A DNA stretch of 45,064 nt from Thermoanaerobaculia bacterium (GTDB lineage Bacteria > Acidobacteriota > Thermoanaerobaculia > Thermoanaerobaculales > Sulfomarinibacteraceae). Under the pieces are notes generated by a model, which did not search any database, was not told the origin of the DNA, and saw nothing but the letters and a program-made list of their open reading frames with translations. Where the stretch lies: assembly GCA_027061805.1 (NCBI GenBank), contig JAMOWA010000036.1, positions 1 to 45,064 on the forward strand, in the 5' to 3' direction. Position numbers and translations under genes: made by a program. Below are positions 1 to 45,064 of this stretch, piece after piece; within the stretch, counting starts at the first letter, position 1, and every line of letters starts with the position of its first letter.

Positions 1-124
1 CGACCCCTGCCGCCGACCCCTGCCGCCGCCTTGCCGGGAACCGGGGTTTGTGGAATGATTCACGAGCGGTCCGTTCCGGGCCGCGGTCACACCACGACGG
101 CCGTCGGCCGGAAGGGAGCTCTCG
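1..124 (+). promoter_or_regulatory. upstream region of iorA with possible promoter
   Basis: Two perfect tandem 13-base units (CGACCCCTGCCGC) occupy 1-26. A weak sigma70-like promoter can be drawn as TTGCCG (31-36), 17 bases, AATGAT (54-59). GGGAG just before the ATG at 125 would serve as ribosome binding site. The promoter is a guess from hexamer similarity and spacing only. Confidence 0.3.
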
Positions 125-1711
125 ATGCGCAAGGAAGTCCTGCTCGGTGACGAGGCGGTGGGCCTCGGTGCCATCCATGCCGGCCTGAGCGGCGTGTACG
201 GGTATCCCGGCACACCCTCCACCGAGATCTTCGAGTTCGTGGAGCGCATGGCCCGCAAGCGGGGCGACATCCACGCCCACTGGAGCACCAACGAGAAGGT
301 GGCCTACGAGGAGGCCCTGGGCATGAGCTGGGCCGGGAAGCGGGCGCTCGTGACCATGAAGCACGTGGGGCTCAACGTGGCCGCGGACGCCTTCATGAAC
401 TCGGCGGTGACGGGCACCAACGGCGGCCTGGTCCTGGCGGTGGCGGACGATCCGGGCATGCACTCCTCCCAGAACGAGCAGGACAGCCGGTACTTCGCGA
501 AGTTCGCGCTGATCCCCTGCCTGGAGCCCCGGGACCAGCAGGAGTGCTACGAGATGACCATGGAGGCCTTCGACCTCTCCGAGAGGATGGGGGTCCCGGT
601 CATGGTCCGGCTGGTGACGCGCATCGCGCACAGCCGGGCGGCGGTCCAGGTCACGGAGACCCCGCGGGAGCAGAACCCCCTGACGCCCGACAAGGACATC
701 CGGAAGTGGACGCTCCTGCCGTCCAACGCCAGGGTCCAGTACCGCCTGCTCACCGACAAGCAGCCGGAGCTGGCCCGCCTGGCCGAGGAGAGCCGCTTCA
801 ACGTGCTGGATCTGCGCGGGAAGAAGGGCGTGATCGCCTGCGGCATCACGGTGAACTACCTGCTGGAGAACCTGCCGGAGGACCACGACGTCTCGATCCT
901 GAGCCTGGGCCACTACCCCATCCCGGCCGGCCTGGTGAAGCGGCTGGTGGACCACGTGGACGAGGTGCTGATCCTGGAGGACGGCTACCCCTTCGTGGAG
1001 GAGATGGTCCGGGGGCCCTTCGGCCTGCCCCAGGCCACGGTGAAGGGCCGGCTGAGCGGGGAGCTGCCCCGCACGGGCGAGCTGAACCCGGACCTGGTCC
1101 GCGCCGCCCTGGGCCTGGCACCCCACGACGGCACGCGCGAGCCCGAGCGGGACGTGGCCGGCCGGCCCCCGGCGCTCTGCCGGGGTTGCCCCCACACGGA
1201 CACTTACAGGGCGCTCAACGAGGCCCTGGAGGAGTACAGCAGGCCCCAGGTCTTCTCGGACATCGGGTGCTACACGCTGGGTGCCCTCCCGCCGCTGGAG
1301 GCGGTCCATAGCTGCGTGGACATGGGCGCCAGCATCGGCATGGCCACGGGTGCGGCCCACGCGGGCTACAATCCGGCCGTGGCGGTGATCGGAGACAGCA
1401 CCTTCGCCCACAGCGGCATCACCTGCCTGCTGTCGGCCATCCAGCAGGGCACCAACGTGAAGGTGATCATCCTGGACAACGACACGGTGGCCATGACCGG
1501 CGCCCAGCAGTCGATGGCGACGGAGGAGACGCTGGACCGGATCGTCCTCGGCCTGGGGATCGACCCCGAGCACTTCCGGCTGATCACGCCCATCCCGAAG
1601 AACCACGAGGCCAACGTGCAGGTCTTCCGGGAGGAGCTGGCCCACGACGGGCCCAGCGTCATCGTGGCCCGCAGGGCCTGCATCGAGAAGGTCAAGAAGC
1701 AGGGACGGTAG
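125..1711 (+). CDS. iorA: indolepyruvate ferredoxin oxidoreductase, alpha subunit (no ferredoxin domain)
   Basis: This is the TPP-dependent large subunit of indolepyruvate:ferredoxin oxidoreductase. With IorB it oxidatively decarboxylates aryl 2-oxoacids, formed by transamination of Trp, Phe or Tyr, to aryl-acetyl-CoA and reduces ferredoxin in the cytoplasm. The N-terminal pyrimidine-binding domain shows GYPGTPSTEIFEF near residue 26. A CRGCPH motif lies at C352-C355. The TPP/Mg motif runs from G423-D424 (GDSTFAHSG) to DND at 451-453. At 528 residues it is shorter than many IorA proteins, which carry a C-terminal region binding two 4Fe-4S clusters. Here the chain stops soon after the TPP domain (CIEKVKKQGR), so no cluster-binding cysteines remain and electrons must leave through another protein. 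The gene is followed after 10 bases by iorB. The family call is firm; the substrate is inferred. Confidence 0.9.
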   Translation: MRKEVLLGDEAVGLGAIHAGLSGVYGYPGTPSTEIFEFVERMARKRGDIHAHWSTNEKVAYEEALGMSWAGKRALVTMKHVGLNVAADAFMNSAVTGTNGGLVLAVADDPGMHSSQNEQDSRYFAKFALIPCLEPRDQQECYEMTMEAFDLSERMGVPVMVRLVTRIAHSRAAVQVTETPREQNPLTPDKDIRKWTLLPSNARVQYRLLTDKQPELARLAEESRFNVLDLRGKKGVIACGITVNYLLENLPEDHDVSILSLGHYPIPAGLVKRLVDHVDEVLILEDGYPFVEEMVRGPFGLPQATVKGRLSGELPRTGELNPDLVRAALGLAPHDGTREPERDVAGRPPALCRGCPHTDTYRALNEALEEYSRPQVFSDIGCYTLGALPPLEAVHSCVDMGASIGMATGAAHAGYNPAVAVIGDSTFAHSGITCLLSAIQQGTNVKVIILDNDTVAMTGAQQSMATEETLDRIVLGLGIDPEHFRLITPIPKNHEANVQVFREELAHDGPSVIVARRACIEKVKKQGR

Positions 1712-1721
1712 GGGGCGCACC

Positions 1722-2492
1722 ATGGAGAAGAACCTGATCCTCGCGGGTGTGGGCGGCCAGGGCATCCTGTCCATCGCCTTCGTCATCGACAATGCGGCGC
1801 TGGAGGCCGGCTACCACTTCAAGCAGGCCGAGGTCCACGGCATGGCCCAGCGGGGCGGCGCCGTGCAGTCCAACCTGCGCTATGCGGACCACCCCATCCA
1901 CTCCGACCTGATCCCCTCGGGAAGGGTGGACATGGTGCTCTCGGTGGAGCCGCTGGAGGTGCTGCGGTACTGGCACATGCTGGCCCCGGACGGCTGGGTG
2001 GTCTCCAGCGTCACGCCGTACATCAACATCCCGGACTACCCGGACATGGACGAGCTGCTGGACCGGCTCTGTTCCGGCGAGCGCGTGGTGCTGGTGGATG
2101 CGGGGAAGATCGCCCAGGCCGCGGGCAACCTCCGGGCCCAGAACATGGTGGCCGTCGGGGCCGCGGCGCCGCTGCTGGACTTCACCGACGAGCAGCTCCT
2201 GAAGTACGTCCGGGCCCTCTTCGCCGCCAAGGGCGAGAAGATCGTCCAGGTGAACGAGAGGGCCTTCGCCTACGGGAAGGCGTCCGGGCTCTTCTTCCGC
2301 GGCCTGGTGGACGGCGGGGTCCCCGCCCGGAAGGCCCTGGACCTCTGCCGCCGCCTGGACCCGGCCACGGTGGACCCCGAGCTGGCCCCGAGGTGGGCAG
2401 CGCTCCACCGGGACGATCCGGAGGCCTTCGCGGCCGTCCTGGCCCACCCCGACGACGTGCCCTGCGACCGGGTGGGCGCGCCCGCCGCCTGA
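1722..2492 (+). CDS. iorB: indolepyruvate ferredoxin oxidoreductase, beta subunit
   Basis: This is the 256-residue gamma-type subunit that partners IorA. The N terminus has the nucleotide-binding-like GVGGQGILSIAFVI stretch (residues 8-21). It is followed by QAEVHGMAQRGGAVQSNLR (about 42-60), the hallmark of the pyruvate/ketoisovalerate oxidoreductase gamma domain. Length is in the usual range or slightly above it. It starts 10 bases after the iorA stop and is almost certainly translated from the same mRNA. The next gene, an ADP-forming acyl-CoA synthetase, would convert the acyl-CoA product to free acid plus ATP. Confidence 0.9.
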   Translation: MEKNLILAGVGGQGILSIAFVIDNAALEAGYHFKQAEVHGMAQRGGAVQSNLRYADHPIHSDLIPSGRVDMVLSVEPLEVLRYWHMLAPDGWVVSSVTPYINIPDYPDMDELLDRLCSGERVVLVDAGKIAQAAGNLRAQNMVAVGAAAPLLDFTDEQLLKYVRALFAAKGEKIVQVNERAFAYGKASGLFFRGLVDGGVPARKALDLCRRLDPATVDPELAPRWAALHRDDPEAFAAVLAHPDDVPCDRVGAPAA

Positions 2493-2578
2493 ACTCCCGC
2501 GGGCCCGGGTCCCGCGGTCCATGGCGGCCCCGGTCCACCGGCAGGGCCGGTCCACCGGGGCCCACGTGAGGAGGTTCC

Positions 2579-4975
2579 ATGACCCCCGTCAAGCCGAGCT
2601 CCATCGCCGAGATCCTCCAGCAGGCTGCATCCGAGGGGAGGACCAGCCTCTACGAGCACGAGTGCTACGAGCTGCTCGCCGTCACCGGTGCCGAGGCGGC
2701 GCCCGTGTCCCGGCTCATCCCGGTGGACCAGCGTCCCCACCAGGGCGACCTGGACGCCATCCCGGGCGACAGGATCGTGCTGAAGGTGGTGTCGCCGGAC
2801 ATCACCCACAAGACCGAGGCCCGGGGGGTCCGCATCGTGGCCAAGGAGATCGGGGCCGTGGAGGCGGCCTTCGAGCTCATGCTGCGGGAGGTCCCCGAGA
2901 CCTATGCCGCCTGGCTGCTCGACCACGAGGGCGAGATCCCGGAGGCGTTGCGGGGGCTCGGCCGGCCGGAGCTCGAGGAGCGCCTTCGGGAACGGATGCT
3001 GGGGATCCTCCTGTGCCAGTTCATCCCCGCGGACGCCCAGGGCTTCGGCACGGAGCTCTTCGTGGGCATCCGGAGGACCGCCGAGTTCGGCCCCATCATC
3101 ACCGCCGGTCTCGGCGGCGTGGAGATGGAGATCCTGGCGCGGGAGACCCGGCCCGGCGCCGCCGTGGCCATCTCGCCCACCGGCCTGGTGGATGGCCGGG
3201 AGTTCTTCGAGCTCTTCACGCGGACGCTGAGCTACCAGAGGCTCTCGGGCCGCATGAGGGGCTCCCGGCGGCAGGTGGCCGACGAGGTGTTCGTGGAGTG
3301 CTTCCAGGCCTTCATCGACACCGCCAACGCCTTCTCCGAGGTCAACCCGGATGCGGAGTTCCACATCAACGAGCTCGAGGTGAACCCCTTCGTCATCTCC
3401 GGTGGCCACATCGCGCCGGTGGACGGCGTCTGCTCCTTCGGGCCGGCGCTTCCGGCCCCGCCGCCCAGGCCCGCCCACAAGATCGCGAAGCTGCTCGCCC
3501 CGGCCTCCGCCGCCGTCATCGGGGTGTCGTCGAAGGGCATGAACATGGGGCGGATCATCCTCCGGAACATGCTGGCGGCGGGCTTCGACCGCGACCGGAC
3601 ATGGATCGTCCGGCCGGACACGGAGGAGCTCGACGGCGTGCGGTGCGTCCCCTCCATCGCCGAGCTTCCGGAGAAGGTGGACCTCTTCGTGGTGGCGGTG
3701 GGTGCGGCCCAGGTGCCGGCCGTCATCGACGAGCTCATCGACCACGACCGGGCCAACGCCGTGATCCTGATCCCCGGGGGGCTCGGCGAGAAGGAGGGCA
3801 GCCAGGAGCTGGCGCGCCGGCTCGAGGCCAAGATCCGGGATGCCCACACCTCGGGGGACGGCGGCCCGGTGTTCATCGGCGGCAACTCGCTCGGTGTGAT
3901 CTCGCACCCCGGCCGGTACGACACCATGTTCATCCCCGAGATCAAGCTCCCCAAGTCCCGGGGTGACCACGAGCGTCACACCTGCTTCATCTCCCAGTCG
4001 GGCGCCTTCATCATCGCGAACCTCAGCCGGATGCCGTGGTTCGATCCCGCCTACGCCCTGTCCATCGGCAACCAGATCGACATCACGGCGGCGGACCTGC
4101 TGGAGCACATCCGGAGCTACCCCGGCATCGACGTCTTCGCCGTCTACATGGAGGGCTTCCAGCCGGGGGACGGGCTGGCCTTCTCGCGGGCGGTCCGGGA
4201 GGCCGTGGCCCGGGGCAAGGACGTGGTCTTCTACAAGGCCGGCCGGACCAGCGAGGGCCGCTCCGCCACCGCGGGTCACACGGCCTCCGTGGCCGGCGAC
4301 TACGCCGTGTGCGAGGCGGCGCTCGAGGAGGCGGGTGCCTTCGTGGCGTCCACCTTCGACGAGTTCTCCGACCTCCTCCAGCTCTGCACCTTCCTGCGGG
4401 GGAAGAGGGTCCGCGGCACCTCGCTGGCGGCCCTGTCCAACGCGGGTTTCGAGTCGGTCGGGATGGCGGACTCGCTCCGGGGCGACCGTTGCCGCCTGGA
4501 GCTGGCCGGATACTCCGAGGGGACCCGGGAGGCCCTCGCGGCGGCGCTCGCCCGGCACCGGCTGGACGGCCTCGTGGACGTGAAGAACCCCTTCGACATC
4601 ACGCCCATGGCCACGGACGCGGCCTATGCCGAGCTGCTGACCACCCTCCTGGCGGAGCCGGCCGTGGACCTGGCGGTGGTGGGGATCGTCCCGCTGACCC
4701 CCGCGCTGCAGACCCTGCCGCCGGACGACCGCTGGCCCGAGTCCATCCACCACGAGGAATCCATCGCCAGGCTCCTGCCCGCCGTGGCCCGGGCCTCGGA
4801 CAGGCCCGTGGTGGCGGTGGTGGACTCCGGAGAGCTCTACGACCCCCTGGCCGACGAGCTCGGCCGGGGCGGGATGCCCGTCTTCCGGCGGGCCGACCGG
4901 GCCGTCCGGGTCCTGTGCCGCTGGGTGAGCGTGAAGCTCCGCCAGGAGGCCCTGGCGGCGGGAGGTGGATCGTGA
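2579..4975 (+). CDS. fused ADP-forming acyl-CoA synthetase (ATP-grasp first)
   Basis: An NDP-forming acyl-CoA synthetase catalyses acyl-CoA + ADP + Pi to acid + CoA + ATP. All domains lie in one 798-residue chain. The ATP-grasp (beta) part is N-terminal, about residues 20-260, with KVVSPDITHKTEARGV and NELEVNPFVI. The CoA-binding Rossmann domain starts near 300 (LAPASAAVIGVS) with IPGGLGEKEGS near 400. The succinyl-CoA-synthetase-like part follows from about 460 (FISQSGAF) with the likely phosphohistidine H567 in TAGHTASVAGDY. This beta-then-alpha order differs from the more familiar alpha-then-beta fusions. An AGGAGG site sits 6 bases before the ATG. It lies 86 bases after iorB, and its position suggests it makes ATP from the aryl-acetyl-CoA produced by IorAB, as in peptide-fermenting archaea. 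Acid specificity cannot be read from the sequence. Confidence 0.85.
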   Translation: MTPVKPSSIAEILQQAASEGRTSLYEHECYELLAVTGAEAAPVSRLIPVDQRPHQGDLDAIPGDRIVLKVVSPDITHKTEARGVRIVAKEIGAVEAAFELMLREVPETYAAWLLDHEGEIPEALRGLGRPELEERLRERMLGILLCQFIPADAQGFGTELFVGIRRTAEFGPIITAGLGGVEMEILARETRPGAAVAISPTGLVDGREFFELFTRTLSYQRLSGRMRGSRRQVADEVFVECFQAFIDTANAFSEVNPDAEFHINELEVNPFVISGGHIAPVDGVCSFGPALPAPPPRPAHKIAKLLAPASAAVIGVSSKGMNMGRIILRNMLAAGFDRDRTWIVRPDTEELDGVRCVPSIAELPEKVDLFVVAVGAAQVPAVIDELIDHDRANAVILIPGGLGEKEGSQELARRLEAKIRDAHTSGDGGPVFIGGNSLGVISHPGRYDTMFIPEIKLPKSRGDHERHTCFISQSGAFIIANLSRMPWFDPAYALSIGNQIDITAADLLEHIRSYPGIDVFAVYMEGFQPGDGLAFSRAVREAVARGKDVVFYKAGRTSEGRSATAGHTASVAGDYAVCEAALEEAGAFVASTFDEFSDLLQLCTFLRGKRVRGTSLAALSNAGFESVGMADSLRGDRCRLELAGYSEGTREALAAALARHRLDGLVDVKNPFDITPMATDAAYAELLTTLLAEPAVDLAVVGIVPLTPALQTLPPDDRWPESIHHEESIARLLPAVARASDRPVVAVVDSGELYDPLADELGRGGMPVFRRADRAVRVLCRWVSVKLRQEALAAGGGS

Positions 4976-5065
4976 AGGTCGTCCTGGACTCCATCGGGGC
5001 CGCCCGCAGGGTCCGTCAGCACGGGACGCATCCGGCCTCCCGGACCACAGGGGCCCGGGATCTGG

Positions 5066-5071
5066 GATAAT
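5066..5071 (+). promoter_or_regulatory. -10 element of a leaderless surE promoter
   Basis: GATAAT ends exactly six bases before the surE ATG at 5078, so transcription would start at or next to the A of the start codon. No Shine-Dalgarno sequence is present. The same spacing recurs before 13095, 16685 and the pseudogene at 28571. Confidence 0.55.
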
Positions 5072-5077
5072 CCCCGC

Positions 5078-5854
5078 ATGGACCGGGCACCGCGGATTCT
5101 CGTGACCAACGACGACGGCTACACGGCCCAGGGAATCCAGGTCCTGGCCGACGCTCTCGAGAGCCTCGGGGAGATCTGGGTTGTGGCGCCCAACAGGGAG
5201 CAGTCGGCGGTCTCCCACGCCCTCACGCTCCACAGGCCGCTCAGGGTCGGAAAGATGGGGGAACGCCGCTTCACGGTGGACGGGACGCCCACGGACTGCG
5301 TGACGCTCGCCGTGGGCAACCTCATGGCGGACTGCCCGCCGGACATCGTGGTCTCCGGGATCAACTTCGGGCCGAACATGGGGGTGGACGTCCACTACTC
5401 CGGCACGGTGTCCGCGGCCTTCGAGGGCGTGATCCTGGGCTTTCCCGCCATCGCCGTCTCCCAGCAGCTGGGGGAGGGGTTCAGCTTCCACGCGGGGGCG
5501 CGGTTCGCGCGGGAGCTCACGGCCTGGGTCCTGGAGCACGGCCTGCCCCGGGACACGCTGCTCAACGTGAACGTGCCGGTGGTGCCGCCGCGGGGCGTGA
5601 AGCTCACCCGGCTGGGGACCCGGCGCTACACCGAGGCCGTCCTGGAGCAGCGGGACCCCCGCGGCCGCCGGATCTACTGGATCGGCGGGGGCGAGCCCCT
5701 GTGGGAGTCCATCCCCGGGACGGACTTCCCGACCCTCCACGAGGGCTGCATCACCGTCACGCCGCTGAACCTGGACATGACCGACACGGCCTTCCTGGGG
5801 GACCTCCTCCTGGACCCGCCCAGCTGGGTCACCGGGGACGCCGATGGGGTCTGA
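5078..5854 (+). CDS. surE: 5'/3'-nucleotidase SurE
   Basis: SurE is a metal-dependent survival-protein phosphatase acting on nucleoside monophosphates. The 258-residue length is typical. The metal site NDDG is at residues 11-14. The family blocks APNREQSAVSHALTL (about 38-52) and SGINFGPNMG (about 91-100) are intact. It appears to be translated from a leaderless mRNA because the -10 hexamer ends six bases before the ATG. The next gene, pcm, begins inside its 3' end with an 11-base overlap. The surE-pcm pair is also known in proteobacteria, where it neighbours nlpD and rpoS; neither is present here. Confidence 0.93.
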   Translation: MDRAPRILVTNDDGYTAQGIQVLADALESLGEIWVVAPNREQSAVSHALTLHRPLRVGKMGERRFTVDGTPTDCVTLAVGNLMADCPPDIVVSGINFGPNMGVDVHYSGTVSAAFEGVILGFPAIAVSQQLGEGFSFHAGARFARELTAWVLEHGLPRDTLLNVNVPVVPPRGVKLTRLGTRRYTEAVLEQRDPRGRRIYWIGGGEPLWESIPGTDFPTLHEGCITVTPLNLDMTDTAFLGDLLLDPPSWVTGDADGV

Positions 5855-6503
5855 CGGCTTCGCCTACCAGCGTCAGCGCATGGTGGACGCCCTCAGGGAG
5901 GAGGGCATCACCGACCGGCGGGTCCTGGAGGCCATGAACGAGGTTCCCAGGCATTTCTTCGTGCCCTCCCACCTGAGGCATCAGGCCTACGGCCAGGACG
6001 TGTCCATCGACATCGGCGAGGGGCAGACCATCTCACAGCCCCGGGTGGTGGCGGCCATGACCCAGGCGGCGGCGGTGAAGCCGTCCTCTCGGGTCCTGGA
6101 GGTGGGGACGGGCTCCGGCTACCAGGCCGCCATCCTGGCCACCCTCTGCCAGTTCGTCTTCACGGTGGAGCGGATCGCCTCCCTGGCCCGGGAGGCCAAG
6201 CGCCGTCTGGACGCCCTGGGGTTCGAGAATGTCAGTGTGAAGGTCATGGACGGGACGCTGGGGTGGCGGGCCATGGCACCCTACGACGCCATCCTGGTGA
6301 CCGCCGGGGCCCCGGAGATCCCCGAGCCGCTGCTCGAGCAGCTGGCGGACGGAGGGCGGCTGGTGGTGCCCGTGGGGGACCGCGGGCGGCAGGTGCTCAC
6401 CGTGGTGGAACGGCACGGTGAGCGGTTCCGCCGCATGGAGCTCCAGGGCGCCTGCTTCGTCCCGCTCATCGGACGGCACGGGTGGCGTGAGGAGGGGCGA
6501 TGA
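5844..6503 (+). CDS. pcm: protein-L-isoaspartate O-methyltransferase
   Basis: This enzyme transfers methyl from SAM to abnormal L-isoaspartyl residues so that they can return to aspartate, a protein-repair reaction. It is 219 residues, the normal size. The Pcm-specific substrate segment [15 protein letters not shown] is near residues 59-73. The SAM-binding motif [16 protein letters not shown] is at about 85-100. The ATG lies inside surE in another frame. Its own end overlaps the next gene by four bases (ATGA), so coupled translation is likely. Confidence 0.93.
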
Positions 6504-7108
6504 AGGAGCGGATCTTCCAGTGGATCGAGGCGCTGGCGGCCTCGCCCCATCCCGGGTGGTGGCTCTTCGCGCTGGCCTTCGCCGAGAGCTCGTTCTTCCC
6601 GATTCCACCCGACGTGCTGCTCATCACCCTGGGCATGACCGACCCGAAGCGGGCCATCTGGTACGGGATCGTGTGCACCGCGGGGAGCGTGCTGGGCGGT
6701 GCGGCGGGCTACACCATCGGGCTCTACGGGGGCCGGCCGCTGCTCTACCGCTTCTTCAACCAGACCAAGGTGGCCGCCGTGGAGCGGCTGTACGACAGGT
6801 ACAACGCCTGGGCCACGGGAATCGCGGGCCTGACGCCCATCCCCTACAAGGTGTTCACCATCGGCGGGGGCGCCTTCAAGATCGACTTCCGGATCTTCAT
6901 GCTGGCCTCCCTGGGCTCCCGGGGCCTGCGCTTCATGGCCGAGGGGATCCTGCTCCACTTCTTCGGTGCCGCCGTGAAGGACTTCCTCTTCGAGTGGTTC
7001 AACTGGCTCACGCTGGCCGTGGCCGTGGTGGGCATCGCCGGGTTCTGGGTCGTCCACCACGTGGGGCGCAGGGCCCACCGGCACGCGGAGGAGAACCCGG
7101 AGGGGTGA
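6500..7108 (+). CDS. YqaA/DedA-like membrane protein (VTT domain)
   Basis: A 202-residue integral membrane protein of the SNARE-associated/VTT (DedA-like) superfamily. An early motif, [15 protein letters not shown] (about 31-45), resembles the conserved acidic/proline re-entrant segment. [13 protein letters not shown] follows near 70, and [16 protein letters not shown] near 113. The last strongly hydrophobic helix is at about 173-190, and a basic, His-rich tail follows. Relatives are implicated in lipid or undecaprenyl-phosphate flipping; the substrate here is unknown. It overlaps pcm at its start and the acylphosphatase gene at its stop (ATG/TGA sharing). Confidence 0.8.
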
Positions 7109-7398
7109 TGACGCCTCCGACCACCGCCCGCCGCTTCGTGGTGCACGGGAGGGTCCAGGGCGTGGGGTTCCGGGCCTTCGTGTGGCGTGCGGCCGTGGAG
7201 CTGGGCCTCTCCGGCTGGGTCCGGAACCTGCCCGACGGCACGGTGGAGGTGCTGGCCGGCGGGACGCCGGAGGCGCTGGAGCGGCTCGCGGCCCGCCTGG
7301 CCGGCGGTCCCCGCTGGGCCGTGGTGGAGCGTGTGGAGGCCCGTGAGGCACCGGTGGAGGACCTGCCCGCCGGCTTCTCCGTGAGGTCCGGGCCGTGA
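7108..7398 (+). CDS. acyP: acylphosphatase
   Basis: A 96-residue acylphosphatase that hydrolyses carboxyl-phosphate bonds such as those in acetyl phosphate or carbamoyl phosphate. The diagnostic [11 protein letters not shown] (about residues 14-24) supplies the phosphate-binding loop and catalytic Arg. [13 protein letters not shown] (about 36-48) supplies the catalytic Asn. The ATG was chosen because it shares bases with the TGA of the preceding gene and gives the standard family length. The following gene starts with a GTG that overlaps this stop. Confidence 0.92.
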
Positions 7399-8435
7399 CC
7401 CGGATCCTCGCGCCGGAGCCCCCGGGCGCCGCCCGGACGCTCGAGGCGGTGCTGGACAGGGCCGTGGGCGACGCCGTTCCCCCGACGGCCGTGGTGCTCG
7501 AGGACCGGACTGGCGCGTGGTTGGGCACACTGGCCTCCCTGGGTCCTCGGGAGCGGGCCGGAACCGTGGCGGTGGTCCTGGGCGAGGCCGGCGCCGTGGC
7601 CGCGGCGGCCCTGGGTGTGGGCGGGGCAGCCTGGTGGCCGGTGGGAACCCCCGCCTTGGAGGCCGCCGTCCGGGCGGCGGCCGCGGCGGCCGTCCCGGAG
7701 GGAGCCCTGCCGGCGGGGGCCGGCCGGGCGCTCCTCGAGGCCTCGGAGGGGGGGCTCCTGGAGATCGGCCACCGGCGCCGCTCCTTCTGGAGGCACCAGC
7801 TCGGCGAGCCGGAGCTCCGCTTCCGCCTGGCCGGGGCCCTGCGGGAGCTGGGACGGGAAGCCGTGCTGGTGGAGGGTCCCGTGGCCCTGGCGGACCGTGA
7901 GACCGTCCGGGAGCTCCTGGACCGGTGGATGGAGCACCCCGGTGGTGCATCCATCGTGCGGACCGAGGGGATCGCCGTCGCGGATCTTCCCGGGGGCGGT
8001 GGCCCCCCATCCGGGGATCCGGTGGCCCGGCCGGTGTTCGCGCTCCCCTCGGGGGACCGGGTGGGCGCCTGGGCCGCGGGCGAGGACCGGACTGCACCGG
8101 GGGCCGGGTGGACCGCCGTGCCGGCCGACACCGCCGGCGAGGGCCGGAGCTGGCGCCTGGGCAGGGGTGGCGGGATCGTCCCGGAGGTCCTGACCGCCGT
8201 GCAGGTGGAGAACGCCGCCGCGGACGGTGCGCCCGCCGTGCGGGTGCCGGGGTGGCTCGCGGTGGGCCTCTTCCGGGGGACCCCATCGTGGCTGCTCGTG
8301 GAGCGTCTGGCCCGGGCCGCCGCCGGCGGGGGCGTGCCGCTCTGGGTCCCCAACGTGGGGGATGCCTCGCTCCGGCTGCTGATGACCCTCCAGGTTCCCC
8401 TGTGGGTGGACGGGCCGGCCGTGCCGGAGACGTGA
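7395..8435 (+). CDS. protein of unknown function, possibly with a degenerate receiver-like N terminus
   Basis: A 346-residue protein that I do not recognise. It begins at a GTG overlapping the acylphosphatase stop, so it should be co-translated with the surE-pcm-acyP run. Residues about 1-105 are Ala/Gly/Val-rich. Within them, a stretch ending [21 protein letters not shown] is faintly like the last strand and helix of a response-regulator receiver domain, but no phospho-acceptor is evident. The middle ([18 protein letters not shown], about 126-143) is basic and may contact nucleic acid. The C terminus ([20 protein letters not shown]) is hydrophobic but not a clear membrane helix. Codon use matches the neighbours, which supports a real gene. 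No function is assigned. Confidence 0.65.
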
Positions 8436-8468
8436 GCCGGAGAGGAGCATCGGGGGGCGGTTCCGGTG

Positions 8469-8474
8469 TATCCT
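8469..8474 (+). promoter_or_regulatory. possible -10 element for gatED
   Basis: TATCCT lies 32 bases before the gatE ATG in the 71-base gap after the unknown gene. Transcription from it would give a short leader containing the GGGGAGG ribosome binding site (8496-8502). Only the hexamer supports it. Confidence 0.35.
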
Positions 8475-8506
8475 CCCCGGGGCCGACCGGCCCGACGGGG
8501 AGGTTC

Positions 8507-10465
8507 ATGCAGGATTCCATCGACTACCGTGCCGTGGGTCTGAAGGTGGGGCTGGAGGTGCACCAGCAGCTCCTCACGGCCAGGAAGCTCTTCTGCCGGT
8601 GCCCGGCCGGGCTCTACACCCGGGAGCACGACGGGACCGTGCTTCGCCACATGCGTCCCACGCTCTCCGAGCTGGGTGAGTACGACGGCACGGCGCTCAT
8701 GGAGTTCAAGACCCGCAAGAACATCGTCTACCTGCTCCACCGGAAGACCACCTGCACCTACGAGATGGACGACACGCCACCGTTCCTGGTGAACGAGGAG
8801 GCCCTGGAGATCGCCGTGGAGCAGTGCCTCATGCTGGGCTGCGACATCGTGGACGAGGTCCACATCGCGCGCAAGCAGTACCTGGACGGCTCCATCCCCA
8901 CGGGCTTCCAGCGCACGGCGGTGGTGGGCGTCAACGGCAGGATCCCCTTCCGGGACCGGGAGCTCACCATCACCCAGGTGACCCTGGAGGAGGACAGCTG
9001 CCGGGAGGTCTCGGACCGGGGCCACCTCATCGTGTGGCGCACGGACCGCCTGGGCATGCCCCTCATCGAGACCGTCACCGGCGCCGAGCTGCGCACGCCG
9101 GAGGAGGTGGAGGAGGCCATCCTGCTCATCGGGCGGGTCTGCCGTTCCACGGGCCACGTGCGGACGGGCCTGGGAGCCTCCCGGCAGGACGTGAACGTCT
9201 CCGTGGCGGGCGGCCGCCGCGTGGAGATCAAGGGCGTGCCCCGGGCGGCGCTGGCCGCACGGCTGGTGCACGGCGAGGCCATCCGCCAGGTGAACCTGCT
9301 CCGGATCCGCGACGAGCTCCATCGCCGCGGCCTCCGCTCCGCGGACGACGTGGTGAGCCACGTCCACGACGTGACGGAGCTCTTCCGCGAAGGGCCCCTG
9401 GACCTGCTCACGGAGGCCCGCTGGCGGAGCTGGCTGGAGTCCACGGGACGCCGGCCGGGTTTCGAGGTGGGCACGGGACCGTTCTCCGTGAGGGCCGTCC
9501 GGCTGCCGGGCCTGGCCGGGATCCTGGCCCACCCCACCCAGCCGGGGAGGACCTTCGCCCACGAGCTGGCGGGCCGCGTGCGGGTCATCGCGACCCTGGA
9601 CCAGCCACCGGTGCTGCTGCACTCGGAGGCCTGGCCCGCGGGGGCGGGGGAGTCCCTGGAGGCCCTCAGGAGGGCCACCGGCGCCGGGCCGGAGGATGCC
9701 CTCGTGGTGGTCTGGGGTGCGGCCGACGACACGGAGACCGCGGCGTCGGAGATCCGGCTCCGTGTGGAGGACGCCACGGAGGGTGTCCCCCTGGAGACCC
9801 GCCAGCCCTTCCCCGACGGCTCGACCGACTTCGAGCGGATCCTCCCGGGGCCCGACCGCATGTACCCCGACACCGACAGCCCCCCCCACGCCCTGGACCC
9901 CGCCCACGTGGAGCGACTCCGGGCCGCCCTCCCCGAGCCGCCCTGGGAGCGGGAGGCGCGGTACGCGGCCGCCGGTGTCCCCCTGGACGAGACCCGCTTC
10001 CTGATCCGGCGGGGCGGGTCGCGGCTGGTGGACCGCCTGGTGGAGGAGGCCGGCGCGGACCTGAAGCGGGCGGCCCTGTTCGTGGCCCGGGACCTCAAGG
10101 CGGCCCGGCGCGGGGGCCTTGCCGTGGACGAGATCCCGGACGGGGCCTGGGTGGGGCTCTTCGCGCTGTTCGGGGAACGTCCGGTGCTCTGGGAGGCCCG
10201 GCGGGAGATCGTGGCGGCCCTGGCGGCCAGCCCTGCCCTGGAACCCGCGGCGGCCGTCCGCGAGCTCGGCCTCGGCGAGCCGCCCGGGGACTGGGAGGCG
10301 CGGGTCCTGGAGCTGGCGGCCACGGCCCACCCGGACCACCCCGACGGGAGCGTGGAGCAGCGGCTGCGGTTCCTCATGGGGCGGGCCATGCGGGGCCTCC
10401 GGGGCCGCGTGCCGGCCCGCGAGGTCCTGGCGGTGCTCCGTGGGCAGCTGGAGGTGCAGGCATGA
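8507..10465 (+). CDS. gatE: archaeal-type glutamyl-tRNA(Gln) amidotransferase subunit E
   Basis: GatE is the kinase/amidotransferase subunit of GatDE, which converts misacylated Glu-tRNA(Gln) to Gln-tRNA(Gln) with ATP. The 652-residue chain starts with GLKVGLEVHQQLLT (about residues 11-24), the GatB/GatE cradle signature, then KLFCRCP. The segment YLDGSIPTGFQRT (about 125-137) and TGLGASRQDVNVSV (about 221-234) follow. Roughly 280-450 looks like the AspRS-type insert that separates GatE from bacterial GatB. A YqeY-like helical tail ends the protein. The start is set by GGGGAGG just upstream. It overlaps gatD by four bases (ATGA). The family is classically archaeal, so its presence here suggests lateral transfer. 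GatB was considered, but length, insert and linkage to gatD rule it out. Confidence 0.88.
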   Translation: MQDSIDYRAVGLKVGLEVHQQLLTARKLFCRCPAGLYTREHDGTVLRHMRPTLSELGEYDGTALMEFKTRKNIVYLLHRKTTCTYEMDDTPPFLVNEEALEIAVEQCLMLGCDIVDEVHIARKQYLDGSIPTGFQRTAVVGVNGRIPFRDRELTITQVTLEEDSCREVSDRGHLIVWRTDRLGMPLIETVTGAELRTPEEVEEAILLIGRVCRSTGHVRTGLGASRQDVNVSVAGGRRVEIKGVPRAALAARLVHGEAIRQVNLLRIRDELHRRGLRSADDVVSHVHDVTELFREGPLDLLTEARWRSWLESTGRRPGFEVGTGPFSVRAVRLPGLAGILAHPTQPGRTFAHELAGRVRVIATLDQPPVLLHSEAWPAGAGESLEALRRATGAGPEDALVVVWGAADDTETAASEIRLRVEDATEGVPLETRQPFPDGSTDFERILPGPDRMYPDTDSPPHALDPAHVERLRAALPEPPWEREARYAAAGVPLDETRFLIRRGGSRLVDRLVEEAGADLKRAALFVARDLKAARRGGLAVDEIPDGAWVGLFALFGERPVLWEARREIVAALAASPALEPAAAVRELGLGEPPGDWEARVLELAATAHPDHPDGSVEQRLRFLMGRAMRGLRGRVPAREVLAVLRGQLEVQA

Positions 10466-11856
10466 CGAGCTCTCCCGATCCGCTCAAGGGGTACCGTGGC
10501 CTGGCCCGGGAGCGCCTGGCCGCCTGGGGTGTCCGGGTGTGGAGCGACGTGCGCGTGGTGAACACGGCGGGGTCCACCTTCGAGGGGGTCATCCTGCCGC
10601 GCTCGGAGACCTTCGACGACCTCCACGTGGTGCTCAAGCTGAAGAACGGCTACAACGTGGGCCTCCACGTGGACCGCGTGGCCACCATCGAGGAGGTGGG
10701 GTACAGGGAGGCCCACTACAAGATTCCCGAGCAGGAGTTCCCGCGCCGGGACGACCTGCCCGCCGTCACGCTCCTGGGGACCGGCGGCACCATCGCGTCC
10801 CGGCTGGACTACCGGACCGGCGCGGTGATCCCCGCCTTCACCCCCGGCGAGCTCTACGGGGCCGTGCCGGAGCTCGCGGACCTGTGCAACCTGACCACCA
10901 AGAAGATCTTCGGGGTCTTCTCCGAGAACATGTCCTGGCCCGAGTACGCCACGCTGGCCCGGGCCATCGGGGAGGAGATCCAGGCCGGCGCCGACGGCAT
11001 CGTCATCGGACACGGCACGGACACCATGGGCCACACGGCCGCGGTGCTCAGCTTCATGGTGCAGGACTCCCCCGTCCCCATCGTGCTGGTGGGCAGCCAG
11101 CGCAGCTCCGACCGGCCCTCCTCCGATGCCGCCCTGAACCTGATCCACGCCGTGCGGGCGGCGGGGGAGGGGCCCATCGCCGAGGTGCAGATCTGCATGT
11201 TCGGCCCCACCTCGGACCGCTACGGACTGCTCCACCGGGGGACCCGCTGCCGGAAGATGCACAGCTCCTACCGCTCCACCTTCCGGACCATCGGGGCCAT
11301 CCCCCTGGGCATGGTGGGCCGGGAGGGCTTCACGATCCTGGATCCCCACTTCCGCCGTCGGGACCCCTCGCGGCGCGTGAAGGTCGACCCCGTGTACGAC
11401 GACCGCGTCACCATCCTCTACTACCACCCGGGCATGAAACCCGACGTGGTGGACGCCCTGGTGGACGCCGGGTACCGCGGAATCGTCATCGCGGGCACGG
11501 GTCTCGGCCACGTGAACAAGCCGCTGTACCCGGCCCTCGGACGGGCCACGGCCGCCGGGGTCCACGTGATGATGACCGTCCAGACCCTCTGGGGCTTCGT
11601 CCAGATGTACGTCTACGAGACCGGCCGCGAGCTGCTGGACCTGGGGATCGTACCGCTGGACAACATGCTCCCCGAGACCGCGCTCATGAAGCTGGGCTGG
11701 GTGCTGGGCCACACCCACGACCGCGAGGAGGTCACCCGCATGATGCAGACCCCCATCGCCCACGAGATCACCGAGCGCGAGCCCCACAACGGCTACCTCA
11801 TCCTCCAGGGCGGCCTCCCCGAGGTGGAGGAGTTCGTCACGTCGCACTGGAAGTAG
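10462..11856 (+). CDS. gatD: archaeal-type glutamyl-tRNA(Gln) amidotransferase subunit D (asparaginase-like)
   Basis: GatD hydrolyses glutamine and passes ammonia to GatE. The 464-residue protein has an N-terminal extension of about 100 residues (GatD-specific, with the VVLKLKNGYNVGLHVDRV barrel segment). A full L-asparaginase-type amidohydrolase fold follows. The catalytic motifs are GTGGTIASR with T110 and GHGTDTMGHTA with T186-D187. LVGSQRSSDRPSSDAALNL follows near residue 212. The N-terminal extension and the adjacent gatE separate it from ordinary L-asparaginase. Its ATG overlaps the gatE stop, and GGAGG lies 6-10 bases upstream within gatE. Confidence 0.9.
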   Translation: MTSSPDPLKGYRGLARERLAAWGVRVWSDVRVVNTAGSTFEGVILPRSETFDDLHVVLKLKNGYNVGLHVDRVATIEEVGYREAHYKIPEQEFPRRDDLPAVTLLGTGGTIASRLDYRTGAVIPAFTPGELYGAVPELADLCNLTTKKIFGVFSENMSWPEYATLARAIGEEIQAGADGIVIGHGTDTMGHTAAVLSFMVQDSPVPIVLVGSQRSSDRPSSDAALNLIHAVRAAGEGPIAEVQICMFGPTSDRYGLLHRGTRCRKMHSSYRSTFRTIGAIPLGMVGREGFTILDPHFRRRDPSRRVKVDPVYDDRVTILYYHPGMKPDVVDALVDAGYRGIVIAGTGLGHVNKPLYPALGRATAAGVHVMMTVQTLWGFVQMYVYETGRELLDLGIVPLDNMLPETALMKLGWVLGHTHDREEVTRMMQTPIAHEITEREPHNGYLILQGGLPEVEEFVTSHWK

Positions 11857-11967
11857 GGCGGGCAGGCGGTCTCCGGGGAGTTGATCGGAGCCGGAGAATG
11901 CCGGGTCGGTGCCCGGGACAGCGATTGCTGCGGCGAGGTCGGGTTGGTGGCTCCTCCCGGTCGAACG

Positions 11968-11973
11968 TACAAT
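11968..11973 (+). promoter_or_regulatory. -10 element for the methyltransferase gene
   Basis: TACAAT ends five bases before an in-frame ATG at 11979. If that ATG is used the mRNA is effectively leaderless. If the ATG at 12015 is used, the leader is about 35 bases and includes AGGAGGT at 12004-12010. Confidence 0.5.
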
Positions 11974-12014
11974 CGGGGATGCCATCCGGAGGAACGGCTG
12001 CTCAGGAGGTTGAG

Positions 12015-12761
12015 ATGGATCTGGACGAGCTCAGGAGCCGGGTCGAGGAGATCAGGTGGTGGCACCGGATCGATCTCGGGAACGGGATCGTGACACCGGG
12101 GATCGACGATACGCCGGACAAGCTCCGGCGGGCGCGCATCCCCGACGATCTCTCCGGCTGGAGCGTGATCGATGTCGGGGCGTGGGATGGCTTCTTCTCC
12201 TTCGAGTGTGAAAGACGTGGGGCGGATCGTGTCCTGGCGGTGGACAGCTTCAGCTGGGGCGGACCGGGCTGGGGAACCAAGGACGGATTCGATCTTGTCC
12301 ACCAAGTTCTCGATTCGAAGGTCGAGTCCAAGGAGTGCGATCTCTTCGAACTTGATCCGGAGGTGGATGGAACATTCGATCTCGTCCTGTTTCTTGGGGT
12401 GATCTACCACCTGCGGCATCCGCTCCTGGCTCTGGAGAAGATGCGGTCGCTGACCAGCAGGATGATGGTGCTCGAAAGCGTGATCGAGATGGCCGATCAC
12501 AGGCGTCCCGTCGTTTCGTTCTATCCCAACGACGAGTTGAAGTCGGATGGGAGCAATTGGTGGGGCCCCAACCTGCCGGCTCTCGTGGGGATGGTCGAAT
12601 CCTCGGGTTTCTCGCGGGTCGAGGTTGTCGACTATTTCGTGGAACCCCGTTCCCGCCTGAAGAGAGTTGCTCGAAGGATCTACAACGCTGCAACCAAGAA
12701 AGATCACGCACTCTGCGACAGTCAGAGCTGGGGGCGAGCGATTCTCCATGCGTACCCGTGA
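12015..12761 (+). CDS. CmoB-like class I SAM-dependent methyltransferase (DUF1698 type)
   Basis: A 248-residue methyltransferase whose opening WHRIDLGNGIVTPG and core VIDVGAWDGFFSFECERRGA (SAM motif I, about residues 55-74) match the tRNA mo5U34 methyltransferase-like family. VLFLGVIYHLRHPLLALEK (about 124-142) is the usual motif after the SAM fold, and NWWGPNLPALVGMVESSGF follows near 180. True CmoB proteins are longer; shorter relatives act on varied substrates, so tRNA is not certain. The chosen start has AGGAGGT four bases upstream; an in-frame ATG at 11979 would add 12 residues and be leaderless. The DNA is visibly less GC-rich, with more A/T-ending codons than its neighbours (for example around 12400-12560), a sign of recent acquisition. 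Confidence 0.75.
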   Translation: MDLDELRSRVEEIRWWHRIDLGNGIVTPGIDDTPDKLRRARIPDDLSGWSVIDVGAWDGFFSFECERRGADRVLAVDSFSWGGPGWGTKDGFDLVHQVLDSKVESKECDLFELDPEVDGTFDLVLFLGVIYHLRHPLLALEKMRSLTSRMMVLESVIEMADHRRPVVSFYPNDELKSDGSNWWGPNLPALVGMVESSGFSRVEVVDYFVEPRSRLKRVARRIYNAATKKDHALCDSQSWGRAILHAYP

Positions 12762-13082
12762 GATCCACTGAACCCGGTCTCCGGGATGACGGCGTGGACA
12801 AGCTGGCCGCCCTCGTATCTCCGTCAGAGAACGGGGTTGCTCTCCGGTCTTGGTCCGGGGGACCGCCCGGGTGGTTTTCCACCGGTTCCGCGTGAACTGG
12901 AATCAGCTCCGATACTGTACTGCGGTTCCTGTCGATCCGGATCATCCGGGGAGATTCCTGACGATTGGTGCAGTCGAAGCGTCATGAATGATTCGGGCTG
13001 GAGTGTCCCAGTCCGGCCCGTGGGAACAGGGACACGGTAGTTGGCCAGCTCTCTCCCCCGTCTGGCACTTTGGAGGTGAGCC
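12762..13082. other. non-coding interval, no gene recognised
   Basis: About 320 bases between the methyltransferase and the histidine kinase. Base composition stays moderate, like the methyltransferase gene. Short open frames exist on both strands, but none has a ribosome site or recognisable protein. It may be the tail of the same imported segment. Confidence 0.5.
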
Positions 13083-13088
13083 TATACT
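13083..13088 (+). promoter_or_regulatory. -10 element of a leaderless histidine-kinase promoter
   Basis: TATACT is followed by exactly six bases and then the ATG at 13095. No Shine-Dalgarno sequence precedes that ATG. No convincing -35 hexamer was found at 16-18 bases. Confidence 0.6.
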
Positions 13089-13094
13089 CGGTCC

Positions 13095-16000
13095 ATGTCC
13101 CGCGGTGATGCGCTCGTGTGGTGGCTGGCCCTGGGAGGCCTGGCGGTGCTGGGTCCCTGGCCGGGCTGGGACCCCTCGCCGTTGCTGGGCGTGGCGGTGC
13201 TCGTGGGTGCCGGGCTCCTCGGCCGGCCCCGCGGCTGGGGTCGGGCGGCGCTCGTGGCCCCGGCGCTGGCGGTGGCCGGTCTCGTGATGCAGGGGCCGGG
13301 AACGGCCCCACAGCGGGACCGGCTGGAGCGGCGGCTGGAGCGGCGGTGCGAGTCCATGCTCGGATGTGCGGAGAGGGTGAGCCGGGACCCCGATGTGGTC
13401 CGCGTGTTCTCCGCTGCGGGCGAGGTGATGGACCCGCAGGAGCTCTTCGAGGTCCTGGATCGCAGGGTGGGCCGCGTTCCCGGCCGGACCATGTACGTGG
13501 TGGACGACATGGGGCGGGTGGTGGCGTGGGCGGGGGAATCCGTGGAGCTCCCCCCCGATCTCCGTCCCCTCGGGGAACGGCGGTGGACGGTGGTCTGGTG
13601 GAGCGGCACGGCGGCCCTGATGCTCCGGGAGCCCATCTTCGTGGACGGGAGGGTGGGAGGCTCGGTGCTCGTGGTGGACCGGACGTCGATCGAGGGCCCT
13701 TCCCCGTGGGGGATCCGTCCGATGCGTGGTGGCGGAGTGCGCCTGTGGGCCACGGGTGGCGAGGGCAGGATTCCCCTCGAGCCGCGACGCTTCCCCGGGG
13801 TGGTGGTCCACGTCCGGCCGGTTCCTGGTGGGGCGACGGCCCGCTGGCCCCTGGGCCTCGTGTCATGGCTGCTGCTTGCGGCGCTGGCGCTGACGGCCGA
13901 GCCCCGCGTCACGGCGCTGGCGGGCCTCGGGGGTGCGGTGACGGCGGCACTGGCGGGCCGGGGCGAGGGCGTGGTGGCCGTCGCGGTCCTGCTGGCGGCG
14001 GCGGGTCTGGGGCGGTTCCTGCTCGGACTCGAGGGCGGGAGGCGGCTCTGGGCGGGGATGATCTCCCTCGCCGTCCTGCCCGTGGCCATGGTGGCGGGGG
14101 TGCCGGGCCTGCCGGAGAGCTGGCTGCCGGTCCGGGCGCTCCTCCCCGGGTGGGGTGGTGTCTGGGTGGTGGCCGTGGGCCTCGTGCTGGGTGCCATGGC
14201 CGGTCCCGGCGGGACGCGGGGCCTGGAGCGGCGGGTGGCCGTCGGGGCGCTGGCGGCCCTGGTGGTGACGCTGCTCCAGGTGGGGGCGGTGCCGTGCCGT
14301 CTTCTCCGCAGCGGCCACGGGGAGCTCCCGCCGGAGATCCCCTCCCGTGCGGTGGAGCTCGAGGGGATCCTTCCGGCACCGCTCGAACGGGTCCACCTGG
14401 ACGACCTGGCCCTGGTCCTGGCCGGGGAGTGGGGGCTGGAGTCGCCCGGGGTCCCGGTGGAGCTGGCCGTGCTGGACGGCGGAGAGGGGCTGGTCTCCGT
14501 GTGGGGGGACCTCTCCCCCGCGGGTGACCAGGTGGCGACGGCCGGGAGTTGCCGGCTGCTCTGGCGGGGCGAAGCCGTGGGAAGGGCGGAGGTGGCGGTG
14601 GCCACCGGGCCGTGGGCCCTGCTGGCCGACTGGCGGACCGCGGAGCCCCGGGAGACCGTCCGGAGCCGCAATGTCTGGTTCGCGGTCTTCACGCGGGAGG
14701 GCCGGACCGCCGCCACGCTCCACTCCGGGGTGGGCGAGCTCGGGCCCGAGGTGGCGGGCCGCCTGTACCACCAGGGGGGCGGCTGGACCTGGGTCGCCGT
14801 GGAGGGGAACCGGAGGCCCGCCCGCGTGGAGCGGCACGGGGAGTGGCTCGTGGCGGGCATCGCCAACACGCCCACGGTCTCGGTCTGGTTCCTGCAGGCG
14901 CTGCTGGCCCTGTTGCTGGGTGGTGCGGCCACCCTCCTCGTGGAGCCACCGCGCCTGAGGCCCGGGTCCTTCACGACCTTCGGGGGGCGGCTCCGGCTGC
15001 TGGTGGCCGGCGCGGTGATCCTGCCGCTGGTGCTGCTCTCCGCGGTGCTCAACGTCCGCCTGAGGGCGGAGGAGGCCCGGGTGGCGGGGGTGGTGGCCTC
15101 GGACGTCCTGGACGCAGTGCGATGGACCGCGAGCCACCTGGCCGGTGGCTTCCCCGTGGGCCACGACCTGGCCGGCTGGCTGTCGGCCGAGATCGGCTCG
15201 GAGGTGCTGCTCTTCTCCGGCGCGCAGCAGGTGGGGGTGTCCCGTCCGGACCTGGTGGCGTCGGGGAGGCTGCCGGGGCTGCCCCTGCGCGAGGCGTTCG
15301 TGGGGTACCTCCTGGGCCGCGACGAGGGGGTGGTGGTGCCCGGGGGCGGTCTCGCCCTTGCGGCGGGCCCGGTGGTCGTGGAGGGAGAGCGCTACCTCCT
15401 GGAGATCGTCGTGCTCGACCCCGTGGAGGTGGAGGGGCGTCCCGGGGTGGTGGACTGGCTCATCACGGGGGCGCTGCTGGCCGCGGTGGCCGCCCTGCTG
15501 GTGACCTCGAGGGTGGAGCGGCGCCTGGGCGAGTCCCTGGGGCTCCTGGTGGACGTGGCGCGGCGGGTCCAGGACGGCGAGGCGGTGGGCGAGGTGCCGC
15601 TCCCGGCGGAGGCCGACCTGGCCCAGGTTGTGGAGGCCGTGCGGAGGATGAGCCGGGAGGTCCAGGAGCGCGAGAACCGCCTGAGGTCCCAGGAGGAGCT
15701 CCTCAGGATCACACTGTCGACCCTGGCACCGGCCGTGGTGGTCTTCGGCGAGGACGGAGGGGTCCGGCTGGCCAACCGGAGTGGCGAGGAGCTCCTGGAG
15801 CGTCACCCGGACGAGGTCCGGCGGCTGGCCCTGGAGAACGGTGGGGGAGCGGCGGACGGGATGACCTCCCCGCGGACGGTGGAGCCGTTCCCCGGACTGG
15901 AGGTCACGTGGCAGGTGGGGTCGGCGGTGGTGCCGCTGCCGGGCGGCGGGCGGGGCACGGTGGTGGTGGTGGACGACGTGAGCGACGTGGTCCGGGCGGA

Positions 16001-16688
16001 CCGCCTCAGGCAGCTCACCCAGCTGGCCCGCATCGTGGCCCACGAGGTGAAGAACCCCCTGACCCCCATCCGGCTGTGGGTCCAGGAGATCGAGGCCAAC
16101 CTGGACGGGGCCGGGGACGATCGCCTCGCCGGCCTGCTCCGGGAGGCCTGCGAGGAGATCAGCCGGCAGGTGGAGCGCCTCCGCGTGACGGCCTCCTCGT
16201 TCTCCAACCTGGTGGCCCTGGAGGGCTGGGAGCCCGAGGAGGTGGACCTGGCGGACATGGTGGCCTCCCTCGAGCTGCCCGGCGTGCTCGAACGCCACGG
16301 GGTCCGTCTCGTGACCCGCCGGGAGGGCGAGGGGCACTGCCGGGTCGTCGCGGACCGGCAGTGGCTCCGGCGTGCCCTGAACAACCTCCTCCAGAACAGC
16401 CTCGACGTCCTCGGCACGGGCCCCGGGACCATCGAGGTCGTCGTGCGGTGCGAGGGGGAGCGCGTGGTCCTCGAGATCACCGACACCGGCGGGGGCGTGC
16501 CCGAGACCATGCTGCCCGAGCTCTTCAGCCCGCGGTTCTCCACCACGGGATCGGGGAGCGGGCTGGGCCTCGCGCTCGTCCGCCAGGTGGTGAGCCGCTG
16601 CCACGGGGAGGTGTCGGCCTTCAACGGGCCGGAGGGCCTCGTGGTCCGCGTGGTCCTGCCCCGGGCCTCTGGTACGATGAGCCCATGA
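13095..16688 (+). CDS. large NtrY-like membrane sensor histidine kinase
   Basis: A 1197-residue sensor kinase. The N terminus has several hydrophobic helices (about 6-70), a soluble stretch of about 180 residues, and a second block of membrane helices (about 255-400). A further extracytoplasmic region follows, with helices near 600-660. Another sensory segment precedes a helix near 790-805 and a HAMP-like linker. A PAS-like domain (about 875-945, TLAPAVVVFGEDGGVRLANR) leads to HisKA with phospho-acceptor H983 in RIVAHEVKNPLTPI. The HATPase has N1096 (NNLLQNSLDVL), D1130 (DTGGGVP) and GSGLGLALVRQ. The HEVKNPLTPI box is of NtrY type. It is unusually long because of the two N-terminal sensory/membrane blocks. 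No response regulator is adjacent, so its partner is unknown. The next gene begins inside its last codons. Confidence 0.85.
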   Translation: MSRGDALVWWLALGGLAVLGPWPGWDPSPLLGVAVLVGAGLLGRPRGWGRAALVAPALAVAGLVMQGPGTAPQRDRLERRLERRCESMLGCAERVSRDPDVVRVFSAAGEVMDPQELFEVLDRRVGRVPGRTMYVVDDMGRVVAWAGESVELPPDLRPLGERRWTVVWWSGTAALMLREPIFVDGRVGGSVLVVDRTSIEGPSPWGIRPMRGGGVRLWATGGEGRIPLEPRRFPGVVVHVRPVPGGATARWPLGLVSWLLLAALALTAEPRVTALAGLGGAVTAALAGRGEGVVAVAVLLAAAGLGRFLLGLEGGRRLWAGMISLAVLPVAMVAGVPGLPESWLPVRALLPGWGGVWVVAVGLVLGAMAGPGGTRGLERRVAVGALAALVVTLLQVGAVPCRLLRSGHGELPPEIPSRAVELEGILPAPLERVHLDDLALVLAGEWGLESPGVPVELAVLDGGEGLVSVWGDLSPAGDQVATAGSCRLLWRGEAVGRAEVAVATGPWALLADWRTAEPRETVRSRNVWFAVFTREGRTAATLHSGVGELGPEVAGRLYHQGGGWTWVAVEGNRRPARVERHGEWLVAGIANTPTVSVWFLQALLALLLGGAATLLVEPPRLRPGSFTTFGGRLRLLVAGAVILPLVLLSAVLNVRLRAEEARVAGVVASDVLDAVRWTASHLAGGFPVGHDLAGWLSAEIGSEVLLFSGAQQVGVSRPDLVASGRLPGLPLREAFVGYLLGRDEGVVVPGGGLALAAGPVVVEGERYLLEIVVLDPVEVEGRPGVVDWLITGALLAAVAALLVTSRVERRLGESLGLLVDVARRVQDGEAVGEVPLPAEADLAQVVEAVRRMSREVQERENRLRSQEELLRITLSTLAPAVVVFGEDGGVRLANRSGEELLERHPDEVRRLALENGGGAADGMTSPRTVEPFPGLEVTWQVGSAVVPLPGGGRGTVVVVDDVSDVVRADRLRQLTQLARIVAHEVKNPLTPIRLWVQEIEANLDGAGDDRLAGLLREACEEISRQVERLRVTASSFSNLVALEGWEPEEVDLADMVASLELPGVLERHGVRLVTRREGEGHCRVVADRQWLRRALNNLLQNSLDVLGTGPGTIEVVVRCEGERVVLEITDTGGGVPETMLPELFSPRFSTTGSGSGLGLALVRQVVSRCHGEVSAFNGPEGLVVRVVLPRASGTMSP
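16673..16678 (+). promoter_or_regulatory. -10 element of a leaderless lipoprotein promoter inside the kinase gene
   Basis: TACGAT lies within the 3' end of the histidine kinase gene and ends six bases before the ATG at 16685. This matches the spacing at surE and the kinase gene, so the lipoprotein can be expressed independently. Confidence 0.5.
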
Positions 16689-18055
16689 AGCACGGGGTGA
16701 CAGCGGTCCTGACGGTCCTGGCCATCCTGGGAGCGGGGTGCCGCCCCGGGCCGGTGGAGGCCCCATCCGAGCCCCCGTTCGCCCGCCGGACCGTGGTCTG
16801 GACCGAGTCGGGAGACCTCGGAGGGGTGGACGCCGAGGCCCTCACGGCGGCGGGTGTGGACCTTCTCGCGGTGCCCGTGGCCGAGGTGGATCTCTCGGGC
16901 GACATCCCGGTGGTCAAGACGCTCAGGAACGAGGGGTGGCCCGGCGAGATCCCCATCGCCCTCGTGGTCCGGATCGAGCGGATGCGGGCGGGGCTGGACC
17001 CCGGGACGGCCATGCCGGTGTGGCGCGTGATCCGTGGTTCGCTGGCCGAGACCGTGGTGCCCGCCGAGATCGTGCTCGATGTCCCGGATGTCACCGCGGA
17101 CCTGGCTCCCTTCGTGGCCCAGCTGGCGGCGGAGTCGGCCATCTCCGTGGTGCCCCTGGTGACCCCCGCGCAGCTGCAGGACCCGCCGGTCCTCGAGGCG
17201 GTGCGCGCCGCAGGGGGGTGCACGGTGCTGGCCTTCGGAACGGTGGAGACCGTGAGGCCGGGGGCCGAGCTCTCGAACCTTCCGCTGGAGGATCAGCTGG
17301 CACCCCTGGTTCCCCTCGGGATCCGGCCGAGGGTGGCCGTGGTGCTCCGCCCGAGGTCGGTGCCCGCGCTGGGCGTGTGGGGTGACGACCTGGATCCGCT
17401 GACGGAGCCCACGGCCACCGACATCAGGACCGCGTCTGTGCTGGACCGGACCTTCGTGTTCAGGAAGGCCGTGGAGTGGAGCGGCCGGACCTGGAAGAGG
17501 GGCGACAGCGTGGCGCTCCGGTGGATGGACATCCCCCGGCTGGACCGGGCGCTCCACGAGTCCACCAACGTGGTCCTTCCGGAGGTGCGAGGCTGGGACC
17601 TGGTGGGCCTGCCGCCCCGCGGGGAGGCCCTCGGGATGGGGCGGGAGGCGCTGCTGGCCTACCTGGAGGGGGAGGGGCCGTGGCCGTCCCTGGAGGTCTC
17701 GGTGGACCGGAAGGGGCGGAACCTGACGGTGACGTTGAAGAACCGGTCGGTCTTCCCCTCCGCGGTGAGCGCCTACGGGAGTTGGGTGGAGGTCCGCCTG
17801 GGCTCGGGCGCCCTGGTGGCCAAGAACCCCGGCGATTTCGACCGGATCGTCCTGGGAACACGGAAGGGCGGTGGATGGGAGCGGATGCGGGACTCCCGCA
17901 CCGCCGACGCCGTGCGGTTCTACGAGACCTACGTGGCGCCGGGCGAGGAGATGCGCTCGGGTACCGTCCGCCTGCCGTCGTCCCGGAGCCGCGCCACTGT
18001 CTCGTGGCGTGTGGTGCTCTCCACCGGCGAGGAGCTCTCCGGAACCCTCCGGTAG
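16685..18055 (+). CDS. secreted lipoprotein of unknown function
   Basis: A 456-residue protein with a clear lipoprotein signal: MKHGVTAVLTVLAILGAGC, lipobox LGAGC with C19. The mature part starts with a Pro-rich linker, then RTVVWTESGDLGGVDAEAL. The alternation of hydrophobic strands (DLLAVPV, IPIALVVRI, SVVPLVTP, CTVLAFGT, PRVAVVLRP) suggests an alpha/beta barrel over residues 40-230. A beta-rich C-terminal domain follows, from about 340, with LEVSVDRKGRNLTVTLKN. No catalytic signature is recognised. It overlaps the end of the sensor kinase gene by four bases, so it might feed a signal to that kinase, but this is only inference from position. Confidence 0.75.
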   Translation: MKHGVTAVLTVLAILGAGCRPGPVEAPSEPPFARRTVVWTESGDLGGVDAEALTAAGVDLLAVPVAEVDLSGDIPVVKTLRNEGWPGEIPIALVVRIERMRAGLDPGTAMPVWRVIRGSLAETVVPAEIVLDVPDVTADLAPFVAQLAAESAISVVPLVTPAQLQDPPVLEAVRAAGGCTVLAFGTVETVRPGAELSNLPLEDQLAPLVPLGIRPRVAVVLRPRSVPALGVWGDDLDPLTEPTATDIRTASVLDRTFVFRKAVEWSGRTWKRGDSVALRWMDIPRLDRALHESTNVVLPEVRGWDLVGLPPRGEALGMGREALLAYLEGEGPWPSLEVSVDRKGRNLTVTLKNRSVFPSAVSAYGSWVEVRLGSGALVAKNPGDFDRIVLGTRKGGGWERMRDSRTADAVRFYETYVAPGEEMRSGTVRLPSSRSRATVSWRVVLSTGEELSGTLR

Positions 18056-18057
18056 GA

Positions 18058-18372
18058 CCTGCCATCCCGACCGAGTGAGCGGGTGGAAGAACCGCCCCCG
18101 GACCCGGTGACCATGTCCGTGTCCGTGACGGAGACCGTGTCCGTGACGGTGTGGCGCGCGGGGCGCGGCTGTGCCGCGCCTGCGGGCTGCCCGCTCCGGT
18201 CCACCCGGGCGCACGCGCCCGGTGTCCCGTCGCGTGCACCCCACCGGGGCTTCGCCCCTCCGCGCGCTGCCCACCCGCCCATCCGTGAAACGAAAAACGT
18301 GAAACGTGAAACGAATGAGGCACTTCCAGCTGGGATGGATCGCAGCTCCGTCTTCACTTCTTCACCCTTCAC
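18058..18372 (+). repeat. intergenic repeat cassette, copy A
   Basis: It begins with CTGCCATCCCGACC (18060-18073), then a run of GTGTCC/GTGACG hexamers. An 82-base block (18111-18192) is identical to 18880-18961. A 73-base insert flanked by GCTGCCC comes next. A 107-base block (18266-18372) is identical to 18955-19061. The second block contains the CGTGAAA heptamer array and AATGAGGCACTTCCAGC. No protein-coding signature was found. Confidence 0.85.
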
Positions 18373-18806
18373 CTCTTCACGTCCTTACCTCCTGACCCCC
18401 TCACGTCCTTACTTTCTACGGGGACCGCGGCGCCGCCGCCCTGGGCGGCGCTTTGCTTCGGGCGGCGGCTCGGTCACGACCGGACGGTCGCTCCCTCGCG
18501 CCGCCCTCGCGCATCACCACCAGGACGCCGTACGGCGCGGTCCTTCCTCGCCTGGCCGGTAGGTCATGGGAGGCGCCGGCCCCTCCGCTCCCTCCGGTCG
18601 CCTCGGGGCCCTCCGCCGCTCGGGCCCGTCCGGTGCGCGCGTCCCGGGGGACGCCACCGCGCTCGGCTCGCGGGGAGGCCGTGCTCGCCGTCCTACCCTC
18701 GCGGGGCTCGGGCCAGGACGGCTGCGCTCGACCTCCCTGCGGCCTGCGCGCGGCGGGCCCCCGTGCCGCGCTTCCGTCCGGACCCTCGCGGCGGCGGCGC
18801 CCGACT
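18373..18806. other. non-coding spacer between the two repeat cassettes
   Basis: A GC-rich stretch with no recognised gene. It contains one strong hairpin, GCGCCGCC (18430-18437), loop of six, GGCGGCGC (18444-18451), followed by TTTGCTTC. That could be a transcription terminator for the lipoprotein transcript. The rest shows short inverted and direct repeats but no credible ribosome site or protein family. Confidence 0.5.
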
Positions 18807-19061
18807 CCTGCCATCCCGACGGGGCGAGTTGAGGGATCTCCCGCGGAATTGGTGACTGTGGCCGTGACCGTGACCGTGTCCATGTCCGTGTCCGTGACGG
18901 AGACCGTGTCCGTGACGGTGTGGCGCGCGGGGCGCGGCTGTGCCGCGCCTGCGGGCTGCCCACCCGCCCATCCGTGAAACGAAAAACGTGAAACGTGAAA
19001 CGAATGAGGCACTTCCAGCTGGGATGGATCGCAGCTCCGTCTTCACTTCTTCACCCTTCAC
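18807..19061 (+). repeat. intergenic repeat cassette, copy B
   Basis: Same order as the copy at 18058-18372: CTGCCATCCCGACGGGGCGAG (18810-18830), GTGACC/GTGTCC hexamers, and the shared 82-base and 107-base blocks. Here the two blocks are joined through a single GCTGCCC (18955-18961), so the 73-base insert of copy A and one GCTGCCC are absent. Confidence 0.85.
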
Positions 19062-19300
19062 TTCTTCACTCTCTTCACCTCCTCACCTCCTCACCTCCTG
19101 ACCCTGACTGTGACCTCGACCCTGGCCCCGCCCCTGACCCTGTCCGTGACCGTGTTCCGTGCCCATGACCTTGCCCCTGCTCCTGACCCGATCCCGGACA
19201 CGGACACGGAAACTGTCATGGACCCGGCCGCGGTCACCGTCACGGACCCCGACCTTGATGGTGATCTCGACGTGGTCCGGGACGGAGTTCTCCCCCGCTC
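19062..19300 (+). repeat. degenerate hexanucleotide repeat tract
   Basis: A pyrimidine run of CTTCAC/CCTCAC units (19040-19098) passes into degenerate six-base units of the type GACCCT, GTGACC and GACACG up to about 19290. The six-base period leaves frames open in several phases, which creates spurious Asp/Thr/Pro-rich open frames. No gene is called. Confidence 0.6.
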
Positions 19301-19348
19301 CCCTGCCCCCCTGCGCGTCGACACCGCACCGGCCAACCCCACCCCCTC

Positions 19349-19395
19349 CTTCGTTTCACGTTTCACGTTTCCCGTTTCACGATCCGGGCGGGCGG
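19349..19395 (-). repeat. CGTGAAA-heptamer element, inverted copy
   Basis: Reading the minus strand gives CCGCCCGCCC, ATCGTGAAAC, then CGTGAAA-type units ending in CGAA. This is the same element as at 18271-18330 and 18961-19018 in the opposite orientation, so pairing with either would close a large stem-loop. It lies just before the phnD promoter. Confidence 0.75.
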
Positions 19396-19421
19396 CTGGG
19401 ACCCCCTCGCCCCCTCTGTGC

Positions 19422-19427
19422 TACGCT
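19422..19427 (+). promoter_or_regulatory. -10 element for the phnDCE operon
   Basis: TACGCT in a GTGCTACGCT context lies 32 bases before the chosen ATG at 19460, giving a leader of about 26 bases. An upstream in-frame GTG at 19418 would overlap the hexamer and is therefore not used as the start. Confidence 0.45.
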
Positions 19428-19459
19428 TGGATCGTCCGGGGTCTGGCCCCGATCTCATC

Positions 19460-20860
19460 ATGACGACGCAGGACGAATCGCGAGCCTCGGTGTGGATGCC
19501 GCGGGTGGGCTGGACCCTGGCGGTCCTGCTGGTGATGCTGTTCGGTTTCGGCCTCCACCGCAGGAACGTCATGGAGGCCCGTGGCGAGAGTGTCATCCGG
19601 ATGCTCTTCGTGCCCTCGGTGGAGCAGGGGACGCTGGTGCGCCGGGGCGACGAGCTGGCCCGTTTCATCCGGCAGGACTGCGGCCTGGTGCTGCGCTCCG
19701 AGGTGCCCACCAGCTACGCCGCCGTGATCCAGGCCCTGGGGACCGGACAGGCGGACGTGGCCTGGATTCCCGCCTTCGCCTACGTGCTCGCCCACGCGCG
19801 CTACGGCGCCGAGGCCCGGCTCCAGGTGGTGCGCTCGCTGGACCTCTTCGTCATGCTGGTGGCCCGGGACGGACCCGGCGAGCCGGGGAACCTCGCGGCC
19901 CTCCAGGGCCGGAGGGTGGCGATTCCGAGGACGCTCGGTGAGGAGCTCCGGACCGAGCTGGTGCGGCAGCTGGACCGCGAGGCTCCTGGCTGGGTGGAGG
20001 TGCCCGCCGCCGGAGACAGGGACGCGGTCCGGCTCCTGGTGGAGAGCCCCGGGACCGTTGACGCCGCGGCCTCGAGCCACGTGTACTCCGCGCCGCACGA
20101 TCTGGTGGGCGACGGGCGGAAGGAGCTGGAGTACGAGAGGCCGGGCACGCTCCGGGAGACCCGCATCATCTTCATGTCGGAGAACCCGGTGGCGGAGACC
20201 ACCACCACCTACAACGGCTGCATCCTGGCGCGGACCGACTCGGGGATCCACCGGCTCCAGGACCTCAACGGGCGCTCCTTCGCCTTCTCGGACGAGACCT
20301 CCACCTCGGGCCACATCTTCGCCCGGGCCCTGTTGAACCGCGCCGGGGTCACGCTGGGCCACGTCTACTTCGCCGGGGGGCACCCCAACGTGGTCCAGGC
20401 GGTGGCCGACGGCAAGGTGGCGGGTGGTGCGGCGTTCTACTCGCCGCCGGGCGAGCGGGAGGTCCGGGACCACACCTTCGTGGGCGACGCCCGCCGGCTC
20501 ATCCTCAAGCGGATGCCGGACGACGCCACGCGCCGCCGCTTCCTGGAGGAGGTCCGGATCATCGCCCTCACGGACCCCATCCCCAACGACGTGTGCTGCG
20601 TCCGGAAGGGCTTCCCGAGGAAGGTGTGGCAGCGGTTCGAGGCCTCGCTCCAGAAGTTCCTGAAGACCGAGGAGGGGCAGGCGGCCTACCACGACCTGGT
20701 GGCCGGGGTGGCCGCCGCACCCTGCGACGACGCCTCGTTCGACAATTTCCGGGAGGCCCTCCGCCAGTCGGGTGTCAGCGCCGGGAAGATCCTCCAGGCC
20801 GCCGAGGAGAAGCTCAGGCGGAAGAAGAAGGCCCCGGCGAAGACGGGAGGAGGAACGTGA
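19460..20860 (+). CDS. phnD: PhnD-like substrate-binding protein, membrane anchored
   Basis: The periplasmic-binding component of a phosphonate/phosphite-type ABC importer. The 466-residue chain has one hydrophobic helix (about residues 17-31) followed by RR and no clear signal-peptidase or lipobox site, so it is probably membrane-tethered. Family segments include TSYAAVIQALGTGQADVAWI (about 85-104), DLNGRSFAFSDETSTSGHIF (about 275-294) and GHPNVVQAVADGKVAGGAAF. It is longer than typical PhnD proteins and carries an extra region in the middle. A Lys-rich tail (KLRRKKKAPAK) ends it. The stop overlaps the phnC GTG. The ligand is unknown; no C-P lyase or phosphite dehydrogenase gene is nearby. 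Confidence 0.83.
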   Translation: MTTQDESRASVWMPRVGWTLAVLLVMLFGFGLHRRNVMEARGESVIRMLFVPSVEQGTLVRRGDELARFIRQDCGLVLRSEVPTSYAAVIQALGTGQADVAWIPAFAYVLAHARYGAEARLQVVRSLDLFVMLVARDGPGEPGNLAALQGRRVAIPRTLGEELRTELVRQLDREAPGWVEVPAAGDRDAVRLLVESPGTVDAAASSHVYSAPHDLVGDGRKELEYERPGTLRETRIIFMSENPVAETTTTYNGCILARTDSGIHRLQDLNGRSFAFSDETSTSGHIFARALLNRAGVTLGHVYFAGGHPNVVQAVADGKVAGGAAFYSPPGEREVRDHTFVGDARRLILKRMPDDATRRRFLEEVRIIALTDPIPNDVCCVRKGFPRKVWQRFEASLQKFLKTEEGQAAYHDLVAGVAAAPCDDASFDNFREALRQSGVSAGKILQAAEEKLRRKKKAPAKTGGGT

Positions 20861-21642
20861 GCCCCGGCCGGGACGTGGCGGTACGGCTGGAGGGGGTGGG
20901 GAAGGTCTTTCCCGGCAACGTGCGGGCCCTGGCCGACGTGAACCTGGAGGTGGCCGAGGGGGAGTTCCTGGTGGTGCTCGGGCTCTCGGGCTCCGGCAAG
21001 AGCACGCTGCTCCGGTGCATCAACCGGCTGCTGGACCCCACCTCGGGCCGCATCTGGATCTTCGGAAGCGAGATCACCGCCGCCCAGGGAGCCGAGCTCC
21101 GGCGGATGCGCCGGCAGGTGGCCATGATCTTCCAGCAGTTCAACCTGGTGCGGCGCCACACGGTGCTCACCAACGTGCTCTCGGGGACCCTGGGACGGGC
21201 GGGGCTCCTGCCCAGCCTCTTCCTGCGCTTTCCCGCAGCCGAACGGGAGCGGGCACTGGCCGCCCTGGAGCGGGTGGGGATCGCCGAACGGGCGGGGGCC
21301 CGGGCGGACGCCCTGTCGGGGGGGCAGCAGCAGCGCGTGGCCATCGCCCGTGCCCTCATGCAGGAGCCCAGGGTCATCCTTGCGGACGAGCCGGTGGCCT
21401 CCCTGGACCCCGCGCTGCGGCACTCCGTCATGCGGCACGTGGAGGGACTCAACCGGGAGGAGGGACTCACCGTGATCTGCTCGCTGCACGACATCGACCT
21501 GGTGAAGCAGTACGCCACGCGGGTGGTGGCCCTGCGGCAGGGACGGCTCGTGTGGGAGGGTGCCCCCGGGGATCTCGACCGGGACACCTTCCACGACATC
21601 TACGGAACCGACGCCGAGCCGGCGTCCAACACGACCATCTGA
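20857..21642 (+). CDS. phnC: PhnC-like ABC transporter ATP-binding protein
   Basis: A 261-residue ATPase subunit. Walker A GLSGSGKST is at residues 42-50. The Q-loop is in MIFQQFNLV, the signature is LSGGQQQRVAIARAL, Walker B is VILADEP with PVASLDPAL as the D-loop, and the switch His is in CSLHDIDLV. The GTG start overlaps the phnD stop and has GGAGGAGGAA upstream. Its closest architecture is PhnC. It energises import of the PhnD ligand through PhnE. Confidence 0.88.
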   Translation: MSPGRDVAVRLEGVGKVFPGNVRALADVNLEVAEGEFLVVLGLSGSGKSTLLRCINRLLDPTSGRIWIFGSEITAAQGAELRRMRRQVAMIFQQFNLVRRHTVLTNVLSGTLGRAGLLPSLFLRFPAAERERALAALERVGIAERAGARADALSGGQQQRVAIARALMQEPRVILADEPVASLDPALRHSVMRHVEGLNREEGLTVICSLHDIDLVKQYATRVVALRQGRLVWEGAPGDLDRDTFHDIYGTDAEPASNTTI

Positions 21643-21656
21643 TCTGATGAGGCGCC

Positions 21657-22751
21657 ATGCCACGAGGTGACGAGCTCTCCGCCCCGAGGACCCACTGGGC
21701 CAAGAACGTCGCCCGGCTGAAGGCCCTGACCGTGGACGCCATCCTGCTGACCACGGCGGGCATCATGGTGGAGTTCCTGCTCATGGCGTTCTCCGGGGTG
21801 CGGGGGCCCACGGGAATGCTGCTCACGGCCGAGGAGATCCTGGACCGGATCCACTACCCCTGGCTGATCATGTCGGGGGTCATCCTGGCCTTCCTGTGGA
21901 ACCTGTTCTACGGCTGGATCGGGGCCTCGCCGGGGCGGGCCCTGGTGCGCGGGGTGGGGGAGCGGGAGGCAGCCCTGCCCTGGAGCCACACCCTTCGCGG
22001 CTGGTTCACGGTGCTCTTCATCGAGCTCACCTTCTTCACCGGCTGGCTCATCACCGAGGTGGACCTGCCCACCTTCCTCACCAAGTTCTCCAAGGCCTCG
22101 GACATCGTCCGCGGCCTGTTCCACCCCTCCGCCACGGTGCTCCACCAGGGGATCCTCCTCCTGGTCCAGACGGTGTTCCTGGCGTTCATGGCCACCGCCT
22201 TCGCCATCCCCGTGGCCTTCGCCCTGTCCTTCCTGGCCGCCCGGAACCTCACCAGGGGGAGTGCCCTGACGAGGGCGGTCTACACGCTCACCCGCACCGG
22301 CATGAACTTCACCCGCGCCGTGGAGCCCCTGGTCTGGGCGCTCATCTTCATCTCCTGGGTTGGCATCGGCCCCTTCGCCGGGGTCCTGGCCCTCTGGGTC
22401 CACTCGGTGGCGGCGCTCACCAAGCTCTACTCCGAGCAGATCGAGAGCATCGACCCCGGGCCCGTGGAGGCCATCACGGCCACGGGAGCCTCCACCCTCC
22501 AGGTGATCCGCTATGGGGTCGTCCCCCAGGTGATCCCGCCCTTCCTCTCCTTCACCATCTACCGGTGGGACATCAACGTGCGCATGTCCACCATCATCGG
22601 CTTCGTGGGCGGAGGGGGCATCGGCTACATCCTCAAGCCCCGGGTGGACCTGGGCGAATGGGGCGAGGTGGGCACCCTGGTCCTGCTGATCGCCATCACC
22701 GTCTGGCTCATGGACATCGTCTCCGCCCGGATCCGGGAGAAGATCGTCTAG
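21657..22751 (+). CDS. phnE: PhnE-like ABC transporter permease
   Basis: A 364-residue permease, longer than the usual 260-300 residues of PhnE. The extra length is at the N terminus, with two added hydrophobic segments (about 27-50 and 65-82). The core permease helices begin near residue 160. The EAA loop, EAITATGASTLQVIRYGVVP (about 277-296), contacts the ATPase. GFVGGGGIGYILKPRVDL near the end is typical of PhnE. It starts 14 bases after phnC. No terminator-like hairpin was seen directly downstream. Confidence 0.87.
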   Translation: MPRGDELSAPRTHWAKNVARLKALTVDAILLTTAGIMVEFLLMAFSGVRGPTGMLLTAEEILDRIHYPWLIMSGVILAFLWNLFYGWIGASPGRALVRGVGEREAALPWSHTLRGWFTVLFIELTFFTGWLITEVDLPTFLTKFSKASDIVRGLFHPSATVLHQGILLLVQTVFLAFMATAFAIPVAFALSFLAARNLTRGSALTRAVYTLTRTGMNFTRAVEPLVWALIFISWVGIGPFAGVLALWVHSVAALTKLYSEQIESIDPGPVEAITATGASTLQVIRYGVVPQVIPPFLSFTIYRWDINVRMSTIIGFVGGGGIGYILKPRVDLGEWGEVGTLVLLIAITVWLMDIVSARIREKIV

Positions 22752-22805
22752 CCCGGGTTGTTCAGGAGGGTTCGCGCCGCCCGTGAATGGTCCGAGTCGG
22801 CGCCC

Positions 22806-22994
22806 TCAGGACCGGTCCGGACTCGCCCTTCGCACGGCGGGACGGATCGCCCCGCCCCTGAGTGCGGCGACGACGAGCTGGAGCACCACCAGGGCCCCGA
22901 AGTGGGCGAAGAGGGGGCCCGTGAGGTCCGCGAGGCTCCCGTAGAGGAAGTGGCCGAGCACGAGGGCCACCATGGAGGCGACGAAGTGGAGCAT
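22806..22994 (-). CDS. small hydrophobic protein
   Basis: A 62-residue frame with an ATG preceded by GGGAGG at six bases. It has a long hydrophobic run (MLHFVASMVALVLGHFLYG to ALVVLQLVVAALRGG), which suggests two membrane segments. It lies downstream of the DUF11 gene on the same strand but beyond that gene's terminator-like hairpin. No family is recognised. The good ribosome site is the main support. Confidence 0.45.
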   Translation of the reverse strand: MLHFVASMVALVLGHFLYGSLADLTGPLFAHFGALVVLQLVVAALRGGAIRPAVRRASPDRS

Positions 22995-23093
22995 CCGGTT
23001 CCTCCCTGGTTCGTTGGATCCAGGGTGTCACGGGGTGCACCGGGGATGGCCGGCGAGCGTGTCCGGGACGGGGTCGCGGGCGTCACGATCCAC

Positions 23094-23128
23094 GAGGGAA
23101 ATGGAGCCCGGCCGGCGGCCGGGCTCCA
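23094..23128 (-). terminator. intrinsic terminator of the DUF11 gene
   Basis: A perfect 12-base stem TGGAGCCCGGCC / GGCCGGGCTCCA (23102-23113 and 23117-23128) with a three-base loop lies 14 bases past the DUF11 gene stop. On the minus strand it is followed by ATTTCCC. Confidence 0.7.
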
Positions 23129-23141
23129 CGTCGATTCCCGC

Positions 23142-24725
23142 CTAGGTCGCCCTGCGCAGCAGGATCAGGGCCGCCGTCCCGAGCAGGAGCAGCATCAGCG
23201 CACCACCGGTCCTCGAGAGGAGGGGAATCGGCAGGGCCGCTGCCACCTCGATGGAGGCCGAGGCCGTGGAGTTTGCCCCATCGGGGTCGGTCTCGTTGCC
23301 GGTCACCGAGGCGGTGTTGACCACCGTACCGTCGCCGATCTCCGGGTCCACCTGAAGCGTGAGATCGCAGGTCACGCTGTCGCCGGTGGCGAGCGACCCG
23401 ATGGACCACATCCAGGTTCCGGAGCCGGCATCGTAGCTGCCACCGCAGGTGTCCGACACATACGCCAGACCCGCCGGGATCACGTCGGTCACCGTCACGC
23501 CCGTGGCATCGGACGGCCCCGCATTGCTCACCCCGAGCGTGTAGACAACGTTGCTTCCGGGGTTCACCGGGCCGCTGGCGCCCGACGTCTTGACGATGGA
23601 GACGTCCGCCAGGGCGGCCACGGCGAAGTCGGCTGTGGCGGTGTTGTTCCCGGTGTCGGGGTCGGTCTCGGCTCCTGCCACCGTGGCCGAGTTCGTGATG
23701 GTGCCCGGAGCAGTGGTGGCCACGGACACGGTGAGGTCGCAGGTGGCGTTCGCCCCGTTGGTCAGGGTTCCGATGGACCAGGTCCACACACCGGTCGTCC
23801 CGTCCCAGACGCCGCCGCAGGTATCGGAGACGTAGGCGACGCCGGCCGGAAGCGTGTCCGCCACCGTCACGTTGGTGGCGTCCTCCGGGCCGGCATTGGC
23901 CGCGCCCAATGAATACACCACCTGTTCCCCGGGATACACCGTGGCCGGAACCGCGGTCTTGGTGAGGGACAGGTCGGCCTCCTGGCCGCCGACGACGCCC
24001 TCGATCCTCATGGCGACATCCTGCTGGGAGAGACCCCATGTGGTGTCGGCGGTGATGGGCGTCCACGTGGTCGGAAAGCCGAATCCGCCGCCGGGATTGA
24101 TCACCACCGCATCGGCTCCGTTGGTGGTGTCGGAGGGCTGCCGGCCGTGCTGGCAGCAGTCGGCGAGGGGCATCTCGGGATAGTAGGTGATCCAGTAGGT
24201 CCCGGCGGGCAGGAAGAAGGATGTCGTGAGGTCGAAGAGGACGTTGGTCTGGTACCCGCCGGTCCCCGTGGTCAGTGTGACCTGGGCATCCGTGGGTGCC
24301 ACGGCCAGGCTCCAGAGCGGTGGGTTGCCCCCTCCGGAGGGGTCGCCGTCGGGGACACCGCCTGCGTCAGCGTAGACCTGGACGTGGAGGACCGTGGCGC
24401 AGGTTACGTCGCATCCGGAATTCCACGTGTTGTTGTCGAAGTACAGGGTGGTGATGGTCCAGCCGCTGGCGGGCACGGTGAAGTCGTCGGCGATGAAGAT
24501 GTCGTACTGGTCGTACGTTGCCTCGAAATCCTGATCCGCGTAGGCACTCTGGTTCTCGGTCGAGATGGGCTGGTCCAGGAGCACCGCGGCCACGGCGTCC
24601 GGGACCTCGCCGGGTGGTCCGACCTGGTCCGCATGGAACGATGTGGGGACCTGGGCGATCGCCGGCCCGGTCACCAACAGGCCCACAGTCAGAGCGATGA
24701 TGATCCTGAGACGTACAATGTTCAT
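23142..24725 (-). CDS. secreted surface protein with two DUF11 repeats and IPTL-CTERM-like anchor
   Basis: A 527-residue exported protein. The signal peptide (about residues 1-25) ends near GPAIAQ. An N-terminal domain of about 230 residues with VYADAGGVPDGDPSGGGN-like segments resembles extracellular beta-sandwich modules. Two tandem DUF11 repeats of about 115 residues follow (about 254-370 and 375-490). Each begins ADLSLTK or ADVSIVKTS and has VTVxDxxPAGxAYVSDTCGG. The tail IPLLSRTGGALMLLLLG, then ILLRRAT, is a hydrophobic segment with terminal arginines, like IPTL-type sorting signals. Codon use is a little less GC-rich than the neighbours. It is probably an envelope or matrix protein. Confidence 0.8.
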   Translation of the reverse strand: MNIVRLRIIIALTVGLLVTGPAIAQVPTSFHADQVGPPGEVPDAVAAVLLDQPISTENQSAYADQDFEATYDQYDIFIADDFTVPASGWTITTLYFDNNTWNSGCDVTCATVLHVQVYADAGGVPDGDPSGGGNPPLWSLAVAPTDAQVTLTTGTGGYQTNVLFDLTTSFFLPAGTYWITYYPEMPLADCCQHGRQPSDTTNGADAVVINPGGGFGFPTTWTPITADTTWGLSQQDVAMRIEGVVGGQEADLSLTKTAVPATVYPGEQVVYSLGAANAGPEDATNVTVADTLPAGVAYVSDTCGGVWDGTTGVWTWSIGTLTNGANATCDLTVSVATTAPGTITNSATVAGAETDPDTGNNTATADFAVAALADVSIVKTSGASGPVNPGSNVVYTLGVSNAGPSDATGVTVTDVIPAGLAYVSDTCGGSYDAGSGTWMWSIGSLATGDSVTCDLTLQVDPEIGDGTVVNTASVTGNETDPDGANSTASASIEVAAALPIPLLSRTGGALMLLLLGTAALILLRRAT

Positions 24726-24788
24726 CCGGAAACTCCCTTTCCTGCGGTCGATATTTTTTGAGTGAAAAAATTCACATGAGTCGACAGT

Positions 24789-24817
24789 AGGGTAGGGGAT
24801 GGCATACAGCCTGTCAA
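24789..24817 (-). promoter_or_regulatory. sigma70-type promoter of the DUF11 gene
   Basis: On the minus strand, TTGACA (24817-24812), 17 bases, TACCCT (24794-24789). The leader of about 57 bases contains an AT-rich near-palindrome GTGAA-TTTT-TTCAC around 24762-24775 and an AAAGGGAG ribosome site before the ATG at 24725. Confidence 0.65.
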
Positions 24818-24886
24818 GCGTACGTTGGAAGATGAGACAGGCTGATGATCAGCAATGTGATTTTCTGGAAGATCTGCGCCGGAAAC

Positions 24887-24914
24887 GGGCGGCGGGCGGC
24901 TGCTGCCGCCCGCC
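24887..24914 (-). terminator. intrinsic terminator of the tricorn-like protease gene
   Basis: Stem GGCGGGCGGC (24891-24900) and GCCGCCCGCC (24905-24914) with loop TGCT lies 36 bases past the protease stop. On the minus strand it is followed by CCGTTTCC, a short T-run. Confidence 0.6.
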
Positions 24915-24949
24915 GGAAGGTGGTCCACCTCGCCTTTCGGTGGGCCCCG

Positions 24950-27900
24950 CTACCACATGCCCCTTCGTGGGTCCGTGGGGATGTCCTGGAGGAGCACCTC
25001 CACGGCCTTCGCGAGCTGGGTGTCCTCGCCGTGGGCCGTGTCCTCGGCTGGGGGCTGCCAGACCACCACGTCGGGCTCGGCCCCGTGGTTCTCCATGTTG
25101 ACCCCGCTCCCGGCCACGTACCAGCCCCGGAAGGGCAGGCGCACCAGGGCGCCGTTGAGCATGAAGGTGCCCCCCGTGGAGATCACCGCGCCGAAGGTGG
25201 GGCTGCCCACCAGGGGGCCCCGCTTCAGCGTCTTGAAGGCGTGGGAGAAGATCTCGGCGTTGGAGTAGGAGTCCTCGTTGCACAGGGCTGCGGCGGGCCG
25301 GGTCCAGGCCGCCAGCGGGAGCCTCCCCTGGGGGTAGGCCTTCACCGCGGGGTTGCCGTCGCGGGGGATCGTGTAGGCGTGACGTCGCACGTTGAGCACC
25401 GTCATCAGGTAGTCCGTGGTCCACCCGCCGCCGTTGGAGCGCACGTCGATGACGAGGCCCTCCTTCCCGTGGGCGGCCGCGTAGAGGTTCCGCTCGAACT
25501 CCTCGAAGGACGGGATGTTCATGCCCTGGATGTGCACGTAGCCCAGCCGGCCCCCGGAGAGCTCCTCCACCATGCGCTGGCGCTGGCGGACCCAGGTCTC
25601 GTAGCGGAGCTGGCGCTCGGTGCGGAAGGACACGGGAATGACCACGGCGGTCCGTTCCTCCCCGTCGGTGCCCCGGATGCGGAGGGGGACCCTCTGGCCC
25701 ACCGTGTCCGCGAAGAGCTCGTAGACGTTGGTGCCGCCGTCCACGGTGCGGCCGCCCACGGCGAGGATCCGCTCGCCGGCCTTCAGCGCCACGTTCACGC
25801 TGTCGGCCGGGGAGTCCTCGAGCACCTCGCGGACCAGGATGCCCGGACCGCCGGCCGCGGGGTCGAAGAGTGCGCCGATCCACCCCGTGGTCTCACCCTT
25901 GCGGGTGGCGGCGCCGCGGCCGCGCCCGGGGTAGTAGCCCATGTGGGAGGCGTTGAGCTCGCCCAGCATCAGGTTCACCAGGTCGCCGAAGTCCTCGCCG
26001 TCCATGGGGTCGGAGAGCCAGGCCGAGTACTTCACGCGCTGGGCGGGCCAGTCCACGCCGTGGAAGTGGGGGTCGTAGAAGTACTCGTTCAGCACGCGCC
26101 AGGCCTCGTTGAAGATCTGGCGGCGCTCGGCGCCGTGGTCGATCTCGTACCGGGCCGAATAGGGGACGGGGTCGCCCGCCTTCCCGTCCAGGCCCACCCG
26201 CTTGATGACGCCCTTCTTCGCGAGGTAGAAGACGGTCTTCCCCCCGGCGAGCTGGAGCCGGGACGGCTCCTGGCCCCCCGTGGTGAGGCGCGTGAGGTCC
26301 CTGCCGTCGTACCTGACGGAGTAGAGGTCCACCTCGTCGTCCACCGAGGCGGTGAAGAGGATGCGCTTGCCGTCCCCGGACACCAGCGGGTTCCCCTCGT
26401 CCCCCTCGAGGGCGGTGATGCCGCGGGACCGGCGCCACAGGCCGTCGAAGTCGATCTCGACCTTCGGGAGCTCCTTCGCGGCCGGTTCCTTCTTCCCGTC
26501 CTCGTCAGGCGTGGCCTTCTCGGAGCCGCTCTTCGCCGTTCCGCCATCCTCCTTCTTCCGGGTGAAGTATCGGAGCCAGTCCTCGGCGGTCTTCTCGTCG
26601 TCCTCGCGGGTGAGCCAGACGCCCCAGACGTCCATGGTGTCCCCATGGCGTTTGGAGAGCCAGACCAGGCGCTTGCCGTCGGGCGACCACGCGGGGGAGA
26701 CGTCCTCGTCGGGGTGCCGGCTCACGTTGTAGGGGGTGCCTCCGGAAGCAGGGACGATCCAGATCTCCGTGTTGAACTCCATGTCGGGGATGGAGTAGGC
26801 GATCCACTTTCCGTCGGGCGACCATTCGAACTCGGGGGCGTACCAGTGCTCGAGCAGGACCTTCCGGTCCGAGCCGTCCGCCGCCATGGTGAGGATGTCG
26901 CCCTTGCCGCGGACGTAGGCGATCCGCCTGCCGTCGGGGGAGAACCTGCCCCCGTGCTCCTCGGCCGGAGAGCTGGTCAGCCGGGTCACGGGGAACTCGA
27001 AGCTGTCGAGCCAGCCGGCCTCGGGGTCGGCGGGCCGGGCCAGGTAGAGGTCGTCGTTGCCCTCCCGGTCGGAGGTGAAGAGGAGGGCCTTCCCGTCGGG
27101 CGACCACCGCACGTCCTTCTCGCGGGCCGCCGTGGCCGTGATCCGCACGGTGGGGGGCGTGGCCAGCTCCTGCTCGTCCTTGCTCCGGACGGCCGTCACG
27201 AACACCTCGCCGTGGACCACGAAGGCGGCCAGTTTCCCGTCGGGGCTCACCACCAGCTCGTCGGCGCCGCTCGAATCAACGCGCCGCTCCACCACCGGGG
27301 ACGCCGCATCGCCCGGTGCCGTGATGGAGAGGCGGACGGGCTCCCCGCCCCTGGGGTCCACGGTCCAGATCCCGTCCTCGAACTCGTAGGCCACCAGCGA
27401 ACCGTCCGCCGAGGGCCTGGGAAACCGCACGTCGCTCCCCTCGTGGTGGGTGAGCTGGCGGATCTCGCCGCTCGCCGTGTCCAGCACGAAGACGTTCTTC
27501 CGGCCCGAGCGGGCGGAGAGGAAGACCAGCGTGTGGTCGTCGATCCAGCCGGGGAGGTCGTCGTCACCCTCGAACTCGGTCAGGCGCCGGACCTTCCCGT
27601 CGGGACCGGTGAGCCAGAGCTCGCGGTTCGCGGCACCGCGGTACCCCCGCCGCCACCACCTGGTGGCGCCCCGGACGAAGGCCAGCGACCCGCCGTCGGG
27701 GGAGTACGCGGCCCACTGGCCCAGGGCGGGCTGGACCAGGGCCGGGGTGCCCCCCTGGAGGGGGACCCGGTAGATGCCCTGCATCCAGCGGATGGACTCC
27801 TCGCGCCGGGAGACGAAGAGGACCGCCTCGCCGTCCGGCGTGAAGTCCACGGGTGTGTCGTCCACCGAGGCGAAGGTGAGGCGCACCGGTGCCGTTCCGG

Positions 27901-28195
27901 CGTCCAGGGAGGTCACGAAGACGTCGTAGTTGCCGTACCGTTTCGAGGCGAAGGCCAGGCGTTTCCCGTCCCGGGACCAGACGGGCCACCGGTCGGTGGC
28001 CGGGTGGGCGGTGACCCGCCGGGCCTCGCCCCCCGTGGCGGGGACGATCCACAGGTCCCCCTGCCACGAGAAGGCGATCCGGCTCCCGTCGGGGGAGGGC
28101 GCCGGGTGGCGGGCGAAGGTCACCTCGCCGGCCCCCACGGGGACGGCCAGGGTCAGGAGAGCCAGCAGTGCGGGAACGAGAGCGAGACGGCGCAT
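24950..28195 (-). CDS. tricorn-like S41 protease with signal peptide
   Basis: A 1081-residue homologue of the archaeal tricorn protease, which trims peptides released by larger proteases. A Sec-type signal (MRRLALVPALLALLTLAVPVGA) implies export, unlike cytosolic archaeal tricorn. About residues 30-660 hold repeated WSPDGK/FSPDGR beta-propeller blades. A PDZ-like domain (about 780-860) and a C-terminal S41 catalytic domain follow. Predicted active-site residues are S750-H751 (LNASHMGYY), nucleophile S978 (SYSNAEIF) and E1035 (NMENHGAEPDV), in the same order and spacing as tricorn. A Lys/Glu-rich linker lies near 545-580. The start has GGAGG six bases upstream. All catalytic residues are present, so it should be active. 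It probably degrades peptides in the periplasm. Confidence 0.9.
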   Translation of the reverse strand: MRRLALVPALLALLTLAVPVGAGEVTFARHPAPSPDGSRIAFSWQGDLWIVPATGGEARRVTAHPATDRWPVWSRDGKRLAFASKRYGNYDVFVTSLDAGTAPVRLTFASVDDTPVDFTPDGEAVLFVSRREESIRWMQGIYRVPLQGGTPALVQPALGQWAAYSPDGGSLAFVRGATRWWRRGYRGAANRELWLTGPDGKVRRLTEFEGDDDLPGWIDDHTLVFLSARSGRKNVFVLDTASGEIRQLTHHEGSDVRFPRPSADGSLVAYEFEDGIWTVDPRGGEPVRLSITAPGDAASPVVERRVDSSGADELVVSPDGKLAAFVVHGEVFVTAVRSKDEQELATPPTVRITATAAREKDVRWSPDGKALLFTSDREGNDDLYLARPADPEAGWLDSFEFPVTRLTSSPAEEHGGRFSPDGRRIAYVRGKGDILTMAADGSDRKVLLEHWYAPEFEWSPDGKWIAYSIPDMEFNTEIWIVPASGGTPYNVSRHPDEDVSPAWSPDGKRLVWLSKRHGDTMDVWGVWLTREDDEKTAEDWLRYFTRKKEDGGTAKSGSEKATPDEDGKKEPAAKELPKVEIDFDGLWRRSRGITALEGDEGNPLVSGDGKRILFTASVDDEVDLYSVRYDGRDLTRLTTGGQEPSRLQLAGGKTVFYLAKKGVIKRVGLDGKAGDPVPYSARYEIDHGAERRQIFNEAWRVLNEYFYDPHFHGVDWPAQRVKYSAWLSDPMDGEDFGDLVNLMLGELNASHMGYYPGRGRGAATRKGETTGWIGALFDPAAGGPGILVREVLEDSPADSVNVALKAGERILAVGGRTVDGGTNVYELFADTVGQRVPLRIRGTDGEERTAVVIPVSFRTERQLRYETWVRQRQRMVEELSGGRLGYVHIQGMNIPSFEEFERNLYAAAHGKEGLVIDVRSNGGGWTTDYLMTVLNVRRHAYTIPRDGNPAVKAYPQGRLPLAAWTRPAAALCNEDSYSNAEIFSHAFKTLKRGPLVGSPTFGAVISTGGTFMLNGALVRLPFRGWYVAGSGVNMENHGAEPDVVVWQPPAEDTAHGEDTQLAKAVEVLLQDIPTDPRRGMW

Positions 28196-28228
28196 CGTCA
28201 ACCTCCGGGCGCACGGATGTGCGCAGTC

Positions 28229-28234
28229 ATTGTG
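28229..28234 (-). promoter_or_regulatory. possible -10 element of the protease gene
   Basis: On the minus strand CACAAT (in GTACACAATG) lies 33 bases before the ATG at 28195, giving a leader of about 27 bases with GGAGG. No clear -35 was found. Confidence 0.35.
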
Positions 28235-28257
28235 TACGAAAACACCCCGGCTCCGTT

Positions 28258-28571
28258 TCACCGGGAGGCGTCTCTGTCGAGGAAGTACCGCCGGGTCTCG
28301 GTCGCGGCGATCCCCGACAGGAGCAGCAGGCCGATCAGGTTGGGCACGGCCATGAGCCCGTTGAAGATGTCGGCGACGGTCCACACCAGGGCCAGCGGCC
28401 GCACGGTGCCCACGAAGACCACGATGGTGTCGATGAGGGTCTGCGTCATGGAGACCAGGGCCTGGGTCACCGGGGTCCTCGTCTCGGCGGCCGCGGCGGT
28501 GATGCCACCAGGAGGACCGGCAGCGGCCCCCTCCAGATCACGTTCCTGATGGAGGTGAGTGTATCCAGCAT
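28258..28571 (-). pseudogene. alanine/glycine:cation symporter (AGCS), internally deleted remnant
   Basis: The first 23 codons read MLDTLTSIRNVIWRGPLPV then LLVA, like the N terminus of AGCS (AlsT-type) sodium:amino-acid symporters. The frame then shifts. The remaining codons read GITAAAAETRTPVTQALVS, MTQTLIDTIVVFV and FNGLMAVPNLIGLLLLSG, which matches the C-terminal end of the same family. The joint is near 28500-28505. Roughly three-quarters of the normal protein (about 450 residues) is missing from the middle and the two parts are out of frame. The promoter at 28578-28583 is intact. This is a decayed gene, not a functional transporter. The reading rests on recognising both ends of the family. 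Confidence 0.7.
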
Positions 28572-28577
28572 GCCGCC

Positions 28578-28583
28578 ATTATA
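28578..28583 (-). promoter_or_regulatory. consensus -10 element of the AGCS remnant
   Basis: A perfect TATAAT on the minus strand, followed by exactly six bases (GGCGGC) and the ATG at 28571. It is the best-conserved example of the leaderless arrangement in the window, kept although the gene is broken. Confidence 0.6.
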
Positions 28584-28769
28584 GGGAAGAGCGGCGAGGG
28601 GGGCTGCGTGCTGCCACCATGGGCTTGGAGGCCTCGTGGTGGTCGGAATGATTCATTCTGGGACACCGTGCCCCAGGGCCGGACGGGCTGGCGGGCTGGA
28701 GGGGGCATGGGACGGGCGGCATTCCTGGCATCGGTCTTGCTATTCTTGTACGACAGGAGGCAGAGCACG

Positions 28770-29174
28770 TTGATCGCTGACGGCACATCTTTTTCCCCGG
28801 AATCCACGAGGATCCTTGTCTACGCGGACACCATGAGCGAGGCCGAGTCCCTGGCGGAGACCCTGTCGGCGAACTACGGATGCGTGACTGCGGCGGTGAC
28901 CTCCGCCGACACTGCACGGCTCATCCTCATGGATGGGCAGTTCGACGTGCTGGTGTCCCACGCCGCCCGGGACGACCTGGGCTGGGTTGCCGAGGTGGCC
29001 CCCTCCATCGCCGTCGTGGCGCTCGGGAGGGCCGTGCCGCCCCGGGCTCCGTGCCTCCTTCTCGTGCCGCAGTGGCCCCAGCCTGTGGAGGGACTCATGG
29101 ATCACATCCAGCGCTTCCTCCACCAGCGGAGGGTGGCTCCTGGAGATTGCTGCGCACCGCGCCAGCCTGGATGA
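28770..29174 (+). CDS. receiver-like protein lacking the phospho-acceptor Asp
   Basis: A 134-residue protein whose pattern (STRILVYADTMSEAESLAETL, then FDVLVSHAARDD, then APSIAVVALGR, and LLVPQWPQPVEGLMDHIQRFL) follows the strands and helices of a CheY-like receiver. Where the family has an Asp at the end of strand 3 (VLLD), this reads VLVSH, so aspartyl phosphorylation is unlikely. The TTG start is chosen because AGGAGG (28755-28760) precedes it by nine bases; no ATG gives a better fit. TATTCT at 28741-28746 could be the -10. It stands at the head of an RsbW-RsbV-RsbU cluster and may act in it by protein contact. A 200-base gap separates it from rsbW. Confidence 0.6.
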   Translation: MIADGTSFSPESTRILVYADTMSEAESLAETLSANYGCVTAAVTSADTARLILMDGQFDVLVSHAARDDLGWVAEVAPSIAVVALGRAVPPRAPCLLLVPQWPQPVEGLMDHIQRFLHQRRVAPGDCCAPRQPG

Positions 29175-29358
29175 TTCATGATGCTCCACTGTGCGGTACG
29201 ATCCGCCATTTCCGGTGGTGCTATCTTGGTCCGGTGGCTCTCCCTGGTTCTCGGCGGGTCGGCGGTGGTCTCCCTCGGGGCGATGTTGCTCCAGCGTGTT
29301 CCCGCCGTGATCCCCGCCGCCCACATCCGGCTCGTGTGGACGTTGACACGGGTTCTGG

Positions 29359-29364
29359 TAGAGT
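29359..29364 (+). promoter_or_regulatory. possible -10 element of the partner-switch operon
   Basis: TAGAGT ends 12 bases before the rsbW-like ATG at 29377, predicting a leader of only about six bases. A TTGACA at 29343-29348 is too close for a standard -35 to this hexamer. Confidence 0.4.
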
Positions 29365-29376
29365 TCTAGGCATCAT

Positions 29377-29793
29377 ATGGAGGTGGCGCTCACGCTGCCG
29401 CTGGTCCCTGATGTCGAGCTGATCGCCGCCAGGGCGGTCCAGGTCATGGGACGGAGCCTGGGAATGACGGACGGGGAGCTGGAGTCGGTCACCGTCGCGA
29501 CGGTGGAGGCGTGCCTCAACGCCATGGAACATGGCGGGCAGACCTGCTTCTTCGTGAGGGTGAACACGCACCGGGAGGACGGGGGCCCTTCACTGGAGGT
29601 GGAGATCGAGGACCACGGGGTGGGATTCGATCCACAGGCCCCTCCCCGGACCAGCCCGTCACGCATCCTGGGCTGTGTGGCGAAGAGGGGGTGGGGCCTG
29701 ACGCTCATCCGCGAGCTGATGGACGAGGTGGACGTCCGCTCCCGGCCGGGGAAGACGGTGGTGAGGATGGTCAAGCACGTGGGGGGCGCATGA
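29377..29793 (+). CDS. RsbW-like anti-sigma factor / serine kinase
   Basis: A 138-residue GHKL-type ATPase of the anti-sigma kinase family. The N box TVATVEACLNAMEHG is at about residues 39-53, G1 is DHGVGFD at about 83-89, and the lid/G2 region RGWGLTLIRELMDEVD is at about 107-122. RsbW proteins bind a sigma factor or other partner and phosphorylate the STAS antagonist. The next gene encodes such an antagonist and overlaps by four bases (ATGA). No sigma-factor gene lies nearby, so the target may be encoded elsewhere or not be a sigma factor. Confidence 0.83.
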   Translation: MEVALTLPLVPDVELIAARAVQVMGRSLGMTDGELESVTVATVEACLNAMEHGGQTCFFVRVNTHREDGGPSLEVEIEDHGVGFDPQAPPRTSPSRILGCVAKRGWGLTLIRELMDEVDVRSRPGKTVVRMVKHVGGA

Positions 29794-30158
29794 TGCAGCA
29801 GGAAGAGAAGCTCAGGGTCTCGACGGAGCAGCTGGAGGGTGGGCTCGGACTGGTGGCGGCCGCCGGGTACATCAACAACGAGGGCGGACAGGCCATCGCC
29901 GACGCGGTCAACGAGCTCGTGGCGTCGGGGTGCAGGACGATTCTCATCGACCTGGAGGGGACCCGCATCATCAACTCCATCGGCATCTCCATCCTCCTGG
30001 AGATCCTCGACCGGCTCATGGAGAGCGGGGGCACCATGGCGTTCTGCAACCTCACCCCCACCATCGCCAGGACCTTCGAGATCATGGGGCTGGTCCAGTA
30101 CGCCAGGATCTTCCCGGACCGTGCCGCAGCCCTGGCCGCCCTGGGCCGGGACGGCTGA
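29790..30158 (+). CDS. RsbV-like anti-sigma factor antagonist (STAS domain)
   Basis: A 122-residue single STAS domain. The conserved strand-helix IDLEGTRIINSIGISIL (about residues 51-67) contains the serine that RsbW-type kinases phosphorylate in the NSIG position. FCNLTPTIARTFEIMGL follows. Unphosphorylated protein would sequester the kinase. It overlaps the kinase gene start/stop, with two consecutive ATG codons at 29790 and 29793; either could be used. Confidence 0.85.
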   Translation: MMQQEEKLRVSTEQLEGGLGLVAAAGYINNEGGQAIADAVNELVASGCRTILIDLEGTRIINSIGISILLEILDRLMESGGTMAFCNLTPTIARTFEIMGLVQYARIFPDRAAALAALGRDG

Positions 30159-30252
30159 TCCGGCGTGGTGCCATGGTGCACGGGACCTGCGGCATGAGGG
30201 GCCAGCGGGCCGGATTGCCGGCCGCCGGTGCTCCCCAGGCGGGGGTGGGACC

Positions 30253-31764
30253 ATGAGCCGGCCTCCGGGCCTTCTCCAGATCATGGAGTCCGCCTCCCAG
30301 GCCCACGTGAGCCAGCGGCTGCCCGAGGAGATCCTGGGGGCACTGGCACGGGCCGCGGGTTCCGAGGAGGGCGTGCTGGTGGTCCGCGAAGGGGACCCGG
30401 TGGCCGTCTGGCCCGGGAGCGCGCGCCCCCCGGAATCCCCGGCTCCGCCACGGTGGACGCCGGTGGACCTCGGCCGGCCCGGAGCCCCCTGGGTCGCGTG
30501 GCTCAAGGGCGGGGGGGGCGTGGACGAGGAGACGCGGGCGGCCGCCCGCCTCGCGCTGCATGTCTGGGACCTCAAGGAGCATCTCCGGCGGTCCCGGTTC
30601 GACGAGCGCTACCGGCTGTGGGAGCTGGAGGCGGTCCGGTCCATCGCCGAGAGCGTGGGGGGTGTGCTGGATGCCCGGCGGATCGCGGAGGAGGTGATCG
30701 CCCACGTGGTGGGGTTGCTGGGCGTCCGGCGGGCCCAGATGATCCTGGGCCCGCCGGAGGACTGGGAGACGGCCGCGGCCTTCGGCGGGAACATCCTGGA
30801 GGACCCTCTTCCCGATGGTGCCTGGGACGGTGGGATCGAGTCCGAGCACGTCCTGGCGGCCGCCATTCCCGGTGGTGATTCCGGGCTGGGGCTTCTGGTG
30901 GTGGCGGACAAGGAGGCCCGTTCGGGAACGGAGCCCTTCTCCGCAGGGGACGCGAGGGTTCTCGCCCTCTTCGCCGCCCAGGCGGCCATCGCCCTGGAGA
31001 ACGCCCGCCTCTCCAGGGAGTCCATCGAGCGGGCCAGGCTCCGCAAGGAGATGGAGGTGGCCGCCGAGATCCAGTCCCACCTCTACCCCAGGGAGGTTCC
31101 CGATGTCCGGGGATGGCGCGTGGCCACGCGATTCCTCCCGATCCGCGAGGTGGGAGGAGATTCCTTCGACGTGGTGGTCTGCGGGGAGGACCTGCTGGCC
31201 ACCGTGACGGACGTGTCCGGCAAGGGTGTCGGGGCGGGGATGCTGGCAGCCGGGCTCCACGCCCTGGCCCGGGTGCTCGCCCGGGAGACGGCCGACATTC
31301 CGGAGGTGGCCCGGCGCCTCAACGACTACCTGGCGGAGGTCACGGACGACCACCGGTTCGCCACCATGGTCATGGTCCGGCTGGGTCCCGACGGGTCCCA
31401 TTGCGCGGTGCACGCGGGCCATTGTCCCTCCCTGATCCGGAAGCTGGACGGCTCGATGGAGGAGCTGCCACCGTCGGGGCTGCCGCTGGGGATCATGCCG
31501 GGGGCCCGCTTCACTGCGACGCGGGGCCTCCTGGCTCCGGGAGAGCTGCTGATCCTGTACACGGATGGCATCACGGAGGCGGAGGACCCCGGAGAGAGGG
31601 AGCTCGGGGTCGCCGGCCTCAAGGAGCTGGTCTCCGGTCTCACGGCGCGTCACGCCGACGAGGTCTGTGACGAGCTCCTGGGGAAGCTGGATCGTTTCAC
31701 GCAGGGGGCGGATCTCACCGACGACGTGACCCTGCTGGTGGTGGAGCGCAACGGGGACGTGTGA
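30253..31764 (+). CDS. GAF-PP2C phosphatase, RsbU/SpoIIE type
   Basis: A 503-residue protein phosphatase expected to dephosphorylate the STAS protein and switch the kinase. An N-terminal region of about 110 residues is unassigned. A GAF domain (about 130-255) follows, then a short helical linker (MEVAAEIQSHLYPREVP) and a PP2C catalytic domain (about 265-503). Metal-binding positions are visible: GGDSFD at 301-306, TDVSGKG with D320, LYTDGITEAED, and LTDDVTLLVV near the end. The ATG at 30253 gives a start before the first conserved segment. A 94-base gap separates it from the STAS gene. The GAF ligand is unknown. Confidence 0.85.
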   Translation: MSRPPGLLQIMESASQAHVSQRLPEEILGALARAAGSEEGVLVVREGDPVAVWPGSARPPESPAPPRWTPVDLGRPGAPWVAWLKGGGGVDEETRAAARLALHVWDLKEHLRRSRFDERYRLWELEAVRSIAESVGGVLDARRIAEEVIAHVVGLLGVRRAQMILGPPEDWETAAAFGGNILEDPLPDGAWDGGIESEHVLAAAIPGGDSGLGLLVVADKEARSGTEPFSAGDARVLALFAAQAAIALENARLSRESIERARLRKEMEVAAEIQSHLYPREVPDVRGWRVATRFLPIREVGGDSFDVVVCGEDLLATVTDVSGKGVGAGMLAAGLHALARVLARETADIPEVARRLNDYLAEVTDDHRFATMVMVRLGPDGSHCAVHAGHCPSLIRKLDGSMEELPPSGLPLGIMPGARFTATRGLLAPGELLILYTDGITEAEDPGERELGVAGLKELVSGLTARHADEVCDELLGKLDRFTQGADLTDDVTLLVVERNGDV

Positions 31765-31848
31765 GCGGTGTCACCGCCGGGAACACCTCTCGGTGCGATC
31801 ATGGCCGCAGGATGGGTGCAGCCTGTCGCATCTATCTCCTCCAACCTT

Positions 31849-31880
31849 GGGGCGCCGTATCGCACCGGCGCCCCTCCTTT
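31849..31880. terminator. bidirectional intrinsic terminator
   Basis: Stem GGGGCGCCG (31849-31857) and CGGCGCCCC (31866-31874) with an eight-base loop, followed by TCCTTT on the plus strand. It lies between convergent genes ending at 31764 and 31892 and may serve both. Confidence 0.65.
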
Positions 31881-31891
31881 CGTCTGGAGAA

Positions 31892-33790
31892 TCAGGAGCC
31901 GGGGGTGGTGGGGATTTCGGTGGTCGGGCCGTCTGCAGGGCGGTAGACCTCCGCCTCGATGAACACCGAGACCAGGTGCGGGTCCAGCGCCCCTTCGAAG
32001 ACCTCCTCCTCCAGGACCTCCAGGGCCCTCCTCGCGGGAAGAGATGGCCTGTAGGGGCGGTCGCTGGCGGTGAGCGCGTCGTAGATGTCCGCGATGGTGA
32101 GCATCCGGACCTCCACGGGGATGGCGTCCCCGGACACGCCGCCGGGGTAGCCCCGGCCGTTGAGCTTCTCGTGATGGAGGGCCGCGATCTCGGGAACCCG
32201 GGCCAGGTGTGAGGGCCAGGGGAGGGTGACAAGGAACCGCCGGGAGTGGATCACGTGCGACTGTACCTCGCGGCGCTCCTCGTCGTCGAGGTTGCCACGG
32301 GGAATGCCGAGCAGGTGGAGCTCGCCGGGGAGGAGGAGGGGGAGGGGCTCCCCACGGGGACCGGGGAAGTGCCGGCGGGCCAGGTCCTCCAGGGCCGCGC
32401 CCGGGCCGCCGCCGTCCATGGAGGGGCGAGCCAGTGCCCCGATGGCCTCGATGGCCTCGTCGAACTCGGCGTCGATGCTCCGGAGGAGCCGCTCCAGCTC
32501 CTCGAGGTCCCCCTCCATGGGGGGGCGCCCGGCGCCCACGAGCTCCTCGAAGCGGCGGCGGACGGCCGCGAGCTGGATGGCCCGGCGGGCGTGGTGGAAC
32601 CTCTCCCGCACGAGGTCATCCTGGTAGGGATAGAGCTTGCCCTCCTTGGTGAGAACCCGCTCCCTGACCCCGAGCTTGCCCACGTCGTGCAGCAGCGCCG
32701 CGTAGCGGAGCTGGCGGATCTCGTCGGCTGAAAAGGTGATGCCCCGGTAGGCCGGTGGCGGGCTGCGCTCCAGGGCGGCGGCCAGCCCGAGCGTGTAGTT
32801 GGCGACCCTCGCCGAGTGACCCGAGGTCGGCGGGTCCCGCTGCTCGATGGCTGTGACGGAGGCCTGGACGAACGACTCGAAGAGCTCCTGGATCTCCTCC
32901 ACGAGGCAGGTGTTCTCCACCACCACTGCCGCCTGGGAGGCCAGGGCCCGCAGGAGGTCCCGGTCCCGTGTCGTGAAGGGGATCACCTGGCGTTCCACGT
33001 CGGTGGGATCCCTGAGGGCAGCCTCCATGTTCCGCTTCCGGTTGATGAGCTGGAGAACCCCCACCAGCCTGCCGGCCCGGTTGGTCATGGGGACCGCCAG
33101 GATGCTGCGGGTCCGGTAGCCGCTGGCCTCGTCGAAGGAGGGGTTGAAGGCGTAGGGAGCGGACTCCGGGATGGCATAGGCGTCGGAGATGAGAAGGGGT
33201 GTGCCCGTGGTGGCCACCATGCCCGCGATGCTGGTGGTGTCCAGCGGGATGGGGACCTGGGAGGAGATCATGGGCATGGAGGCGTTCTGGGCCACGGCGA
33301 AGAAGAGGTGTTCCTTCCCCGACGCCTCCTCCCGCCGGAGGTAGAGCGAGCCGGCATCGGCCTGCACCAGCTGGCGGGCCGAGCCGAGGATCCGCTCCAG
33401 GAGGCGGCCGAGGTCCGTCTCGGAGGAGAGTGCCGTGCCGATCTCCAGGAGCTCGCGCCGGAGCCGGCGCTGGTCCATGAGGTCCTCCATGGCGAGCCGG
33501 AGCTCCAGCTTCCGGAGCAGGTGATCCCTGGCAGCGTCCACCGCCCGGGCAAGGACCCCGGCGGGCGGGTTTTCGGGGAGCCAGAGGTGAGGCTCGATCC
33601 CCTCCGGGAGCTGATCTCCCACCAGGATCAGCAGGAGGTCCGGAGGGGGCGGTCCGGCGGGAGCCGGGCAACGGGATGTGTTCACGACCACCACGCACGG
33701 TGGTGTGGCCTCCCAGGGGGAGTCCACGGTGGTCGCACCGTCGGGGGGCGGCAGGTCCGTCCCCACCGTGAAGATCCTGATGTACCCCAT
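31892..33790 (-). CDS. GAF-HD-GYP protein, probable cyclic-di-GMP phosphodiesterase with an insert
   Basis: A 632-residue signalling protein. Residues 1-85 form an unassigned N-terminal domain and 90-115 a helical linker. A GAF domain spans about 115-295. The HD-GYP domain starts near 310 with H325 in TSGHSARVANY, then H368-D369 in LLHDVGKLG, and HHEKLNGRGYP with H539, H540 and E541 and GYP at 547-549. HADIYDALT is replaced by IADIYDALT near 566. About 100 extra residues (roughly 405-505) lie between the HD and HHE/GYP halves, where canonical domains are compact. HD-GYP proteins hydrolyse c-di-GMP; all main metal residues are present. The ATG at 33790 follows a -10 element at 33805-33810. Longer upstream reading would run antisense through the hsp20 gene and is rejected. 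Confidence 0.82.
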   Translation of the reverse strand: MGYIRIFTVGTDLPPPDGATTVDSPWEATPPCVVVVNTSRCPAPAGPPPPDLLLILVGDQLPEGIEPHLWLPENPPAGVLARAVDAARDHLLRKLELRLAMEDLMDQRRLRRELLEIGTALSSETDLGRLLERILGSARQLVQADAGSLYLRREEASGKEHLFFAVAQNASMPMISSQVPIPLDTTSIAGMVATTGTPLLISDAYAIPESAPYAFNPSFDEASGYRTRSILAVPMTNRAGRLVGVLQLINRKRNMEAALRDPTDVERQVIPFTTRDRDLLRALASQAAVVVENTCLVEEIQELFESFVQASVTAIEQRDPPTSGHSARVANYTLGLAAALERSPPPAYRGITFSADEIRQLRYAALLHDVGKLGVRERVLTKEGKLYPYQDDLVRERFHHARRAIQLAAVRRRFEELVGAGRPPMEGDLEELERLLRSIDAEFDEAIEAIGALARPSMDGGGPGAALEDLARRHFPGPRGEPLPLLLPGELHLLGIPRGNLDDEERREVQSHVIHSRRFLVTLPWPSHLARVPEIAALHHEKLNGRGYPGGVSGDAIPVEVRMLTIADIYDALTASDRPYRPSLPARRALEVLEEEVFEGALDPHLVSVFIEAEVYRPADGPTTEIPTTPGS

Positions 33791-33804
33791 GGCTCGTGCT
33801 CCCC

Positions 33805-33810
33805 ATTGTA
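33805..33810 (-). promoter_or_regulatory. -10 element of the HD-GYP gene
   Basis: TACAAT on the minus strand, 14 bases before the ATG at 33790, predicts a leader of about eight bases. The HAIR-like site at 33866-33886 lies upstream and could in principle affect this promoter too. Confidence 0.45.
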
Positions 33811-33865
33811 CCCGTGCGCCGGTGATCGGGTGACGCCGGTGGTCCCGGGCAGGTCGGACGGTATC

Positions 33866-33886
33866 ATTGAGTACGACACGCTCAAG
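33866..33886. promoter_or_regulatory. HAIR-like operator (HspR site) upstream of hsp20
   Basis: ATTGAGT, seven bases, GCTCAAG. The HspR-associated inverted repeat is CTTGAGT-N7-ACTCAAG, so 12 of 14 arm positions agree and the spacer is right. It is centred about 40 bases upstream of the hsp20 -35. HspR would repress at normal temperature. The spacing and arm sequence do not fit CIRCE/HrcA. Confidence 0.65.
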
Positions 33887-33912
33887 TATTTCTTGTATTT
33901 TCATTGTTGGAC

Positions 33913-33941
33913 TTGACAGCTTCCCGCTCAGGTCCCATATT
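33913..33941 (+). promoter_or_regulatory. sigma70-type promoter of hsp20
   Basis: TTGACA (33913-33918), 17 bases, CATATT (33936-33941). The leader of about 40 bases carries a strong AAAGGAGG site (33972-33979). Confidence 0.7.
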
Positions 33942-33988
33942 GTGAATCGAGGGCGCAAGCCCGTCAACGAGAAAGGAGGAAACGAGCC

Positions 33989-34435
33989 ATGGTTCGTCTG
34001 ACCAACTGGGATCCGATGCGGGAGATGGCAAGGCTTTCGGAGGACATGACCCGCCTCATGTCCGAGCTGACCGGTGGCCGGGGGGTCCAGGAGTCCATCC
34101 GGGGGGCCTGGGTGCCGCCCGTGGACGTGCGGGAGACCGCCGACTCCATCGAGATCGACGTGGAGCTCCCGGGCTTCGCTCCGGAGGACGTGGAGGTCAG
34201 CCTGGAGAACGGCGTGCTGACGCTCCGCGGTGAGCGGGTGTTCGAGGAGGCCTCCGAGGGCGAGGTCTGGCACCGCGTGGAGCGCGCGTACGGCGTCTTC
34301 GAGCGGGCCTTCCAGGTGCCGCGGAGCGTGGACCCGGAGAAGGTGGTCGCGCGGTTCGAGAACGGCGTGCTGCACCTGACCCTGCCCAAGCGGGAGGAGA
34401 GCAAGCCCCGGACCATCAAGGTCAAGGTGAAGTAG
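33989..34435 (+). CDS. small heat shock protein, Hsp20/alpha-crystallin family
   Basis: A 148-residue ATP-independent chaperone that binds unfolding proteins. The alpha-crystallin domain covers about 38-138: VPPVDVRETADSIEIDVELP, LENGVLTLRGER and the family-defining ARFENGVLHLTLPK. The C-terminal IKVKVK supplies the I-x-V/I type oligomerisation motif. The N terminus (NWDPMREMARLSEDMTRLM) is amphipathic. It has its own promoter, a HAIR-like operator and a terminator, so it is a single-gene heat-inducible unit. Confidence 0.93.
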   Translation: MVRLTNWDPMREMARLSEDMTRLMSELTGGRGVQESIRGAWVPPVDVRETADSIEIDVELPGFAPEDVEVSLENGVLTLRGERVFEEASEGEVWHRVERAYGVFERAFQVPRSVDPEKVVARFENGVLHLTLPKREESKPRTIKVKVK

Positions 34436-34461
34436 GCCGGTCCGGCCAGCTTCGGGACAAC

Positions 34462-34489
34462 ACGCCCCGCCGCGATGGCGGGGCGTTTT
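34462..34489 (+). terminator. intrinsic terminator of hsp20
   Basis: Stem ACGCCCCGCC (34462-34471) and GGCGGGGCGT (34477-34486) with loop GCGAT, continuing TTTC. It starts 26 bases after the hsp20 stop. Confidence 0.85.
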
Positions 34490-34500
34490 CGTACGACGCC

Positions 34501-34692
34501 CACCCGCCCGCCCTGATCGTGAAACGTGAAACGTGAAACGTGAAACGAATGAGGGTAAGGAGGTCAGGACGTCAGGACGTCAGGACGTCCCTCCGCGCGC
34601 CACCCGCCCGCCCTGATCGTGAAACGTGAAAGGTGAAACGTGAAACGAAAGAGGGTAAGGAGGTCAGGACGTCAGGACGTCCCTCCGCGCGC
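34501..34692 (+). repeat. tandem 100/92-base repeat containing CGTGAAA arrays
   Basis: Unit 1 is 34501-34600 and unit 2 is 34601-34692. Each runs CACCCGCCCGCCCTGATC, CGTGAAA heptamers, GAGGGTAAGGAGG, TCAGGACG octamers and CCTCCGCGCGC. Unit 1 has three TCAGGACG octamers and unit 2 has two, which accounts for the eight-base length difference. Only two further base changes are seen. The heptamer part is the same element found at 18271, 18961, 19349 and 44549. Confidence 0.88.
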
Positions 34693-34829
34693 CGGCCTCT
34701 CCGGGCTTCTCTCCCTCGCCCCTGCACCCCTGCGCCCCTGCTCTCCAAGGTGGCCGAGGGACGTCTTCACCTCCTCACCGGGTGGGTGGGGGTGCGTCCT
34801 GCCGGGGCGGTTCGCTCATCCCCGTCCCG

Positions 34830-36998
34830 TCACGGGCGATCGTGGTCGTAACGGATCCGACCCACCACAACGCCGAGCTCCCGGGTGTCGCGGCTTCCTG
34901 GGATGGCCGTGGCGGGAACGACGGAGTCGCCGACCGAGATGCGCAGCGTGGCGCGGCCGGCCTCCCGGGGCATGGGAACCGACACCTCGGTCCACGTGCC
35001 GTCCACGTGGACCTCGACCGTCTCCGATCCCTCGAACCCCAGGTATACGGTGGCCCCTCCGGGCCGCGGAGCACAGAGCGCCACCACCAGGCGTCCCGGT
35101 CCCACCGGCAGGGAGACCCGGGCGGTCCCGGTGGTCCAGCGTCCGGGACGGGGCGGCATGCCCAGACGCTCCAGCCCGTGGAAGCCGTCGCCGTCCAGCA
35201 GGCCATCGAGGCCGGAAGGCAGGTCCCGGGCCTCGATCAGGGCAGGGTCGTCCAGGGGGCCGGGTGTATCCATCCAGAGCCGTTCCAGGACCAGCCTGGA
35301 GCCCCGGGGAACGCCGGCCTGCAGGGTGAGCAAGATGGGCCTGGAAGGGTCTGCCGGGGCCACCGGCAGGTGCAGGGTGGTCCTTCCCGCGTCGAGCTCG
35401 CGGTGGGCCAGGGGGTCGGTGGGGTCCAGCATCACCCTGAGGCTGGCGCGCCGGCCCTCCACCCGGAGCCGGAGCCCGAGCAACGAGCCCGGCGGCGCGG
35501 GCCGGGCGAGGATCTCCACCGGTGTGTGCAGCGTCAGGCCGCCGGACGCCTCCGGCGGCCTTCCCCGGAGGACGATCCCGCCGCGCCGGACCACCGTGGC
35601 CGTCATGAAGCGGTGCTGGGAGAGGTCCCGCAGCCTGCCGGACCGGACCGAGAAGACCCGAGGATCGGCCCCGGCCGGGGGGATCCAGCGGGGCCGAATG
35701 TTCCCGGACCACACGTAGGCCCAGCGCCCCTTGAGGACCGCCACGGACTGACGCCCATCGGTGAGGGCGGGTCGCCAGAAGAACGGCTTGCGCCCACGGC
35801 CTGCAAGGATCATCAGGTCCATGAAGGGGTTCGTGCCGCGCTCCACGATCACTGTCCGGGACACGTTGTCCGCCTGGGCCGCGGTCAGGGCCGCCAGGGG
35901 AGGGAAGGGTTCGGTGGCCATGGCGACCACGGCGGGGAGGGCGAGGGCCGCGGCAGCAACCGTGCCGACCCAGGCGAGGGTCGTACCCCCCCGTTCGGAA
36001 TGGACGAGCCGGATGCAGCCGGCCACGGCAGCGCCGGAGAGGAGCAGGAGGACGGGGAGGGTGTACCGCGGGTAGGTGTGGTTGTGCCCGAGGACGATCC
36101 ACGCGGTGGTGACGAGGGTGACGCCGAGCCAGGCCACGGCCACCCGTGGGGCCCGCCGGCGGAGCTCCCCCCACCCGAGGCAGGCCAGCACGAGGATCAG
36201 GATCGCCGGGGCCGGCCCTCCCGCGGCCCGGACCACCCCGAGCCGGGTCACGTCCCAGCTGGCCAGGTGGCGCCCCATGGTGTCGCCGTACATGGCGCCG
36301 TGACCGGCCAGGGCCGCGAGCCAGGGTCCCGGCCCCCCCGTGTCCATGACCACCGGGACGAAGCCTGCCAGCACGAGCCCGCCGCACAGCGCGAGCGCCG
36401 TGGCGGCCGTGGCCCGGGAGTCGCGCCGCAGCCACAGTGCCGCCAGGCCCAGGGCCGTCAGGGCCGGGAGGAGGATCGGGCGGACCAGGAGCGCGGCGGC
36501 CAGGAGTGCCCACCCGCCAGGCGCGGCCGCCCGTCCCGGCCGGAGCCAGACCACGGCGGCCCAGGCGGCCAGCGCCAGGGCGGGCGTGGTGGTGAAGGCC
36601 CGGGGGGCGTGGAACCAGACGCCGGGGAGGAACGTGAACAGGGCGGCTGCGGCGAGGCCGGCCCGCGGGCCGAGCCACCGTCCCCACAGGAGCGCCAGGA
36701 GACCGGCCAGGGCCACGGAGGCCAGGGCCGAGACGATCTGCAGGCCCAGGAGGGGATCCCCGAGGAGCGCCAGCGAGGCCTTGCCCGCGGCGATCCACAG
36801 GGGGAAGCCGGGCGGGTGGGGGTGGTGCTGGACCAGGTCGAGGCTGTACGAGCCGGCTGCGAAGAGCGCCTCGTCCTGCTCCCACGGGATTCCGGGGAGG
36901 ACGGCGAGCCGGCTCAGGAGCGCCACGCCCAGAAAGACGGGGAGGCCCCTTCCCGGGGTGCGGGCCTCCTCGCGTTCCGGATGGGTCCGGGTGCTCAC
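34830..36998 (-). CDS. GT-C type membrane glycosyltransferase with C-terminal soluble domain
   Basis: A 722-residue protein. About ten hydrophobic helices fill residues 20-375. The first loop has WEQDEALFA (about 39-47), the acidic motif of GT-C/GT39-like (ArnT/PMT) transferases that use a polyprenyl-phosphate sugar. HPHPPGFPLWI follows, and NHTYPRYTLP near 305 resembles the conserved loop before the last helices. The remaining 340 residues are soluble and beta-rich, with no family recognised. It starts at a GTG overlapping the fadD stop, so it is co-transcribed with tetR and fadD. The acceptor and sugar are unknown. It could modify a lipid or surface protein. Confidence 0.7.
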   Translation of the reverse strand: MSTRTHPEREEARTPGRGLPVFLGVALLSRLAVLPGIPWEQDEALFAAGSYSLDLVQHHPHPPGFPLWIAAGKASLALLGDPLLGLQIVSALASVALAGLLALLWGRWLGPRAGLAAAALFTFLPGVWFHAPRAFTTTPALALAAWAAVVWLRPGRAAAPGGWALLAAALLVRPILLPALTALGLAALWLRRDSRATAATALALCGGLVLAGFVPVVMDTGGPGPWLAALAGHGAMYGDTMGRHLASWDVTRLGVVRAAGGPAPAILILVLACLGWGELRRRAPRVAVAWLGVTLVTTAWIVLGHNHTYPRYTLPVLLLLSGAAVAGCIRLVHSERGGTTLAWVGTVAAAALALPAVVAMATEPFPPLAALTAAQADNVSRTVIVERGTNPFMDLMILAGRGRKPFFWRPALTDGRQSVAVLKGRWAYVWSGNIRPRWIPPAGADPRVFSVRSGRLRDLSQHRFMTATVVRRGGIVLRGRPPEASGGLTLHTPVEILARPAPPGSLLGLRLRVEGRRASLRVMLDPTDPLAHRELDAGRTTLHLPVAPADPSRPILLTLQAGVPRGSRLVLERLWMDTPGPLDDPALIEARDLPSGLDGLLDGDGFHGLERLGMPPRPGRWTTGTARVSLPVGPGRLVVALCAPRPGGATVYLGFEGSETVEVHVDGTWTEVSVPMPREAGRATLRISVGDSVVPATAIPGSRDTRELGVVVGRIRYDHDRP

Positions 36999-38764
36999 TC
37001 CTCGTAGAGCTGATCGATCAGGTCGGAGAACTGCTGCTCCACCACGCGTCGCCTGACCTTCAGCGTGGGGGTGAGCTGGCCCTCCTCCACCGAGAGCATC
37101 ACCGGCAGCACGGCGAACTTCTTGATCTGCTCGTAGCGCGCCAGCTTCTGGTCGGTGGCCGTGATGACCTCCTCGAAGGCGGCCAGCACCTTGGGGTGCC
37201 GGACCAGCTCCTCCAGGGGGGTCTCCGGGATGCCCTGCTCCTTCGCCCAGCGGAGCAGCTCCTCGTCATTGGGGGAGAACAGCGCCACGATGTACTTGCG
37301 GCGGTCGCCGATGAGCACGACATTGTCCACCAGGGAGGATCGCTTGAGCTCGTTCTCGATGGGCTGGGGCGCCACGTTCTTGCCCCCGGCCGTGACGATG
37401 ATGTCCTTCTTCCGGTCGGTGATCTTGATGAAGCCCTCGTCGTCGATCTCCGCGATGTCTCCCGTGTGGAAGAACCCCTCCTCGTCGAACACCTCGGCGG
37501 TCTTGTCGGGCTTGTTCCAGTACCCCTGCATCACGCTGGGGCCCTTGACGAGGAGCTCGCCGTCCCCGGCCACCTTCGCCTGGACGTTCTCGAGCGGCCT
37601 GCCCACGGTGCCGAGCCTCGTCTCGTTGGGGCCCATGCCGTTGACGGCGATCACCGGCGAGGTCTCGGTGAGGCCGTAGCCCTCCAGGATGGGGACGCCC
37701 AGGGCGTGGAAGAACTCGTTGACGAACATGGGCAGCGGGGCGCCGCCGGAGACGCACACCACCACCTGTCCGCCCAGGGCCTCCCGGACCTTGGAGAGCA
37801 CCAGCTTGTCGGCCAGCCTGTAGGCGAGGCCCGAGGGCTGCTTGCCGGCGAGCCTGAGGGGGGTCGCCTTGCGGCCCACGCCCACCGCCCAGTTGAAGAG
37901 ACCCTGCCGGATGGCCGGCGCCGAGCTCACCTTCTCCTGGATCTTGTCGTGGACCTTCTCGTAGAAACGAGGCACGGCGGCGAACACGTTGGGCTTGATA
38001 TCGGCCACCAGGTCACCCACGTGGTAGACGGAGCAGTAGGCCTTCTTGAGCCCCCTGTACATGTAGAGGTACCCGAGCATGCGCTCGAAGACGTGGCAGA
38101 GCGGGAGGAACTCGAGTGCCAGGTACTCGCCCTTGAGGATGGCGCGCCTGGAGGAGGGGATGACGTTCTGCACGAGGTTCCCGTGCGTGAGCATCACGCC
38201 CTTGGGTTCGCCGGTGGTTCCCGAGGTATAGATGATGGTGAGCAGGTCGTCCTCGCCTACCTTTGCCGCCCGCTCCCAGAACCGGTCCCCGTTGTCGGGG
38301 CTCCCGGCGTCGGCGATGATCTGGTCGAAGGAGAGGACACCCTCAGCGGGGGTGCCGTCCATCTGGACCAGATGCTCCAGGGCGGGGCACTCGTCCCGGA
38401 TCTGGAGGAACTTGTCCATCTGGGCGCCGGAGTCGGTGATGACCACCTTCACACCCGCGTCGTTGGCCTGGTAGGAGAGCTGGGACGGGATCAGGTTCCC
38501 GTACACCGGGACGCTGACGGCGCCGAGGTCCGCCACGGCCAGGTCCACGATGTGCCACTCCGGACGGTTGTCGCTGAGCAGCATCACCCGGTCGCCGGGG
38601 GCCACGCCGAGCCGTTCGAGCGCGGAGGCGAGCGCCGAGGTCTTCTGGAAGAACTCCTCCGTGCTCAGGGTCCGGGACCCCTCGGGGGCGACGTGGGTGT
38701 AGTGATCGGGTCGTGCGTTGCCGTACTCGTTCCGGTACAGGTCCAGAATGGTCTTCTCGCTCAT
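36995..38764 (-). CDS. fadD: long-chain fatty-acid-CoA ligase (AMP-forming)
   Basis: A 589-residue AMP-binding enzyme that activates fatty acids to acyl-CoA. The P-loop-like motif TIIYTSGTTGEPKGVMLTHG lies near 173-192. YGLTETSPVIAVNG is near 359-372, and HTGDIAEIDDEGFIKITDR near 439-457 includes the adenylate-binding region. The length and the KKDIIVTAGGKNVAPQPIEN segment match the FadD15/LACS branch. AGGAGG precedes the ATG. It follows the TetR gene after 16 bases and is expected to be derepressed by long-chain acyl-CoA. Confidence 0.88.
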   Translation of the reverse strand: MSEKTILDLYRNEYGNARPDHYTHVAPEGSRTLSTEEFFQKTSALASALERLGVAPGDRVMLLSDNRPEWHIVDLAVADLGAVSVPVYGNLIPSQLSYQANDAGVKVVITDSGAQMDKFLQIRDECPALEHLVQMDGTPAEGVLSFDQIIADAGSPDNGDRFWERAAKVGEDDLLTIIYTSGTTGEPKGVMLTHGNLVQNVIPSSRRAILKGEYLALEFLPLCHVFERMLGYLYMYRGLKKAYCSVYHVGDLVADIKPNVFAAVPRFYEKVHDKIQEKVSSAPAIRQGLFNWAVGVGRKATPLRLAGKQPSGLAYRLADKLVLSKVREALGGQVVVCVSGGAPLPMFVNEFFHALGVPILEGYGLTETSPVIAVNGMGPNETRLGTVGRPLENVQAKVAGDGELLVKGPSVMQGYWNKPDKTAEVFDEEGFFHTGDIAEIDDEGFIKITDRKKDIIVTAGGKNVAPQPIENELKRSSLVDNVVLIGDRRKYIVALFSPNDEELLRWAKEQGIPETPLEELVRHPKVLAAFEEVITATDQKLARYEQIKKFAVLPVMLSVEEGQLTPTLKVRRRVVEQQFSDLIDQLYEE

Positions 38765-38780
38765 GGAGCCTCCTCGTTGT

Positions 38781-39386
38781 CTACCGTGGTTCCAATCCCT
38801 CGATGAGGAGCTTCATGAGCGGATCCACGAACCGCTCCAGGTCGGCCGTCTCGTCCTGGAGCAGCCAGCTCATCACGAACTCGTCCACGGCGCCGAAGAC
38901 GACGTTGGTGACGAGACCTGGATTGATGTCGCCCCGGAACCGCCCCAATCTCTGCCCCTCCTCGATGATCCCGCGCAGCACGTTGAGATACGTTCCGAGC
39001 TTACCACGGGTGAAGAGGCTGAGAAAGTGGCGGGAGTGTCGGATCTCGATCTGGAGGACCTGGGCCAGATGGGGATCGGAGTTGAGCGAGGCCAGGTGCA
39101 TGCGGATCAGGATCCGGAGCTTCTCCTCCGGGTCATCCACATCCTTGATCTCCCGCTCCACCTGCTCCACGAAGTGGCCCAGCACGAAGTCGAAGATGTT
39201 GAGGAGGAGGTCCTCCTTGCCCTCGAAGTAGAGGTACAGCGTCCCGTCGGCCACGCCGGCCTCCGTGGCCACGTCGGTCATCCTGGCGGTGAAGTACCCC
39301 TTCCTGGCGAACACGTCGATGGCCGCCCGCAGGATCCTCCGGCGCTTTGCTTCCCTGGGTGTGCTGCCGTTGCTGGTCTCGAGCAT
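38781..39386 (-). CDS. TetR-family regulator, FadR (fatty-acid degradation) type
   Basis: A 201-residue repressor. The N-terminal helix-turn-helix spans about 14-60: RILRAAIDVFARKGYF, MTDVATEAGVADGTLYLYF. The C-terminal ligand domain is long and helical (HFVEQVEREIKDVDDPEEKLRI). The YFEGKEDLLLNIFDFV segment is typical of the FadR/YsiA group. The following gene is fadD and the upstream palindrome matches FadR sites, so the ligand is probably long-chain acyl-CoA and the gene autoregulated. GGGAGGA precedes the ATG. Confidence 0.85.
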   Translation of the reverse strand: MLETSNGSTPREAKRRRILRAAIDVFARKGYFTARMTDVATEAGVADGTLYLYFEGKEDLLLNIFDFVLGHFVEQVEREIKDVDDPEEKLRILIRMHLASLNSDPHLAQVLQIEIRHSRHFLSLFTRGKLGTYLNVLRGIIEEGQRLGRFRGDINPGLVTNVVFGAVDEFVMSWLLQDETADLERFVDPLMKLLIEGLEPR

Positions 39387-39399
39387 GGGTCCTCCCACG

Positions 39400-39419
39400 A
39401 TGAATGAGCACTCATTCAT
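39400..39419. promoter_or_regulatory. FadR-like operator palindrome
   Basis: A perfect 20-base palindrome around TGAATGAG-CA-CTCATTCA, 14 bases upstream of the tetR ATG. The Bacillus FadR consensus is TGAATGA-N4-TCATTCA, and all 14 arm bases agree. It overlaps the likely tetR promoter and could also affect the divergent aminotransferase gene. Confidence 0.8.
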
Positions 39420-39481
39420 TCTTCCATCGGCATCCGGAAACGTCAACCTGGTCCCGGCTTGTCCTTGCGGGCACCGATGGG

Positions 39482-39487
39482 TACCAT
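39482..39487 (+). promoter_or_regulatory. -10 element of the aminotransferase gene
   Basis: TACCAT lies 28 bases before the ATG at 39516. The leader of about 22 bases contains AGGAGG (39504-39509). Confidence 0.4.
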
Positions 39488-39515
39488 GCGGGGGTCCGAG
39501 ACGAGGAGGTGTTCC

Positions 39516-40958
39516 ATGAGTGGTCCCAGGGGTGCCGACGCCCTGTCCGTCCGGATCGAGACCTTCCGGCGTTTCTCCGGGCTCTTCGCCAGTGCTCCCA
39601 TCAGACTCATGAGCCGGGTGGTGAGCGCCATGCAGAGCCAGGGGTTTCCCGACCAGGCCACCGCCATCGGTGACATGGACTGGCGGACGGTCCCCGCGGG
39701 CGACCCTGAGGATCCCACCCTGCGGGAGGACTGGAGCCGACAGACGGAGCGTGCCCTGGAGCAGGCGCGGTTCTGGCTCGAGCAGCTGTCCTCGCACCCG
39801 CTGGGGTACAACCTCGATTCGGTGGGATATCCCCTGCTGATCCGGGCCTGGTCGGAGATGTGGCGCCACCAGGTGGGTCTGGAGTTCGAGAACCGTACGG
39901 GCGAGACCCCGGAGATCTTCGTCTTCCACGGCGGCAACCAGGCGATCCAGGCCGCGTTGCTGGGTGTGGCGGAGGCCTGGAGGGACCGGGGCTCCCCCGG
40001 CGCACGGCCCACCATGCTGGTGCCCGTTCCCACCTTCTCCTGTCCCCTGGACCAGATGGCCCTCCAGGGCATGGGTGTTCACCTGCTGGCCCCCACGGAT
40101 CCCGGGATGGATCCGGACCCCGCCGACCTGGAGTCGATCCCGCCCGGCACTGCAATCGACGGTGTCTACATGATGCCGGTGACCAACCCCACGGGCCGGA
40201 CCGTCCCGCCGGAGAGGATCCGCGCCTTCATCGGGGCGGTCCTGGACCGCTGGCCGCACGCCGGCGTCATCCTGGACTCAGTCTATGTCCGGCTCCACCC
40301 TGCCCACGACTCGCTGCTGGCGTGGTACCGCGAGGACGAGCGGTTCCGGGACAGCGTGATCTTCATCGACTCGCTGTCCAAGACCCACGGCATGACCGGC
40401 CTTCGGACCGGGGCCGTGTTCACCCGGGGAGGGGCCTTCGCCGGGGGGATCACGCGGTACGCCCAGAACGTCATGGCAGGCCCCTCGAACCTCATGCAGG
40501 GGGCCTCGCTGGCTCTCCTTGCGCCTTACGTGACGGAGGAGGAGGACCTCCAGCGCCAGGCGCTCGAGCTCCAGCTCCGGATCGGACGTCACATGCAGCG
40601 TCGGCGCCGGCTGATCGTCGCGGCGGCCTTCCAGCGGTTCGCAGAGCTCCTCGATACCTTCCAGCCGGTCCTCCCGGACCCGGTGGGCTTCCAGTGGGAG
40701 GGCTCCATGTACGCTGTCCTCCGGCTCTCGGAGGCCTGCCTCGCCGTGGCCGGGCACCACGGGGTGTCGCCGACGGTGGCGTTCTTCCTGGAGACGGGGT
40801 ACGCGGGTGTTCCGCTGGCGGGGTTCTGCGGCAACCCCAACCTCGTCCGCCACGGCCTGCTGGCGAACCCGGACGAGGAGCGCCTGACGGCCTTCCAGGA
40901 GGAGGCGACACGGTATGTCCGGCTTTCCTTCGGCATGACTCCCCCTCCCGAGGGGTAG
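39516..40958 (+). CDS. PLP-dependent aminotransferase, fold type I
   Basis: A 480-residue class I/II aminotransferase-like enzyme. EIFVFHGGNQAIQAALLGVA (about 130-149) holds the phosphate-binding glycine region. GVYMMPVTNPTGRTVPP (about 217-233) is the N-P-T-G motif. VILDSVYV is near 250, and the Schiff-base lysine is K289 in DSLSKTHGMTGLR. An Arg for the substrate carboxylate may be in TRYVRLSFGM near the end. It has an N-terminal extension of about 60 residues and is longer than standard aspartate aminotransferases. Substrate is unknown. A transaminase that feeds aryl 2-oxoacids to IorAB is possible, but the genes are 35 kb apart. AGGAGG before 39516 sets the start. Confidence 0.75.
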   Translation: MSGPRGADALSVRIETFRRFSGLFASAPIRLMSRVVSAMQSQGFPDQATAIGDMDWRTVPAGDPEDPTLREDWSRQTERALEQARFWLEQLSSHPLGYNLDSVGYPLLIRAWSEMWRHQVGLEFENRTGETPEIFVFHGGNQAIQAALLGVAEAWRDRGSPGARPTMLVPVPTFSCPLDQMALQGMGVHLLAPTDPGMDPDPADLESIPPGTAIDGVYMMPVTNPTGRTVPPERIRAFIGAVLDRWPHAGVILDSVYVRLHPAHDSLLAWYREDERFRDSVIFIDSLSKTHGMTGLRTGAVFTRGGAFAGGITRYAQNVMAGPSNLMQGASLALLAPYVTEEEDLQRQALELQLRIGRHMQRRRRLIVAAAFQRFAELLDTFQPVLPDPVGFQWEGSMYAVLRLSEACLAVAGHHGVSPTVAFFLETGYAGVPLAGFCGNPNLVRHGLLANPDEERLTAFQEEATRYVRLSFGMTPPPEG

Positions 40959-40985
40959 AACTGGATCACAACGGGGCAGGGGAGC

Positions 40986-41014
40986 TTGAGCCCCGCTGCG
41001 GGGAGGGGTAGAGT
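40986..41014 (+). promoter_or_regulatory. sigma70-type promoter of the NYN-udk pair
   Basis: TTGAGC (40986-40991), 17 bases, TAGAGT (41009-41014). The spacer contains a small hairpin CCCCGC-T-GCGGGG (about 40992-41004), which might instead end the aminotransferase transcript. Confidence 0.5.
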
Positions 41015-41054
41015 GCCGGGGTTGAGAGCAGATCATGGAAGGGGTGGCATTGAG

Positions 41055-41648
41055 ATGACGATGAGAGCCCGGGTATTCATCGACTACTGGAACTTCCAGC
41101 TCAACTGGAACGAGCATGCGGACGATGCGCGGTGCGACTGGCTTGCGCTGCCGGGAGTCCTGCTGGAGGCCGTCTCCCGGCTGCTCCGGTGCGACGGACT
41201 GGACTGCTGCGGGACCCACATCTACGCCTCCGTGGATCCCGGCAACGAGAACCTCCTGTCGTGGCTGGAGACCTTCCTCAACCGGCAGGCGGGGTTCCAC
41301 GTGGCCATGGCCCGGCTGATCCGGCGCCACCGCGGACTCCACTGTGCCTCCTGCGGCACGGAGGTGGACCAGTGCCCCGAGTGCGGCGAGCCCTTCACCA
41401 TGAGCTCCTGCAAGGGTCTCACCACCACCATGGTGTGCGACCTGCTCTCCCTCCGGAACGAGGATGCCTACGACGTGCCGGTCATCGTGAGCTCCGACTC
41501 GGAGCTCCAGCCGGCGGTCCGCCACCTGGTGTCCCGGGGGGTTCGCGTCATCCATGCGGGGTGGCGGGACTCCGGGGGTGACCTGGCCCGGGAGGCCTGG
41601 GCATGCGTCGACCTCGAGCAGCTCATTCCGGACCTCATCCGGGCGTGA
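41055..41648 (+). CDS. NYN-domain (PIN-like) nuclease with zinc ribbon
   Basis: A 197-residue NYN/LabA-like protein, a PIN-fold family often acting as metal-dependent RNases. The opening RVFIDYWNFQLNWNE (about 5-19) holds the first acidic residue. THIYASVDP is near 57. KGLTTTMVCDLLSL (about 119-132) carries a conserved acidic residue, and VPVIVSSDSELQPAVRHL (about 138-155) the S-D-S/D-F-like motif. A CxxC...CxxC zinc ribbon (CASCG, CPECG; about 97-114) is inserted before the KG motif. The start is the ATG after GGGGTGG. Only four bases separate it from the next gene, so the two are co-expressed. Confidence 0.72.
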   Translation: MTMRARVFIDYWNFQLNWNEHADDARCDWLALPGVLLEAVSRLLRCDGLDCCGTHIYASVDPGNENLLSWLETFLNRQAGFHVAMARLIRRHRGLHCASCGTEVDQCPECGEPFTMSSCKGLTTTMVCDLLSLRNEDAYDVPVIVSSDSELQPAVRHLVSRGVRVIHAGWRDSGGDLAREAWACVDLEQLIPDLIRA

Positions 41649-41652
41649 TGCC

Positions 41653-43326
41653 ATGCTGACGGAGTCCACGGTCGAGGTCAGGTACGAGGGGACCCTCCAC
41701 AGGGTCGAGGCGGGCACCCGCGTGGAGGAGTTCCTCCAGGGGGTGGACGGGGAGATCCCCGACACCGTGCTGGCGGCCCTGGTGAACCGGCGCCAGGTGA
41801 TGCTCGACTTTCCCCTGCGCGGCAGGGCGGAGCTCGAGCTCGTCCGGTACGGGAGCCGCAGCGCGGAGCTGGTCTACAAGCGCTCGGTGAGCCTGATGTT
41901 GTACGAGGCCTGCATGGAGCTCTTCCCGGAGGCGCAGCTGGTGATTGGCCAGTCCCTGGGGAACTGCTACCACTACGAGGTTCGCGGGGAGCACCCGTCC
42001 TTCGAGGACATGGCGCGGGCGCTGGAGGAGCGCATGCAGGAGCTCCACCGCGAGGCCCGGCCCTTCGTCCGGGAGACGGTGACCATCGAGGAGGTGGAGG
42101 ACTTCTTCCGCGAACAGGGCTGCGAGGACAAGCTGGCCCTGCTGTCCACGCGGCGCTCCTCCATGGTCCATACCATCCGGTGCGGGCAGTTCGTGGACCT
42201 GGCCCACAGCCCCTTCGCCCCCCACACGGGGTGCCTTCCCACCTTCGCCGTGAAGGCCTACGGCGACGGGATCCTCCTGCGCTTCCCACGCCGGAGCAAC
42301 CGGGACCGGTTGCCTCCCTTCAAGGACAGGCCCACGCTCTACGCCACCTACGTGGAGACCCGGACCTGGCAGGACCTGCTGGGCGTCCGGCACGTGGGCG
42401 ATCTCAACCGGCTCGCCCTCAACGGCGAGATCAAGGACTTCATCCACATCTCGGAGGGGCTTCACGAGAAGAAGATCGCGGCCATCGCCGACGAGATCGC
42501 CGCGCGCATGGGGGAGGGGCTCCGGCTGGTGACCATCGCGGGACCGTCCTCGTCGGGGAAGACCACCTTCGCCAAGCGGCTGGGCATCCAGCTGCGGGTC
42601 GCCGGCATCGAGCCGGTGGGCCTTTCCCTGGACGACTACTACGTGGACCGGGACAGGACACCTCGCGACGAGGAGGGGAAGCTCGACTTCGAGAACATCG
42701 AGGCCATCGACCTCGACCTCTTCCACGAGCAGCTGGCCGAGCTCCTGGAGGGCCGGGAGGTCCTCACGCCCCGCTACGACTTCGTCACCGGGACGCGCAA
42801 GCCGAAGGAGAAGTGGAAGGCCCTCCGGCTGGAGGAGGGGCAGATCCTGGTCATCGAGGGGATCCACGGCCTCAACCCCCGGCTGACCGAGAACGTGCCG
42901 GCGAACCGGAAGTTCAGGATCTTCGCCTCCGCCCTCACCCAGCTCGCCATCGACAACCACAACCGCATCTTCACATCCGACGCCAGGCTCATCCGGAGGA
43001 TCGTGCGGGACCGGTTCTTCCGCGGCTTCACTGCCGAGCGGACCCTGGAGCTGTGGGAGCGGGTGCGCCGGGGCGAGGGACGGTGGATCTTCCCCTTCCA
43101 GGAGGAGGCGGACGTGATGTTCAACTCCGCCCTGGTCTACGAGCCCGCGGTGCTCAGGACCTACGCCGAGCGCTTCCTGCTCCAGGTGCCGCGGACCTCC
43201 CACGCTTACCCCGAGGCGTACCGGCTCCTCAAGGGCCTCTCCCTCTTCGTGCCCATCTTCCCCGACGAGGTGCCCCAGACCTCCATCCTGCGCGAGTTCA
43301 TCGGCGGCTCGGCCTTCCACTACTGA
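41653..43326 (+). CDS. TGS / ThrRS-like domain fused to uridine kinase
   Basis: A 557-residue fusion. Residues about 1-65 resemble the TGS domain of threonyl-tRNA synthetase. About 70-240 resemble the second additional (SAD-like) domain of ThrRS, with GQSLGNCYHYEVRG and FVDLAHSPFAPHTG. About 285-500 is a uridine kinase/phosphoribulokinase P-loop domain with Walker A GPSSSGKTT (G297-T305), LSLDDYYVDRD and YDFVTGTRK. FVPIFPDEVPQTSILREFIG ends the protein. Members of this architecture are annotated as uridine kinase, but the synthetase-like part lacks known function. It starts four bases after a NYN nuclease. It may phosphorylate a nucleoside or a tRNA-derived product, which is inference. Confidence 0.8.
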   Translation: MLTESTVEVRYEGTLHRVEAGTRVEEFLQGVDGEIPDTVLAALVNRRQVMLDFPLRGRAELELVRYGSRSAELVYKRSVSLMLYEACMELFPEAQLVIGQSLGNCYHYEVRGEHPSFEDMARALEERMQELHREARPFVRETVTIEEVEDFFREQGCEDKLALLSTRRSSMVHTIRCGQFVDLAHSPFAPHTGCLPTFAVKAYGDGILLRFPRRSNRDRLPPFKDRPTLYATYVETRTWQDLLGVRHVGDLNRLALNGEIKDFIHISEGLHEKKIAAIADEIAARMGEGLRLVTIAGPSSSGKTTFAKRLGIQLRVAGIEPVGLSLDDYYVDRDRTPRDEEGKLDFENIEAIDLDLFHEQLAELLEGREVLTPRYDFVTGTRKPKEKWKALRLEEGQILVIEGIHGLNPRLTENVPANRKFRIFASALTQLAIDNHNRIFTSDARLIRRIVRDRFFRGFTAERTLELWERVRRGEGRWIFPFQEEADVMFNSALVYEPAVLRTYAERFLLQVPRTSHAYPEAYRLLKGLSLFVPIFPDEVPQTSILREFIGGSAFHY

Positions 43327-43421
43327 GCCGTCGGCAGGAAGGGGCGCGTGGGGCAGAGGGTGGGCGTCGGCCGGGCGGCGGCCGCACCCCTGCGCCTCCG
43401 CGCCCCCGCGATCCCCCGTGC

Positions 43422-43427
43422 TAGACT
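43422..43427 (+). promoter_or_regulatory. -10 element of the leaderless radical SAM gene
   Basis: TAGACT ends seven bases before the GTG at 43435, so the transcript should start at the start codon. No Shine-Dalgarno sequence is seen. Confidence 0.5.
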
Positions 43428-43434
43428 CGCGGCC

Positions 43435-44367
43435 GTGAGACCCGTTCTTGATATCCGCACGGCCAAGGTGGCCGTGGAGCTCACCAGCCGCTGCAACCTC
43501 CGCTGCGCCATGTGCCCCATGCACGACCTGGGGCGCCCCATGGTGAACATGGAGTGGGATCTGGTGGAGCGCGTGGCCGCTGAGCTCGCCGCCGCCGGCA
43601 TCCGGGTGAGGTGGCTCCACGAGATGGGGGAGCCGCTGCTCCACCCGCGGCTGGACGAGGCCGTCGAGCTCTTCCCGGGCTGCTCGGTCTCCACCAACGC
43701 CATGCTGCTGGACGAGTCCTGGTCCCGGCGGCTCCTGGCCACCTCCCTGGGCAGGATCCGGCTCTGCGTGGACACCACCCGGCCGGAGGTCTACCCCGTG
43801 ATCCGCAACGGGGGCGATTTCGACCGCGTGGTGGCCAACATCCGCCGTTTCCTGGAGCTCTCCGACGGCCACGAGATCCGGGTGGAGATCCAGAAGATGG
43901 TCACGCTCCAGACCGGGGACGAGACCGTGGAGGACTTCGAGCGCTTCTTCGACCTCGGGTCCCACCCCCAGGCACGGGTCATCGAGAAGACCTGCGAGGG
44001 CCTGGACACCTCCGACGCCACGGAGCTCCACGAGTCCTTCTACGGCTGCTTCCAGGGTTATCCCTTCCGGTGGTTCATCGTGCTGGCCGACGGCCGGGTC
44101 ACCCACTGCTGCTACGATGCCCACGGCCAGCAGATCATCGGTGACCTCCGGACCCGGTCGGTGCAGGAGATCCTGGACTCCCCCGTGCTCCGGCGGTACA
44201 TGGAGGCCTTCCGGGCGAAGGACTGGGAGACCCTGCCCCGCTGCGGCGAGTGCTTCAAGAACGCCACGGCGAAAGGGGTCCTGGTGGACCGCGTGCTGCA
44301 GGTGGGGCACCGGCTGGACCGCGTGCTGCCGCTGAAGAGGGTGGGCCGGAAGATCTTCAACCGGTAG
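43435..44367 (+). CDS. radical SAM protein with SPASM-like C terminus
   Basis: A 310-residue radical SAM enzyme. The cluster motif CNLRCAMC has C20, C24 and C27 (CxxxCxxC). HEMGEPLLHPRLDEAVELF (about 62-80) is the GEP motif. SVSTNAMLL, then RLCVDTT and VEIQKMVTL, are the barrel strands. The C-terminal part has YGCFQGYPFRWFIVLADGRV, CCYDA and CGECFKN, a cysteine pattern of SPASM type that would bind a second cluster. Such enzymes modify peptides, mature other enzymes or act on sugars. No precursor peptide or target is adjacent, so substrate is unknown. The GTG start is leaderless by promoter position. Confidence 0.8.
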   Translation: MRPVLDIRTAKVAVELTSRCNLRCAMCPMHDLGRPMVNMEWDLVERVAAELAAAGIRVRWLHEMGEPLLHPRLDEAVELFPGCSVSTNAMLLDESWSRRLLATSLGRIRLCVDTTRPEVYPVIRNGGDFDRVVANIRRFLELSDGHEIRVEIQKMVTLQTGDETVEDFERFFDLGSHPQARVIEKTCEGLDTSDATELHESFYGCFQGYPFRWFIVLADGRVTHCCYDAHGQQIIGDLRTRSVQEILDSPVLRRYMEAFRAKDWETLPRCGECFKNATAKGVLVDRVLQVGHRLDRVLPLKRVGRKIFNR

Positions 44368-44654
44368 GACGCAGGGGAGAGGGGGCGCAGGGGTGCGATC
44401 GATCCAGCCGTGCCGACACCGGGATTGCCGGACCCTCCGCGCCGGAATCCAATCGATCCACAGAATCCGTGGTTCTCTTCCTCCCGTGTGAAAGGGCGGG
44501 GGAGCGAGGGATTCACTCGCGCCGGCCGTACTCGTCTTTGGCCCTCACGCTGGAAGTGCCTCATTCGTTTCACGTTTCACCGTTCACGTTTCACGATGGG
44601 CGGGTGGGCGGGCGGCCGTCGCAGGGAAGGGAGGGGGCTGGCACACCCCTCCCG
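44368..44654. other. intergenic region with repeat, no gene
   Basis: About 287 bases between the radical SAM gene and argR. It contains GGGGGCGCAGGGG-type runs near 44380, a moderate-GC middle, and an inverted copy of the CGTGAAA element. Open frames in it are made by the repeat and are not called. Confidence 0.6.
44549..44614 (-). repeat. CGTGAAA-heptamer element, inverted copy
   Basis: Read on the minus strand: CGCCCACCCGCCCATC, then CGTGAAA-type units (one is CGTGAAC), then AATGAGGCACTTCCAGC. It matches the copies at 18271 and 18961, including the AATGAGGCACTTCCAGC flank, about 25 kb away. Confidence 0.8.
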
Positions 44655-45064
44655 TCATCTCCCCGCTCCCGCCAGCGCCTTCAGCTTCCGGACGAGCTCC
44701 CGCCCCGCCCGGGCGCTCTCCACGGCGGCGAAGATGGTGTCGTCGCCGGCCACGGTGCCCACGAGGCCCGCGGGCGCCAGCCGGTCCAGGGCCAGGGCCA
44801 CGGCGGAGGCCTCGCCCGGCGGGGTGTGGATCACCACCAGGTTCGGGCCGGCGGGTGTCGCGGCCAGCACGTTGGCCCGGATGCGCTCCTCGTGGGGGTT
44901 GGCGGGGGGGCGCCCCTCGGGCGGCGCCACGTAGCGGCCCCCGGCCTTCACGAGCCCCAGGGCGGCGATGTCCCGGGACACCGAGGACTGGCTCACGGGG
45001 AAGCCCTCCTCCCGGAGGGCCCCCGCCAGCTCCTCCTGGGTGGCGATCTCCCGCTCCCGGATGA
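44655..45064 (-). CDS. argR: arginine repressor ArgR, 5' end outside the window
   Basis: The visible 136 codons cover most of ArgR. The winged-helix DNA-binding part is near the edge: EIATQEELAGALREEGF, then VSQSSVSRDIAALGLVKAG. The C-terminal arginine-binding/hexamer domain includes ANVLAATPAGPNLVVI and GTVAGDDTIFAAVES. The start codon and possible upstream neighbours lie beyond 45064. ArgR represses arginine biosynthesis genes when arginine is bound. The family call is firm. It reads off the edge, so it is partial. Confidence 0.9.
   Translation of the reverse strand, partial: IREREIATQEELAGALREEGFPVSQSSVSRDIAALGLVKAGGRYVAPPEGRPPANPHEERIRANVLAATPAGPNLVVIHTPPGEASAVALALDRLAPAGLVGTVAGDDTIFAAVESARAGRELVRKLKALAGAGR

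Follow-up and report, generated by a model that had tools for sequence, protein, structure and literature searches.

A 2022 review, citing Sheppard and Soll 2008, confines the present-day occurrence of the amidotransferase GatDE to archaea and gives its co-evolution with tRNA(Gln) as the reason that GlnRS was never taken up by archaea (PMC9499178). What, then, are gatE and gatD genes doing in an acidobacterial genome? Both genes lie in the window analyzed here, which is the entire contig 36 (45,064 bases) of a 68-contig MAG (3.1 Mb, 96.85% complete).

The gatE gene (8507..10465, + strand) begins with ATG behind a ribosome-binding-like site, GGGGAGG, and encodes Glu-tRNA(Gln) amidotransferase subunit E (652 aa), as identified by curated models, Pfam, and structure matches. 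The gatD gene (10462..11856, + strand, ATG start) encodes subunit D (464 aa), the glutaminase/asparaginase subunit. The end of gatE and the start of gatD share ATGA at 10462-10465, a four-base overlap, and both frames are intact. GatE scored above both curated GatE equivalog cut-offs (NF003107, 477 versus 456; TIGR00134, 430 versus 319.6) and far under those of all GatB models (scores of 56-130, cut-offs of 315-680). In agreement with the definition of the family, it consists of a GatB/GatE catalytic domain, assigned by Pfam, an AspRS-like GAD insert (protein residues ~279-426), and a helical YqeY-like tail. GatD also scored above its curated cut-offs (TIGR02153, 491 versus 324; NF003217, 490 versus 310), and it fits the family definition in having a GatD_N domain, both asparaginase domains (Pfam), and the motifs GTGGTI and HGTDTM.

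Among solved structures, the top matches of GatE were archaeal (1zq1_C, E 4e-91; 2d6f_C, E 8e-90), and GatD matched the archaeal GatDE chain 2d6f_A (E 5e-117). These alignments ran near end to end, which excludes a chance match. Modeled with AlphaFold2 (mean pLDDT 80), GatE had the archaeal GatDE-tRNA(Gln) complex 2d6f as its best structural match (Z 36.9, rmsd 3.9, 512 residues); its insert matched AspRS insert domains (Z ~11-12) and its tail the N-terminal domain of human GlnRS (Z 8.4). Hence both subunits, all domains, the motifs, and the fold are common to the window pair and the archaeal enzymes of Pyrococcus abyssi (1zq1) and Methanothermobacter thermautotrophicus (2d6f). Bacterial GatCAB is more distant: the catalytic domain and tail of GatB are homologous to those of GatE, but GatB has no AspRS-like insert and its partner amidase is GatA. 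Similarly, type I L-asparaginase has its catalytic domain in common with GatD, which is set apart by GatD_N and the equivalog cut-offs. Scores under every GatB cut-off and the presence of the insert ruled out gatE as a GatB; the GatD_N domain and the cut-offs passed ruled out gatD as a plain asparaginase. Collectively, gatE and gatD belong to the GatDE amidotransferase family, and both are intact over their full length. An earlier note on this DNA had described them as an overlapping, complete GatDE pair distinct from GatB/GatA, and frames, curated models, and structure matches all bear this out.

Since the source is a MAG and sister genomes lack gatED, one might suspect a non-functional leftover or a binning contaminant. 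The genes upstream argue otherwise. On the + strand lie surE (5'/3'-nucleotidase, 5078..5854), pcm (protein-L-isoaspartate O-methyltransferase, 5844..6503), a gene for a DedA/VTT-domain membrane protein (dedA, 6500..7108), acyP (acylphosphatase, 7108..7398), and a gene for a 346-aa protein of no known family (7395..8435), which had no NCBIfam or Pfam match. The earlier note had rightly placed gatED in a bacterial setting downstream of surE-pcm-acyP; it overlooked the DedA/VTT gene between pcm and acyP and the 346-aa gene between acyP and gatE. Beginning with surE, the surE-pcm-dedA-acyP block is 72-75% identical in nucleotides to that of sister genomes of the same family. In two of these (L313 and L314) synteny extends to the last gene of the block, that of the 346-aa protein, which is kept at ~35% identity behind acyP, and no gatED follows; in a third (L315), surE-pcm-dedA-acyP is syntenic and gatED is absent at the site. 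GatE was found nowhere in these three genomes. The recurrence of the block in same-family genomes indicates that the contig is bacterial and not the product of a binning mistake. Given also the intact frames, the tight overlap, and the purifying selection on relatives' genes described below, a leftover or contaminant is very unlikely.

In a same-order genome (G262), gatED occupies another site, beside a frame that we take, by eye from its sequence, to be LpxC-like; its GatE and GatD are 67% and 80% identical to those of the window. Because sister genomes keep the block without gatED and G262 has gatED elsewhere, the pair is a lineage-specific insertion at the window site. Downstream of gatD is a SAM-methyltransferase-like gene (12015..12761, + strand) over which G+C is 60% (window 12001-13000), versus 70-78% around it. 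None was found near the sister loci fetched, and this gene is probably a separate acquisition.

Did the pair come from archaea? The family is known from archaea and gatED is a lineage-specific insertion here, as would be expected if an archaeal gatDE operon had recently been transferred into this bacterium. The earlier note had called the pair archaeal-type and proposed a tree in which bacterial sequences branching inside archaea would support transfer. In our trees, however, all bacterial GatE formed a separate group on one side of a branch with 100% support and a length of ~1, against 24-32 archaeal GatE (Thermoplasmatota and the two PDB sequences from Pyrococcus and Methanothermobacter only). 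Gene order is opposite as well: gatE-gatD in almost all bacterial loci, and gatD-gatE in archaeal loci. Among the matches listed, the GatE sequences nearest to that of the window came from acidobacterial and myxococcal MAGs (64-67% identity), and the window GatE formed one group with acidobacterial and myxococcal MAG sequences (98% support). By branching and gene order, the window GatDE thus falls outside the archaeal GatDE clade as sampled here (Thermoplasmatota, Pyrococcus, Methanothermobacter). These results make a recent archaeal transfer extremely unlikely, and the 100% branch together with the reversed gene order implies that any archaeal-bacterial exchange was ancient. By contrast, acidobacterial GatE sequences were scattered over several separate places in the tree, adjoining other phyla, which implies exchange of GatE among bacterial phyla. 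At the window site, gatED was inserted behind the surE-pcm-dedA-acyP-orf block, probably out of a pool of genes that Acidobacteriota and Myxococcota exchange. We also noted that the GatE of one Thermoplasmatota MAG labeled archaeal (G334, L102:164-2089) falls among the bacterial sequences, no gatD being found beside it, and that two other Thermoplasmatota genomes (G366 and G375) have two GatE copies each, with differing scores.

We then asked whether the host depends on GatDE for Gln-tRNA(Gln). The genome encodes one full-length GlnRS (568 aa) that scored 745.9 bits against a cut-off of 425.8 and is above NF011291 and TIGR00440, a single bacterial GluRS (484 aa) above its curated model, and bacterial AspRS, LysRS, and AsnRS, each likewise above its curated model. 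No GatB was found in this genome; the GatB model was matched by gatE alone, under the cut-off. An archaeal-style indirect Gln pathway goes with the lack of GlnRS, and here GlnRS is present. With GatB absent too, GatDE overlaps the direct GlnRS route and not GatCAB, so neither of the situations envisaged by the earlier note, a sole route or redundancy with gatCAB, is found. That GatDE is complete and GatCAB absent would suit a sole or main route to Gln-tRNA(Gln) in the archaeal fashion; nevertheless, a GlnRS passing all model cut-offs in the same genome, and close relatives that manage with GlnRS alone, having no GatE or GatB, make such a route improbable. A role as an Asn route was ruled out by the presence of AsnRS and the bacterial type of AspRS.

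Other amidotransferases are retained in a comparable way. Deinococcus, Thermus, and Bdellovibrio likewise keep one despite having AsnRS and GlnRS (PMC4206432), but theirs is a GatCAB tied to an AspRS that recognizes tRNA(Asn) (PMC4206432), whereas the window genome has GatDE and no GatB, and its only AspRS is bacterial-type, alongside AsnRS.

The host is not alone in this arrangement. GatE was above cut-off, in a patchy distribution, in 40 of 297 sampled Acidobacteriota genomes, with a fragment in one more. The earlier note had contemplated that GatDE might prove common in the phylum and not transferred: the first holds in part, the second does not, as the genes have moved between bacterial phyla. 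GlnRS was above cut-off in 37 of the 41 GatE-containing Acidobacteriota versus 144 of the 256 others (Fisher p 2e-5, with kinship ignored). Scanning a single genome for each species gave at least 569 GatE-encoding stretches, the best 80 of which came from Acidobacteriota, Myxococcota, Planctomycetota, Ignavibacteriota, Bacteroidota, Chlorobiota, Gemmatimonadota, Krumholzibacteriota, Fermentibacterota, Cloacimonadota, WOR-3, KSB1, and others. Fifty bacterial GatDE genomes of many phyla, the host included, were checked for GlnRS: it was above cut-off in 41, present as contig-edge pieces in two (G305 and G325), and missing in seven. GatB was above cut-off in 15 of 49 GatDE genomes (34 were without), including two of the seven that lack GlnRS (G316 and G326). 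In the remaining five MAGs (G306, G314, G315, G320, and G341) neither GlnRS nor GatB was found; these genomes may be incomplete, or they may rely on GatDE, and here GatDE as the sole or main route may hold. One of them, a Neomarinimicrobiota MAG (G320, L070), has GatDE and two GluRS-like genes, and from its gene content is a candidate for a bacterium relying on GatDE for Gln-tRNA.

Across phyla, no conserved gene neighborhood was found, save a PhoH-like neighbor in five Bacteroidota/Ignavibacteriota loci, the choice of ORFs being crude in G+C-rich loci. In seven bacterial loci (L057, L062, L067, L078, L100, L104, and L105), GatE occurred without gatD in the fetched flanks. Two of these (L062 and L100) have pcm just downstream of gatE, and pcm is near gatE in the window too.

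Next, we considered whether the bacterial enzyme works, and on what. In most pairs of relatives dN/dS was 0.06-0.34 for gatE; for gatD it was mostly 0.02-0.13, with higher values of 0.4-0.5 in pairs with one locus (L023). Purifying selection on both genes indicates that bacterial GatDE is generally a working enzyme. Across bacteria and archaea, 78 positions are conserved and 14 are fixed differently between the two, many of the latter adjoining conserved catalytic-domain motifs. At a core identity of 0.60-0.65, tail identity was 0.17 among bacteria versus 0.34 among archaea, approximately half, in sets drawn from many bacterial phyla but mostly from one archaeal phylum. The window pair therefore differs from archaeal GatDE in its separate deep clade, its gatE-gatD order, the 14 class-specific positions, and the weakly constrained tail, and its host differs in having GlnRS and a bacterial-type tRNA(Gln).

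That tail matters for recognition. According to the 2d6f work, the GatE tail reportedly does the reading of the D-loop. Archaeal GatDE recognizes the D-loop and the A1:U72 pair of tRNA(Gln) (PMC9499178); bacterial tRNA(Gln) has the discriminator G73, versus A73 with A1:U72 in archaea (PMC9499178). The two tRNA-Gln genes of the host (anticodons TTG and CTG) both have U1-A72 and G73. The weakly constrained tail, the presence of GlnRS, and the bacterial-type tRNA(Gln) together suggest that tRNA recognition has changed.

We postulate that GatDE is an active accessory amidotransferase with altered tRNA recognition, probably correcting misacylated tRNA(Gln), a reading to which we give even weight, its catalysis, substrate, and role being inferred. 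GatD would hydrolyze glutamine to ammonia, and GatE would phosphorylate and then amidate the glutamyl group on the misacylated tRNA, as the intact family domains and conserved residues suggest. GlnRS would supply Gln-tRNA(Gln) directly, which makes GatDE accessory on top of it in this organism; most likely, stray Glu-tRNA(Gln) from the single GluRS would be converted to Gln-tRNA(Gln), as quality control or back-up. With the U1-A72, G73 tRNA(Gln) of the host and the weakly constrained tail, GatDE would have to read tRNA(Gln) otherwise than the archaeal enzyme does.

Some observations sit less well with an accessory role. A pure proofreading enzyme might be less patchy in its distribution. Moreover, the host GluRS has retained arginine at the position of Thermus Arg358, a residue tied to tRNA(Gln) rejection that would leave little Glu-tRNA(Gln) to correct. 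The single GluRS of GlnRS-less relatives, however, likewise keeps this arginine, so it is no guide to tRNA(Gln) mischarging. Across 91 GluRS the Arg358 equivalent was lost almost only in second copies, the exception (G292) being a single K inside a gapped stretch of the alignment. Two genomes with GatE and GlnRS but no GatB (L258, G013; L249, G228) have a second GluRS with Lys at the Thermus Arg358 position.

A changed substrate would account just as well for the loose tail and the 14 class-specific changes. In this main rival the chemistry, with glutamine-derived ammonia and a phosphorylated carboxylate, is kept and the target would be some other tRNA, misacylated or modified, or else a glutamate or aspartate carboxylate outside tRNA. 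Both canonical tasks are unnecessary given GlnRS and AsnRS, tail conservation is roughly half the archaeal level at equal core identity, the 14 positions lie in many cases next to catalytic-domain motifs, and gatD is missing near some bacterial GatE. On the other hand, the MGRxM..LRGR tail signature and the helical fold are retained in many sequences, the window retains the residues that bacteria and archaea conserve in common, and no conserved neighboring gene points to a pathway. We regard a changed substrate as rather unlikely, and keep correction of misacylated tRNA(Gln) as the preferred reading.

For the bacterial genes as a whole, we suggest, with a confidence falling slightly short of even, that they represent an overlooked, widespread clade beside GlnRS with a new substrate or a translation-fidelity role, and not the archaeal indirect Gln-tRNA route. 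Open-access text searches, with subscription papers outside their scope, returned no earlier report of bacterial GatDE. Since public annotation pipelines carry GatE and GatD models, bacterial gatE and gatD have possibly been annotated yet undiscussed. The occurrence of GatDE in many bacterial phyla, mostly beside GlnRS and often without GatCAB, removes the "archaea only" premise for the ancestry of GatDE, and it opens to direct test the supposition that GatDE and GlnRS are incompatible. A gatDE annotation by itself is an unsafe guide to the Gln-tRNA(Gln) pathway of a genome.

Two further features of the host were noted. A selenocysteine tRNA is predicted in its genome (L166:226-324, G000:C60), and at 2579-4975 of the window a 798-aa protein that combines CoA-binding and ATP-grasp domains with a succinyl-CoA ligase-like domain resembles an NDP-forming acyl-CoA synthetase.
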